Shown: positions 1-42,834 of the stretch, one piece after another
Numbering within the stretch: position 1 is the stretch's first letter
Layout: each line of letters opens with the position of its first letter
Origin: a virus
Direction: 5' to 3' (one strand)
Virus record (IMG/VR): IMGVR_UViG_3300046009_006031
Coordinates: 1-42,834 of that record
Length of the DNA stretch: 42,834 nucleotides
Program-made: the position numbers and the translations under genes
Notes under the pieces: model-generated
Database searches by the model: none
Told to the model about the DNA's origin: nothing
Seen by the model: the letters and a program-made list of their open reading frames with translations, nothing else

Positions 1-2
1 CA

Positions 3-35
3 ACTACCCCTTCCGTACTCCCCCCCCCTACCCCT
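3..35. repeat. left copy of terminal direct repeat
   Basis: This stretch recurs at 42801-42834 as ACTACCCCTTCCGTACT, a C-run, then TACCCCT. The left copy has 9 C and the right copy has 10. This is expected if a circular or terminally redundant genome was cut at an arbitrary point, with the C-run length read unevenly. The two bases before the repeat (CA here, CC at the right) do not match fully, so a short true terminal repeat is also possible. Confidence 0.8.
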
Positions 36-51
36 AGCATATACCCCCCCC
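4..51 (-). other. G-tract cluster, possible G-quadruplex near the packaging region
   Basis: The + strand carries C-runs of 4 (7-10), 9 (20-28), 4 (31-34) and 8 (44-51). The minus strand therefore has four G-runs separated by 9, 2 and 9 bases. That fits the pattern of a G-quadruplex, with an i-motif possible on the C strand. It is very unusual against such AT-rich surroundings. It lies next to the contig junction and a few hundred bases from the small terminase gene, where pac or cos sites are often found. Function is inferred only. Confidence 0.45.
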
Positions 52-81
52 TATAAATTCAGGAGAAGAAACAAATCAAGC

Positions 82-147
82 CTAGTCTTTATTATTCCAA
101 GACAAGACAGCAGACAAAACAAGAAAGACCAGTACTACTACAAACAT
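82..147 (-). CDS. possible 21-residue hydrophobic microprotein
   Basis: An ATG-started ORF of 21 codons encodes an almost wholly hydrophobic stretch (MFVVVLVFLVLSAVLS) followed by WNNKD, enough for one membrane helix. It lies downstream of the small terminase and the 53-residue ORF on the same strand, within the possible late transcript. No Shine-Dalgarno is visible, as is normal for this genome. An ORF this short could occur by chance, so it is only a candidate. Confidence 0.25.
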   Translation of the reverse strand: MFVVVLVFLVLSAVLSWNNKD

Positions 148-218
148 AAACAGGGGGTATACATACTATCACTCAATAGATAAACTCTTCTTATATGGGC
201 AATTTTAGGCTCTATATT

Positions 219-380
219 TTAGCCATTGACAAACTCTGATATTATTCGCTCTAGTACTGGATTATTTAGCTTTCTATTTAATAAAATCATCTCAATCAAT
301 GATAAATAAAGCTCTTCAGCTTCATCTATAATCTCAATATACTTTTCAGCTTCTCCCTCAATGTCAATGATTTCTAACAT
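219..380 (-). CDS. hypothetical acidic 53-residue protein
   Basis: The ORF begins MLEIIDIEGEAEKYIEIID and ends near SEFVNG. It is acidic, has no Cys, and its regular Glu/Ile/Leu spacing suggests a helical or coiled-coil fold. It lies 37 bases after the small terminase stop and would be co-transcribed with it from the late promoter at 926-942. A purine-rich GGAGAG stands about 12 bases before the ATG, one of the few Shine-Dalgarno-like sites here. The family is not recognised. Its place next to terS hints at a packaging-related role, which is inference. Confidence 0.6.
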   Translation of the reverse strand: MLEIIDIEGEAEKYIEIIDEAEELYLSLIEMILLNRKLNNPVLERIISEFVNG

Positions 381-417
381 ATTATTTTATTCTCTCCTAT
401 ATGGGTCTAATGTTTAA

Positions 418-900
418 TTATTTCGCTAACTTATGCGGTTGCTCTTTTTCTATGAATTCAGCGTCTTTTGCTGTTTGTTGTCCTATTTTGACAGTTTTTG
501 GCTTGTCTAGCTTCTTTTTCTCTGGTGCTCTTATGATTCCAACGTGTTCAATTGTTCCAGTGTGGTTGATATTTTGATTATCACTCCAGCCAAAGCGGTT
601 TTTCATGTTCATGTACCAAAGGGCAGAGTTAAATTCTCTATTGTGAATGTTTAAGCGTCCCTGTTCTTCCCAATAACCTTGAGCAAGAAACTTCCCCAAT
701 TTTAAGGCGTCCGATAAAGTCTTTTCTTCTTCCTTCCATCTATAAAATAAATCAAGGGAAAGACTTCCAAGATTATTGTATAAAAATCTAAAGACTTCCC
801 TTTCACTTGCTCCTTGATTACAGAGATTAATCACGTGCTCGATATAATCAATAGGAAGTATTTTCTCCGCTTCTTTAAGGGTTTTTTTAGGTCGTGGCAT
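418..900 (-). CDS. terS: terminase small subunit (TerS-like)
   Basis: This 160-residue protein probably recognises the packaging site and brings DNA to the large terminase. A basic start (MPRPKKTLKEAEKI) is followed by a helix-turn-helix-like segment at about 17-60 (IEHVINLCNQGASEREVFRF). A helical middle contains ALWYMNMKNRFGWSD at about 93-107, a signature seen in many small terminases. The C-terminus is basic and low in complexity. Length fits the family. A late promoter lies immediately upstream. If the genome is circular, this gene heads the leftward run through the contig junction to the tRNAs, methyltransferase and large terminase. The assignment rests on motif memory, not a search. 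Confidence 0.72.
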   Translation of the reverse strand: MPRPKKTLKEAEKILPIDYIEHVINLCNQGASEREVFRFLYNNLGSLSLDLFYRWKEEEKTLSDALKLGKFLAQGYWEEQGRLNIHNREFNSALWYMNMKNRFGWSDNQNINHTGTIEHVGIIRAPEKKKLDKPKTVKIGQQTAKDAEFIEKEQPHKLAK

Positions 901-925
901 AAATAAAATATTTAGTATTAGCTAT

Positions 926-942
926 ATATTAGCATTTTGAAA
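926..942 (-). promoter_or_regulatory. late promoter copy 1 (terS)
   Basis: Read leftward this is TTTCAAAATGCTAATAT, a member of the nine-copy late promoter family (consensus TTTCAAAATGCTATAAT). The -10 is slightly altered. There is no TTGACA at the usual distance. It lies about 25 bases before the terS start. Confidence 0.7.
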
Positions 943-962
943 TAATAATATCAAAAAAGTAC

Positions 963-991
963 TTGACAAGTTTAACCTTTTTTGTTATAAT
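963..991 (+). promoter_or_regulatory. rightward early promoter
   Basis: A consensus sigma70-type promoter: TTGACA at 963-968, a 17-base spacer, and TATAAT at 986-991. It faces the + strand small-gene operon. The whole 29 bases differ at one position from the leftward promoter at 10869-10897, including the entire spacer, which implies shared control such as a common operator. Transcription should begin near 998. Confidence 0.9.
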
Positions 992-1192
992 CTAACTATA
1001 GAAAATTACAGGTGCGCCGAGTTTATAACTAACCGAGCCAACGCCTCAAATTCTATCAGAGACAGTAACACTACTACAGAATACACAACAACAGCCAGGC
1101 GACTTTATAGAATCAGTACAGATTGCTATATAATAGGCGGAAATTGCAAATGTGTATTTTGTGGAGTGATTACAAATTAAATACACTACACT
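992..1192 (+). other. long 5' leader of the rightward early operon
   Basis: About 195 bases lie between the predicted start of transcription and the first ATG with no convincing ORF. The leader holds AATTCTATCAGAGACA at 1049-1064 followed by AACACTAC at 1067-1074; the same pair occurs at 24549-24576. It ends with TACACTAC at 1182-1189, three bases before the ATG. Locally it is richer in G and C than its surroundings and may be structured, but I could not find one clear fold. Confidence 0.5.
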
Positions 1193-1390
1193 ATGACAAA
1201 TATTTTTAGATTCTCACAAGTTCGAGCACTACAGGGGGAGGGGTTTAAATTAGTTGACGCGTTGCGTTTAGCTTATAAAGATTTATATTATACACAATAC
1301 AGAAAAACAAATAATTTGTTTTATGTATTAGAGACTATTTTGGGAGGTTTTATTTTGTCAATTCCTTTTGTTTTCTTTTTGTTCGTTTAA
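1193..1390 (+). CDS. hypothetical small membrane protein, first early gene
   Basis: This 65-residue protein has a soluble basic N-terminal part with a helix-like start (MTNIFRFSQVRALQGEGF). A single strong membrane segment lies at about 46-65 (LETILGGFILSIPFVFFLFV) and ends at the C-terminus, as in tail-anchored proteins. It is the first gene after the early promoter and has the AACACTAC-type leader motif three bases before its ATG. No family is recognised. Being first in an early operon fits host takeover or superinfection exclusion, but that is inference. Confidence 0.65.
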   Translation: MTNIFRFSQVRALQGEGFKLVDALRLAYKDLYYTQYRKTNNLFYVLETILGGFILSIPFVFFLFV

Positions 1391-1414
1391 TTATTAGATA
1401 ATTAATTTTATAAT

Positions 1415-1588
1415 ATGAAAGGCACAAAACACTACAGAACAAAGCAAGGGAAATTGATTAGTCTATGGAAAATAGACGATGGAAAAAATAAGGGAAAATA
1501 TTTAATAGGAATACAGGGAACAAGTGAATGGTATTCAGTAGCAAAAGAAGAGATTCAAAACACATTAACAAGATTATATAATTATTAG
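1415..1588 (+). CDS. hypothetical basic 57-residue protein
   Basis: The ORF starts MKGTKHYRTKQGKLISLW and ends TLTRLYNY, is rich in Lys and aromatic residues, and has no membrane segment. It sits 24 bases after the preceding gene in the same operon. The middle (GKYLIGIQGTSEWYSV) reads like a small beta-rich domain. Codon use and AT-rich spacing resemble the neighbouring small genes, so it is probably real. Function unknown. Confidence 0.6.
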   Translation: MKGTKHYRTKQGKLISLWKIDDGKNKGKYLIGIQGTSEWYSVAKEEIQNTLTRLYNY

Positions 1589-1610
1589 CAATAGAGCAAA
1601 TTCAAAAGAT

Positions 1611-1805
1611 ATGACTACAAGACAAGACAAACCGCAATATATATATTTTGTCAGAGATAAAGCACTTGGCAAAAGTTGCACAGGTATATATTTTTTATCC
1701 TATAAACTAGAAGAGGCTTTAGAGTATATACACAAATTAAAAGAGGAGACAAACAACAACGACTTGATTATAGACAGGGAAAAATCATTATTTTTTAAAG
1801 TATAA
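1611..1805 (+). CDS. hypothetical protein, 60-residue paralogue family member 1
   Basis: This is a 64-residue member of a local family that also includes the ORFs at 1874, 2067 and 2510. The shared layout is an N-terminal strand (YIYFVRDKALG), a short turn with a GIY or YGIY-like element, an acidic helix (LEEALEYIHKLKEET) and a final strand (NDLIIDREKS). The ATG follows directly on the repeat AGAGCAAATTCAAAAGAT at 1593-1610. The fold looks like a small alpha/beta domain. Function is unknown; clustered small paralogues in early operons are often host-interacting proteins. Confidence 0.65.
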   Translation: MTTRQDKPQYIYFVRDKALGKSCTGIYFLSYKLEEALEYIHKLKEETNNNDLIIDREKSLFFKV

Positions 1806-1873
1806 ATGCAATAAGACAAATTCAAAAGGGGGTCGCATCCTACACGCAAATTATTAGATTTATATTAGAGATT

Positions 1874-2059
1874 ATGAAAAAACTATTTACAATATACAGT
1901 ATACAAGATAAAGAAAATAATAGTATTTATGGGATATATGATGGCTTTACTGAAGCTGAAGAATATATAGACGAATTACAATTAGAAACAGACAATGAAT
2001 TTATTATATATGAGCATATGGTAGATTTAGGAGAGGGAAAAATAGCAGTTAATGAATAG
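1874..2059 (+). CDS. hypothetical protein, 60-residue paralogue family member 2
   Basis: A 61-residue acidic protein and the clearest family member: MKKLFTIYSIQDKENN, then YGIYDGFTEAEEYIDELQ, then a final strand with NEFIIYEHMVDLG. It matches the 2510-2710 protein at IQDK, the YG turn and the EAEEYIxEL helix. It lies 68 bases after family member 1 and abuts member 3. No catalytic motif is visible. Confidence 0.7.
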   Translation: MKKLFTIYSIQDKENNSIYGIYDGFTEAEEYIDELQLETDNEFIIYEHMVDLGEGKIAVNE

Positions 2060-2066
2060 TAAACAT

Positions 2067-2237
2067 ATGGAAAAAACAATTTATATACTACAAAATATTG
2101 AGAATGTAGAGCAGTGGGGCGTCTATAAAACTTTACAGGATGCAGAGGATGCAAGATGGATAGAGATTGGATACCTCTCACCAGACAAAAGGGCAGAGGA
2201 GGGCAAAAAATGGGTGATAATAACTAAAAAAATATAG
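2067..2237 (+). CDS. hypothetical protein, 60-residue paralogue family member 3
   Basis: The start chosen is the ATG at 2067 (MEKTIYILQNIENVEQWG), which aligns with the N-termini of the paralogues. An upstream in-frame ATG at 2052 overlaps the previous stop and would add five residues. The protein keeps the pattern of strand, WGVY turn and acidic helix (LQDAEDARWIEI), then ends in a basic strand KKWVIITKKI. It is more diverged than members 2 and 4. Function unknown. Confidence 0.65.
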   Translation: MEKTIYILQNIENVEQWGVYKTLQDAEDARWIEIGYLSPDKRAEEGKKWVIITKKI

Positions 2238-2239
2238 GT

Positions 2240-2410
2240 GTGACTACAACAATAGAACAAATACAAAAAGAAATTAGAGAAGATATAGAGCTATATTACA
2301 ATTTACATAATCAAAAAGACGCCGACCTGTTACAGCACTGCGTCTTAATGACTGATGAATTGGTAAAAGAGCAAATTCAAAGAATAGACAGGGGGCTAAT
2401 TACTTTTTAG
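2240..2410 (+). CDS. hypothetical 56-residue helical protein, GTG start
   Basis: The frame opens with GTG two bases after the preceding stop: (V/M)TTTIEQIQKEIREDIELY, and ends RGLITF. It is predicted to be all-helical and contains KEQIQRI, encoded by the recurring DNA repeat GAGCAAATTCAAAG. There is no ATG in frame near the start, so GTG initiation coupled to the upstream gene is proposed. The 3' end overlaps the antisense Lys-rich ORF at 2400-2468. Function unknown. Confidence 0.5.
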   Translation: MTTTIEQIQKEIREDIELYYNLHNQKDADLLQHCVLMTDELVKEQIQRIDRGLITF

Positions 2411-2468
2411 CCTTCTTCTTACCCTTTTTCATCATTTTCTTTTTACCGTAACCTTTACCCATTGGCAT
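2400..2468 (-). CDS. 22-residue lysine-rich peptide, antisense in the early operon
   Basis: An ATG ORF on the minus strand encodes MPMGKGYGKKKMMKKGKKK followed by AKK. More than half the residues are Lys. Very short basic proteins starting MPxGKGxG are common in tailed phages and may bind nucleic acid, from my general memory of such annotations. It is the only leftward frame within the rightward operon, and its end overlaps the 2240-2410 gene by 11 bases. No strong promoter is visible. Composition argues against chance. Confidence 0.5.
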   Translation of the reverse strand: MPMGKGYGKKKMMKKGKKKAKK

Positions 2469-2509
2469 AGTATTAAAATATTAACTATTACAAATTAATT
2501 ATATCATAT

Positions 2510-2710
2510 ATGACAAACTTATATACAGCTTATATCATACAGGACAAAGACAACGTTGTTTATGGTCAGATATTCAATAATTATTATGATGCTGAAGACT
2601 ATATTCAAGAATTAAGAGATGAGGAATGGGAACCTGAAGATTTAGAACTTACTATCTATAAGTACGAAATAGACCTCACAAAAGGCACAAAAGCAAATTC
2701 AAATAATTAA
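2510..2710 (+). CDS. hypothetical protein, 60-residue paralogue family member 4
   Basis: A 66-residue protein starting MTNLYTAYIIQDKDNVVYG, with the family helix YDAEDYIQELRDEEW at about 26-40 and the closing strand LELTIYKYEIDL. It is closest to member 2. The C-terminal tail KANSNN is encoded by another copy of the AAAGCAAATTCAAA repeat (2690-2704). It lies 41 bases beyond the antisense peptide gene. Function unknown. Confidence 0.7.
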   Translation: MTNLYTAYIIQDKDNVVYGQIFNNYYDAEDYIQELRDEEWEPEDLELTIYKYEIDLTKGTKANSNN

Positions 2711-2720
2711 ATATTATATT

Positions 2721-2897
2721 ATGGAATCAAAAGATTTATACTACATCACAAAGACTTGGGAATATATAACAAATAGACTCTATAATAAAGAGATTTCAAT
2801 GGATAGAGCTATAGAGATTATTAAAAAGACTAGTATCCTGACTCAATATGAGAAGATGGAGGTACTAGAATCATTAAGAGAACAATATACTAGATAA
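2721..2897 (+). CDS. hypothetical 58-residue helical protein
   Basis: The ORF begins MESKDLYYITKTWEYITN and ends RREQYTR-like (LESLREQYTR). It is predicted to be entirely helical and amphipathic, with no membrane segment. It begins 10 bases after the preceding stop, in an AT-only gap typical of this operon. No family is recognised. The regular small-gene packing supports it being real. Confidence 0.6.
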   Translation: MESKDLYYITKTWEYITNRLYNKEISMDRAIEIIKKTSILTQYEKMEVLESLREQYTR

Positions 2898-2908
2898 TTA
2901 TTAAATGT

Positions 2909-3061
2909 ATGTATGCAAAAGAATTACAGCAAATCACTGAGATATTCAGAGAGGCTTCGGAATATAGCAAAAAAGCAAATGCAAAAAAGTCTGATATAAT
3001 TCAGAGTGAAGATGCAAAAGAGCAAATTCAAAGGAACGATTATAAATTAGATATTAAATAG
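2909..3061 (+). CDS. hypothetical 50-residue charged protein
   Basis: Three overlapping ATGs occur at 2905, 2909 and 2913. Only the frame from 2909 stays open long enough: MYAKELQQITEIFREASEY to NDYKLDIK, ending one base before the YopX ATG. The C-terminal half repeats KxxNAKKSD and AKEQIQR, encoded by two copies of the AGCAAATKCAAA repeat, so part of this gene may have arisen by repeat expansion. Function unknown. Confidence 0.5.
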   Translation: MYAKELQQITEIFREASEYSKKANAKKSDIIQSEDAKEQIQRNDYKLDIK

Positions 3062-3062
3062 T

Positions 3063-3470
3063 ATGAGAGAGACTAAATTTAGAGCTTGGGATAAAATAAA
3101 CAAGAAAATGTTTTATCTTGGAGATATTGGGGATATTGTAGACAGAGAATATATATCAGAAGAACAAAGAGAATTGTTTTGGAGTGATAATGTAATACTA
3201 TTGCAATCTACAGGGCTACTCGATAAAAATGGAGTAGAGATTTATGAGGGGGATATTGTTGGAGACGCAGAAGATTGGGCGATAGTTATATGGTGTGATA
3301 AATGTATAGGGTGGCAATTAGCTTGGTATGATTCTGGTGTAAATAAAAAAAGATGTCATATGTGCGATGGGAACTTTGATATTACAGAAACATTTGAAAA
3401 AGGTATTGCCGACAACGGAGAAAAAGTCATTGGCAACATATACGAGAACCCTGAATTATTAGATAAATAA
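3063..3470 (+). CDS. YopX family protein
   Basis: This 135-residue protein matches the YopX family, which is common in phages of Firmicutes and other hosts and has no settled function. Diagnostic features are the opening REIKFRAWD-like MRETKFRAWDKINKKM, the central LLQSTGLLDKNGVEIYEGDIV at about 59-79, and the C-terminal VIGNIYENPELL. Two Cys pairs (CDKC at about 82-85 and CHMC at about 101-104) sit where many members vary and could bind zinc. Length is typical. It overlaps no neighbour and is followed by a long noncoding stretch with a strong RNA fold. Confidence 0.88.
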   Translation: MRETKFRAWDKINKKMFYLGDIGDIVDREYISEEQRELFWSDNVILLQSTGLLDKNGVEIYEGDIVGDAEDWAIVIWCDKCIGWQLAWYDSGVNKKRCHMCDGNFDITETFEKGIADNGEKVIGNIYENPELLDK

Positions 3471-3504
3471 ACGCCTATGATATACTTGTACTAGTACATT
3501 AAAA

Positions 3505-3638
3505 TATAGAGTTCTCAATGGAGGGGAAAAAAGCGAGGGAAATGGTTACGGCAACAACCTTCCCACTTGTATGAAAAACTACATTAGTCAGCAATATAAT
3601 CGCCGATAAATATTGCTCCCTCCCTTGAGAACTTTATA
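3505..3638 (+). ncRNA. structured RNA: long stem, multiway junction, possible kissing loop
   Basis: The outer stem pairs 3505-3525 with 3618-3638 at 20 of 21 positions. Inside, 3537-3547 pairs with 3556-3564 (two-base bulge), leaving loop ACGGCAAC. A second hairpin pairs 3590-3597 with 3610-3617, eight perfect pairs, leaving loop AATCGCCGATAA. The loops contain CGGC (3549-3552) and GCCG (3602-3605), which are fully complementary and could kiss. A weaker arm at 3565-3588 completes a four-way junction. It lies between yopX and the NSG-repeat gene on the transcribed strand. I recognise no known riboswitch or ribozyme core. Confidence 0.65.
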
Positions 3639-3665
3639 TCTAATTATTAACATAATATTATTTAT

Positions 3666-4238
3666 ATGACAGACAACCAAAACAACTCAGGATACTATAA
3701 TTCAGGAGATGAGAATTCAGGATACTATAATTCAGGAGACTTTAACTCAGGAAACTGTAACTCAGGAGACTGTAACTCAGGACATAGGAATTCAGGAGAT
3801 GGGAATTCAGGATACTGGAATAAATGCGACAAAGAAACTGGATTTTTTAACTCTGTTGAACCAGAAACAATTAGAGTATTTAATAAACCTTGTAATATTG
3901 ATACTTGGAATAACACAGAAAAACCTAATTTTATATATTTTAACTTAACAAAATGGATAGATAAGGAAAATATGACAAATGAAGAAAAAGAACAAAATCC
4001 CGATTATGAAACAACTACCGGGTATCTTAAAACATATACTTATAAAGAAGCTTGGGCTAATGCTTGGGCTAATGCTACAGATAAAGATAAAGAATTACTT
4101 TATGCTTTGCCTAACTTTGACGCTGAGGTATTCAAAGAAATATCTGGAATTGATGTCAATATTAGCAATAAGAAAACTGTTACCCTAGAATTAACTGATG
4201 AACAATTAGAAAAAATTAAAACCATATTAGGCAACTAA
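3666..4238 (+). CDS. NSG-type pentapeptide-repeat protein
   Basis: The N-terminal 50 residues are about eight consecutive five-residue repeats of the type xxNSG (NSGYYNSGDENSG and on), resembling the Pentapeptide_2 (NxGxx) pattern rather than the classic A(D/N)LXX. The rest (about 60-190) is a soluble domain with a conserved-looking TYKEAWANAWANATDKDK segment and a C-terminal strand-helix TVTLELTDEQLEKIKTI. Such repeats usually form stacked beta structures. The DNA shows matching imperfect 15-base repeats, so copy number may vary between relatives. The role is unknown; DNA mimicry or surface binding are possibilities. Confidence 0.75.
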   Translation: MTDNQNNSGYYNSGDENSGYYNSGDFNSGNCNSGDCNSGHRNSGDGNSGYWNKCDKETGFFNSVEPETIRVFNKPCNIDTWNNTEKPNFIYFNLTKWIDKENMTNEEKEQNPDYETTTGYLKTYTYKEAWANAWANATDKDKELLYALPNFDAEVFKEISGIDVNISNKKTVTLELTDEQLEKIKTILGN

Positions 4239-4367
4239 ACACCGCTTATTTCTGTTGACTCGAAAGAGTATTATAATTAATTTAAACATATTAAAACACT
4301 ATATATCAGACCTTATTTAAACTACCACTGGCACAAACACGACAAACTAAAAAACAAATGCAAAAGA

Positions 4368-4913
4368 TTGATTGCAATTATACCAGTAATTCTAATCATC
4401 AGTATTTTCACATATTACGATATTGCAAATGCTAAAGAGTTATCCACAAACTATTCACAACCTACTCAAATTGTTTATGGAATTGCACCAACTGAGACTA
4501 TAATTACACCTAAAGAAATTGCACAGGAGCAAATTCAAAGAGTTGAACCTATTCCTACTACCCCTAAACCTAAAACTATCGTCAAAAGAGCAGTTTCTCC
4601 TCAAATAACATATAATGGAAGCTGTTATGACTATGTAGATGAGATAGCTGGGAAGTATGGAGTAGATGCAGGACTTATGAGAAGGATTATTAAAGCTGAA
4701 TCTGGTGGAAATGCAAATGCAAAGAATAGAAACTCTACTGCCTCAGGTTGTGGTCAATTCATTAAGAGAACTTGGGAAGGTACTTTAAGACAAATGGGTA
4801 GAGAATATATATCTCCTTTTGATGCTAGAACAAATGTAGAAGCTATGGCTTTTAAGATATCTAGAGGAGGGATTGGAGCTTGGAACGCTAGTAAAAGTAA
4901 ATGGAGTAAATAA
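4368..4913 (+). CDS. lytic transglycosylase (SLT-like) with signal anchor
   Basis: Cleaves peptidoglycan glycan strands; likely acts at the envelope for lysis or entry. From the TTG at 4368: membrane segment at about 2-20, a Pro-rich linker at about 30-80, then an SLT-type domain with IIKAESGGN (catalytic Glu 111), SGCGQF and W-G-I-G-AW elements near the end. No in-frame ATG exists. The frame is open upstream to 4281 and reads RPYLNYHWHKHDKLKNKCKR, a plausible basic N-region. Initiation at ATT 4290 or ATC 4305 would give a normal positive-inside anchor, so the true start is uncertain. Confidence 0.8.
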   Translation: MIAIIPVILIISIFTYYDIANAKELSTNYSQPTQIVYGIAPTETIITPKEIAQEQIQRVEPIPTTPKPKTIVKRAVSPQITYNGSCYDYVDEIAGKYGVDAGLMRRIIKAESGGNANAKNRNSTASGCGQFIKRTWEGTLRQMGREYISPFDARTNVEAMAFKISRGGIGAWNASKSKWSK

Positions 4914-4927
4914 CTAACTATAAACTT

Positions 4928-5305
4928 ATGATTAAATTATTGATAGTAATATTTTGCGAAACTTTTGGATATTATAAATATCTTCGTAAAAAATATGGAT
5001 ATTGTTATGTTGAATTTAATATGTATAAAGATAATAATTTTCACGATTGTCATATAGTAAGATTAAAAAAAGATAAAAACAATATATATTATTTTAATAT
5101 ATGGAGTAAATACGGTAGGTGGATAGTTGATGTACTACCAGATAGAATTAGATTATCAGATGGTGGAGACCGTGTGTTAAACGCAAAATGGGTTACTAAA
5201 CCACCTGAAAACTATTTTTTACCAGAACAATATAAAAAATTTTATGAATATATGGATGAAAACAAATATTTTTATGGATTTCACGGAAGCTATTTTTTTA
5301 AATAA
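4928..5305 (+). CDS. hypothetical Tyr-rich 125-residue protein
   Basis: A 125-residue protein with many Tyr and Phe. The N-terminus (MIKLLIVIFCETFGYYKYL) may be a short hydrophobic helix. The middle, at about 35-80, has alternating beta-strand pattern (HIVRLKKDKNNIYYFNIW), and the end is YEYMDENKYFYGFHGSYFF. No family is recognised. Its 19 bases of leader just before the ATG are identical to those of the next gene (4909-4927 and 5301-5319), a duplicated intergenic unit. Late position in the early operon after the transglycosylase. Confidence 0.65.
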   Translation: MIKLLIVIFCETFGYYKYLRKKYGYCYVEFNMYKDNNFHDCHIVRLKKDKNNIYYFNIWSKYGRWIVDVLPDRIRLSDGGDRVLNAKWVTKPPENYFLPEQYKKFYEYMDENKYFYGFHGSYFFK

Positions 5306-5319
5306 CTAACTATAAACTT

Positions 5320-5517
5320 ATGGAAGAGAGAGCTAAATATACTAAACAATCAGATACTGCACCTAAAAAAAGAACCAGCTATAAGACACTGTACGAAATT
5401 CAAACTACTCTAAATTGGTACGGTAAATACAAAGAGTATAGACTTACCTTTATAAATAAAAGATATGAAGGTGATATGCTATCCTTTGAAGAATGGCTAG
5501 AGATGTTATTGAAATAA
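5320..5517 (+). CDS. hypothetical basic 65-residue protein
   Basis: Starts MEERAKYTKQSDTAPKKRT, then a helical part with LYEIQTTLNWYGKYKEYRL and an acidic end DMLSFEEWLEMLLK. It is the last gene of the rightward operon and ends 11 bases before the bidirectional terminator. Its leader duplicates that of the preceding gene. Function unknown; basic N-terminus could bind nucleic acid. Confidence 0.65.
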   Translation: MEERAKYTKQSDTAPKKRTSYKTLYEIQTTLNWYGKYKEYRLTFINKRYEGDMLSFEEWLEMLLK

Positions 5518-5528
5518 TAGAATAAGAC

Positions 5529-5562
5529 ACTAAAAAAGACCCCTATAAGAGGTCTTTTTAGT
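5529..5562. terminator. bidirectional terminator between converging early operons
   Basis: ACTAAAAAAGACC at 5529-5541 pairs with GGTCTTTTTAGT at 5551-5562, with a nine-base loop and one bulged A. There are A-runs on the 5' side and T-runs on the 3' side, so it works as an intrinsic terminator on both strands. It lies exactly between the rightward (ends 5517) and leftward (ends 5580) operons. Confidence 0.9.
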
Positions 5563-5579
5563 TTAGGTATAGATTTATA

Positions 5580-5933
5580 CTACCAGCTAAGATTAATTAT
5601 CATACCAGCTTGAATTATTAGCAACATACATAATAAGAATATAACCTGCCATAGTTTGTCTTTATAAGTTTGTAATCTAATTACTTCATATTTTAATGTG
5701 TCTTTAAAGATTGTAGTCTCTTGCTTTGGCATAGATAAATCTTTATATGTTTGAAATATTCTTTTACTTACATTTAAAGTTATAAACTTTTTCTTGCCAA
5801 GAATAATTTTTTTAATATGATGAGCTGATATGTTAGTCTTTTCTGAAACAACTTTGCTTCCATACTCATCTATTAACTTTTCTAGTGTTTTACTCTCTTT
5901 TAAATAATCTGTAATTTTAATACGATTTGACAT
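5580..5933 (-). CDS. HTH protein with C-terminal membrane anchor
   Basis: The start at 5933 (MSNRIKITDYLKESKTLEKL, 117 residues) is preferred. The longer frame from 6014 would overlap the 32-residue ORF just upstream and lacks plausible coding character. Residues 18-55 read like a lambda-repressor-type helix-turn-helix (SEKTNISAHHIKKIILGKK). Residues about 92-114 form a membrane helix (WQVIFLLCMLLIIQAGMII). It is the last gene of the leftward early operon. A membrane-tethered DNA-binding protein is unusual. It might be a regulator or an exclusion factor; neither is shown. Confidence 0.6.
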   Translation of the reverse strand: MSNRIKITDYLKESKTLEKLIDEYGSKVVSEKTNISAHHIKKIILGKKKFITLNVSKRIFQTYKDLSMPKQETTIFKDTLKYEVIRLQTYKDKLWQVIFLLCMLLIIQAGMIINLSW

Positions 5934-5950
5934 AATGTTAGTGTTTATAA

Positions 5951-6049
5951 TTAATCTTCTTTTACAAATAGTATGTATATCAATGCACCGACCAGCATTA
6001 TTGGGATTACACATACCAGTCCCATTGTTTTAAATATAAAGTTTTTCAT
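5951..6049 (-). CDS. 32-residue single-pass membrane peptide
   Basis: The ORF starts MKNFIFKTMGLVCVIPIML and ends LFVKED. One membrane helix takes up most of it, with positive N-terminal and acidic C-terminal ends. It begins one base before the upstream gene's stop and ends 17 bases before the next gene's start, so it fills what would otherwise be a gap. It is one of at least five small membrane proteins in this operon. Function unknown. Confidence 0.5.
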   Translation of the reverse strand: MKNFIFKTMGLVCVIPIMLVGALIYILFVKED

Positions 6050-6050
6050 A

Positions 6051-6296
6051 TTATTTACTTAAATAATAATTTTTAGTTTCCGGATAACATTTTATAATTT
6101 CTGACGAAATAAATGTTGTAGAATTTGCTACTTGATTACAAAAATTGTTGACTGGCAATCCTTGATATATTAAATATCCTCCCATATATAACATTATTCC
6201 TAATATTATTATATTGTGAACTACATCTAGTGCTTCTAATGTAGGTTTTGGCTTGTTGTAATGTTTAACTGGAATTATTCCGTCTATTTGTCTCAT
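6051..6296 (-). CDS. hypothetical membrane protein, 81 residues
   Basis: A soluble N-terminus with MRQIDGIIPVKHYNKPKPT is followed by a membrane segment at about 25-46 (VVHNIIILGIMLYMGGYLIY) and a C-terminal part with two Cys (NNFCNQ, IIKCYPET) that could be disulfide-bonded outside. AACACTAC at 6302-6309 precedes the ATG by five bases, the same motif that precedes five other genes. That motif overlaps the stop of the HTH gene upstream. Function unknown. Confidence 0.6.
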   Translation of the reverse strand: MRQIDGIIPVKHYNKPKPTLEALDVVHNIIILGIMLYMGGYLIYQGLPVNNFCNQVANSTTFISSEIIKCYPETKNYYLSK

Positions 6297-6307
6297 AGTT
6301 TGTAGTG

Positions 6308-6562
6308 TTATATTGATAATATATCTTTACTTAATTTAGCTTTCAGGTATGCTTTGTTTATCTTCTTTATTGACCTATCTATCATTTTCCAAATACTAGT
6401 TATACTTACTCCATACTTATCTGCTATATACTTTAATGTCTTTCCTTTCATTTTTAATTCTAAAACTTTAATTGCTTTTGGCTTCAAAACATAATACATT
6501 ATCTTTTGTTGCTTTGAGTTCAATTCTAGTTTTATTCCTTTCTTCTTTTTCCTGTATTTCAT
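6308..6562 (-). CDS. sigma-region-4-like HTH protein, candidate late regulator
   Basis: This 84-residue, very basic protein has a helix-turn-helix at about 30-70 (LELKMKGKTLKYIADKYGVS, then ITSIWKMIDRSIKKI). The layout matches sigma70 region 4 and phage ArpU/sigma-like late regulators: an upstream helix resembling FELRYxxGLTYxEIA, then a recognition helix. Region 2 is absent, so it cannot be a full sigma factor. The late promoters here have a conserved extended -10 but no -35, which suits a promoter-binding co-factor. Its start overlaps the stop of the exonuclease gene by four bases (translational coupling). The regulatory role is inference. Confidence 0.6.
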   Translation of the reverse strand: MKYRKKKKGIKLELNSKQQKIMYYVLKPKAIKVLELKMKGKTLKYIADKYGVSITSIWKMIDRSIKKINKAYLKAKLSKDILSI

Positions 6563-7257
6563 AAGCTAAGTCCATTTAAATAATTTCTTGATAATTTTGT
6601 AAACTCTTCAATAATAAAGTAATGCTCGTCTGTTACTTCAAAATCAAATGTCTTTACTCTGTCTTTGGCTGGAATATCATCATAGGTATTGTTATACCTA
6701 ATCTTTTCTTCTAGCTCTAATAATTGTTCTGAAGTATCTTCTGTACCATCTTCCATTATCCCTAATGCCCACTTGGCTTGTTCATACTGTCTGTATATCT
6801 CATAGTCTGTATTGTTAAGTAAAGTATATGCTATCCTTACTTTCTTTATACCTGTAAGCATAGAATACCCTGCTAATTGCCAAAAATAATCCTTATCAGC
6901 TGTCTTTATATCTTTCTTGACATAAGTCCATATATCCCAGCAAGTCTTTATATCTATGATAGATTTTGACCTTCCTCTTGTTATGATTAAATCTGGTGTT
7001 CCTGTAAGAAATTCATTTTCAAACTTTTCCTCGTTTTTCTGTGTGAATAGCTGATTGACTTTTCTGTACAGTGAGATAGAGTCATCTTCTTTGTCATTAC
7101 CTTTAGATAAATATTTACTGTTTAATATCTTCTTACGATTATACTTTTCTGTAATATATATATCTTTTAGTAATCCTTTAGCTGTCTCTGTTAATGCTTT
7201 CTTTCCTATAATATGTGGTAATATTGAACATCTTAGTTTGTAGTGTGAGAAATCCAT
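6559..7257 (-). CDS. PD-(D/E)XK exonuclease, RecT partner
   Basis: This 232-residue protein looks like a PD-(D/E)XK nuclease of the RecE/YqaJ/Cas4-like type. The core is GTPDLII (Asp 89), IIDIKT (Asp 102, Lys 104), then a DYFWQLAGYSML helix near 122-133 carrying the usual Gln and Tyr. Such enzymes resect double-stranded ends to give single strands for the RecT annealase, which is encoded upstream in the same operon. It ends overlapping the HTH gene. No helicase domain is present. Confidence in the fold is good; the exact family name was not tested. Confidence 0.78.
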   Translation of the reverse strand: MDFSHYKLRCSILPHIIGKKALTETAKGLLKDIYITEKYNRKKILNSKYLSKGNDKEDDSISLYRKVNQLFTQKNEEKFENEFLTGTPDLIITRGRSKSIIDIKTCWDIWTYVKKDIKTADKDYFWQLAGYSMLTGIKKVRIAYTLLNNTDYEIYRQYEQAKWALGIMEDGTEDTSEQLLELEEKIRYNNTYDDIPAKDRVKTFDFEVTDEHYFIIEEFTKLSRNYLNGLSL

Positions 7258-7259
7258 AT

Positions 7260-7391
7260 TTATATCTTAAACCAAGCTAATATTTGTGCAATTACAAGTC
7301 CTATTATAATTATTGGTAAACAAATTATAAATCCTATAATTCTAATTATGGTATTTATGTATTCACCTATTATTGCTAATGTTAATTTCAT
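7260..7391 (-). CDS. 43-residue membrane protein
   Basis: The ORF starts MKLTLAIIGEYINTIIRII and continues as an Ile-rich hydrophobic run (GFIICLPIIIIGLVIAQIL), ending AWFKI. One long or two short membrane helices. It fits neatly between the preceding gene (stop at 7398) and the exonuclease ATG at 7257. The 22 bases around its start are repeated at 7951-7974, upstream of another gene boundary. Function unknown. Confidence 0.5.
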   Translation of the reverse strand: MKLTLAIIGEYINTIIRIIGFIICLPIIIIGLVIAQILAWFKI

Positions 7392-7397
7392 ATCATT

Positions 7398-7943
7398 TTA
7401 CTTAGTTAATGTTATAATAACCAAAACAATACCCAGAATAATTGTAGTTGCAAAGAAAAATATAGTTGTATTTGTAAATATTTTAGCTATTCTATAATAA
7501 TCCTTAGATTTTATACCTGGTATTTCTTGGAATGAATGTTTGAGCATATCATTAAAAATACCTGGAACTATTTTGTCTACAAGTTTTATTGTTTCATTAT
7601 GGTAAAAACTAATATTATCTTTGTATGCTATTCCTTTATTCCATTTATTTAATAATTGATTAGCATTATCTTTTACTAGTTGATTTAATAGTTTTTTTCT
7701 TTTGGTAACATATTGTTCAAAATTAGGTATAATATCTCTTTCAGCTATTAACCACCTGCCAAAACTATATTGTTGTAAATTTTCTTTATTTCCTTTAGTA
7801 TCAGAAAGTTCATAAAATACTTTCCCATTAGACTCTGTTATTCCACTTATATAAAAAATATAGTTATGTGGTTTATTAGGATTACGATTAAAATCATAAT
7901 GTTTATCTCCAATATTATATTTATGCTCAATTGCTGTCTTCAT
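7398..7943 (-). CDS. hypothetical tail-anchored protein, 181 residues
   Basis: The N-terminal ~60 residues (HKYNIGDKHYDFNRNPNKPH, then YIFYISGITESNGKVFYELSD) look like a small beta barrel of the KOW/SH3 type. A helical middle follows, and a C-terminal membrane helix lies at about 157-178 (FFFATTIILGIVLVIITL). It is membrane-anchored with most of the mass in the cytoplasm. It sits in the recombination operon between RecT and the exonuclease. No family name is certain. Confidence 0.6.
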   Translation of the reverse strand: MKTAIEHKYNIGDKHYDFNRNPNKPHNYIFYISGITESNGKVFYELSDTKGNKENLQQYSFGRWLIAERDIIPNFEQYVTKRKKLLNQLVKDNANQLLNKWNKGIAYKDNISFYHNETIKLVDKIVPGIFNDMLKHSFQEIPGIKSKDYYRIAKIFTNTTIFFFATTIILGIVLVIITLTK

Positions 7944-7969
7944 ACCTACTTCATTTTACTTAGTTAATG

Positions 7970-8158
7970 TTATTGTTCTGGGTTGTTTTCTATAGACAAA
8001 CCATTTATTTCCTCATCTAAAATTTTAATACTATTTTCCATATGTTGAATAAGATATAAAATATTTTCTTTAGTATTTTCTTTTAATAATAGTTGTCTTA
8101 CTTTATTGTCTGAGAATTTTCCAAGAATTACAATGCTTTCTAATTTTCTGTTATTCAT
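7970..8158 (-). CDS. hypothetical 62-residue coiled-coil protein
   Basis: The sequence reads MNNRKLESIVILGKFSDNKV, then helices RQLLLKENTKENILYLIQHM and an acidic end. It is predicted to be mostly alpha-helical. It begins three bases before the stop of the 8162 gene, typical of tight operon packing. No family is recognised. Confidence 0.6.
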   Translation of the reverse strand: MNNRKLESIVILGKFSDNKVRQLLLKENTKENILYLIQHMENSIKILDEEINGLSIENNPEQ

Positions 8159-8161
8159 ACT

Positions 8162-8692
8162 CTACTTTAACTTACTTTTAATAATCTCTTTGTCTGTATC
8201 AGATAGCTCAGATAATATATCTTCTAGTGTTCTTTCTTGTATCTCTTCCTCCTCCTCAACTGGCATTACGCAGTAGTGGGGAAGAAAAATATGCCTAACA
8301 TCTTTATTATCAATTTTGTAATTTACCCCTCCTGCGGTATCATAAACTTCTAATATTATACTAATTTTACCAACACAATCGTTTTTTAATGCAGTCAAAT
8401 CATATTTACTGGCTATATCAAATATACTCTCCATAATCCTCACCTTCTGCCCTACCTTTAGAACTTCAGGCTTAGTGTATCTTGGGTCTATGAGGGTAAA
8501 TGTGCCTGTGTAGTCATTTTTCCAAAAATAAAAACTATTTGTTTCAAAACAAGTATCTAAGTTTCCGTCGTATATAACTGCCCATAGTTTTGTTTTATCA
8601 TAAGTAATGCCAGATGACATTTCCACCTCAATCTGAAATGGTCTATCTTTAGGGGCTAGTTTTATTAGTTGGTCGTATGTAAGGTTTTTCAT
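8162..8692 (-). CDS. hypothetical 176-residue protein with KOW-like domain
   Basis: The N-terminal ~70 residues contain ITYDKTKLWAVIYDG and an aromatic-rich strand region. A KOW/SH3-like block lies at about 75-140 (VLKVGQKVRIMESIFDIASK, then CVGKISIILEVYDTAGG). The C-terminal part is an acidic linker (EEEEEIQERT) and a helix (LSELSDTDKEIIKSKLK). It directly follows recT (two-base gap), so it may be a recombination accessory protein. This architecture is common in phage hypotheticals. The function is unproven. Confidence 0.65.
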   Translation of the reverse strand: MKNLTYDQLIKLAPKDRPFQIEVEMSSGITYDKTKLWAVIYDGNLDTCFETNSFYFWKNDYTGTFTLIDPRYTKPEVLKVGQKVRIMESIFDIASKYDLTALKNDCVGKISIILEVYDTAGGVNYKIDNKDVRHIFLPHYCVMPVEEEEEIQERTLEDILSELSDTDKEIIKSKLK

Positions 8693-8694
8693 AA

Positions 8695-9564
8695 TTATTC
8701 TTCTATTATTATCTCACCTTGTAATTCTTCATACTTTTTATCATAGGCTTCTTTTTCTTCATCAGTCTTACATTCATTCATTACTTGCTCTAATGCTTCT
8801 ACTGTTTCTACCTCATCCTGTATGTATTTTAATACCTCTGAACGGTCATCTTTCTCTGCCTTGATAATTATATTGTTATTATCTGCATACTCTCCATTAC
8901 CTTCTTTATCTATAATTTGTTGGTCTTTTACTACTGCATCTTGCATCTCTACAGACATTATTCCAAATTTAGATATAAGCTGTTTTAATACTGTTTTCTT
9001 TGCCATTGCATCAAATTCTGTTTTCCACGGTCCATTTCTATATGTCTTAGAATACTTAGCCCCGTGAGCTTCTAGTTCTTTGATACTCATATATAAATAC
9101 TTCTCAAATCCATTTACTAACTTAAAGTATGCTACATATCCTATAACTTCACCGTCTGTCTTTGTCCAGTCAAATTCTATACCTTTTAGCGGGTCAAAAG
9201 ATGTTATCTGTCCTTCTTTTACTTCACTAGCTGATATTGTCTGATACTGTCCTGTTCTTTGTGCTAATTGTATAAGTCCTTTATATCCTAGTTGAAACTG
9301 TGCATTTACTCCATAAGGAATAATATAAGCATATCCTAGACTTGAATTAATAGGTAAGTCTAATGTTGTAGCTACTAAAGCTGATTGAATAATAGATAGG
9401 GGATTGACCTTTTCAAATAAAGAGTTTGAGTTGACTACATTAAGTAGAGAAGTTTTAAATATCTCTTTCTTTTGAGGTGTCATTGCCTGTTGTAATCTCT
9501 CTGTTAATTCAGGAGTGTCTAAATAGTTCTTTACTTTTTTACTGATTGTTATTTCGTTTGCCAT
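8695..9564 (-). CDS. recT: RecT single-strand annealing protein
   Basis: This 289-residue protein belongs to the RecT family, which binds single-stranded DNA and promotes annealing and strand exchange in phage recombination. Visible family elements: the N-terminal TPELTERLQQAMTPQKKEIF, NPLSIIQSALVATTLDLPIN at about 55-74, GYAYIIPYG at about 79-87, and QLGYKGLIQLAQRTGQYQTI at about 92-111. The C-terminal ~60 residues are acidic, as usual. With the PD-(D/E)XK exonuclease downstream it forms the standard exonuclease/annealase pair. Length and order are typical, so confidence is high. Confidence 0.95.
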   Translation of the reverse strand: MANEITISKKVKNYLDTPELTERLQQAMTPQKKEIFKTSLLNVVNSNSLFEKVNPLSIIQSALVATTLDLPINSSLGYAYIIPYGVNAQFQLGYKGLIQLAQRTGQYQTISASEVKEGQITSFDPLKGIEFDWTKTDGEVIGYVAYFKLVNGFEKYLYMSIKELEAHGAKYSKTYRNGPWKTEFDAMAKKTVLKQLISKFGIMSVEMQDAVVKDQQIIDKEGNGEYADNNNIIIKAEKDDRSEVLKYIQDEVETVEALEQVMNECKTDEEKEAYDKKYEELQGEIIIEE

Positions 9565-9569
9565 AATAG

Positions 9570-9965
9570 TTATTTTACTTCTGTTACTTTAATAAATGAG
9601 GGGCAATACCAGGGGGCTGCAATCATAAAAAATTTTTGAGTTGTAACATTTACTTTAATTGTTTTATCTGCAGCTGCTCTATTTACAAGTTCTTTATATT
9701 CTGAATTAGGTGGTAAACAAAATGAACTTTGGTTTTCTTCTGTTATAAGGGTATTTTCACCAGCTCTTACAGAAAAAGCTGTATTTCCTGATATAAATTG
9801 ATTGTTTTTAGTATTGTATACTATTCCTGATACATTTTGTTCTGATGTTTCCCATTTAATTGAATATAATGTTAATATAATTCCTGTTATTATTATTCCT
9901 ATTATTGCCATTCCTAACAATAAGAAAAATAAACCTTGTAGATTTTCTTTAATATCCTCTATCAT
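9570..9965 (-). CDS. hypothetical membrane-anchored protein, 131 residues
   Basis: An N-terminal membrane helix at about 12-35 (FFLLLGMAIIGIIITGIILT) is followed by an outward-facing domain rich in beta pattern: VSGIVYNTKNNQFISGNTAF, SVRAGENTLITEEN, SSFCLPPNSEY, and WYCPSFIKVTEV. Two Cys (near 82 and 121) may form a disulfide. I recall similar small GNTxFSVRA proteins in other phages and in low-GC bacteria but cannot name a family. A role in envelope modification or exclusion is speculative. It lies upstream of recT. Confidence 0.6.
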   Translation of the reverse strand: MIEDIKENLQGLFFLLLGMAIIGIIITGIILTLYSIKWETSEQNVSGIVYNTKNNQFISGNTAFSVRAGENTLITEENQSSFCLPPNSEYKELVNRAAADKTIKVNVTTQKFFMIAAPWYCPSFIKVTEVK

Positions 9966-9974
9966 ATATTTAAT

Positions 9975-10277
9975 TTATACTTGATTATAATATTCTTCTA
10001 ATACTTGGTCTGGTGATACTAGTCCTATCTCAATCATCTCTTCAATAGTTAATTGCTTGATTAGCTTTTTACTGATTGTTGTAAATATAGAGTCTGGAAT
10101 TGTACTTTTAGCAATATGTTTTACTCCAATTTCTATCATAGCTTCTAATATATCTTGTCTATCTTCTGTAATAAAGATTGCTGGGTCTAAGTGTATTATT
10201 GCTAGTTCTAAAGCTTCTTCTGTTTGTTGTTCGTGTTGCAAATGGCTGTCTATTATTTTATCCATTACATTATCCAT
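9975..10277 (-). CDS. hypothetical 100-residue acidic protein
   Basis: Begins MDNVMDKIIDSHLQHEQQTE and is rich in Ile, Glu and Asp, with helices throughout (DILEAMIEIGVKHIAKS, LTIEEMIEIGLVSPDQVLEE). It has no membrane segment or Cys. AACACTAC at 10279-10286 stands one base before the ATG, making it one of six genes with this leader motif. Function unknown. Confidence 0.6.
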   Translation of the reverse strand: MDNVMDKIIDSHLQHEQQTEEALELAIIHLDPAIFITEDRQDILEAMIEIGVKHIAKSTIPDSIFTTISKKLIKQLTIEEMIEIGLVSPDQVLEEYYNQV

Positions 10278-10285
10278 AGTAGTGT

Positions 10286-10465
10286 TTAATTAATTGTAAA
10301 GTAAACTTGTAATATAAATGATATGATAATTAATGCATTGACTATATTTATACCTTGTAGCCATACTGTATTCCATTCTTTTCTTGCAATACTTTTTTTC
10401 ATAAAATAGCTAAGTATTATGATTGTTATAACAGCTGGTATAATTAAGGCTATTGTTAATATCAT
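10286..10465 (-). CDS. 59-residue two-helix membrane protein
   Basis: The ORF starts MILTIALIIPAVITIIILSY (helix 1), then a short basic loop (FMKKSIARKEW) and helix 2 at about 38-58 (INIVNALIIISFILQVYF). A helix-loop-helix of this size would suit a holin-like or pore-forming protein, but it is in the early operon, not beside the endolysin. It fills the gap between the 10519 gene and the 9975 gene. Its stop overlaps the leader motif of the next gene. Confidence 0.55.
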   Translation of the reverse strand: MILTIALIIPAVITIIILSYFMKKSIARKEWNTVWLQGINIVNALIIISFILQVYFTIN

Positions 10466-10518
10466 ATAATTACATTAATACTAAGTTCCAAATTGTCATA
10501 CATAACTTCCACCACAGA

Positions 10519-10839
10519 CTAAGCCCTACGACTAGAAGCAGTACTTTTAGTAGATTTAATAGTCTTCTTTTCATATTCTTGAGTATTATCTGATACCATT
10601 GTGTCTAACTTGTTGCTAAAGAAATCTATTACTTGTCTTAACATTGATAAATTTTTCTTATCATTACTAATAATAGCTTTGTCTGATTTAGATAGCGGTA
10701 AGTCTTTTTCTAATAAAGTGTAATAGTATATATCACTCTCTATTTTAGCTTTTTGTAACTTTAGGTCTATAATTTTATCTTCTATTTTAGATAAAACTTT
10801 GTTTGCTTGGTCTTTGCTATTTGTACTTAGGGTATACAT
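10519..10839 (-). CDS. hypothetical coiled-coil protein, first leftward early gene
   Basis: A 106-residue, highly charged, mostly helical protein: an N-terminal coiled coil (ANKVLSKIEDKIIDLKLQKA), a second helix (LSMLRQVIDFFSNKLDTM) and a basic Ser/Thr-rich tail (KSTKSTASSRRA). It is the first gene after the leftward early promoter. Its short leader has AACACTAC at 10844-10851, four bases before the ATG. Both operon position and high charge suggest an early host-takeover or DNA-binding role. No family is recognised. Confidence 0.65.
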   Translation of the reverse strand: MYTLSTNSKDQANKVLSKIEDKIIDLKLQKAKIESDIYYYTLLEKDLPLSKSDKAIISNDKKNLSMLRQVIDFFSNKLDTMVSDNTQEYEKKTIKSTKSTASSRRA

Positions 10840-10868
10840 AAGTGTAGTGTTATTATTAATACTTTAAT

Positions 10869-10897
10869 ATTATAACAAAAAAGGTTAAATTTGTCAA
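10869..10897 (-). promoter_or_regulatory. leftward early promoter
   Basis: Read leftward: TTGACA (10892-10897), a 17-base spacer, TATAAT (10869-10874). It differs from the rightward promoter at 963-991 at a single spacer position. It lies between the VRR-NUC stop and the 10839 start and gives a leader of about 22 bases. Together the two promoters would switch on both early operons in step. Confidence 0.9.
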
Positions 10898-10902
10898 TAG
10901 GT

Positions 10903-11322
10903 TTATTTTCTAAGGGCTTCAATATATGCTTTTAACTCTTCAAATCCATAGAATACTTCAGCTAATTCATTACAACTTCTTAAATTATGCAACCATTCTT
11001 TCTGTGCTGGACTAAGTGTAGGGTATGCTTTTCTCTGTCGTTTAATTTCGGCAAATAATAGTATATTATGTCTTTTACCTACCCACCAATAGGGAATAAT
11101 AATTACATAGTCTGGAAAGCCACTTTTTACCCCTATACGCTTGTTTCTTTTCTTAACTTTAAAACTAGTTGTAAATGTTTCCATTGGGATATGTGTATAT
11201 ACAAACCCTAATCCGTTTAAGTATTTTACAATTAAATCATATTCCTCATCTTCAAGAGGTATTGTTGGTTTGCCTTTTCTTTTAGCTTCTATTATTTTTA
11301 GTTCTGCTTCTGATATTCTCAT
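10903..11322 (-). CDS. VRR-NUC domain nuclease
   Basis: The start at 11322 (MRISEAELKIIEAKRKGKP, 139 residues) is used. The frame is open to 11427, but that extension runs through the terminator hairpin at 11361-11397. The core matches VRR-NUC, a PD-(D/E)XK-type nuclease: KSGFPDYVIIIP (Asp in the PDY/PDL position), then LLFAEIKRQRKAYPTLSPAQ (E-x-K), KEWLHNLRSCNELAEVFYG and a final helix. Phage stand-alone VRR-NUC proteins are thought to resolve or trim branched DNA. An AT-rich -10 (TATAAT near 11335) may give it its own weak promoter. Confidence 0.85.
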   Translation of the reverse strand: MRISEAELKIIEAKRKGKPTIPLEDEEYDLIVKYLNGLGFVYTHIPMETFTTSFKVKKRNKRIGVKSGFPDYVIIIPYWWVGKRHNILLFAEIKRQRKAYPTLSPAQKEWLHNLRSCNELAEVFYGFEELKAYIEALRK

Positions 11323-11360
11323 ATATTTGTATATTATAATATTTGTTATATTTTGGCAAA

Positions 11361-11397
11361 TAAAAAAACATAGAAGGCTGGGAAAACCTCCTATGTT
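11361..11397 (-). terminator. intrinsic terminator ending the noncoding RNA
   Basis: Leftward, AACATAG (11391-11397) pairs with CTATGTT (11367-11373), with extra AGG/CCT pairs inside, followed by a run of T at 11362-11368. It separates the structured RNA cassette from the VRR-NUC gene. Confidence 0.8.
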
Positions 11398-11655
11398 TAT
11401 GTCAAATGGATGAACCCTAATAATCATCCTTAGTTATTATATCAAACACAAATGCTGTTGGCAAAGAATTTTGTAGCCTTTCGCTAAAAAGGAGTATAGT
11501 ATGACCAAAGTTTGAGTGCGAGGTGAGCTCCAGTATTAATTTCTCAAGACTAATACCCTCTAAGTTGGCAGGAACTTTACAAAATTCTTCACAAACAGCA
11601 TTCGTGGGGATGATGAAAGATTTCAGTATGTATCAAAAAGAGCTAATAAGATTAC
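11361..11655 (-). ncRNA. structured noncoding RNA with own promoter and terminator
   Basis: Between the promoter at 11662-11690 and the terminator lies about 290 bases with no ORF but strong pairing. 11447-11459 pairs with 11594-11606 (12 of 13). After an internal loop, 11464-11475 pairs with 11578-11589 (12 perfect). Inside are 11477-11481/11488-11492, 11508-11512/11573-11577, and 11533-11538/11551-11556 extended by GAGG/CCTC (11520-11523/11557-11560). This gives a branched RNA on one long stem. It is not a tRNA or tmRNA. A closing stem with a large open centre faintly recalls 6S RNA, but I cannot match it. Confidence 0.6.
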
Positions 11656-11661
11656 ATTGAT

Positions 11662-11690
11662 AATGTATCATATTTGTTAATTTTTGTCAA
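11662..11690 (-). promoter_or_regulatory. promoter of the structured RNA
   Basis: Leftward TTGACA (11685-11690), a 17-base spacer, TACATT (11662-11667). It sits just before the endolysin stop codon and points into the noncoding RNA. Confidence 0.75.
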
Positions 11691-11693
11691 GTC

Positions 11694-12476
11694 TTATCTT
11701 AAATTAGTGTCTGCAAAATCTTGTATTGTTCTTTTAGCTTCATCTAATTTAGCTTGTGTAAAGTTTACTAAGTTTTGATATTTATTAGAAACTGTTGTTA
11801 TGTATAATGCTGGGTTTTCGTTTTTGTGGTCTTGTACTACTTTTCTCCAGTGGTCTATTGTTTCTTGTTTTGTTTTATTTTCTGCATACCATACAAATTG
11901 TTCTGTAAATTTATCTATATCTGGATATCTGTTTTGAATATATATTGAAGCTTCAGGTATTTCTACCAATAGTGCAAACGCTACTTCTTGTGTTCTTATT
12001 ATGTATTCTGGTGTTCCTTGTGGAAATTTCTTTGACATAGTTATATTTTCAATTAATACTCCTAATTTATTTGGCAATGGTTTAGCACTAGTCTTTTCTA
12101 AATCTAATACAGGATTGGTTCTAGCAACTTCTTTTTCACTACCTCCATATACAAAATGAAAGAAATCCATATTCCAATTTTCTTGTGTAGCTGGATGTGT
12201 AAAGCCATTAGCTAACATCTTGTCTCTTACCTCATTAAAGTTTTGAATATCAAATGCTAATCCTCTTCGGTGATTAGAATTAGTTGTCCAACTTGTGCCT
12301 TTATCTACTAATGCCTGTTGTTCTGATGGACTTCTAAAACTACCAGTTCGTGGTACTACTATTGCCTCAGGAACTTTTTGTAAAGCCCTTAATGCATCTT
12401 CCCGACCATAGACCCTTCCTTGATTATATTTGATATTATTGTATGTAATGGCTGGTCTATCTACATAAAACAACAT
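11694..12476 (-). CDS. endolysin, M15 D-Ala-D-Ala-type peptidase
   Basis: A 260-residue peptidoglycan peptidase. Residues 1-115 form an M15 (VanY-like) domain: RSPSEQQALV at about 48-57, the zinc motif SNHRRGLAFDI (His 69 and Asp 76), and the second metal site MDFFHF (Asp 104, His 107). It probably cuts cross-link peptides. Residues about 130-260 are a helical domain of unknown family (TPEYIIRTQEVAFALLVEIP, then EQFVWYAENKTKQETIDHWR). There is no signal peptide, so it needs the holin gene lying nine bases upstream. It also co-exists with the early transglycosylase, giving two different cell-wall enzymes. Confidence 0.85.
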   Translation of the reverse strand: MLFYVDRPAITYNNIKYNQGRVYGREDALRALQKVPEAIVVPRTGSFRSPSEQQALVDKGTSWTTNSNHRRGLAFDIQNFNEVRDKMLANGFTHPATQENWNMDFFHFVYGGSEKEVARTNPVLDLEKTSAKPLPNKLGVLIENITMSKKFPQGTPEYIIRTQEVAFALLVEIPEASIYIQNRYPDIDKFTEQFVWYAENKTKQETIDHWRKVVQDHKNENPALYITTVSNKYQNLVNFTQAKLDEAKRTIQDFADTNLR

Positions 12477-12485
12477 ATCAGTATT

Positions 12486-12785
12486 TTATTTAGCTAAAAT
12501 TGAACCAACTCCTTCTTGAGCAACTTTAGCTCCTGAAGCAAATATAGCTCTTCCTATTGCTCTAAGTGTAGCAGATATAAGTGCTATTATTGCTGGTATT
12601 TCTGCTCCTTGCTGTATGTTATTAAAATCTATTCCAGAGTTTTGTATCTCTTGCATTAGAGTAGGTCCAAAATCTACTGAAAATACTATTAAGAATAAAA
12701 ATAAAAAGTTAAGTGCATATTGTTTAGCATAATCTATTACAATTTGCTTTGAAATAGGTTTAGTTAGCAGTTCTTTAAGTCCCAT
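12486..12785 (-). CDS. holin-like membrane protein
   Basis: A 99-residue protein with a basic N-terminus (MGLKELLTKPISKQ), a membrane helix at about 24-42 (YALNFLFLFLIVFSVDFG), and a second hydrophobic segment at about 64-88 (PAIIALISATLRAIGRAIFA) ending in AKVAQEGVGSILAK. Size, topology and position directly before the endolysin all fit a holin that makes membrane holes at lysis time. It has its own late promoter copy at 12811-12828. No holin family is recognised, so the call is by context. Confidence 0.7.
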   Translation of the reverse strand: MGLKELLTKPISKQIVIDYAKQYALNFLFLFLIVFSVDFGPTLMQEIQNSGIDFNNIQQGAEIPAIIALISATLRAIGRAIFASGAKVAQEGVGSILAK

Positions 12786-12810
12786 ATATATAATATTAAT
12801 AATACATATT

Positions 12811-12828
12811 TATAATAGCATTTTGAAA
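12811..12828 (-). promoter_or_regulatory. late promoter copy 2 (lysis genes)
   Basis: Leftward TTTCAAAATGCTATTATA, a close match to the late consensus. It lies about 25 bases before the holin start and just before the stop of the 12832-13167 gene. Confidence 0.8.
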
Positions 12829-12831
12829 AAT

Positions 12832-13167
12832 TTAACCTACTATTTCTTTAATTAGTTTCTGTGCTTTTTTTAAGTCAAAGTCTTTTTCTAACAATCCTAT
12901 TTTAATCTTTAATTTATCGTCTAATGCTTCTTCTTTTATCTTTGCTAATGTTTCCTTTACTTTATCTATGTCTACTTCTTTAATCTCCTCTTTGACTTCT
13001 TTTTTAGGCTCTGGTAGTATTATATTCTTTTTCTTACCTGCATTCATTACCTGACTTAAGGCTTCTATGTCTTCTGGACTATCACATCTTAATCTTTTAA
13101 GTTCTATTTCTTTCATTTGACATAGCTCCTCATAACTATATTGGTGTGCATAAAATCTTGTTTCCAT
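12832..13167 (-). CDS. hypothetical 111-residue Lys/Glu-rich protein
   Basis: The N-terminal half (MKEIELKRLRCDSPEDIEAL and nearby) looks globular. The C-terminal half is a highly charged helical region (KKEVKEEIKEVDIDKVKETL) that could be a coiled coil or a disordered linker. It lies between the capsid and lysis genes with its own late promoter (copy 3). It could be a minor head or assembly protein by position, but no family is recognised. Confidence 0.6.
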   Translation of the reverse strand: METRFYAHQYSYEELCQMKEIELKRLRCDSPEDIEALSQVMNAGKKKNIILPEPKKEVKEEIKEVDIDKVKETLAKIKEEALDDKLKIKIGLLEKDFDLKKAQKLIKEIVG

Positions 13168-13189
13168 AGGGTTATAATTAATTATATTG

Positions 13190-13207
13190 CTAGTATACCA
13201 TTTTGTA
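13190..13207 (-). promoter_or_regulatory. late promoter copy 3 (variant)
   Basis: Leftward TACAAAATGGTATACT, which keeps CAAAATG and an extended -10 (TGGTATACT). It is the most diverged of the nine late copies. It follows the capsid-gene terminator and precedes the 13167 start. Confidence 0.65.
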
Positions 13208-13210
13208 TTA

Positions 13211-13239
13211 AAAATAAAAAGAAGGGGATTAGCCCTTCT
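13211..13239 (-). terminator. intrinsic terminator after the capsid gene
   Basis: Leftward AGAAGGG, loop CTAATC, then CCCTTCT followed by TTTTATTTT. It is a compact GC-rich stem in AT-rich surroundings, about 24 bases after the major capsid stop. It would insulate the highly expressed capsid gene from the genes beyond. Confidence 0.9.
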
Positions 13240-13262
13240 CTTTATATACTAGTTATTTAGTA

Positions 13263-14186
13263 TTAGGTGGTTGTTGAGTTTGAACCTACTACCCACTGAT
13301 GTCCAGTAAAATCAAAACTGTAATTAGCAGATACATAGTTAGCAAACAATCCTTTACCAGGAGTGTCTTCCTGAGTAAATCGTGGCATCCATCCTTCGTT
13401 TAAGAAGAACATATTTTTTGCACGGTCTAAATCAATCAAGAACCAAAATCTTCCTTCTGATTCAGTTAAGTAATTGTTAACTGTCCATTTAATTCCTTGA
13501 TATGGATTTGTAGATAAATTGGCAGATGAAAATATTCCTGATGATTGAGTAATTTGTTCTGCTACTGTTCTATTTTCTTCACCTACAACAAGTAGAATAT
13601 TTTTAGAAGGTAGTAACGGATTACCTAAATTATCTGTCTGTCTATTTAATCTTCTTCTGGCTTCAGTAAAGTTGTCAAATGTTAAAGGAATATTTCCTAG
13701 CAAGTTATTGTTTGTTCCTCCTCCTGTTAAAGGATGGTTATTTGCAAACAAAGCTAATCCGTCTACTCCAGTTCGGAAAGTTGTTCCAAATCCTAAAGCT
13801 AGAATATCTATAGCTACCATTTCCATATTTTGAAGAGCAGCTGTTCCTAACTGTGCAGTTTGGTTTATTACCATCTCCCATCTATTAGCAAACCTTAGAG
13901 CTTCTTCAGTTACTTTAACAGATTGTGTGTATTTAGTAGGAGTAATGATAATACTTCCTTGTTTCTGTTGAGTGTCCTCTACATAGTTTTCACCTTCATC
14001 AGTTGCTTGTGATGGGTTTAGCCCTGAATAAATTGCCATATTTTCATCTAAATACTGCAATTCTCTAGTTTTATATCCTAAAATTGGGTGTTGTAAATCA
14101 GGATATGTAGCGTCAATACCTTCTTGATATATATCTCTTAATTGTGCTTTTACAACATCAATATGTTCACCTGATACGTTAATCAT
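13263..14186 (-). CDS. major capsid protein
   Basis: A 307-residue protein with the order and feel of an HK97-fold capsid protein of the Mu-like/GpT group. It has an N-terminal helix, KQGSIIITPTKYTQSVKVTE at about 72-91, EEALRFANRWEMVINQTAQL at about 91-110, FANNHPLTGG at about 143-152, then LPSKNILLVVGEENRTVAEQ. The C-terminal DRAKNMFFLNEG and NYSFDFTGHQWVVG are typical of capsid ends. Upstream are a decoration protein and a coiled-coil scaffold, and a strong terminator follows, as expected for the most abundant virion protein. No signs of a protease domain. Confidence 0.88.
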   Translation of the reverse strand: MINVSGEHIDVVKAQLRDIYQEGIDATYPDLQHPILGYKTRELQYLDENMAIYSGLNPSQATDEGENYVEDTQQKQGSIIITPTKYTQSVKVTEEALRFANRWEMVINQTAQLGTAALQNMEMVAIDILALGFGTTFRTGVDGLALFANNHPLTGGGTNNNLLGNIPLTFDNFTEARRRLNRQTDNLGNPLLPSKNILLVVGEENRTVAEQITQSSGIFSSANLSTNPYQGIKWTVNNYLTESEGRFWFLIDLDRAKNMFFLNEGWMPRFTQEDTPGKGLFANYVSANYSFDFTGHQWVVGSNSTTT

Positions 14187-14215
14187 ATCTTTTAATTATT
14201 AATTAGTAATATTAA

Positions 14216-14644
14216 TTAGTTGTCTTGGAATGCTTGTACTTTTACAAATTTAACTAAAGCCTTTCTAGCTGAAATAAATTTTGTAATTACAAGTTGTCTT
14301 GCGGTTGTGGTCTGAGCTCCAGTTGTTTTGTCTACTGTAAAAGTATTAGTTGAAACTGCCATTCTGAAATATACTCCTTCATCGTCTGCCGTAATATCTG
14401 CATTAGTAGTCATTTCGTATTCTGTTTCTGGATATATTTCTTCAATATAAAGTCTATTACTTCCAGTTCCAGTCTTGTTTTCTTTTGCAATACCTAATAC
14501 TGCTGAAGAGTTAGTTGCTAGTGCTAGTCGTCCTGAGCTTAAAAATACAGGATTTCCAATTTCAACAACTGTTGCATTAGTAAGTCGGTATCTTTGATGA
14601 TATTGCCCAACTTCTCCTCTTCTTTTAATTATGTCTTTAGCCAT
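14216..14644 (-). CDS. capsid decoration/stabilising protein
   Basis: This 142-residue protein sits between scaffold and capsid genes. It is predicted to be beta-rich, with RRGEVGQYHQRYRLTNATVV and EIGNPVFLSSGRLALATNSS at the start. This early block resembles the beta-tulip-like head decoration proteins (lambda gpD/SHP-like) that carry a GNPVxL element and AVLGIAKENKTG. Its role would be to cement capsomers after expansion. The family call rests on position and pattern. Confidence 0.65.
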   Translation of the reverse strand: MAKDIIKRRGEVGQYHQRYRLTNATVVEIGNPVFLSSGRLALATNSSAVLGIAKENKTGTGSNRLYIEEIYPETEYEMTTNADITADDEGVYFRMAVSTNTFTVDKTTGAQTTTARQLVITKFISARKALVKFVKVQAFQDN

Positions 14645-14669
14645 AAATTTAATTTATACTTAATAATTT

Positions 14670-15389
14670 TTACTTTAAGTAACCTTTCTTTTTCAACTCT
14701 CTAGCTTTTTCAGGGGTTATTCCTAAATGAGATAAATCTTGTACAGCTTTATATACTTTTCTATCAAGATTAATATTAGTTGTACTAGATACACCTACTT
14801 GTGAAGTTCCAGTATATCTTGCTCCTACACTAAATTGTTCTGTAGAAAAATCATTATTGACTTGTCTCTTTAATATTTCAACACCTCTCAAGCTAAAATA
14901 TGAAGATTCTAAATCTCTAATAATTAATTCTGGGTCCATTTCATTAGATTCTTTAATCTGATGATAACGTTGCATCAATTTAGTTTGTAAAGTTTCATCT
15001 TGTACAATCTCAGGATATTGATTGAAAAATACAGAGAGTGCTTTTTGTCTAGGTTCCTGTTTGAGTATCTCAAGTCTTGCTTCAACTAATTGTTCTAAGT
15101 TAGATGTTTCATTAGTACTAATATTTTGTGATTGTTCTAACTCTTTCAATTCGTTGTTTAAGACTTTAGTTTCATCTCGTATTTGTTTAACTTGAGATTT
15201 TATCTCTTCGTATTTACGAGTTGAATGTTCTAATGCTTTTTTCATATTTTGAACTTTCTCCTCTTCTTTTTGAAGTTGCAATTCTTCATCAGTTAAAGTT
15301 GGTTCAGAACTTACATTAGCGTCTTTGATTTCAGGTTCATTGCTACCGTCTGGATTAACGCTTCCATTAGCGAAATTTGGATTTGACAT
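14670..15389 (-). CDS. scaffold-like coiled-coil protein
   Basis: A 239-residue protein with an acidic, disordered N-terminus (about 1-35), a long coiled coil at about 35-120 (EEKVQNMKKALEHSTRKYEE onward), helices to about 165, and a small C-terminal basic helix (HLGITPEKARELKKKGYLK) of the type that binds capsid subunits. This is the usual make-up of a head scaffolding protein. It is the first gene after late promoter copy 4, just upstream of decoration and capsid genes, the normal scaffold position. Confidence 0.78.
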   Translation of the reverse strand: MSNPNFANGSVNPDGSNEPEIKDANVSSEPTLTDEELQLQKEEEKVQNMKKALEHSTRKYEEIKSQVKQIRDETKVLNNELKELEQSQNISTNETSNLEQLVEARLEILKQEPRQKALSVFFNQYPEIVQDETLQTKLMQRYHQIKESNEMDPELIIRDLESSYFSLRGVEILKRQVNNDFSTEQFSVGARYTGTSQVGVSSTTNINLDRKVYKAVQDLSHLGITPEKARELKKKGYLK

Positions 15390-15434
15390 AATTGTCTACT
15401 TAAGTGATATTACGAGACTTCTCTCGATAACTTA

Positions 15435-15452
15435 ATTATAGACATTTTGAAA
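15435..15452 (-). promoter_or_regulatory. late promoter copy 4 (scaffold and capsid)
   Basis: Leftward TTTCAAAATGTCTATAAT. It differs from consensus by one extra base between TG and TATAAT. It starts the scaffold-decoration-capsid transcript. Confidence 0.82.
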
Positions 15453-15465
15453 AATATTTTGCAAA

Positions 15466-15490
15466 TAAAAAACCCCCTGTTAAGGAGGCT
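15466..15490 (-). terminator. intrinsic terminator before the scaffold promoter
   Basis: Leftward CCTCC (15484-15488), loop, GGGGG (15473-15477), with one G-T pair, then a T-run at 15466-15472. It ends the portal-side transcript 22 bases after the 15512 stop. The next late promoter begins immediately beyond it. Confidence 0.8.
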
Positions 15491-15511
15491 TCTTATATAG
15501 GTTAGTCTAAA

Positions 15512-15982
15512 TTATTGACTTGCCCATAGACCAATAAGGGAGGTTCCATACCAAGTTGTATCATTTAATGCAACTAAAGTAATGCTATCTCCAGCTACAT
15601 TGGTAGCTGCTGTATTCTTAATACCTGTTCCAGCGGCTGGTGCTAATGCTGTTCCATCTTGAGCAGCGTGTATCTTTGTTACAATAGCATCTCCTGTTGC
15701 AACATTAATTAGAATTTCACCACCTGCATTTCCACATACAAAAGTATATTTTAATCCTGGAGCGGCTGCTGGCAAAGTATAGGTTGTAGTTCCTGAAGAA
15801 GCGGTTTGTACAAATACCGAACCACTCTCTTCAACTGCAACTGTTTTTGTAGCACCTGAGGTAGCTGCTACAGCTACAGGAGCTGTTACTGCTGACTCAA
15901 AAGATACTAGTCCATCTACTTCTAATGTTTCAGCAATTCGTACTTTGTTAAAACCTGTTTTAGTTCCACTTGGGGTACTCAT
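15512..15982 (-). CDS. Ala/Thr-rich beta-structured virion protein
   Basis: A 156-residue, low-complexity protein rich in Ala, Thr, Gly and Val with clear beta alternation (LVSFESAVTAPVAVAATSGA, then SGTTTYTLPAAAPGLKYTFV). It ends DTTWYGTSLIGLW. Codons here are richer in G and C than in neighbours. The TYTLPAAAxGLxYTF block resembles many small phage head-fibre or decoration-type proteins. It lies between portal and scaffold. A surface or head-fibre role is inferred; it could also bind the receptor. Confidence 0.6.
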   Translation of the reverse strand: MSTPSGTKTGFNKVRIAETLEVDGLVSFESAVTAPVAVAATSGATKTVAVEESGSVFVQTASSGTTTYTLPAAAPGLKYTFVCGNAGGEILINVATGDAIVTKIHAAQDGTALAPAAGTGIKNTAATNVAGDSITLVALNDTTWYGTSLIGLWASQ

Positions 15983-15985
15983 AGT

Positions 15986-16264
15986 TTATTTCTTAATTGT
16001 TAATGATTTTTTGATAGCCCAATCAATATCTTTTAGTAACTCATTTATGGCATCTAGTTTTCCTATATTATATATTCTATCTGTTTCTTGAGTATATTTA
16101 TCTAATATAATGTACCTGTATTCATCAATTTTGCTATGTAGATATTTAATATAATCTTTATTTCCATATAGACTTTGTAGAAAAGATTGTATCTGTTCTT
16201 TTGTAGTAAGTTCTATAGGTATATATTCTAAGTCTTTAGCATTAAAAGGTCTGAGTTTTGCCAT
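15986..16264 (-). CDS. hypothetical 92-residue protein downstream of portal
   Basis: Starts MAKLRPFNAKDLEYIPIELT and is otherwise helical (EQIQSFLQSLYGNKDYIKYL, then TDRIYNIGKLDAINELLKDI). It lies one base past the portal stop and three bases before the next gene, so it is surely co-translated with head genes. It could be a small head-assembly or portal-associated protein. No family is recognised. Confidence 0.6.
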   Translation of the reverse strand: MAKLRPFNAKDLEYIPIELTTKEQIQSFLQSLYGNKDYIKYLHSKIDEYRYIILDKYTQETDRIYNIGKLDAINELLKDIDWAIKKSLTIKK

Positions 16265-16265
16265 A

Positions 16266-18173
16266 TTATATGTTCATATTAATATTAGTTGTTGGCATTT
16301 CTTGAGAGGTAGGTGGCGGAGTTTCACCATTGGCAATAGCATTAGCTGCAACTGCATCTTGTGTCATTGCCTCTTGTAATGGTGCTAATCCTTGAGCTGC
16401 GAGAGGTGGTGGAGTTGGATTAAATTTGTCGCTATCTACACCCATTATTCTATCTAGTTCAGCCAATAATTCCTCTTTGTTAGATTCTGGCATTATAGCT
16501 AATCTAGTTTGCATATACTGCCTCCATTTTTGCATTTCAAGTGATTGAGTAGACTCATAACTTGATTTTGGCACTACTATTATTTGATTTTGAAATTGAT
16601 TCAAATCTTGTATAGAGAATGCAACTGCTTCAGCATTGATATTGGCTTCTTGTAGAGCGGCTTCTTCTAAATCTAGTTCTTCCACAATATCAGTGTATTG
16701 TTTTGAAGCTCTTTTGTCAATAATCTTAATAATTCTCATTCCTATTGACCCATCACTTAACTTTTGATTTTCTTGCCTAATAGTACTATACACTAAAGGT
16801 GCTTTACCTGTAATATCTGTTTTCTCTGGTATAGATAGGAATTGTAATAGATTAGATAATCTTAATTCTGTTCTTTCTCTTTCACCGTCTTCTAAGTATT
16901 TAATAGAATATCCTATCTGTTTCATTGCTTCTTCTTGTAATTGCAAGGTTTGTTGTAGTAACACTCTTCCTCCTCCTGGTGTCATAGCATTAGCTCCACC
17001 TGCTGGGTTTCCTGCTAAGGCTTCTATATCTGCATCCATTCTACCTAACATAGATATATCTGAATTGTCTATTCCGTTAAAACTTTCTATCTTAATTCTA
17101 TTAATATCTTTAACCTGATAAACTCCTCCCATTTTAATATTGTTTATCTCAAAGAAATCATCATCATTTTCAGTTATCATAAATTGATTAGCAGACATTA
17201 ACTGCTTTTGTATCATCAAGTTATAATGTATCTGATATGAATCTGTAATACCTGCTATTTGCTCAACCATAGACCTACCATAAAAGAATGGTGTACCTGA
17301 GAATACATCGTGGATAGTTTTAGCATAAGGGTATTTATTATGCCTGTATGGAATTACATTTTCATATAATAATATTCCATTAGCAACTAAATAATACATA
17401 CCGTCAATAGTATAGCAATGTACTAACTCAACCATATCATCCTCTATAATAGGTAATAAATCCTCTCTATAATAAGATAAATCAGTTCGTCCTTTCCAAT
17501 AATGACCTGATTTTACTTCTTTGAAATTAGGGTATTTACTGTAATATTTCTTAGCAACTTCATACTCTATCTTTTCTCTATCTATAATCCAAGATTGTTT
17601 TTGTATATCTTCTTCAATAGGGTTGGAGATAAGAATATCCTCTAATGGTCTTATAGCTGTATAACAACCTCTTTCTAAAATATGTTCTTGTTCTTTAGTC
17701 TGAACTTGACCTTTTTCGTCTATATGGTCAAACACTTTTTTCTTTACTCTAACATCGTAAAATCCCTCAAACTCTATAACAGTACCTTCAGCTGCTAACT
17801 GAAATGCTTTAAGTGTAAATGCTTTTTTTTGATTAGATTGTGCATTAGACCATTCTAATAAAGTTTTAATTCCATTAGATATATTTTTATTATATATATT
17901 GTTTTCTAAGTTATAGCTTTTAACAACCATCTCTACTGGATTACTAGCTACTTTAGACACATAAGACTTTACAACTTTTCTAACAATAGGAAATGGAATT
18001 GGGTTTTCAATGTCTAAATTAAGATGAGATATATCCCCATTTAATCTACGGGTCATATCGTTTTTATAGTCTATAATTGTTCGTTTACCTAGAATATCTA
18101 AATCAGTTTGTTGAATTTCTATTCCTCTGTTATACCAACTAAGTACTTTATCTATTGTGTCTTTATAATCCAT
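16266..18173 (-). CDS. portal protein
   Basis: A 635-residue protein forming the DNA entry ring at one capsid vertex. Features that fit a podoviral or SPP1-like portal: an N-terminal helical region with YVSKVASNPVEMVVKSYNL, a central wing with FSGTPFFYGRSMVEQIAGIT at about 294-313 followed by DSYQIHYNLMIQKQLMSANQ (typical of the stem and clip region), then PGGGRVLLQQTLQLQEEAMK in the long helix. The C-terminus is Pro/Ala/Gln-rich. Size suits portals of the longer type. It has its own late promoter directly upstream and head genes downstream. Confidence 0.85.
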   Translation of the reverse strand: MDYKDTIDKVLSWYNRGIEIQQTDLDILGKRTIIDYKNDMTRRLNGDISHLNLDIENPIPFPIVRKVVKSYVSKVASNPVEMVVKSYNLENNIYNKNISNGIKTLLEWSNAQSNQKKAFTLKAFQLAAEGTVIEFEGFYDVRVKKKVFDHIDEKGQVQTKEQEHILERGCYTAIRPLEDILISNPIEEDIQKQSWIIDREKIEYEVAKKYYSKYPNFKEVKSGHYWKGRTDLSYYREDLLPIIEDDMVELVHCYTIDGMYYLVANGILLYENVIPYRHNKYPYAKTIHDVFSGTPFFYGRSMVEQIAGITDSYQIHYNLMIQKQLMSANQFMITENDDDFFEINNIKMGGVYQVKDINRIKIESFNGIDNSDISMLGRMDADIEALAGNPAGGANAMTPGGGRVLLQQTLQLQEEAMKQIGYSIKYLEDGERERTELRLSNLLQFLSIPEKTDITGKAPLVYSTIRQENQKLSDGSIGMRIIKIIDKRASKQYTDIVEELDLEEAALQEANINAEAVAFSIQDLNQFQNQIIVVPKSSYESTQSLEMQKWRQYMQTRLAIMPESNKEELLAELDRIMGVDSDKFNPTPPPLAAQGLAPLQEAMTQDAVAANAIANGETPPPTSQEMPTTNINMNI

Positions 18174-18194
18174 AATTGTTATATAATTTATTAT

Positions 18195-18211
18195 ATTATA
18201 GCATTTTGAAA
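18195..18211 (-). promoter_or_regulatory. late promoter copy 5 (portal)
   Basis: Leftward exactly TTTCAAAATGCTATAAT, the family consensus. It lies 22 bases before the portal ATG, immediately after the stop of the 18212-18613 gene. Confidence 0.9.
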
Positions 18212-18613
18212 TTATGTTGCTTGGTCATACCAAATTGTATAATCAAAAGTAAATGTTTGTCCAGTTCTATTTGTAGGAGTAGGTGCTTCTGATTCATATT
18301 TTATAAAAAATTGAGTAGTAGTCATTTCAAAAAATATTTTTTCTACATCTCCAGTGCTAAAATCAACAAAAGGTAACATAGCTCCTTGATTAAGACTACT
18401 TCTAAACCAGCTACATATACAAGCAGGTACATATCCTAAACTATGTGTAATTGTTAATATAGTAACTGTAACAGGACTTCCGCTAAATGTATAAGTTGTA
18501 CTTCCTTTTCTTTCTTGCTTAAACATAGACTTTTCTGAAGTAATAGCTAATTGCTCAGTTGTAGCAGTTGTAGCATCAAATCCAGGTAAAGCTATTTTTA
18601 TTCCGTATGCCAT
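18212..18613 (-). CDS. putative receptor-binding protein, single-domain paralogue
   Basis: A 133-residue beta-rich protein. Its opening (MAYGIKIALPGFDATTATTE, then QLAITSEKSMFK) and the THSLGYVPACICSW segment match both halves of the neighbouring 247-residue protein (YGIRVAKSGFDATTASPKDL, VSHGLNYYPQYFLY). The three domain copies form a local family. The small beta domain with a HxLGYxP element is seen in many phage tail proteins. It is last in the neck and fibre block before the portal promoter. Adhesin or baseplate-like role is inferred. Confidence 0.6.
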   Translation of the reverse strand: MAYGIKIALPGFDATTATTEQLAITSEKSMFKQERKGSTTYTFSGSPVTVTILTITHSLGYVPACICSWFRSSLNQGAMLPFVDFSTGDVEKIFFEMTTTQFFIKYESEAPTPTNRTGQTFTFDYTIWYDQAT

Positions 18614-18617
18614 ATAT

Positions 18618-19361
18618 TTATACTTTAACAGGGTCTTTTAATACTAATAATCCATAGGTATAAGTAGGGTCAATTCCAAAAAAAGTAAATTTAACATCAC
18701 TACTTGTACAATAAGTGTCTAAATCAAAAGCATTAAAAGCAATTTCCCATCTACTATTTCCAGATACATTATAAAGATATAAAAAGTATTGTGGATAATA
18801 ATTTAATCCGTGTGAGACTGTTTTTTCTACAGCACTAGTTAAAGTACCTGTATCCATTTTTTGGATAATAGGGGAAGGATATTCTGAACTCCAAGCTAAA
18901 TCTTTAGGACTAGCAGTTGTAGCATCAAATCCTGACTTTGCAACTCTAATTCCATAATCATTACTTGAACCACTAGGAGTAGTAGGTGTATTAGATACTG
19001 TATTATAAGTTATATTTTGGTCTATTTGTTGATGAAAAATATAATAATATATTTCAATTACATCAGATAAACCACCGTCATATTGTAAATTTGTTCCATT
19101 TATACCAAAAAACTGACTATATCCTGAAGTAGCTAAAGTTATATTATTAGTACCATATTTATCTTTTACATATATCCAAAATACAGGTGCATAACCTAAA
19201 TTATGAGTAACAACGGTTTGAGCAGAACTTGAACTTGTAGTTGTAAAAGCTCCTTGAAAAGCTATCTTTAGATTAGGGTATCTACTATCAAAAGCAGACT
19301 CAAAATCAGCACAATTACTTGCATTATATCCAGGTCTAGCTACTCTAATTGCATATGCCAT
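18618..19361 (-). CDS. putative receptor-binding protein with two repeated domains
   Basis: A 247-residue protein made of two copies of the domain also found in the 18212-18613 protein. Copy 1 spans about 1-118 (AYAIRVARPGYNASNCADFE, VVTHNLGYAPVFWIYV). Copy 2 spans about 135-247 (DYGIRVAKSGFDATTASPKD, TVSHGLNYYPQYFLYL). A Ser/Thr/Pro-rich linker separates them. Its stop lies four bases before the single-domain gene. The start overlaps the stop of the preceding fibre-like gene by one base. Tandem duplication of a surface domain suggests host-range diversification. Confidence 0.62.
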   Translation of the reverse strand: MAYAIRVARPGYNASNCADFESAFDSRYPNLKIAFQGAFTTTSSSSAQTVVTHNLGYAPVFWIYVKDKYGTNNITLATSGYSQFFGINGTNLQYDGGLSDVIEIYYYIFHQQIDQNITYNTVSNTPTTPSGSSNDYGIRVAKSGFDATTASPKDLAWSSEYPSPIIQKMDTGTLTSAVEKTVSHGLNYYPQYFLYLYNVSGNSRWEIAFNAFDLDTYCTSSDVKFTFFGIDPTYTYGLLVLKDPVKV

Positions 19362-20014
19362 TATATATTACCCATTATAATACTATTAAGAGACCCATTC
19401 TTGACCGTTATTCTTGCATTTGTACCGTCTATAATTACACTATTATCTCCTCCAATAGTTAATGTTCCAGATATATTTCCTGAAGTTGCTGTAACTGCTC
19501 CAGAAAATGTAGCATTACTAGCTGTCATATTACCAGAAGCATCTAAAGTAAAGTTGGCTGCTTTTATTAACAATTTATCCCCATCCCATTGAAAATAGTT
19601 ATTAGAATTATTATATAAACTAAACTTAGCCTTACCACCTGTAAATCCTAACCAAGCCCCAACATTATTACCATAAGCAGTAGGAGGTGTAGCTCCAAAA
19701 GATACATAGCCTGTAGAGCTTAAAACTGCCCCTGTCTGGTATATTGTTGTACTATCTATATTCCAACCAGCTATTGTAGAACTACCTGCTATTTGAATAG
19801 ATAATGCCTCAATTACACCATCTCTTCTTAACTTCCAACCAGTAACTCCATTTACATAGTTTTCACTTTGTAAATAATCTCTTATTGTTCCTGCACCCAT
19901 TCTTGCTGGTGGTACAATTTCAGATACTAAACTTTGAGAATACGGTGAGGTTTGGTTATTTGCTATTTCAGGACTTAATAATGCACTTGTATTGTTATTA
20001 ACAAATCTAGCCAT
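19361..20014 (-). CDS. tail fibre-like protein
   Basis: A 217-residue protein with an N-terminal attachment-like part (about 1-60, YLQSENYVNGVTGWKLRRDG) and a C-terminal run of short beta repeats (FTLDASGNMTASNATFSGAV, TATSGNISGTLTIGGDN). The motif WKLRxDGxIEALS is typical of phage tail or central fibre proteins that then fold as beta helices. It lies between the beta-propeller-like nozzle gene and the receptor-like genes. A fibre or tail-tip role is likely. Receptor specificity unknown. Confidence 0.65.
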   Translation of the reverse strand: MARFVNNNTSALLSPEIANNQTSPYSQSLVSEIVPPARMGAGTIRDYLQSENYVNGVTGWKLRRDGVIEALSIQIAGSSTIAGWNIDSTTIYQTGAVLSSTGYVSFGATPPTAYGNNVGAWLGFTGGKAKFSLYNNSNNYFQWDGDKLLIKAANFTLDASGNMTASNATFSGAVTATSGNISGTLTIGGDNSVIIDGTNARITVKNGSLNSIIMGNI

Positions 20015-20015
20015 A

Positions 20016-21425
20016 TTATTTTCTTATGCCTTTATTATCATAAAACAAATCTAACCCTTCAAAGATTGGTAATTTACTACCAACTATACCTGACCAAGAT
20101 ACTTTGAACCAATTTCCTGTAATATTAAATGGTCTTGCAACTTTATGTTCAGATACAACTGCAACTTGTTCAGTCTTACCTTCGTTATTAGTTACACTTA
20201 TATTAGAACCATTAGCATTTTTAGTATAAATTGCTAAATTGTTTTGAATTGACTTAGTCATACCCCTCATACCACCGTCTAATTCCTGAAAAATTACCTC
20301 ATAGGCAATAGGAGTGGTGTTATCTGTTACATAATTACCCTCTATCTCATAAATATTGTTAGAAGACCCAGAATAGACTTTGTTATCTTTGTCATTGTAG
20401 AATAGTTGTTTTACTCTGTAAGGATACCCAAAAATAGTCCAACTATCATTTCTAATAGAATATCTAAATATAACATTACCATAAGTTATCCCATCAATTA
20501 CAATAGACCCTACTTCTAGGTATACATAATGCTCATTAGAAGTCATATATACATCAGACTTGTTAGAGATTAAATCTATATAGGCTTGAATAGGTCTTGC
20601 AATATCTTGAGGATAGGCTGACCCATCTGTTTTATATACAGAAGTTCCTGAATAGAAGAAACACATACCTTGACTAACTGTAATAGCTTCTTGAGATACA
20701 GCACCTACTTGATACAAATCATCAGGAACTACAAACTCATTTGTTATATCTGTTCTATAAAATCCATTATTCTTAAATATAAGTAATACATTACCGACAG
20801 TTGCAAAACCACTTGCATAACCTCCATCATCAGGATTAACTCTAAAGAAATTAGTTGAAGGTGTCCAAGTTATAAAAGGGGAGACTGAAGGATTTATAAT
20901 TGATGAAGAATACACAGTTCCATTAGTGGTCATAGCTACTAATTTACCTCTATACCTTGTAATATAAGATAAAACAAGACTTGTAGGGCAGTTAGTTGTA
21001 ACCCAAGTAGCACCATTAGTTGAACTCATCATATCATTGACCCCATTAATTACAAACAAACTACCTCCTAATTGGGCAAATCTGTGCTGTCCTAGCCCTT
21101 TTGATGTCCAACCTGTACTTGCGGTCCAAGCTGACCCATTCCAGTAAAACATATTAGAATCTGTGCCATTGCTTGTTGCAACTACTTGTATGTTGTTTGT
21201 AAATGTTCTTAAACTTGTTATCCCTTGAATATCTGTTACTCCTGAAATACTAGCTCCAATCTTTATACTTCCTTTTCTTCCTTGTACATATCCCATCACA
21301 GTATCAAAATCTACATTGTAGGCAAATTCTACTGAGTTTTTAGTACTACCTTTAATTTTATCCCTTGCAATAGATTTAGGAGATATTATTCCTGCATCAA
21401 ATTGTCTATATGATTCTGTTGCCAT
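20016..21425 (-). CDS. tail nozzle / DNA-stabilising beta-propeller protein
   Basis: A 469-residue protein with blade-like repeats: YVQGRKGSIKIGASISGVTD, then IQGITSLRTFTNNIQVVATS, FRVNPDDGGYASGFATVGNV, and NDSWTIFGYPYRVKQLFYND. The pattern resembles T7 gp12 or P22 gp10-like tail proteins, which close the short tail and hold packaged DNA. Its start is two bases from the stop of the adaptor-like gene, an order common in podoviruses. No enzymatic motif is seen. The assignment is by architecture, not search. Confidence 0.65.
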   Translation of the reverse strand: MATESYRQFDAGIISPKSIARDKIKGSTKNSVEFAYNVDFDTVMGYVQGRKGSIKIGASISGVTDIQGITSLRTFTNNIQVVATSNGTDSNMFYWNGSAWTASTGWTSKGLGQHRFAQLGGSLFVINGVNDMMSSTNGATWVTTNCPTSLVLSYITRYRGKLVAMTTNGTVYSSSIINPSVSPFITWTPSTNFFRVNPDDGGYASGFATVGNVLLIFKNNGFYRTDITNEFVVPDDLYQVGAVSQEAITVSQGMCFFYSGTSVYKTDGSAYPQDIARPIQAYIDLISNKSDVYMTSNEHYVYLEVGSIVIDGITYGNVIFRYSIRNDSWTIFGYPYRVKQLFYNDKDNKVYSGSSNNIYEIEGNYVTDNTTPIAYEVIFQELDGGMRGMTKSIQNNLAIYTKNANGSNISVTNNEGKTEQVAVVSEHKVARPFNITGNWFKVSWSGIVGSKLPIFEGLDLFYDNKGIRK

Positions 21426-21427
21426 AT

Positions 21428-22783
21428 TTATTCATCGTGATTATATCTAACAACAGCATTATTTTTATAAATATTTGGTTTTAATACTGTTATTCTACCT
21501 GAAGTTTCTTGTCTTCTCATTCTATCTGCTTTACTTAAAAACGACTGATAAGCTAATTGTCCTACTGCTGAACCTCCAGAGTTTAATCTACTGTCTATTT
21601 TCCATACTAAATAATCTACAATAGCTGTTTCATCAGGTACGGATACTTCATCATACCCTGTGCTAATATTATTTGGTCTATGATAATAAGTCATCAATAA
21701 TGCTTTTCCTGCTGATTGTTCTCCAACTACTGGATATGTATAAATATATCCATCTTGAATAGTATAATAATTAGGATTTCCAAAACTAGCTCCACTAAAA
21801 ATAGTAGCTCCTGCTGTTACTGCTGCTGTAATTCCTGTACACCCTGTTAAAGTATTAGTTGTTTTACCAGTATATTCAATTACATTAGCTCCTATTCTAA
21901 CAGACCCTTCATTAGGAAAGTTAGCAAATAATACCCCAGATATAATACTATCTCCAATATTTATATCTACAGTTAATTCAGTATAAGCTACTCCATTTAT
22001 TAGATTATTCCAATCTTTTAATCCTAAATACTGTAAATTATGTCCAGTACCAAATTTTACTTCTTCAATACTTTCATCAGTTTCTCTATCTTGTATGTCT
22101 GCGGGTAAAGCTAATCTCCAACCACCTGTTCCAATAGTTCCTAAAGCATAATTATGAGTTCTAAGCCAAGCCCATTTTCCTTTTTTTCTAAGATTTACAA
22201 CTTCTGACTCTGCTTTGTTTATAATTCTAAATATAAATTCATCTGTAATTGAAGGTGAATTTTCTTCATTTAATTCTAATAAAGCTAAAGTTTTTAATTC
22301 TCTAGCACTTTTTCTTGAGTATGAGTAGGGGATAGCTGAAGAATAAACTCCAAAAGTAGCGGCAACACCATTTTTTAACCTTGTATAAGCATATCCAGAT
22401 AAATTTGTAGTATCTTCATAGACAGTATATTCATCAGACCCTGATATGTTTTTTGTTGCTAATACAGATTTAACACCACTAAAAGTACTTGAATAAGAAA
22501 ATTGAATCTGATTATAGTTTATAAAATAAACAATAGTTCCAGCTTGATGACTAAATCCAGTATTAGAAGTTAATGTAATTGTATTGCTTGAAATAGAAGT
22601 TATAGGTAAAACTTCCCATTTTTCATTTGCAATATTTTCTAAAGCTACAAAAGCATATCCTGAACCTACTGAAGCATTTATTACAACTAAACTAGATTGT
22701 CCAGTTGTTAAATAGTCATTAGCTAAAAAGGTACTAGGTGCATTATTTACAATAGATTTATTTGGATATTTTAGTAAAGCCAT
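21428..22783 (-). CDS. head-tail adaptor / tail tubular A-like protein
   Basis: A 451-residue protein. The N-terminal ~150 residues are beta-rich (SGYAFVALENIANEKWEVLP) and may be a fused decoration domain. The rest has the helical adaptor pattern: RELKTLALLELNEENSPSIT, FRIINKAESEVVNLRKKGKW, then strands LALPADIQDRETDESIEEVK, and PDETAIVDYLVWKIDSRLNS near 387-406. The last block is typical of Gp11/tail tubular A-type adaptors that join portal and nozzle. It has late promoter copy 6 and starts the neck-gene transcript. Confidence 0.65.
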   Translation of the reverse strand: MALLKYPNKSIVNNAPSTFLANDYLTTGQSSLVVINASVGSGYAFVALENIANEKWEVLPITSISSNTITLTSNTGFSHQAGTIVYFINYNQIQFSYSSTFSGVKSVLATKNISGSDEYTVYEDTTNLSGYAYTRLKNGVAATFGVYSSAIPYSYSRKSARELKTLALLELNEENSPSITDEFIFRIINKAESEVVNLRKKGKWAWLRTHNYALGTIGTGGWRLALPADIQDRETDESIEEVKFGTGHNLQYLGLKDWNNLINGVAYTELTVDINIGDSIISGVLFANFPNEGSVRIGANVIEYTGKTTNTLTGCTGITAAVTAGATIFSGASFGNPNYYTIQDGYIYTYPVVGEQSAGKALLMTYYHRPNNISTGYDEVSVPDETAIVDYLVWKIDSRLNSGGSAVGQLAYQSFLSKADRMRRQETSGRITVLKPNIYKNNAVVRYNHDE

Positions 22784-22806
22784 AGAGATATAAATTAATA
22801 TCTTTA

Positions 22807-22823
22807 ATTATAGCATTTTGAAA
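22807..22823 (-). promoter_or_regulatory. late promoter copy 6, embedded in a gene end
   Basis: Leftward exactly TTTCAAAATGCTATAAT. The last codons of the 22808-23197 gene (TTC AAA ATG CTA TAA) form the promoter, so the sequence serves both as coding end and as promoter. It precedes the adaptor gene start by about 24 bases. Confidence 0.9.
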
Positions 22824-23197
22824 TTTTTCTTGGCTTTGTCTAGTTTACAAAGAGGACATTCATCTAAAGTTTTTATATAATTAACTTTATGTTTTTTGCA
22901 ATAGTTAGCTATTTTTTGTAAGTGTTCCTGCATTTCTAATTTCTTTTCTGCAGATGTTTTTTTCTTATTTACATCGTTATCTACAAATCCCATATTTCCT
23001 TCTAGTATAGCTAATATTCCTTCTATTTCTCTATTTTCACTTAATATTGTATGTAAAACTGATATATCTACTCCTAATACCTTATTAGCCTCTGTAATAG
23101 AATTAAATTCAATAATTATAGGTTTCTTGTTGTTAATATTACTTATAGTGGATTTTTTGATATTTAGACTTAGTATGATTTTTCTTGCTTTTGGCAT
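22808..23197 (-). CDS. hypothetical protein with NUMOD-like and CxxC segments
   Basis: A basic 129-residue protein. The segment IEFNSITEANKVLGVDISVL at about 28-47 resembles NUMOD1-type DNA-binding motifs found beside homing endonucleases. The C-terminus has CKKHK then CPLC (about 103-119), three Cys and one or two His that could bind zinc. No HNH or GIY-YIG catalytic core is present. It has its own TTGACA-type promoter at 23230-23257, unlike its late neighbours. A DNA-binding regulator or a degenerate homing-endonuclease relic are both possible. Confidence 0.55.
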   Translation of the reverse strand: MPKARKIILSLNIKKSTISNINNKKPIIIEFNSITEANKVLGVDISVLHTILSENREIEGILAILEGNMGFVDNDVNKKKTSAEKKLEMQEHLQKIANYCKKHKVNYIKTLDECPLCKLDKAKKNFKML

Positions 23198-23229
23198 ATA
23201 GGGTAAAATAAATCTATATCTACAAGTTC

Positions 23230-23257
23230 AATATAGCACAAAACTTAGATTTGTCAA
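23230..23257 (-). promoter_or_regulatory. sigma70-like promoter before the 22808 gene
   Basis: Leftward TTGACA (23252-23257), a 16-base spacer, extended TGCTATATT (-10 at 23230-23235). It overlaps the stop region of the 23254-23577 gene and should transcribe the 23197 start. Confidence 0.75.
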
Positions 23258-23577
23258 TTGTTATCATTACTTTCTATTTGCTTTGGTTGTAGTTCTTCTG
23301 GCAAGTCTACTTTCCATTGAATATCTCTAGTATATGCTTTATCAAAAGGAACTTTCTGACCTTGTCTAATAACATAATTTAAGTCATCTGTCATTGGAAA
23401 CCCTATAAAATAAGGCTTTTTCTCTGGTTCAGTTATTTTGATAATCTCAGTTATATTTATAAAATCTCCAGTTGGTAGTTTAATAAATTTTAACTGATTG
23501 ATATTATTTATAATCTTATCTGCAACATCATCTTCAATGTAGTATTTACTTTTATCTCGTAGAAAGATTACTTTCAT
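23254..23577 (-). CDS. hypothetical 107-residue protein in replication module
   Basis: Starts MKVIFLRDKSKYYIEDDVAD and has a small alpha/beta pattern with LKFIKLPTGDFINITEIIKI at about 29-48, suggesting a compact domain that displays residues for binding. A Pro/Glu/Gln tail ends it. It lies one base after the RepO-like gene stop. The IKLPTGDxINxxxI block is shared by a range of phage hypotheticals in my memory. Perhaps a replication accessory factor. Confidence 0.55.
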   Translation of the reverse strand: MKVIFLRDKSKYYIEDDVADKIINNINQLKFIKLPTGDFINITEIIKITEPEKKPYFIGFPMTDDLNYVIRQGQKVPFDKAYTRDIQWKVDLPEELQPKQIESNDNN

Positions 23578-23578
23578 A

Positions 23579-24304
23579 TTATAAACTTAAGTCTAAAACT
23601 TTATTCACAGATTTCTTTTTATCAAAGTAAATCTTGAAATCCGCTAATTTATAATACATTTTGTAGGGAGTTGTTGCAATAGGGGCATATTGTTCACCTT
23701 GTACACTAATAACTTGCTTTACCATTCTAATTGTATCTTCATACCCAAATTTCTTAATCATATCTTCACAAGCCTTTCTTTGAGTTTTATTTCCATATTG
23801 AATACTTGGATTTATATTAGCAAATAATTCCATAACATCTACTATTTCCTGCGAAAATTTGTTTTCGCTAGTATTATCAGTCTTATTATTATTATCAGTC
23901 TTATTATTATTATCAGTCTTATTATTATTATCAGTCTTATTTATGGTGATACTTTTGCCTACTTGGCTTTTTTCCTCCTTGGCTTTTCTGTCACCTGGCT
24001 TTTCAGCCTCCTGTGTCTTTTTATCACTTGGGTCAAAAAAAATATTATATATTATTCTACCTGTACTTAATTTTATTCTTTCAAGCAGTCCATATGTTTC
24101 TAATTCTTTAAGAGCAGTTCTTATTGTTACCTCACCTTCCTTCATATCTTTTGCTATTCTATCAAATGAAAATTGATAGTTAGTTGGTTTGGAATATAAA
24201 TAAGCCCATAATAATTTTGCTTTCATACTTATTTTAGTATTGGTTATTATTTTATTTGGAAATTGTGTATAACCTGTATCTGGTTTTGCTCCTATAATTG
24301 CCAT
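23579..24304 (-). CDS. replication initiator-like (RepO/DnaD-type) protein
   Basis: The start at 24304 (MAIIGAKPDTGYTQFPNKII, 241 residues) is chosen; the frame runs to 24376, but that extension lies in the terminator hairpin. Residues about 1-95 form a winged helix (MKAKLLWAYLYSKPTNYQFS, FDRIAKDMKEGEVTIRTALK, LETYGLLERIKL), as in phage replication O proteins. A linker with about four KTDNNN repeats follows, then a helical C-terminal domain (VMELFANINPSIQYGNKTQR onward) possibly contacting the host helicase loader. It likely binds the origin, perhaps near or in this gene. No helicase or primase is encoded, so host enzymes are recruited. Confidence 0.75.
   Translation of the reverse strand: MAIIGAKPDTGYTQFPNKIITNTKISMKAKLLWAYLYSKPTNYQFSFDRIAKDMKEGEVTIRTALKELETYGLLERIKLSTGRIIYNIFFDPSDKKTQEAEKPGDRKAKEEKSQVGKSITINKTDNNNKTDNNNKTDNNNKTDNTSENKFSQEIVDVMELFANINPSIQYGNKTQRKACEDMIKKFGYEDTIRMVKQVISVQGEQYAPIATTPYKMYYKLADFKIYFDKKKSVNKVLDLSL
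23873..23942. repeat. 18-base minisatellite inside the replication gene
   Basis: About four copies of an 18-base unit (ATTATCAGTCTTATTATT on the + strand) encode the KTDNNN linker. As iteron-like direct repeats within an initiator gene it may also be an origin element, as in lambda O, but AT-rich coding slippage explains it equally well. Confidence 0.8.
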
Positions 24305-24319
24305 ATATTTTACTTTATT

Positions 24320-24383
24320 TAATAATAAAAAAGTCCTTTGGCAAAACCCCGAGATTGCTCTCAGGAGGTTCGTCAAAAGACTT
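24320..24383 (-). terminator. long-stem terminator ending small RNA B
   Basis: Leftward, 24364-24383 pairs imperfectly with 24331-24354 over a long stem with a GAGA/TCTC tip, ending GGACTTTTTTATTATT. It lies just upstream of the replication gene start at 24304. It could also act as an attenuator for that gene. Confidence 0.75.
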
Positions 24384-24460
24384 TTCTAATTCAAGTTATT
24401 TTGTGTAGATAAGTTTTGAACCTTTTTGTCTTGCCCTGTTTAAAGTCTTCAGCTGACTAT
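24320..24460 (-). ncRNA. small RNA B / attenuator leader
   Basis: A promoter at 24467-24495 and the terminator at 24320-24383 enclose about 140 bases with no ORF. The 5' part is unstructured and purine-rich (AAGACTTTAAACAGGGCAAG). AAGTC-type sequences in it could pair with the terminator's stem (GACTT), giving a possible antiterminator. Since the replication gene follows directly with a 15-base gap after the T-run, control of rep by attenuation is the simplest reading. A free-standing small RNA is the alternative. Confidence 0.5.
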
Positions 24461-24466
24461 GCACTT

Positions 24467-24495
24467 ATATTATCACACTTTCCCAATTCTGTCAA
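24467..24495 (-). promoter_or_regulatory. promoter of small RNA B and the replication gene
   Basis: Leftward TTGACA (24490-24495), a 17-base spacer, TAATAT (24467-24472). It directly follows the terminator at 24502-24547. Confidence 0.82.
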
Positions 24496-24501
24496 GAGTA
24501 A

Positions 24502-24547
24502 ACAAAAAACCAGATGATATGTAAAAATAAAAAAACATTCATCTGGT
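24502..24547 (-). terminator. intrinsic terminator after the fibre transcript
   Basis: Leftward TCATCTGGT's complement: ACCAGATGA (pairing 24539-24547 with 24509-24517), a single bulge, then ATGT/ACAT, closing a T-rich loop, followed by TTTTTTGTTT. It ends the long late transcript that carries fibre genes and isolates the replication promoter. Confidence 0.85.
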
Positions 24548-24548
24548 T

Positions 24549-24576
24549 AATTCTATCAGAGACACCAGAACACTAC
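24549..24576 (+). repeat. second copy of AATTCTATCAGAGACA plus AACACTAC
   Basis: The 16 bases 24549-24564 are identical to 1049-1064. AACACTAC follows after four bases here and two bases in the early leader. A hairpin CCAGA/TCTGG (24565-24582) overlaps this copy. The function is unknown. Confidence 0.7.
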
Positions 24577-24609
24577 ATCTGGCAGTAATATAGTAGCATA
24601 TTTATCTAA

Positions 24610-24702
24610 TTAAGTCAAGCTAGTGTATAGATTGAATAGCAATATAAACACTAATAAAAACAACATTAGATAGTCTAATAATTCTAGTTTGTAGTTAGGC
24701 AT
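24610..24702 (-). CDS. possible 30-residue membrane peptide
   Basis: The ORF starts MPNYKLELLDYLMLFLLVFI and ends FNLYTSLT. One membrane helix is preceded by an acidic amphipathic start. It lies between the fibre gene and the terminator in the same transcript. A shorter 17-residue frame starts upstream at 24740 after AACACTATG. It could be an anti-holin-like or exclusion peptide, but size and lack of homologue make it uncertain. Confidence 0.4.
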   Translation of the reverse strand: MPNYKLELLDYLMLFLLVFILLFNLYTSLT

Positions 24703-24755
24703 ATTGTTTTTGATTGGTACCATTTCTTGTTATTCATAGTGTTGTTGTTAAGGTA

Positions 24756-26192
24756 TTATCGAGCTTTAATTTTTTCTACTATAATAAAGCTAGACCTTGA
24801 AGTGTCTTTGGCACCAGTATATGAACCCCCAACATTTCTTGATAATTGAACTTTCCAAGTTGTTTTTGTGTTTAATGGCTGAGCAGCAGGAGAAAGTATT
24901 GAATTTATGGTTTGACTAACTCCAACAACAGCGTGATGTTGGTCGTAACCATAACCAACCAATACATTTGCTGTAGTTGCTAGTCTTATCCCAAAATATG
25001 AAACAGTATCACAGTTTACTACAATATTTGGTCTAACAACAAGTATTTCTCCAGCTTCTAAACAAAAATCAAATATAAGATTTGTCATATCAAACCATCC
25101 ACTAGTAGTCATATTTACATCTCCGTTCAAATGTTTCTTAAATGGTATAAATGATGTAATAGGAATTTGAGAAGTTCTTTCTACAGAAATCCAGTTATTA
25201 GAAAGATTAAGTGTTGCAGAAAAACTGCCCACCGAGATATAGTTATCATCATCAGTAGCATTGGCAAATGTAGAAAGTGCCATATATATATTACTTGTTT
25301 GATTAGAAGCTCCATAATAAAAACTTCCTAATCTAGTTCCATAATTAGTAGATATTCCAAGAGTAACTCCATTAATAGAATTAAAGCCAGCATATGCAAT
25401 ATATAAAGCATTCGTGTCAATTCCAGTACCGCCAACAAAAGAACTTCCAAACCAGTTTGTTCCTGCGTTCATAGTCACAGACAAAGCAGAGGTTATACTT
25501 CTTAGTGTACCTCCTATCCACACATACACAGGGTTAGCAGAAGTAGGGTCAACTTGAGAACTAGAACTTGTACTTATAGCAACAGTTAAATTATTTGAAG
25601 CTACAGTTACTCTTATAAATCCATTTATCAACCCACCATTTCTTATCCTTGTTTTAAGGTCTAAAATGTCCACATAAGCCTTTACAGCCTTTGCACTAGG
25701 GATTGTATCATCTAAAGCAGAAACACTGCTTAAATCGGCATCTATGGTCAAATCCTCTACATTTCCAGTACCAGCTGTTGCCCTACCTTTAACAGTAGCA
25801 GTAGCAACTTGAGCAAGTTTAGCATTAGTTACATTGTTGTCTGCTATTTTTACTGCTGTAACATTATTATCAGCAATCTTGTTAGTAGTAACCGCATTGT
25901 TTGCAATTTTAATCTCTGTAACAGCATTATTATCTATAGTCCAAGTACTACCACCTCCTGAAGTAGTTATATCTCCCTTGTCGCCATTTGGAATAGCAAC
26001 ATTTACATTTTGCCAACTATTGGTAGATGCTTGATACCCTAATATTTGATTATCTGTAGGACTAGAAATATTGACATCATTTAAGTCATCTAATACAACA
26101 GTTTGAAGTAAATCTTGCAATAGGTTTTGGTCATTAACAGGCACAGTTCCTTTTAGTATTTGCTCATTTAATTGTTCTTCTAATTTCGGCAT
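24756..26192 (-). CDS. tail fibre protein with phage_fiber_2-like repeats
   Basis: A 478-residue fibre. N-terminal ~60 residues are an attachment part (LDDLNDVNISSPTDNQILGY). Next come NGDKGDITTSGGGSTWTIDN, then tandem repeats of the type NNAVTxxKIADNNVTxxKIA at about 85-125, typical of a triple-stranded shaft. The rest (about 180-478) is a beta-rich globular tip with aromatic surface residues, probably the receptor-binding head. It is last in the fibre transcript and is followed by a terminator. It shares the NGDKGDIT element with the 27822-29411 fibre. Confidence 0.78.
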   Translation of the reverse strand: MPKLEEQLNEQILKGTVPVNDQNLLQDLLQTVVLDDLNDVNISSPTDNQILGYQASTNSWQNVNVAIPNGDKGDITTSGGGSTWTIDNNAVTEIKIANNAVTTNKIADNNVTAVKIADNNVTNAKLAQVATATVKGRATAGTGNVEDLTIDADLSSVSALDDTIPSAKAVKAYVDILDLKTRIRNGGLINGFIRVTVASNNLTVAISTSSSSQVDPTSANPVYVWIGGTLRSITSALSVTMNAGTNWFGSSFVGGTGIDTNALYIAYAGFNSINGVTLGISTNYGTRLGSFYYGASNQTSNIYMALSTFANATDDDNYISVGSFSATLNLSNNWISVERTSQIPITSFIPFKKHLNGDVNMTTSGWFDMTNLIFDFCLEAGEILVVRPNIVVNCDTVSYFGIRLATTANVLVGYGYDQHHAVVGVSQTINSILSPAAQPLNTKTTWKVQLSRNVGGSYTGAKDTSRSSFIIVEKIKAR

Positions 26193-26224
26193 ATTTATAT
26201 CATCCTATATTGTATTTATTTTGT

Positions 26225-26389
26225 CTAGATTAAAGTTTCTAATTTATCAATAGTATCTTGTGTAATATCTAATAATTCTTGGTATTTATTTACTTTCTCT
26301 AAATCACCTTCACCTTGAGCTAAATTATACATTGTTTGGTAATAACTTAGTCTGTTATTAGTTAATTGGATAAGTTCTGGAATATTCAT
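26225..26389 (-). CDS. hypothetical 54-residue coiled-coil protein
   Basis: The start at 26389 (MNIPELIQLTNNRLSYYQTM) is preferred because the frame's first ATG at 26422 overlaps the upstream gene's end. It is all-helical with heptad spacing (KVNKYQELLDITQDTIDKLE). Small helical proteins between fibre genes may be chaperones or trimerisation factors. No family is recognised. Confidence 0.6.
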   Translation of the reverse strand: MNIPELIQLTNNRLSYYQTMYNLAQGEGDLEKVNKYQELLDITQDTIDKLETLI

Positions 26390-26396
26390 AATTGTA

Positions 26397-27812
26397 TTAA
26401 TTAAATGCTTTAATAAGGACATAACCAGCGGTAACCCCTACCCCTGCGGTAGATACTCTGGCTCTCACTAATTGTGAGTTAATATTAAGATTAGTTACCT
26501 GAACTGTAGAGTTTGCTACAGCAGTTATTGGACTACCAATATTGTAAACAGTTGTTCCGTTGTCATCTGACCCTTCTAATTGAATTTGTGGGGCAGTTGT
26601 TGTAATAGCTCCTACATTAATAACTAATTGTATATTTTTAGTATTTTGAACATTTAGATTAGGAGTTGTAGAGTTAAGAGTAGTTAACACTATTGTTCTA
26701 TTTATTAACTGCCTTAAACCTAAAGTTGTATCATTATACATCATTCTTTGAACGGAACGAGTAAAAGAAGTTGTACCATTTAGAGTTTGAACATATCTAA
26801 TACGGTTACCGGAATAAGGTAATTTAGGCGAACGATATGTACCAGTTCCCGATATACGAGGAAAGTCATACACTTTGAACCAGTCTATTCCTGTATTATC
26901 TGACTCTTCAATAGATACATCTAAGGTTGGAGTTCCAGATATAGCAGTTACTGGAATTGCTACTGAATAGCTAGTTCCGACAACAGCATTAGCATTTCCT
27001 GTTGTAGTTGCTGAAGTATTTATTACAGCACTAGCTATATCTTGAAGTATAGTTGAAGTTGTTAAGGTTATTTGTGAGCCCGAAGCAAGATTAATCGCTT
27101 GTGAGGATGGAATAAAATTAGGTTGTCCTAAAGTTTGAGTTACACTAACATTGGTTGTTCCAGCAGTTGTAGCTGTTCCCATAATTACACGAAAATACCT
27201 TCCAAAAATACCAGTTTGTGCATAAGTGTTTGACCCTATACCAGTGGTTAATAATGCTCCACTAGTAACATTAACAAGTTGAGCAGTTACAGGGTTAGTA
27301 AAAGCTAAATCATCAGCCCATTGAGTCGTCAATGTTCCAGTTGTACCTACTGATATAGAAGATAATTTAAGAAAAGAGGTGTTTATACAATCAATCGGAC
27401 CAATTAAAACTGTGTTAATAGCAATAACCCCAGTATTGGTATAATTAGTAGTTATAGGAGTTGTACCTATTGTAGACACACCTACAGAACTTGCTCTTAA
27501 TTGAGCGTTTGTTAAAGGTTGTGTTAACCCCGTATCTACAAACCCTCTATAATCTGTTGTATTGTTATAAATAAATTGCAATACATCAGCAGAATTATGC
27601 CCTGTGGTATTAAATTCTAAAGTCAATATATCCCCAGATAAATTGGTATAACCTCTTCCAGTTAACCCAGCTCCATATATAATGGTATTTCTTGTTTGGT
27701 TTACAATAGCCACTAATAATTTAACATTAAAATTAACAATATTAGTATCTACTGTTCCAACCCCAGAAGCTCCAGGAGTAAATGTATAAGATGGTGTTAT
27801 ATAGTTTTTCAT
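26397..27812 (-). CDS. Thr-rich beta-structured tail/fibre protein
   Basis: A 471-residue protein dominated by Thr, Ile, Asn and Val with alternating strand pattern throughout, including YTFTPGASGVGTVDTNIVNF at the start and repeated Ig-like units of the type VSIEESDNTGIDWFKVYDFP (about 303-322) and IQLEGSDDNGTTVYNIGSPI (about 420-439). These look like two related Ig/discoidin-type domains, common on virion surfaces. It lies between two fibre genes. Role: fibre or attachment accessory, inferred. Confidence 0.6.
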   Translation of the reverse strand: MKNYITPSYTFTPGASGVGTVDTNIVNFNVKLLVAIVNQTRNTIIYGAGLTGRGYTNLSGDILTLEFNTTGHNSADVLQFIYNNTTDYRGFVDTGLTQPLTNAQLRASSVGVSTIGTTPITTNYTNTGVIAINTVLIGPIDCINTSFLKLSSISVGTTGTLTTQWADDLAFTNPVTAQLVNVTSGALLTTGIGSNTYAQTGIFGRYFRVIMGTATTAGTTNVSVTQTLGQPNFIPSSQAINLASGSQITLTTSTILQDIASAVINTSATTTGNANAVVGTSYSVAIPVTAISGTPTLDVSIEESDNTGIDWFKVYDFPRISGTGTYRSPKLPYSGNRIRYVQTLNGTTSFTRSVQRMMYNDTTLGLRQLINRTIVLTTLNSTTPNLNVQNTKNIQLVINVGAITTTAPQIQLEGSDDNGTTVYNIGSPITAVANSTVQVTNLNINSQLVRARVSTAGVGVTAGYVLIKAFN

Positions 27813-27821
27813 AATTTAATT

Positions 27822-29411
27822 TTATCCGAATATTAGTGCATAGGCTATAGAGTCTTGTTCAGTTATACCGCCACCAGTAGAAGCTATTGTAATCTCGTCA
27901 TTTGTTGCATTTGTTGTAAGAACTATATTAGAACCAGCTACTAAAGTTAAAGTGTCAGAAATGCTATCTGCTACAACATTAGATTGACCAGCCACTGCAA
28001 TAGTGCTAAATAGATTTTGGTCTCCAGTGTTAGTCCCAGAAGCAGTTCCTCCACCTGTAGCAAAATCAGCTCCAGTAAGAGCAGTGTTAAACTCTGTTAA
28101 AGTTCCAGTTATCCCCACAATAGAAGTTTGGTCTCCAGTGTTAGTTCCAGATATGGCTGGTTTATTAAATATTTGAGCATCTCCAGAGACAGCATTCCAA
28201 TCGGCATTAACATTTACTTCAGCTCCAGTAGCAATCCCAGCAAGTTTATTCTTTTCAGAAGTTGTATAATCTTCTGTAGATAATCCTTTTCCAATTATTT
28301 TGTCTACCTTATTATCTAAAGCAGTTTGAGTAGCAGTACTAATTGGTTTATTAGCATCAGAAGTATTGTCTACATTTCCAAGTCCAAAATCTGATTTATC
28401 TAAATCTATATTTCCAGACCCAAGTAAAGATTGATTTTCTATAGTTTTAATATTTGTACCTGAAACTAAAGTAGCTTGTTTAGCATTAAGAGCTGTTTGT
28501 AATCCTGATATATCAGCTATATCAGCATCTGTTCCAGCAGTTACTAATCCTTTAGCATCATAAGTAATTTTAGTTTTAGTTGCTCCAGTTATAACAGAAT
28601 TTTTATCTATTTTAGTATCTAAAGCTGTTTGCGTTGCTGTAGATATAGGTTTATTAAGGTCAGAAATATTATCTACATTGTTTAGAGCTAATATAGTTTT
28701 TACATTAGTAGGAGTTATATTTTCCCACCTAGTAGCTTTTCTAACCAAGAAATCATTTACAGTAGAACCATTTACATAAACATCTGATAACTCTTCTAGT
28801 TCCTGATAATTCTGCACTCTAATATCTATTTCACCAGCCGAACCATTAGAAGTCCTTACAACAAATCCCAATAATACACCGTGATTAGGAGCTTCTGGGA
28901 TACCAACTCTATATCCACCAGCTGTAGTTTCAGATAAATATAATGCTTGACCTTCTGTATAAGTAGCAGTAGGCAAAGTAGATAAAGCTGTTAATCTACC
29001 ATATTGCATAACAAAGCCATCATTGCTTCCAGTTATAGTTGTGGCTGCAATCCCAATAGTATAAGCAGAAGTTGCCTCAGCATTAGCTCTTGCCAATTCA
29101 ACTGTAAGATGAGTTCCTGTTGAACCTGTAATATATACCACTTGACCTTTTGTAATAGTTCCAGCTGTATCTTTTCTAGCTTTTATAAGTAATGCTTGAT
29201 TAAGTTTAGAACTATATGTACCAGTGATTACATTTACATTTTCATTAATATTATTAAGTGTCCAAGTATTACCATTATTAGATACAGTAATGTCACCTTT
29301 ATTACCATCTGGAATTTGTCCAACTTCATCTTGAACACCTGAAAATACAATAGAAGCATTTTCCGAAACTTCTACTATTGGTCCAGAATTATTATCTAGA
29401 AAAGATGACAT
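27822..29411 (-). CDS. large tail fibre protein
   Basis: A 529-residue fibre. N-terminus: IVEVSENASIVFSGVQDEVG then NGDKGDITVSNNGNTWTLNN. The middle has phage_tail-type trimerising repeats with NKPISTATQTALDTKIDKNS at about 254-273, repeated at about 360-380 (SDANKPISTATQTALDNKVD). The end has SGTNTGDQT and SGTNTGDQN copies. GTNTGDQ and LGNVDNTSDANKP motifs are common shaft elements in tail fibres of many environmental phages. The internal repeats suggest recombination can swap fibre segments. Confidence 0.78.
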   Translation of the reverse strand: MSSFLDNNSGPIVEVSENASIVFSGVQDEVGQIPDGNKGDITVSNNGNTWTLNNINENVNVITGTYSSKLNQALLIKARKDTAGTITKGQVVYITGSTGTHLTVELARANAEATSAYTIGIAATTITGSNDGFVMQYGRLTALSTLPTATYTEGQALYLSETTAGGYRVGIPEAPNHGVLLGFVVRTSNGSAGEIDIRVQNYQELEELSDVYVNGSTVNDFLVRKATRWENITPTNVKTILALNNVDNISDLNKPISTATQTALDTKIDKNSVITGATKTKITYDAKGLVTAGTDADIADISGLQTALNAKQATLVSGTNIKTIENQSLLGSGNIDLDKSDFGLGNVDNTSDANKPISTATQTALDNKVDKIIGKGLSTEDYTTSEKNKLAGIATGAEVNVNADWNAVSGDAQIFNKPAISGTNTGDQTSIVGITGTLTEFNTALTGADFATGGGTASGTNTGDQNLFSTIAVAGQSNVVADSISDTLTLVAGSNIVLTTNATNDEITIASTGGGITEQDSIAYALIFG

Positions 29412-29424
29412 AATCTAAATTATC

Positions 29425-29748
29425 TTATTTTCTAATAAGAATTACAGTTGCTGTACCTGAACCAGTTATAAAATTAATAGCAGTAGCTCCATTTGGTACA
29501 ATATAAGTTCTATATGTTCCAGCTTTTATTCTTTCATCAAAATTAGAAGTAGTACAAGCATTAGTTCCATATTTTAATAATACATCAGTTGTTTCTGAAT
29601 GTACTTCAATATATTCACCTTGTACAACTGTTTTTTGTACAGAAGGAGTGGTAGTTACTGAAAAAGACCCTTCAGGAGCTACTCTTATTTTGTTTGGAGG
29701 TAATTGTCCTGGTCGTCCAAATTCGTCTGATGGTAAATTAAATGCCAT
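29425..29748 (-). CDS. small beta-rich structural protein
   Basis: A 107-residue beta-rich protein (MAFNLPSDEFGRPGQLPPNK, QKTVVQGEYIEVHSETTDVL, then KAGTYRTYIVPNGATAINFI). The pattern of a single small beta sandwich, and its place directly before three fibre-type genes and after late promoter copy 7, suggests a fibre adaptor or decoration protein. No family is certain. Confidence 0.6.
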   Translation of the reverse strand: MAFNLPSDEFGRPGQLPPNKIRVAPEGSFSVTTTPSVQKTVVQGEYIEVHSETTDVLLKYGTNACTTSNFDERIKAGTYRTYIVPNGATAINFITGSGTATVILIRK

Positions 29749-29776
29749 ATTATTTCAAGTTAATTGTATAATTTAA

Positions 29777-29793
29777 TTATAGCATTTTGAAAA
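29777..29793 (-). promoter_or_regulatory. late promoter copy 7 (fibre genes)
   Basis: Leftward exactly TTTCAAAATGCTATAAT. It lies 29 bases before the 29748 start, immediately after the stop of the internal-protein gene. Confidence 0.9.
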
Positions 29794-29795
29794 AA

Positions 29796-32171
29796 CTATT
29801 CTTCAGTTTTAACTTGACCATATCTTTTCTTTAATTCATTTTTATACTTATCTTTAACTTTAGTTTCAGCTTTAGATAAAGCATCTTTTTTATCATCTAA
29901 ATTTAAGCTATCCCATTTAGAAGACTCTATTGTTTTATTATATGCCTCATACAATAACTTACCATATTGAGCTTTTTCTTCATTTAATTTATCATCAGGA
30001 ATATTGTAATATTTTTGAGCATATCTTCCTATATAGTCAGTAGGTGTCTTTGCTTCCCCTTCATTAGCCATATTTTGCAGTTCTAAGACAACTTTATCAT
30101 CGGAAGGTGTCTTTACTCTAGCACCAAAGAATATCTGACTTAATCCTTCAGTTTTTATTTCCTCACCAAATACATCTCGTTTGACAGGTAGACTTTCTCT
30201 TACACCAGGTATTTTTAATACAGCAGGGTCAAGGTTTATTCCATAAATAGAATATTGTCCAGTTTTAGTATCTCGTTTAACTGTATCACTAGCTTCACCA
30301 ACATCTCCAACAATAGAAGGTACAGACCTTGCAGCTATAAAGTTTATTATTGCATCAAAACCATCTTTATATGCTTCTTCTATTGATAACCCTTCTTTAG
30401 ATACCTGACTTATAGCTTCAGTACTTCCTTTTATTGCATCAGAAACACCTTCTATAACAGGTAATTTAGTTAATTGTCCAGCGGCTCCAGCAGCATAATT
30501 TAACAATATTTGCCCCATTGTAACATCTGGGTTTTTCTTTAAGTTTAATATCCCAACTAAAGGAGCAGCAACTGGTCCTAAATAATCTAATGATACCCAT
30601 TTATCTCCTAATTTTATAGAGTTAGTAGAAGCTCTACCAAGTTCAATCAACCTTTGTTCATTAGGGTCAGTAGGGTATTCACCAATATAGTTTTCAGGTG
30701 GTATTAAAGAAGCTATACCAAGAGCTAATCCTATTCCAACAGCTGGTCTTTGAATTTTAGTATCTCTAGCAAAGTTTAATAATATTTCAGTAGCTTGTTG
30801 ATTATCTTTAGCATTCTTTAAAGCATTTGGTAAAGCTCTAAATAATCTAACAGATGGTAATACTCCAGAATAATCTAATCCTGTATAAATAGCATTAGCA
30901 GGTGTCATAACAAATGGTACAAGATAAGTTCCTACTTTGAAAGCATCAGCAATATCTTCAGAAAATCCTAATTTTGTTAATATTTTTTTAGAAGAATCAT
31001 CTAATGCAGACCTAATTTGATTAGATGTTTCAGACAATATATTTTGTTTTTGAAAAGTTACACGATTAGCTTCAGCAATTCCATCATTTTTTAATTGTTT
31101 TCCTAATTCTGTTTTAGGTTTTATAGCAGTTGCATCGTTAATAAGTTCAGTAATTTGAGTTTCTAATTGTTTTATTGGTACATTAGGATTAGCTTCTTTT
31201 ATTCTATTACGAGCAAGTCTATTTATAGTGTCATGTTTAGCAAAACTAGAATAAAATTGGTCAGGTACAGACAATCCAAATTTATACACTGCATCATTAT
31301 ACATTTTAGTATATTTTTCAATTTCACCAGTAACACCTGTACCTTCAGTGTTAAAAGCATTCATAGTCTCTCCTAAAGTTTTTACACCACTATCTATATC
31401 TAAAGCTCTTGTAGGGTCAAACCCATATTTAGCAAAAAACTTAGCATCTTCAGTAGCTTGACTAAAAGCCTTATCCATTTTATATGGCACACCAAAATCT
31501 ACTGTTCTATCTACGCTAGCAGTAGCCCAAAATCCAGTATTAGCAATTATGTTAGTTAATCCAGATTTTAAGTTAAACAATAAATTAGCATTGGCAGTAG
31601 ATACAAACTTTTTACCAAAAGAAGAAGGGTTTACATTATCTACAGTTTGTTTATATTCCATATAAGCTTGACCAAACTCATCTGTATACTTACCATCTAC
31701 TCTACCTAGTTCATTTATTCCACCATCAGCATCTAAATATTGACCTATATTTTCACTAGCTTTAGTTAGCTTCTGAACCTCATCACCACTTAATCTAACA
31801 CCTAATTTTATCTCTATACCTTCTTGTATTAAATCATCTGTAATATCGTCTAAGTTAGATAATTTATTTATTTTATTTAACAAAATTTCAGGTTGTTTTC
31901 TACCTTCAGTTTTAACTTTTCTTTTATACTTAGCAGCTTTTATTAAAGCATCTTTTTGTGTTTCTAATATCTTATCTTTAATTCCTTGTTCAACTACAAG
32001 CCTATCTGCACTATCTGAGAATAAGTTTTTCTCATCAAAACTATCTAATATTTCAGCAATAGCATTATTTCTTTTAGTGTTATCTAATGCAGTAATACTA
32101 CGAAGAGCTTTAGAAGGTATATTCTTCTTTATAAGTTCAGTTACTTCTTGAGGAATACATACTTTAGCCAT
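29796..32171 (-). CDS. large internal virion (ejection) protein
   Basis: A 791-residue, largely helical protein. N-terminal ~170 residues are charged and helical. The middle contains NVNPSSFGKKFVSTANANLL and LTNIIANTGFWATASVDRTV. At about 420-580 hydrophobic stretches occur (FVMTPANAIYTGLDYSGVLP, VGIGLALGIASLIP, LDYLGPVAAPLVGILNL), which could insert into a membrane. This resembles the large polyvalent or internal proteins of short-tailed phages that leave the virion with the DNA. It shares an operon with the 1062-residue protein. Function in entry is inferred. Confidence 0.62.
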   Translation of the reverse strand: MAKVCIPQEVTELIKKNIPSKALRSITALDNTKRNNAIAEILDSFDEKNLFSDSADRLVVEQGIKDKILETQKDALIKAAKYKRKVKTEGRKQPEILLNKINKLSNLDDITDDLIQEGIEIKLGVRLSGDEVQKLTKASENIGQYLDADGGINELGRVDGKYTDEFGQAYMEYKQTVDNVNPSSFGKKFVSTANANLLFNLKSGLTNIIANTGFWATASVDRTVDFGVPYKMDKAFSQATEDAKFFAKYGFDPTRALDIDSGVKTLGETMNAFNTEGTGVTGEIEKYTKMYNDAVYKFGLSVPDQFYSSFAKHDTINRLARNRIKEANPNVPIKQLETQITELINDATAIKPKTELGKQLKNDGIAEANRVTFQKQNILSETSNQIRSALDDSSKKILTKLGFSEDIADAFKVGTYLVPFVMTPANAIYTGLDYSGVLPSVRLFRALPNALKNAKDNQQATEILLNFARDTKIQRPAVGIGLALGIASLIPPENYIGEYPTDPNEQRLIELGRASTNSIKLGDKWVSLDYLGPVAAPLVGILNLKKNPDVTMGQILLNYAAGAAGQLTKLPVIEGVSDAIKGSTEAISQVSKEGLSIEEAYKDGFDAIINFIAARSVPSIVGDVGEASDTVKRDTKTGQYSIYGINLDPAVLKIPGVRESLPVKRDVFGEEIKTEGLSQIFFGARVKTPSDDKVVLELQNMANEGEAKTPTDYIGRYAQKYYNIPDDKLNEEKAQYGKLLYEAYNKTIESSKWDSLNLDDKKDALSKAETKVKDKYKNELKKRYGQVKTEE

Positions 32172-32172
32172 A

Positions 32173-35100
32173 TTATCTACAGGTTATATTATCTAATATT
32201 TCAATAATTGCATCTTTGTCTATAACAACATTATTCAACTGTTCTTTAACTTTTGCAACCTCAACAGTTAATTCTTTAGAAAATCTAGTCTGTCTTTCAT
32301 TATTTAATTTACGAATAACAGCTACAGGGTCGGCAATATTACTACTTCTAACAGAAGCAATAGATTGTCCTTCTTTAGTTAAAGCTCTACTTAGGTTTGC
32401 GGTAATATCTGAAGCCTCATCATAACGACCTAATTCTAATAATTTAGCAGTATAAGTTTCAGTAACTTTAACTTGACGAGGGTCAACAATTTTAGATGGG
32501 TTTATATTTTCTGCAATTTCTTTAGCTTTATCAAAGTCATTAGCAACTAAATCATTAGCATACTTTTGAGCCTCAGCCATATTAGCTACATCATATTGTA
32601 CAATAGCTTTATTATCTAGTTCAGGATTAGCAGAAACAACTCTTTTATAGTAAGTACTTTCTTTTTTTCTATCATTTAACTCTTGTTGAACTCCTGCTAT
32701 AACTTCAGGGTCTCCAGTAGTATCTACAAGTTCTTTCATACTAGCATCCATTTCTTCAGCAGTAGGTTGGTCTCCTTTAGCTAATTTCTCATCAAGAGCA
32801 TCAATAGCAGGTGTATCTATTACTTTTTCAGGTACAATCTTAAACCCTTCATTTTCTAATGTATTATAGATTTTGCTAACTTCTAATTCTACTTCTTCAG
32901 TTGGGATTTTGTTGAATTGTGGTTGGTCATAACTTTCAATAGGAGGTTGAGTTCCTTCTAATTGTTTTTGTAAAGTTTGTTGTTCTTTAGTAATATCTTT
33001 CAAAAAAGTACTACTTTCTTTTATGTTAGCTTTTAAACTATCTCTTTGACGAATTAAATTTAACCAACTTTGATAAGCATCTTGAGCTTCATCATCACTA
33101 GTAAATCCTAACTCTGTCATTATAGAGTCTCCTTGTCTAGCATATTTACTACCTTTACCAGTTATTTCTGGTAATTTACCTTCTCTTTTATTAGCATATT
33201 TATGTAATGTTTTACCTGGATGTGTTTTTAGTTCATCAAGTAATACTTCTAATTGCATTTCATTTTGACCTAATTCAATACCAACTTCTTGTTCAGTAGT
33301 TTTTAGATTGTCTAATTGACTTTGAACCTCTACAATTTGTTGAGCAGAAACTTCATTTATAGGAGCAGTTTTAGCAACAGCATTCCATTGTGATTTTAAT
33401 TCAGACTTAGTTTTAATTGGAACTTCGCCTTCTAATATTTGATATGTTTTTCCTATTTCTCCTCCTGCATATTCATCAAAAGCAATACCTCTTAAATTTT
33501 CTTTTTTAACTATTTTTTCTACTAATTCAGGATATTGACTAATACTAGCAAAATCTGCTTTTCCATTAGGAAACATTAAATTAAAATCATCTTCTGTAAA
33601 AACAATTTTTTCCCCATCCATATCTAAATATGTTTTATTAATTTCTTTTTTAAATTTATTTATATTTTTAACTTTAGTTAAATCTAAAACTTCTTTTTTT
33701 ATGTTAGAAGAAGCCTGATAAATATTTTCTCCAAAAACACGAGAAACATTAGGATTATCAGATAAAAACAATCCTCCACTTTGTCCACCTTTTTTTATTC
33801 CTTCTCCAACATTAAATTGTAATTTTCCACTTTTAATATTTGTTGGAGTTCCGTGATAAAGACTATAATTTTTTAACCAATCATCAAAAGTTTTACCTTC
33901 TGCTTTAGCTTGTTGAATAGATTTTGTAATTTCATCAACCTCAACTGGAGCAACCTCATCAACAGCATTTATTCTATCAATAAGGGGTTTAATCTGTGTA
34001 TTATAAATCTCTTGGTATTTAGGGTCATTTTTGTCTATTTGAAGAGACTTTCCACCAACTTGTTTACCATTTAGTAAAGCTAAATCATCTACTACCTTAC
34101 GAGCAGAATTTACACTTAAAGCACTATCAGGATTGAAGTCTATGTTATTACCTTTAACTGTTTTAGTTAAGTCTAACATAGGAATAGTAGTTTCAGGGTC
34201 AAAAGCACCTAAAGATTGTTTGATAGGGTCTTGAGTAGGAATAGCTTGAGCAGGTTCAGCAGTTTTAGCAAGAAAATTAGCTTTTATACCTTGCATTCTT
34301 TCTAATTCTGCTTTTCTAATATCACCAGCTTGTGTAGGAGAAGTAGGCAAATCAGTAGTAGGAGCTTTTGAAGGAATAGCACTACTAACTTTACTAACTA
34401 AAGCTCGTCCAACCCAACCAAAACCTAAAGTAAGTGCTGAAGCTGAAGCTCCAGTAATAAAAGAACTTTTTACAATATTACCTAAAGTATCATCTTGTTC
34501 TTCATCTGCTAAAACTCCTAAAGTTCCATAAACAGGACCTTGTAAAGCAGCTCTAGCAACTTGACCTTTAAGTGTTTGTTCAGTAGCTTCACCTAAACCT
34601 TGTTTTATAGCAACTTGAGTACCTTGATAAATATCTCCAATTCCTAATGCATTAGATAAAAGATTAGCTCTACCAGTTAATTTAGTAGTTTGTACAGCAG
34701 CAGGTATTTTAGTGGCAAGTTTACTAGTTGCTTGAGTAGCAACAATACCTCCTTTTACTGCTCCTACACCAGGTAAGAAAGAACCTATGTCTAATCCAGC
34801 TAAAGCAGATTTAGCAGCAATTTGTTTACCAGTAGTTAATTCACCTAAATTACCAACAGCTTTACCATATTTTTCTTGAGCAGTTTTATATAATTCTTGA
34901 GATTGTTTTAACAACTCTTGAGATTTAGTTTTATCAGTTTGAGCTATTCTAGTAGCTTCAGTATTTAATGCAGCAGACTGTTCATATAGTTTAGTAGCTT
35001 CTTTGGATTGCATTGCCCCACGAGGAGCTCCAATAAAGACATCTCTAGGATTTTCAGTAACCATTTTACCTACTTCCCAAACACCTTTAGCCCACATACG

Positions 35101-35361
35101 AGGGTCAACAACAAATTGAGCAGCTTTACCAATCATTGCTTTTCTTTCAAACCCTTGTTTTTCTTTAGCATATTGAGCTAAAAGATTATTAGTTTCAGTT
35201 TGAATTTCTAACTTTAATTGATTAGCTCGTTCTATTTTTTGTCTAGCTTCATCTTCTAATTGGAATTGTTTTCTTTGTTCATCAGAATATAAACGAGCTC
35301 TACCTTCATTATCTGTTTGATAATTAAGAGATTGAAAGTAATCAAATTTCTTTTTAGCCAT
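32173..35361 (-). CDS. giant internal virion protein with ADP-ribosyltransferase-like domain
   Basis: A 1062-residue multi-domain protein. Helical N-terminus (about 1-150) is followed by Gly/Ala-rich hydrophobic stretches (GLDIGSFLPGVGAVKGGIVA, ITGASASALTLGFGWVGRAL). An ART-like domain at about 498-645 has LYHGTP, SGGLFLSDNPNVSRVFG and FDEYAGGEIGKTYQI, matching the H-Y/[QE] layout seen in phage polyvalent-protein ART domains. The C-terminal ~350 residues are helical. Such large proteins are thought to be ejected into the host with DNA. An ART part could then modify host proteins early. The ART call is from motif reading; catalytic ability is untested. Confidence 0.68.
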   Translation of the reverse strand: MAKKKFDYFQSLNYQTDNEGRARLYSDEQRKQFQLEDEARQKIERANQLKLEIQTETNNLLAQYAKEKQGFERKAMIGKAAQFVVDPRMWAKGVWEVGKMVTENPRDVFIGAPRGAMQSKEATKLYEQSAALNTEATRIAQTDKTKSQELLKQSQELYKTAQEKYGKAVGNLGELTTGKQIAAKSALAGLDIGSFLPGVGAVKGGIVATQATSKLATKIPAAVQTTKLTGRANLLSNALGIGDIYQGTQVAIKQGLGEATEQTLKGQVARAALQGPVYGTLGVLADEEQDDTLGNIVKSSFITGASASALTLGFGWVGRALVSKVSSAIPSKAPTTDLPTSPTQAGDIRKAELERMQGIKANFLAKTAEPAQAIPTQDPIKQSLGAFDPETTIPMLDLTKTVKGNNIDFNPDSALSVNSARKVVDDLALLNGKQVGGKSLQIDKNDPKYQEIYNTQIKPLIDRINAVDEVAPVEVDEITKSIQQAKAEGKTFDDWLKNYSLYHGTPTNIKSGKLQFNVGEGIKKGGQSGGLFLSDNPNVSRVFGENIYQASSNIKKEVLDLTKVKNINKFKKEINKTYLDMDGEKIVFTEDDFNLMFPNGKADFASISQYPELVEKIVKKENLRGIAFDEYAGGEIGKTYQILEGEVPIKTKSELKSQWNAVAKTAPINEVSAQQIVEVQSQLDNLKTTEQEVGIELGQNEMQLEVLLDELKTHPGKTLHKYANKREGKLPEITGKGSKYARQGDSIMTELGFTSDDEAQDAYQSWLNLIRQRDSLKANIKESSTFLKDITKEQQTLQKQLEGTQPPIESYDQPQFNKIPTEEVELEVSKIYNTLENEGFKIVPEKVIDTPAIDALDEKLAKGDQPTAEEMDASMKELVDTTGDPEVIAGVQQELNDRKKESTYYKRVVSANPELDNKAIVQYDVANMAEAQKYANDLVANDFDKAKEIAENINPSKIVDPRQVKVTETYTAKLLELGRYDEASDITANLSRALTKEGQSIASVRSSNIADPVAVIRKLNNERQTRFSKELTVEVAKVKEQLNNVVIDKDAIIEILDNITCR

Positions 35362-35363
35362 AA

Positions 35364-36395
35364 TTAGTCGCTAAATGTTTTATAGATAAAAGTACTAATA
35401 TCGTCAGGATTAATTAACCCACCATATAAAGATTGATAATATTTAATAGCTTGTTCACGATTAACAAATTTTCCAGCACCTAAAGCTTCTTCTTGAGCAG
35501 CATTAGTTGCAATAGTTTTATCACCAACTTTACCACTACTTACAGCAGCTCTAAATTCAGATATAGCCTGTTGCTGAGGAGTAGGTTGTGCTTTAGCAGC
35601 AGCAGTTGCAGCAGCTCTACTTCTACCAGCTTCAGCTTTTTGGAAAGCAAATTGTCTTTCTCTAAAGGCAGCATCAGCAGCAGCTTGTTGTTTGCTAAAT
35701 TCAAATTGTTCTTGTTGTAATCGCATAGATTGACGACCTTGTTCCATTTGTAATTGCCTAGCTTCTTCAGCTTTTCTTTCATTTTCTCTAAGGGAAGTTT
35801 GAGCTCTATCTAAGTATCCTTGTGTAAGCCCACTATTTCTTTCTAATCTTCTTTTTTCATCAGCAGATAGCCCTTCAAAAGCAACAGACCCCATCATATT
35901 AAAAGCATCCATAACATTTTGTCTAGCAGCGACTCTTTTAGCTTCTTGTTCTTGTCTAATCTGTTGCATTCCATTAAGTAAATAAGAGATACTATCTTTA
36001 GTTTCCTGACCTCTAGCAGACATAGTCCATTTAACCATACCAATTTGTTGAGATATAGTATTCATATCACCAACTTGAATAGCTCTTAATTGTTGAGGAG
36101 TAAGACTAGCTTGATTTTCAGGAGTTAATGTACCTTTAGATAAAGCAGTAGTAAGAGTATTAACTTGTTCTAATAATTTATTATTTGTATTAGCTTTTTC
36201 ACTAATCTGTTGCACAATTTGCATATCTAACATAGCAGGAGTTTGCAATTCAGGATTAAAAGGAATATATGGAGTAGCTTGAGCCTGTTGTTGAGGAATA
36301 TTAACAGGAATAGGCTGATTAGATTGAGCCGACATATTAATAGGTTGTACTATTTGACCTGATGGAGTTCGTGGTAATGAAAAATCTTCAGCCAT
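35364..36395 (-). CDS. Gln/Ala-rich coiled-coil internal virion protein
   Basis: A 343-residue protein with a Pro/Gln-rich N-terminus, helices from about 60, and a long coiled coil at about 150-270 rich in Gln, Arg, Glu and Ala (EEARQLQMEQGRQSMRLQQE). The C-terminus has a small domain ending NPDDISTFIYKTFSD. It lies between two other internal-protein genes with gaps of one to two bases. By composition and place it resembles ejection or core proteins of podoviruses. It is not a tape measure, since no tail-tube genes are present. Confidence 0.58.
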   Translation of the reverse strand: MAEDFSLPRTPSGQIVQPINMSAQSNQPIPVNIPQQQAQATPYIPFNPELQTPAMLDMQIVQQISEKANTNNKLLEQVNTLTTALSKGTLTPENQASLTPQQLRAIQVGDMNTISQQIGMVKWTMSARGQETKDSISYLLNGMQQIRQEQEAKRVAARQNVMDAFNMMGSVAFEGLSADEKRRLERNSGLTQGYLDRAQTSLRENERKAEEARQLQMEQGRQSMRLQQEQFEFSKQQAAADAAFRERQFAFQKAEAGRSRAAATAAAKAQPTPQQQAISEFRAAVSSGKVGDKTIATNAAQEEALGAGKFVNREQAIKYYQSLYGGLINPDDISTFIYKTFSD

Positions 36396-36396
36396 A

Positions 36397-37491
36397 TTAA
36401 GTAGATTGTTGAGGATTAGTTAATAGATTTCTTTCAGCCTTTAATCTTTCGTATTCAGCAGTAATTTCAGCTTGTTTTTGTTGACCTAGAGCAGACTGTT
36501 CAGAGGTAATAGCAGTACCATAACCTGTATAGCCTAAATTACTTGGCTGTTGCATTTGTTGAGCAATTTGAGGGTTAATACCTACTCCTAGATTTGTAGG
36601 CTGTCTTAGCCCTAATTTTAAGTCATTAACAGCTTTAGAACCTAATAGTTCTTCAGCTTGTCTACCAATATCTTGTAATTGTCTCTTAGCTTGAGACTGA
36701 GTAGATTGGATAATATCTCCTTGTTGTTGAGCTAATTTAGCTTCATTTCTTTGTCTAATACCGCTATATAGCATACCAGCTTGTTCAGTTTGAGCAGCTA
36801 AGTCTTCAACTTGTTTAGTAAACTGAGTAGCCATTTGTCTGTTAGTAAACTCATAATCTTGTTGAGCAATAGCAATATTATTTAAAATATCTTCAACTTT
36901 ACGAGATTGGATACCTTCATAAAACTGTTTTATTTTAGGATTATTTTGAGCTTGTTCGTATAATTGTTTGAAAGTATCCGCATTAAAAGTAGTAGGAGCG
37001 GGGATAGACTTTTCCACATTATCTAACATTTGTTTACCAACAGTTCCATAAAACATTTTAGTATCAGGGTCTAGTCTATTAATAACATCATCAGAAAGAC
37101 CAATTTGTCTTAATAGGGGATTAAGGGTTTCATTAGTGACAGTAGCAGCCACTTTTATACCAGGATTTTGAACATATCTACTACTAGCCTGTACTTTTTC
37201 TTTCATAACACCAACATTACGCCCCCAATATTGAGGAGCATTTAATATACCTTCAATTTCAGATTGTTCAGGTTTACCACCAAAGAATACTTGCCAAGTA
37301 CGAGTAATAGTATCTTTATTAACAGGTTGGCTAACAAATCTTTGAGACTCAGTAAGTCTTTGAGCAACAGAATTAAGATTATTACCCCAATATTGAGGAT
37401 TAGCCATAATATCTCTAATTTCAGACTCAGCAGGTTTATCACCAAAAACAGCTAGATAGGCTTGATTTATATCTTCTCTTTGTAATGCCAT
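36397..37491 (-). CDS. internal virion protein with two DUF4214-like repeats
   Basis: A 364-residue protein. Residues about 6-52 (INQAYLAVFGDKPAESEIRD, IMANPQYWGNNL) and 60-106 (ITRTWQVFFGGKPEQSEIEG, ILNAPQYWGRNV) are two clear copies of one domain. The layout resembles DUF4214-type repeats (YLxxFGRxPdxxg..yW). The remaining part is Gln-rich and helical with a coiled coil. The repeats may bind a partner in the core or portal. Operon position before other internal proteins supports a virion role. Confidence 0.6.
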   Translation of the reverse strand: MALQREDINQAYLAVFGDKPAESEIRDIMANPQYWGNNLNSVAQRLTESQRFVSQPVNKDTITRTWQVFFGGKPEQSEIEGILNAPQYWGRNVGVMKEKVQASSRYVQNPGIKVAATVTNETLNPLLRQIGLSDDVINRLDPDTKMFYGTVGKQMLDNVEKSIPAPTTFNADTFKQLYEQAQNNPKIKQFYEGIQSRKVEDILNNIAIAQQDYEFTNRQMATQFTKQVEDLAAQTEQAGMLYSGIRQRNEAKLAQQQGDIIQSTQSQAKRQLQDIGRQAEELLGSKAVNDLKLGLRQPTNLGVGINPQIAQQMQQPSNLGYTGYGTAITSEQSALGQQKQAEITAEYERLKAERNLLTNPQQST

Positions 37492-37523
37492 ACTAATAGA
37501 GTTTAATGTTTAGTGCCATATTG

Positions 37524-37715
37524 TTATATTTCTTTATAAGCTATTACATTAGTAATAACATATTCATCACCTAATATTTCGTTTATTTTTTTATCACATT
37601 CTTCAATATATGCTTGTCTTTGAGCCATAATAGTATTAACTCTATCAATAATATTGACTAACTTAGCTTGTCTTTCTTGATTGATGATTTGTTTAGCTTT
37701 TTCTACATCAGGCAT
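37524..37715 (-). CDS. hypothetical 63-residue helical protein
   Basis: MPDVEKAKQIINQERQAKLV, then NIIDRVNTIMAQRQAYIEEC: an almost continuous amphipathic helix with a short C-terminal strand (EYVITNVIAY). It is the first gene after late promoter copy 8 and precedes the internal-protein genes. It could be a small core or scaffolding-assist protein. No family is recognised. Confidence 0.6.
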   Translation of the reverse strand: MPDVEKAKQIINQERQAKLVNIIDRVNTIMAQRQAYIEECDKKINEILGDEYVITNVIAYKEI

Positions 37716-37738
37716 AGTAAGGTATATTTATATATACT

Positions 37739-37755
37739 AATATAGCATTTTGAAA
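37739..37755 (-). promoter_or_regulatory. late promoter copy 8 (internal virion proteins)
   Basis: Leftward TTTCAAAATGCTATATT. It starts three bases after the terL stop and about 24 bases before the 37715 start. Confidence 0.88.
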
Positions 37756-37757
37756 AA

Positions 37758-39212
37758 TTATCTTCTAGTATTTCTAATACTTCTAGCCATTAGTTTTCTT
37801 AATTCTCTAGGTCTATTTTGGTAATAAGTCATTTGAGATAGGGTATTAAGTTGAGAGGGGGTAATAACTTTCTTACCCCATTCACCCAAAGCACCAGGAG
37901 TAAGTACAGTAGCACCAGTTCTTAATGCATCGGCACAGTGAGAAAACTCATCGTGAACAGGGTCTTTAAGATAGACATTCATCTTTTCATTCCATTTACG
38001 ACGATACATTTTAAGTTGGTCAAGTCCTTTTTCGCAATAATCAGCGTGGAAGTAGGCAGTAGTAATAATTCTTTTAACACCTTCAATCCCATCGTGAACA
38101 GCAGGGATAGCAGATTTTTCTGACATATTAAGTTGTACATTATCTTCACCAAACAAATCTTTAAGAGTAGATATACGAGACACACCAGTAGATAATTCTC
38201 TAACTCTACCATCGTGAGGGATATATTGCACACCTAAGACAAAGTTTCTATCTTTAGCAAGTTCATTTAAGACATCATAATAATGTTGGAAAGGTTCGTC
38301 CATATTTTCATAATAGCCAATAAACCTAACTTCACGACCAACTTGTTGATATAACCAAATAGCCATAGCATCGTCCATACCTAAATCCCATAGCCCATTA
38401 ACAGGAACAGAAGGTTCAATAGGAAATCTAATAACTCTATTATCTTGATAGGCTTTATCTATTAAATCGCCATAGACACTACCTTTAAGTTGAAAAGAAG
38501 TCCAATCACCATATCTCCATTGTTTATATAGTTCAGGTTCACTTTCTTTAATAGACTCAAGATACTGCATATAATCAGGAGTATTAAGAAGAGAAGGGTT
38601 ATCTTCAACAGAGGAGGGGATAAAGACTCTAGTACCACCATCAGAGGCATAATAAGTTTGAGCAGGAGGTTTCCCTTCAATAAATCTTTTCTTGACCCAC
38701 ATATGACCGACACCATTAGGGTTAGTAGTACAGAATATTTGGGCAGCAAGACCAGGAATAGTAGACCTACAAGACCCTAATAGCCTCATATAGCGAGTTT
38801 CAGAAGGAATTTGTGTTAACTCTTCAATAAGTATTTTTTGGTATTCGTGACCCTGATATTTACTATAAGCATCTTCATCGCCAAGATGACCAGTTCTAAT
38901 TTTAGCACCAGAAGGAAAGACAAACTCAGCAGGTTGCCCAATTCTTTTAGCACCAAGTACAGTATACATTCTTTCAGCTCTATCCAGCCAATCGCCTAAA
39001 TCTGTAGCATTTAATCTAATAACAAGACCTCTATAAGCAGGATTAGAGATATATTCAGGTTCAACCATCCAAACAATCCCAGCATCAGTTTTACCACCAC
39101 CTCTAGCACCACCAAACAATATTTCTTTTTCAGACCTACTAAGAGCTTCAGTTTGAGCCCCAGGATGCGGTTCCCAGATATATTTTTGTTTTTTAGCTAA
39201 TCTACTAGGCAT
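37758..39212 (-). CDS. terL: terminase large subunit
   Basis: This 484-residue packaging motor has an N-terminal ATPase with Walker A GGARGGGKT (Lys 41), Walker B ILIEE (127-131), and a coupling segment IFCTTNPNG near 161-169. The C-terminal RNase H-type nuclease has GLWDLGMDDAMAIWL near 272-286 (first Asp), IPHDG near 335, and DEFSHCADALR near 427-437 (last acidic site). Lengths and order are standard. The leader TACACTAC lies three bases before the ATG. Both a TTGACA-type promoter and the late promoter upstream can drive it. Confidence 0.96.
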   Translation of the reverse strand: MPSRLAKKQKYIWEPHPGAQTEALSRSEKEILFGGARGGGKTDAGIVWMVEPEYISNPAYRGLVIRLNATDLGDWLDRAERMYTVLGAKRIGQPAEFVFPSGAKIRTGHLGDEDAYSKYQGHEYQKILIEELTQIPSETRYMRLLGSCRSTIPGLAAQIFCTTNPNGVGHMWVKKRFIEGKPPAQTYYASDGGTRVFIPSSVEDNPSLLNTPDYMQYLESIKESEPELYKQWRYGDWTSFQLKGSVYGDLIDKAYQDNRVIRFPIEPSVPVNGLWDLGMDDAMAIWLYQQVGREVRFIGYYENMDEPFQHYYDVLNELAKDRNFVLGVQYIPHDGRVRELSTGVSRISTLKDLFGEDNVQLNMSEKSAIPAVHDGIEGVKRIITTAYFHADYCEKGLDQLKMYRRKWNEKMNVYLKDPVHDEFSHCADALRTGATVLTPGALGEWGKKVITPSQLNTLSQMTYYQNRPRELRKLMARSIRNTRR

Positions 39213-39242
39213 AATGTAGTGTAATGATTAAATATTACCTAT

Positions 39243-39271
39243 AATATATAATAAATATCAGGAATTGTCAA
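39243..39271 (-). promoter_or_regulatory. sigma70-like promoter of terL
   Basis: Leftward TTGACA (39266-39271), a 17-base spacer, TATATT (39243-39248). It overlaps the 3' end of the 39258-39395 ORF and gives a leader of about 23 bases that contains TACACTAC. It adds an early-type start to an otherwise late gene. Confidence 0.78.
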
Positions 39272-39395
39272 AACAAAAAACCCTTTTCACCTCGTCAGAT
39301 AAAAAGAGTCTCTTGCCAAACCTGTACCAATCTACCGCAATACCATTATATTGTACATCTACAACAATATTCCGATATACTAGCCTTGAGTTCAT
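39258..39395 (-). CDS. hypothetical 45-residue protein before terL
   Basis: The ORF starts MNSRLVYRNIVVDVQYNGIA and ends VKRVFCFDNS with a TGA stop. It is basic and beta-alternating. It is first after late promoter copy 9, about 60 bases downstream, and ends 46 bases before terL. The stop overlaps the terL -35 region. Function unknown. TGA use here supports the standard code. Confidence 0.5.
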   Translation of the reverse strand: MNSRLVYRNIVVDVQYNGIAVDWYRFGKRLFLSDEVKRVFCFDNS

Positions 39396-39452
39396 TTAAA
39401 CGGTGTACAAAATTATACAAATATCACTACCCATATAACACCATACAAGAAT

Positions 39453-39468
39453 AGTATAGCATTTTGAA
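39453..39468 (-). promoter_or_regulatory. late promoter copy 9 (leftward, terL block)
   Basis: Leftward TTTCAAAATGCTATACT, lacking only a perfect -10. It is divergent from a rightward TGCTATAAT at 39477-39485, with about eight bases between them. Confidence 0.85.
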
Positions 39469-39476
39469 AAATAATA

Positions 39477-39485
39477 TGCTATAAT
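39477..39485 (+). promoter_or_regulatory. rightward extended -10, divergent from late copy 9
   Basis: TGCTATAAT on the + strand matches the late promoter's extended -10 exactly. The upstream part reads TTGAAAAATAATA rather than TTTCAAAA, since the two promoters overlap head to head. It would transcribe the short RNA at 39491-39570. It is the only late-type element facing right. Confidence 0.6.
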
Positions 39486-39490
39486 AAGTA

Positions 39491-39570
39491 TACCTACCAT
39501 TATCAGTAGGCATTAACAATTAACAAATTGTTTTTATATCTTAGAAAAGGCTCTGCAAAGGGTCTTTTTT
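39491..39570 (+). ncRNA. small rightward RNA E, about 80 bases
   Basis: From the predicted start near 39491 this 80-base segment has hairpin CCTAC/GTAGG (39501-39518 region), AACAATT/AATTGTT near 39520-39537, and ends in the terminator 39545-39570. No ORF is present. Late-type timing is expected because of the promoter. The target or role is unknown; an antisense effect is excluded for terL since the RNA runs away from it. Confidence 0.5.
39545..39570. terminator. bidirectional terminator
   Basis: AAAAGGCTC (39545-39553), loop TGCAAA, GGGTCTTTT (39560-39568), two G-T pairs, with T-run to 39570. On the other strand the same stem also has a T-rich end. It ends the rightward RNA and the leftward methyltransferase operon (last stop at 39606). 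Confidence 0.85.
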
Positions 39571-39605
39571 AGGTTTGTATATATCTTTTCGTCAAATCAT
39601 ACAAA

Positions 39606-39905
39606 CTAGTGTAGTTTGTTTACATCTTCATCTCTAACTCCTTTGCAATAATTATATAAGTTTATATTGCCACCATTCAAACTATAATCATACCATTCAA
39701 ATACAGTGTCTTTATCTATCCCTTTATCCACAACCTCCTTTATAGTGCTAAAACTGAACCAATAATCAGCCATACAGATAACATCTCCTATATCACCAGC
39801 TACCCAATAATCTATATCATAAACTGTACTATCATCCCACATTAAATCACAAAACTGCTCACAATATTGATGAACCGCTTGTTCGTATAATTCTTTAGTA
39901 GTCAT
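39606..39905 (-). CDS. hypothetical 99-residue acidic protein
   Basis: An acidic protein with many Asp, Tyr and Trp: YEQAVHQYCEQFCDLMWDDS, then YDIDYWVAGDIGDVICMADY and EVVDKGIDKDTVFEWYDYSL. Similar small proteins of the type CMADYWFSF occur in other phage genomes, from memory, without known role. A strong acidic surface could mimic DNA. It follows the methyltransferase in the same transcript. Confidence 0.6.
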   Translation of the reverse strand: MTTKELYEQAVHQYCEQFCDLMWDDSTVYDIDYWVAGDIGDVICMADYWFSFSTIKEVVDKGIDKDTVFEWYDYSLNGGNINLYNYCKGVRDEDVNKLH

Positions 39906-39939
39906 ATTATTTACCTTGCTGGCTTAGACAATATAGGTT

Positions 39940-41133
39940 TCATAACAACTTATTCTCTTTTTGCCAAGCATTTATCCTTGCCTCAGCTATCTTTATATAC
40001 TCTTCTTCTCTTTCTATCCCTATAAAATCAAAACCTTCTAATTTAGCACCTATTCCAGTTGTACCACTACCCATAAACGGGTCTAATACAGTGCCACCTT
40101 TAGGAGTGACTAATCTACATAAATATCTCATAAGTGATATAGGTTTGACAGTTGGGTGATGGTTTTTAATATGTCTTATTTTATTTCCGTGTCCTTTTGC
40201 ATCACCCCCATTAAAATTTGTATTTCCTCTTTTTAGTTCTGCTTTTGCTTGGTTACTAAAAGCAAGTGGTTTTTCTTCAAACTCTTCACACCCCCTATTT
40301 CTTTCACTCTTACTTGCTTTGGCACAGTAGAAGAAACGAGAGGCTGAGCCTGAGTCGCCATAGTTATCGGGTGCATTTGCTTCTTGTATGTTATCTTCAC
40401 TACCACTTAACATAAAACCTTTACGACTTCTTGTCTGTTTACTAAACTTCCCACCTCCAGTCTCAGGAAACAACTTTACCACTTCATCAGAGCCATCGTG
40501 GATTAGGTTTGCTGGGAAGCGACCAGTATTTTCCACCCTACACCCATCAATATTTATACCACCAGTACCATATTTAAGTACATTTTGTGCTACAGTTTTT
40601 TCGCTTAAAGGTTTACGAGCTACTGTGATAGGTTCTAGTGCTGGTTTAAGTGCTGTACCATAGCCTTCGTAAGGGGAGTTGCCTTTGGTTAAATTAACTA
40701 CATCAGCAGTATCTTCTCCACCAAAGTCTCCATAGTTTCCACCTTTCATTCTACGAGCAGTCCCCATTAGTTTTTGTTCTCCAACTACCTCCCTTTTATT
40801 CCCTTGCAACTTATCCACAGCCTTACCTATATTATGAGACTTAGGAAATCCTGAACCATACACCCAAGCTATCATATCCCTTATCTCAAACCCTGCGTCT
40901 TCAATTCTTACTGCCATTCTATGCTGTGTTCTTGTCCCAGCAAATGCTAATAGATATCCCCCTGGCTTTAATACTCTAAGACACTCTTCCCATATCTCTT
41001 GACTGGGTACATCATAATCCCACTTCTTACCCATAAAAGATAACCCATATGGCGGGTCAGTCACTATACTATCTACTGAGTTATCTTCTAACCCTTTTAA
41101 CCTCTCTAAACTATCTCCTAATATTAACCTCAT
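39940..41133 (-). CDS. DNA methyltransferase (N6-adenine or N4-cytosine type)
   Basis: A 397-residue enzyme of the beta-type order: catalytic TDPPYG (Asp 26 to Tyr 29) near the N-terminus, and the AdoMet-binding DPFMGSGTTGIGA near 352-364. The KxHPTVKPISLMRYL block precedes the second motif, as in many phage and restriction-linked methylases. The middle (about 110-300) is a variable recognition region with YGTGGINIDGCRV and several Cys. No restriction enzyme gene is present, so it is an orphan enzyme that may protect phage DNA. Its ATG overlaps the stop of the DUF1737-like gene (ATGA). Confidence 0.9.
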   Translation of the reverse strand: MRLILGDSLERLKGLEDNSVDSIVTDPPYGLSFMGKKWDYDVPSQEIWEECLRVLKPGGYLLAFAGTRTQHRMAVRIEDAGFEIRDMIAWVYGSGFPKSHNIGKAVDKLQGNKREVVGEQKLMGTARRMKGGNYGDFGGEDTADVVNLTKGNSPYEGYGTALKPALEPITVARKPLSEKTVAQNVLKYGTGGINIDGCRVENTGRFPANLIHDGSDEVVKLFPETGGGKFSKQTRSRKGFMLSGSEDNIQEANAPDNYGDSGSASRFFYCAKASKSERNRGCEEFEEKPLAFSNQAKAELKRGNTNFNGGDAKGHGNKIRHIKNHHPTVKPISLMRYLCRLVTPKGGTVLDPFMGSGTTGIGAKLEGFDFIGIEREEEYIKIAEARINAWQKENKLL

Positions 41134-41321
41134 ACCTTATCCTCCTCATACCTACCCATAGTTTGACAAAAATAACTTACAGAGTTTTCTCCATATCCCA
41201 TTTCAATATACACTATCCCTCCTAATGGTTGCCAACCTTCTTTTAATAACGGGAATACTCTATCTTCAAGTTCACTTAATATACCCCCTCTTATTATTGC
41301 ATAATCAATTATCTTCTTCAT
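41130..41321 (-). CDS. DUF1737-like small protein
   Basis: A 63-residue protein with the DUF1737-type core LSELEDRVFPLLKEGWQPLG, then GIVYIEMGYGENSVSYFCQT. Such proteins are widespread in phages and bacteria, without known function. The TGA stop overlaps the methyltransferase ATG, indicating coupled translation, so it may aid that enzyme. TGA use here confirms the standard stop code. Confidence 0.8.
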   Translation of the reverse strand: MKKIIDYAIIRGGILSELEDRVFPLLKEGWQPLGGIVYIEMGYGENSVSYFCQTMGRYEEDKV

Positions 41322-41323
41322 AC

Positions 41324-41497
41324 CTACCCATTACTACCCTTATCACTTAAATACACCATACAAGCCCTCATTATTACCTCAACCTCATCAGCCCTAACAG
41401 GAAACCCTACACTCTCCTCATCACTCCTATCTATTACTATATATAAATTATCTCCCTTATCAGCCTCTATATAACTTACTATCTTGTTTGTTGTCAT
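41324..41497 (-). CDS. hypothetical 57-residue protein
   Basis: The start at 41497 (MTTNKIVSYIEADKGDNLYI) avoids overlap with the gene that ends at 41511; the open frame extends to 41605 in conflict with it. The protein is a small alpha/beta unit ending in VIMRACMVYLSDKG. It lies two bases before the DUF1737-like start. No family is recognised. Confidence 0.6.
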   Translation of the reverse strand: MTTNKIVSYIEADKGDNLYIVIDRSDEESVGFPVRADEVEVIMRACMVYLSDKGSNG

Positions 41498-41510
41498 ATT
41501 TCTTTCATAA

Positions 41511-41741
41511 TTATATATTTTTATTAAATCCTTGAAATCCAGCCCATTTTCTTGCATCCGTTCCATAAGATGGGTGAGGAATAAATTTCCAATCTTCTCT
41601 AGCACTTCCCTCTAACCAATACCAGTCATTTTGATTAGATTTAACATACCATTTAGGAGGGTCAAAATTAAGTATATCTCCTCTGATAAATTTTCTATTA
41701 TCATACATTATATATTCTTCTCTTGGGTATCTATCTTTCAT
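41511..41741 (-). CDS. hypothetical 76-residue Trp-rich protein
   Basis: Starts MKDRYPREEYIMYDNRKFIR, with GDILNFDPPKWYVKSNQNDW and WYWLEGSAREDWKFIPHPSY. Several Trp and a compact beta pattern suggest a small binding domain, perhaps related to SH3-like phage proteins. It lies two bases after the 41744 stop. A second ATG at 41708 is possible. Function unknown. Confidence 0.6.
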   Translation of the reverse strand: MKDRYPREEYIMYDNRKFIRGDILNFDPPKWYVKSNQNDWYWLEGSAREDWKFIPHPSYGTDARKWAGFQGFNKNI

Positions 41742-41743
41742 AT

Positions 41744-41998
41744 TTATTTATAAATTGCTCTCCCATTTACAACTTTATCAAAAAATCCTATCTCAAAATT
41801 ATATCCTAAATCTTGCAACAACCTCATAAACTTTACAGAATTTGTATATGAAAATGTATATTTAATAAAATGAGGTTTATTTTTGTCATATTCTCCTCTT
41901 CCTATTATTTTATAATTTATACTTTTTATAAAATCTTGAATAATAGGATTATCTTTATTTTCTATTGTAGTTGTTATTTGTACGGGATAAGGTTTCAT
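41744..41998 (-). CDS. hypothetical 84-residue protein, first in methylase operon
   Basis: Reads MKPYPVQITTTIENKDNPII, then DFIKSINYKIIGRGEYDKNK and helical NSVKFMRLLQDLGYNFEIGF: an alpha/beta fold of about 80 residues. AACACTAC at 42002-42009 precedes the ATG by three bases. It is first after the tRNA-Gly, so the mRNA probably continues through the processed tRNA. No family is recognised. Confidence 0.6.
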   Translation of the reverse strand: MKPYPVQITTTIENKDNPIIQDFIKSINYKIIGRGEYDKNKPHFIKYTFSYTNSVKFMRLLQDLGYNFEIGFFDKVVNGRAIYK

Positions 41999-42021
41999 AA
42001 TGTAGTGTTTTTAACTTATTG

Positions 42022-42094
42022 AGCGGATAGATGGATTTGAACCTTCATCATCTGCTTGGAAGGCAGACATAATTAACCTTTATACTATACCCGC
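42022..42094 (-). tRNA. tRNA-Gly (TCC)
   Basis: Leftward, a 73-base cloverleaf: acceptor GCGGGTA/TATCCGC (seven pairs, one G-T), D arm ATAA/TTAT, anticodon arm GTCTG/CAGAT with loop CTTCCAA (anticodon TCC), and T arm GAAGG/CCATC with TTCAAAT (one A-A mismatch). CCA is not encoded. Its own promoter lies at 42108-42136. GGA is the codon for it, common in AT-rich genes. Confidence 0.88.
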
Positions 42095-42196
42095 TTTACT
42101 TACCCCTAATATACCACATTTATCAGCTTTTGTCAATAATAAACTAGTACCATTTTTAGAACTTGCTACATTGCCACCAATATATATTTCTTTCAT
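42080..42196 (-). pseudogene. truncated remnant, N-terminus of a RusA/resolvase-like gene
   Basis: A 38-residue frame starts MKEIYIGGNVASSKNGTSLL and continues LTKADKCGILGV to a stop inside the tRNA-Gly. The IxGNVxSSKN opening resembles the N-terminus of phage RusA-like or resolvase-type proteins, where a longer catalytic part should follow. Here the rest is absent and the tRNA and its promoter occupy the space. It looks like a gene cut by tRNA insertion or recombination. It may still be expressed as a short peptide. Confidence 0.45.
42108..42136 (-). promoter_or_regulatory. promoter of tRNA-Gly and methylase operon
   Basis: Leftward TTGACA (42131-42136), a 17-base spacer, TATATT (42108-42113). 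It is inside the gene remnant and 14 bases before the tRNA 5' end. Confidence 0.82.
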
Positions 42197-42213
42197 AGTT
42201 AGTTTTTAATTTG

Positions 42214-42287
42214 TGCCAAGGACAGGAATCGAACCTGCTTTTATTGGGCATATGACCTCCAATTATTTACCATTAATATACCAAGGC
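42214..42287 (-). tRNA. degenerate or unusual tRNA, possible CAT anticodon
   Basis: Leftward, 74 bases. Good D arm (TATT/AATA with GG in the loop) and T arm (GCAGG/CCTGT with TTCGATT). The acceptor GCCTTGG/CCTTGGC has two T-T mismatches at pairs 4 and 5. The anticodon arm fits best as TGGAG, loop GTCATAT, GCCCA (anticodon CAT), with two inner mismatches. It has a promoter at 42299-42327. It may be a decayed tRNA-Met/Ile-like gene or a tRNA-like RNA with another job. Confidence 0.6.
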
Positions 42288-42298
42288 TTTACATCTCC

Positions 42299-42327
42299 AA
42301 CATACAACAACTATTAACTTTTGTCAA
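42299..42327 (-). promoter_or_regulatory. promoter of the unusual tRNA
   Basis: Leftward TTGACA (42322-42327), a 17-base spacer, TATGTT (42299-42304). Predicted start lies about five bases before the tRNA-like 5' end, which supports real transcription. Confidence 0.75.
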
Positions 42328-42329
42328 AC

Positions 42330-42447
42330 AAAACAAAAACCTTGTATGCTATTTACGAGAAACCTACGGAGCCCCACATACAAGGAATTATATTGTCTCA
42401 AGAACTTCTCGATATTCATGTTTAAACCACGACGTAAAAACATTGTA
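42330..42447 (-). ncRNA. small RNA C with terminator at 42330-42385
   Basis: A promoter at 42453-42481 transcribes about 118 bases that end in a clear terminator: CCTTGTATG (42377-42385 complement) pairs with CATACAAGG (42340-42348 complement), nine pairs, then TTTTTG. The hairpin loop is long (28 bases) and G-rich, with GGGGCTCC. A 31-codon ORF (MNIEKFLRQYNSLYVGLRRF) overlaps the stem but reads through the terminator, so the unit is more likely noncoding. Function unknown. Confidence 0.5.
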
Positions 42448-42452
42448 TATTA

Positions 42453-42481
42453 ATACTAACATAAGCCCTCCTATATGTCAA
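42453..42481 (-). promoter_or_regulatory. promoter of small RNA C
   Basis: Leftward TTGACA (42476-42481), a 17-base spacer, TAGTAT (42453-42458). The -35 and spacing are ideal; the -10 is one base off. Confidence 0.7.
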
Positions 42482-42680
42482 AACAAAAAGGGTACTTTCG
42501 TCCTAACGGTTGATTTCCCCTCAATGTTTATCTAAAAGTCATCGCTACGAACAACACCTTTAAATAAGTATTTATAACTCCTTACAGATATACACCCAGG
42601 ATTGCCTAGTTGTAGTCTATAAGGGTGTTTTACAGGGAGCTACCCCAACCATACACTTACAGCTGATATGTGTATGGACA
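42482..42680 (-). ncRNA. structured RNA D near the genome junction
   Basis: About 200 bases without a good ORF. Leftward order: hairpin CCATACAC/GTGTATGG (42648-42677 region), a GGGG/CTCCC-type small hairpin, then ACACCC (in 42627-42635) that can pair either with GGGTGT (about 42590-42597) or, as AACACCCTTA, with TAAAGGTGTT (about 42556-42566). These are mutually exclusive pairings. It ends at a short GAAA-loop hairpin and T-run (42485-42505). Alternative pairing suggests a switch; no known riboswitch core is recognised. Confidence 0.4.
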
Positions 42681-42687
42681 TATATTA

Positions 42688-42716
42688 TATATACCATACT
42701 TTATAATCTTTTACAA
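42688..42716 (-). promoter_or_regulatory. possible promoter of RNA D
   Basis: Leftward TTGTAA (42711-42716), a 17-base spacer, TATATA (42688-42693), with TATAAT overlapping at 42684-42689. It is weaker than the other TTGACA-type sites. Confidence 0.45.
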
Positions 42717-42800
42717 TTTATTTTTTTAAAAGCAATTTTATGTGGGATTATTCCGTGTATGTTTTTTTTAGAGGTACCTAGTATGTATGTAGAACCTACC
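42717..42800. other. AT-rich spacer before the terminal repeat
   Basis: No ORF or clear structure is seen. It has a run of T at 42720-42727, another at 42762-42769 after GTGTATG, and two GTATGTA copies at 42780-42790. Together with 1-80 it forms the junction noncoding region. Confidence 0.4.
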
Positions 42801-42834
42801 ACTACCCCTTCCGTACTCCCCCCCCCCTACCCCT
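42801..42834. repeat. right copy of terminal direct repeat
   Basis: Matches 3-35 except for one extra C in the C-run (10 at 42818-42827 instead of 9). See the left copy for interpretation. Confidence 0.8.

Follow-up and report, generated by a model that had tools for sequence, protein, structure and literature searches.

Comparative analysis indicates that the minus strand at positions 11690-11361 of a 42,834-base virus record (the whole of which is hereafter called the window) encodes a genuine structured RNA, which is conserved in a small clade of phages and falls into no known family. The predicted structure, comprising a 29-pair helix and an inner hairpin, was shown by compensatory changes to be maintained by selection in four related phages, where it is served by the same kind of sigma-70 promoter. 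The locus most likely specifies an independently transcribed noncoding RNA, for which we infer a function in trans. The gene order endolysin, promoter plus structured RNA, and VRR-NUC nuclease (Pfam PF08774) was common to the window and three relatives, the IMG/VR contigs 3300016466_000283, 3300043420_000615, and 3300042691_018372, all from uncultured phages, whose proteins were 79-81% (endolysin) and 78% (VRR-NUC) identical to those of the window. The coordinates are collected in Table 1.

Table 1. Features of the RNA locus and related genes in the window, with pairings given in window coordinates
Feature	Position	Strand	Remarks
Endolysin gene (phrog_465), upstream	11694..12476	(-)	
RNA promoter, TTGACA-17-TACATT, TG before the -10 hexamer	11662..11690	(-)	TTGACA at 11690-11685, 17-nt spacer, TACATT ending at 11662; kept in L128:15351, L131:14505, L133:12475
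5′ leader of the transcript, expected start near 11655	11608..11655	(-)	Weakly conserved, 60-66% identity
P1 5′ arm	11578..11606	(-)	29 pairs with 11447-11475, of which 4 show double changes
P3	within 11504..11569	(-)	GCCAA 11569-11565 with UUGGU 11508-11504; invariant
P4	within 11504..11569	(-)	GAGG 11560-11557 with CCUC 11523-11520; invariant
P5 hairpin	11533..11556	(-)	Stem 11556-11550 with 11539-11533; double changes at 2/7 pairs, pairing intact throughout
Possible pseudoknot	11512..11547	(-)	P5 loop UUGAG 11547-11543 with CUCAA 11516-11512
Palindrome GAGCUC, 6 nt, possible self-pairing dimer site	11525..11530	(-)	One paired change
P6 hairpin	11477..11492	(-)	Conserved UUAGCG in the loop
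P1 3′ arm	11447..11475	(-)	Pairs with 11578-11606
Intrinsic terminator	11358..11398	(-)	14-pair stem 11398-11366 and T-rich tail; window only
Second promoter-like site, TTGCCA-17-TAATAT, before VRR-NUC	11331..11359	(-)	
VRR-NUC nuclease gene (PF08774), downstream	10903..11322	(-)	
Large terminase gene	37758-39212		

The closing helix P1 emerged from a strand-neutral repeat search, in which its arms (29 nt each, 86% Watson-Crick complementary, 102 nt apart) ranked first among the inverted repeats of the entire 42.8 kb. The first-pass annotation had described a closing stem of more than 20 pairs, and the 29-pair P1, with its compensatory changes in the relatives, agreed with that description. 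Folding of the 311-nt transcript gave -79.5 kcal/mol (z -4.6), a value that none of 100 shuffled sequences reached, while the z-scores were -4.8 for the 162-nt core of the window and -7.1 for the core of the relative L005. The folding energy of the sense strand was the lower one in every sequence compared, a result in favour of RNA on this strand and not of a DNA cruciform.

Covariance analysis among related phages, proposed as a check in the first-pass annotation, revealed compensatory change at 8 pairs that had been altered on both sides. The alignment comprised the window and three relatives and thus only three distinct RNA sequences, since L004 and L006 are identical. In these, the modelled structure of 56 pairs (51 nested and 5 in a pseudoknot) was retained in 167 of 168 cells (99.4%), pairing fell to 34-49% in controls with slid partners, and the count of double changes was reached by none of 500 column shuffles. 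The support was concentrated in P1, in which 4 pairs showed double changes, 4 were changed on one side, 20 were invariant, and 1 had a broken cell, and in P5 with its 2 double changes. The RNA core of the relatives was 75-77% identical to that of the window. When set against the fourfold-degenerate sites of the neighbouring endolysin gene (63-75%), the conservation of the core (71-75%) was no higher; the case therefore rests on covariation. That L004 and L006 match perfectly was considered as a sign of strong RNA conservation and dropped, because the identity covers a recombined stretch that includes an equally identical VRR-NUC gene.

The 168 pair cells consisted of 153 Watson-Crick pairs, 14 G-U pairs on the minus strand, no A-C pairs, and 1 other combination. 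Since DNA, like the opposite strand, would have mismatches in place of the 14 wobble cells, the functional form is most likely a minus-strand RNA, with the qualification that the inner helices were picked on the sense strand, so that the lean toward G-U is partly by construction. The same count bears on the idea that the inverted repeat, as the highest-ranking one of the record, acts at the level of DNA as a cruciform, an origin, or a packaging site. Because every one of the 14 wobble cells is a G-U pair on a single strand, the other having none, and because a conserved promoter is directed into the repeat, this idea is hardly credible.

The bare promoter pattern occurred 9 times across the window against 8.6 expected, which is not above chance. 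The TTGACA-17-TACATT promoter claimed for the locus nevertheless proved to be present and gained weight from the three relatives, which keep TTGACA-17-TATATT at the equivalent spot. The claim of about 290 bases without a reading frame also held, as comparison of the window with the relatives revealed no conserved ORF on either strand of the locus. On the minus strand, the only ORF of at least 30 aa was the VRR-NUC frame mechanically extended upstream (from 11427), and a 45-aa GTG ORF on the plus strand was not retained in the relatives. Elsewhere in the window, the genes for tRNA-Gly and tRNA-Met (42136 and 42327, minus strand) each carry a consensus-like TTGACA promoter of their own. Shine-Dalgarno motifs are nearly absent at the gene starts of the window, despite its TTGACA/TATAAT-type promoters.

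The inner domain is less firmly defined than P1. The several inner hairpins reported in the first-pass annotation were sustained for P5, which covaries and keeps all its pairs; P2, P3, and P4 are neither supported nor refuted, because they are invariant in all sequences. Single-sequence folds of the relatives arranged the inner domain differently. The strands of the possible pseudoknot read UUGAG/CUCAA in the window and UUGAC/GUCAA in the relatives, representing one compensatory exchange, and because column shuffles yielded 0.56 such helices on average, the exchange is not significant alone and the pseudoknot is merely plausible. If P4 and P5 are stacked, a linker of three bases would be too short to reach from P4 to the pseudoknot strand; P4 and the pseudoknot may then be mutually exclusive, or the pseudoknot contact may form between molecules. 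The palindrome is GAGCUC in the window and AAGCUU in the relatives and thus stays palindromic through two changes, which represent a single event of two transitions that could arise fairly easily by chance. A switch from palindrome to palindrome served as evidence for dimer contacts in the OLE and GOLLD RNAs, the two RNAs studied in which such loops were seen (PMC12286853). Overall, support is weak for the inner helices P2-P4, for the pseudoknot, and for a dimer site at the palindrome, all of which are plausible elements.

Intergenic hairpins of phage T7 are cutting sites of the RNase III type, and the nearly perfect 29-pair duplex between two same-strand genes could likewise be a processing site at which the late lysis transcript is cut from the downstream message. 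We consider this improbable, because the duplex has its own conserved promoter and encloses a covarying hairpin and invariant blocks that mere cutting would not need.

The relation of the RNA to the nuclease gene differs between the window and its relatives. In L004, L005, and L006, a gap of about 20 nt separates the end of the RNA from the VRR-NUC ATG and no terminator intervenes, whereas the window has about 100 nt extra, holding an intrinsic terminator (a pattern found once against 0.4 expected) and a second promoter, TTGCCAAAATATAACAAATATTATAAT, whose 16-mer CAAAATATAACAAATA recurs in the RNA promoter in two relatives. The terminator of the earlier description was thus recovered in the window as a 14-pair stem and is missing from the relatives; by the same token, the term "self-contained" suits the window and does not extend to the three relatives, where the RNA reads into VRR-NUC. 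A further small unit, for which the window has no clear match, lies directly after VRR-NUC in the relatives (L128:16021-16140; also L131 and L133) and consists of a TTGACA promoter, about 90 nt, and a strong terminator-like hairpin, AAGACCAGA..TCTGGTCTTTTT.

This arrangement raises the question of whether the RNA is a cis-acting leader of VRR-NUC, either as a 5′ UTR fold that governs how the nuclease mRNA is translated or how stable it is, or as an attenuator governing read-through of the terminator in the window. The co-occurrence of RNA and VRR-NUC in all four phages and the short distance to the ATG in L004, L005, and L006 speak for such a leader, and the leader-like placement in three of the four phages also counts against a gene acting in trans. 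In the window, however, the terminator and the second promoter separate the two, so that VRR-NUC is uncoupled from the RNA, and the RNA structure is still intact, which favours a trans-acting role over a pure leader while also allowing a cis role in the relatives. Moreover, the conserved arms lie outside the terminator, and no alternative terminator or antiterminator pairing with the core was seen. We rate the leader as a somewhat unlikely reading. The order of promoter, structured RNA, terminator, and nuclease gene in the window also recalls ToxI and an RNA antitoxin preceding its toxin gene, as in type III toxin-antitoxin systems. Such a system is very improbable here, since the RNA is free of tandem repeats, the nuclease belongs by Pfam to VRR-NUC and not to the ToxN/CptN/TenpN endoribonucleases, PADLOC gave no match, and the relatives are without the terminator.

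The absence of a recognised family, which had been claimed together with the suggestion of an Rfam search, was confirmed with Rfam 15, which gave no match near the locus at gathering or permissive cut-offs (best chance match E 4-9) and matched two tRNAs alone in the window. GOLLD and ROOL, which are encoded by phages and prophages, are structured noncoding RNAs with unknown function that form homo-oligomers by cryo-EM (PMC12286853). The window RNA resembles them as a structured orphan phage noncoding RNA, its dimer formation being a guess, and differs in its far smaller core (about 160 nt, where many GOLLD RNAs exceed 800 nt), in its location away from tRNA genes, and in having no Rfam covariance match. 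The prohead (packaging) RNA of phi29 has two arms that follow a closing helix, and possibly intermolecular loop complementarity, and the window RNA likewise has a closing helix and a loop complementarity that could be intermolecular; unlike in phi29, there is an ordinary large terminase far off in a 42.8-kb genome, and Rfam gave no match, so that we do not count the RNA as a prohead RNA. 6S RNA is a long regulatory RNA closed by a stem, as is the window RNA, but the latter has a branched inner domain in place of a large central bubble in a single hairpin and again no Rfam match. A retron RNA, suggested by the UUAGC motif, was rejected, as we noticed none of the listed ORFs to be a reverse transcriptase and the motif is at the wrong end.

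Searches for homologues returned the three relatives and nothing else that fitted. Neither 50,697 named phages nor plasmids yielded a homologue, and the exact 24-nt arm was absent from viral contigs. The core motif CTCGCANTCAAACTTTGG occurred in IMG/VR contigs in the three relatives and in four matches of unrelated context, and a second motif, GTTCNTGCCAAN{0,2}TTAGAGG, in the same three and in six contigs without the element, none of which gave a real match to the model; one core motif was absent from 84,980 prokaryote genomes. The covariance model, which was built on three sequences and could miss distant homologues, recovered the three known relatives alone from 50 terminase-related and similar records and had no match in the named Manatee Spring relative or in three distant IMG/VR relatives. 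In 380 genomes from the phylum of a Patescibacteria MAG carrying a related terminase, its sole match lay inside an rRNA methyltransferase-like coding frame and was dismissed as chance. Profiles of endolysin and VRR-NUC gave no or weak partial matches in more distant relatives, which therefore offered no syntenic place to inspect. With no Rfam match and no homologue outside the four phages, the RNA is a clade-restricted orphan, confined as far as searched to one small phage clade. The large terminase of the window is related to those of TM7, Pelagibacter, and other phages, with TM7 phage DolZOral124_53_65 and the Manatee Spring phage at 44-49% over part of the protein, and terminase matches in genome collections were scattered over MAGs of many phyla. 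The capsid protein matched Pfam Phage_capsid_4, and the window also encodes RecT and a methyltransferase.

Several other small elements were noted in the window. At 3502-3641, a closing stem of 20-24 pairs (ATATAGAGTTCTCAATGGAGGG / CCCTCCCTTGAGAACTTTATAT) surrounds about 92 nt (z -6.9 on the plus and -6.0 on the minus strand) in a second noncoding element, whose stem is not conserved in the relatives. The stretch 42330-42481 (minus) resembles a small RNA gene, with a TTGACA-17-TAGTAT promoter, about 120 nt, and the end CCTTGTATG..CATACAAGGTTTTTG, and the noncoding stretch 42490-42700 (minus) ends in a T-run and contains 73 nt that are 81% identical in the relative L132. A promoter followed by about 190 nt at 24305-24495 (minus), 80-85% conserved in the relatives with TAGTCAGCTGAAG shared just after the promoter, is likely the leader of the gene at 23579.

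On balance, we regard the locus as probably a phage gene encoding a structured noncoding RNA, with its own promoter and an inner domain acting in trans. The claim of a dedicated noncoding RNA gene draws on the covariation, the conserved promoter, and the lack of a conserved ORF, and the two tRNA genes of the window, likewise with promoters of their own, add support; it is the best reading, if unproven, because the relatives lack the terminator and read into VRR-NUC in a leader-like layout. Host RNA polymerase would transcribe the RNA from the sigma-70-type promoter, giving a transcript of about 290 nt in the window phage, whereas in the relatives the 3′ end might arise by processing at the closing helix, or transcription might continue into VRR-NUC to give a joint mRNA. 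A compact inner domain of about 100 nt, which may be pseudoknotted and may pair with another copy of the RNA, would be shielded and displayed by the closing helix and would bind a phage or host protein or RNA in trans during infection. Quite unlikely, in our estimate, is the bolder reading of a new class of phage RNA machine, in which an independently transcribed RNA of about 160 nt, closed by the 29-pair helix, pseudoknotted inside and dimerising through its palindrome, would target the host or competing phages in trans at the time of lysis; the phage group would then be one that uses several self-contained small RNA genes.

The reach of the finding is limited, because the searches made placed the RNA in a single small clade. 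Orphan structured phage RNAs with strong covariation are uncommon, and this element is small, with clear boundaries and a core of about 160 nt. Since the four phages provide both coupled and uncoupled forms of the RNA and VRR-NUC, action in cis or in trans is directly testable.
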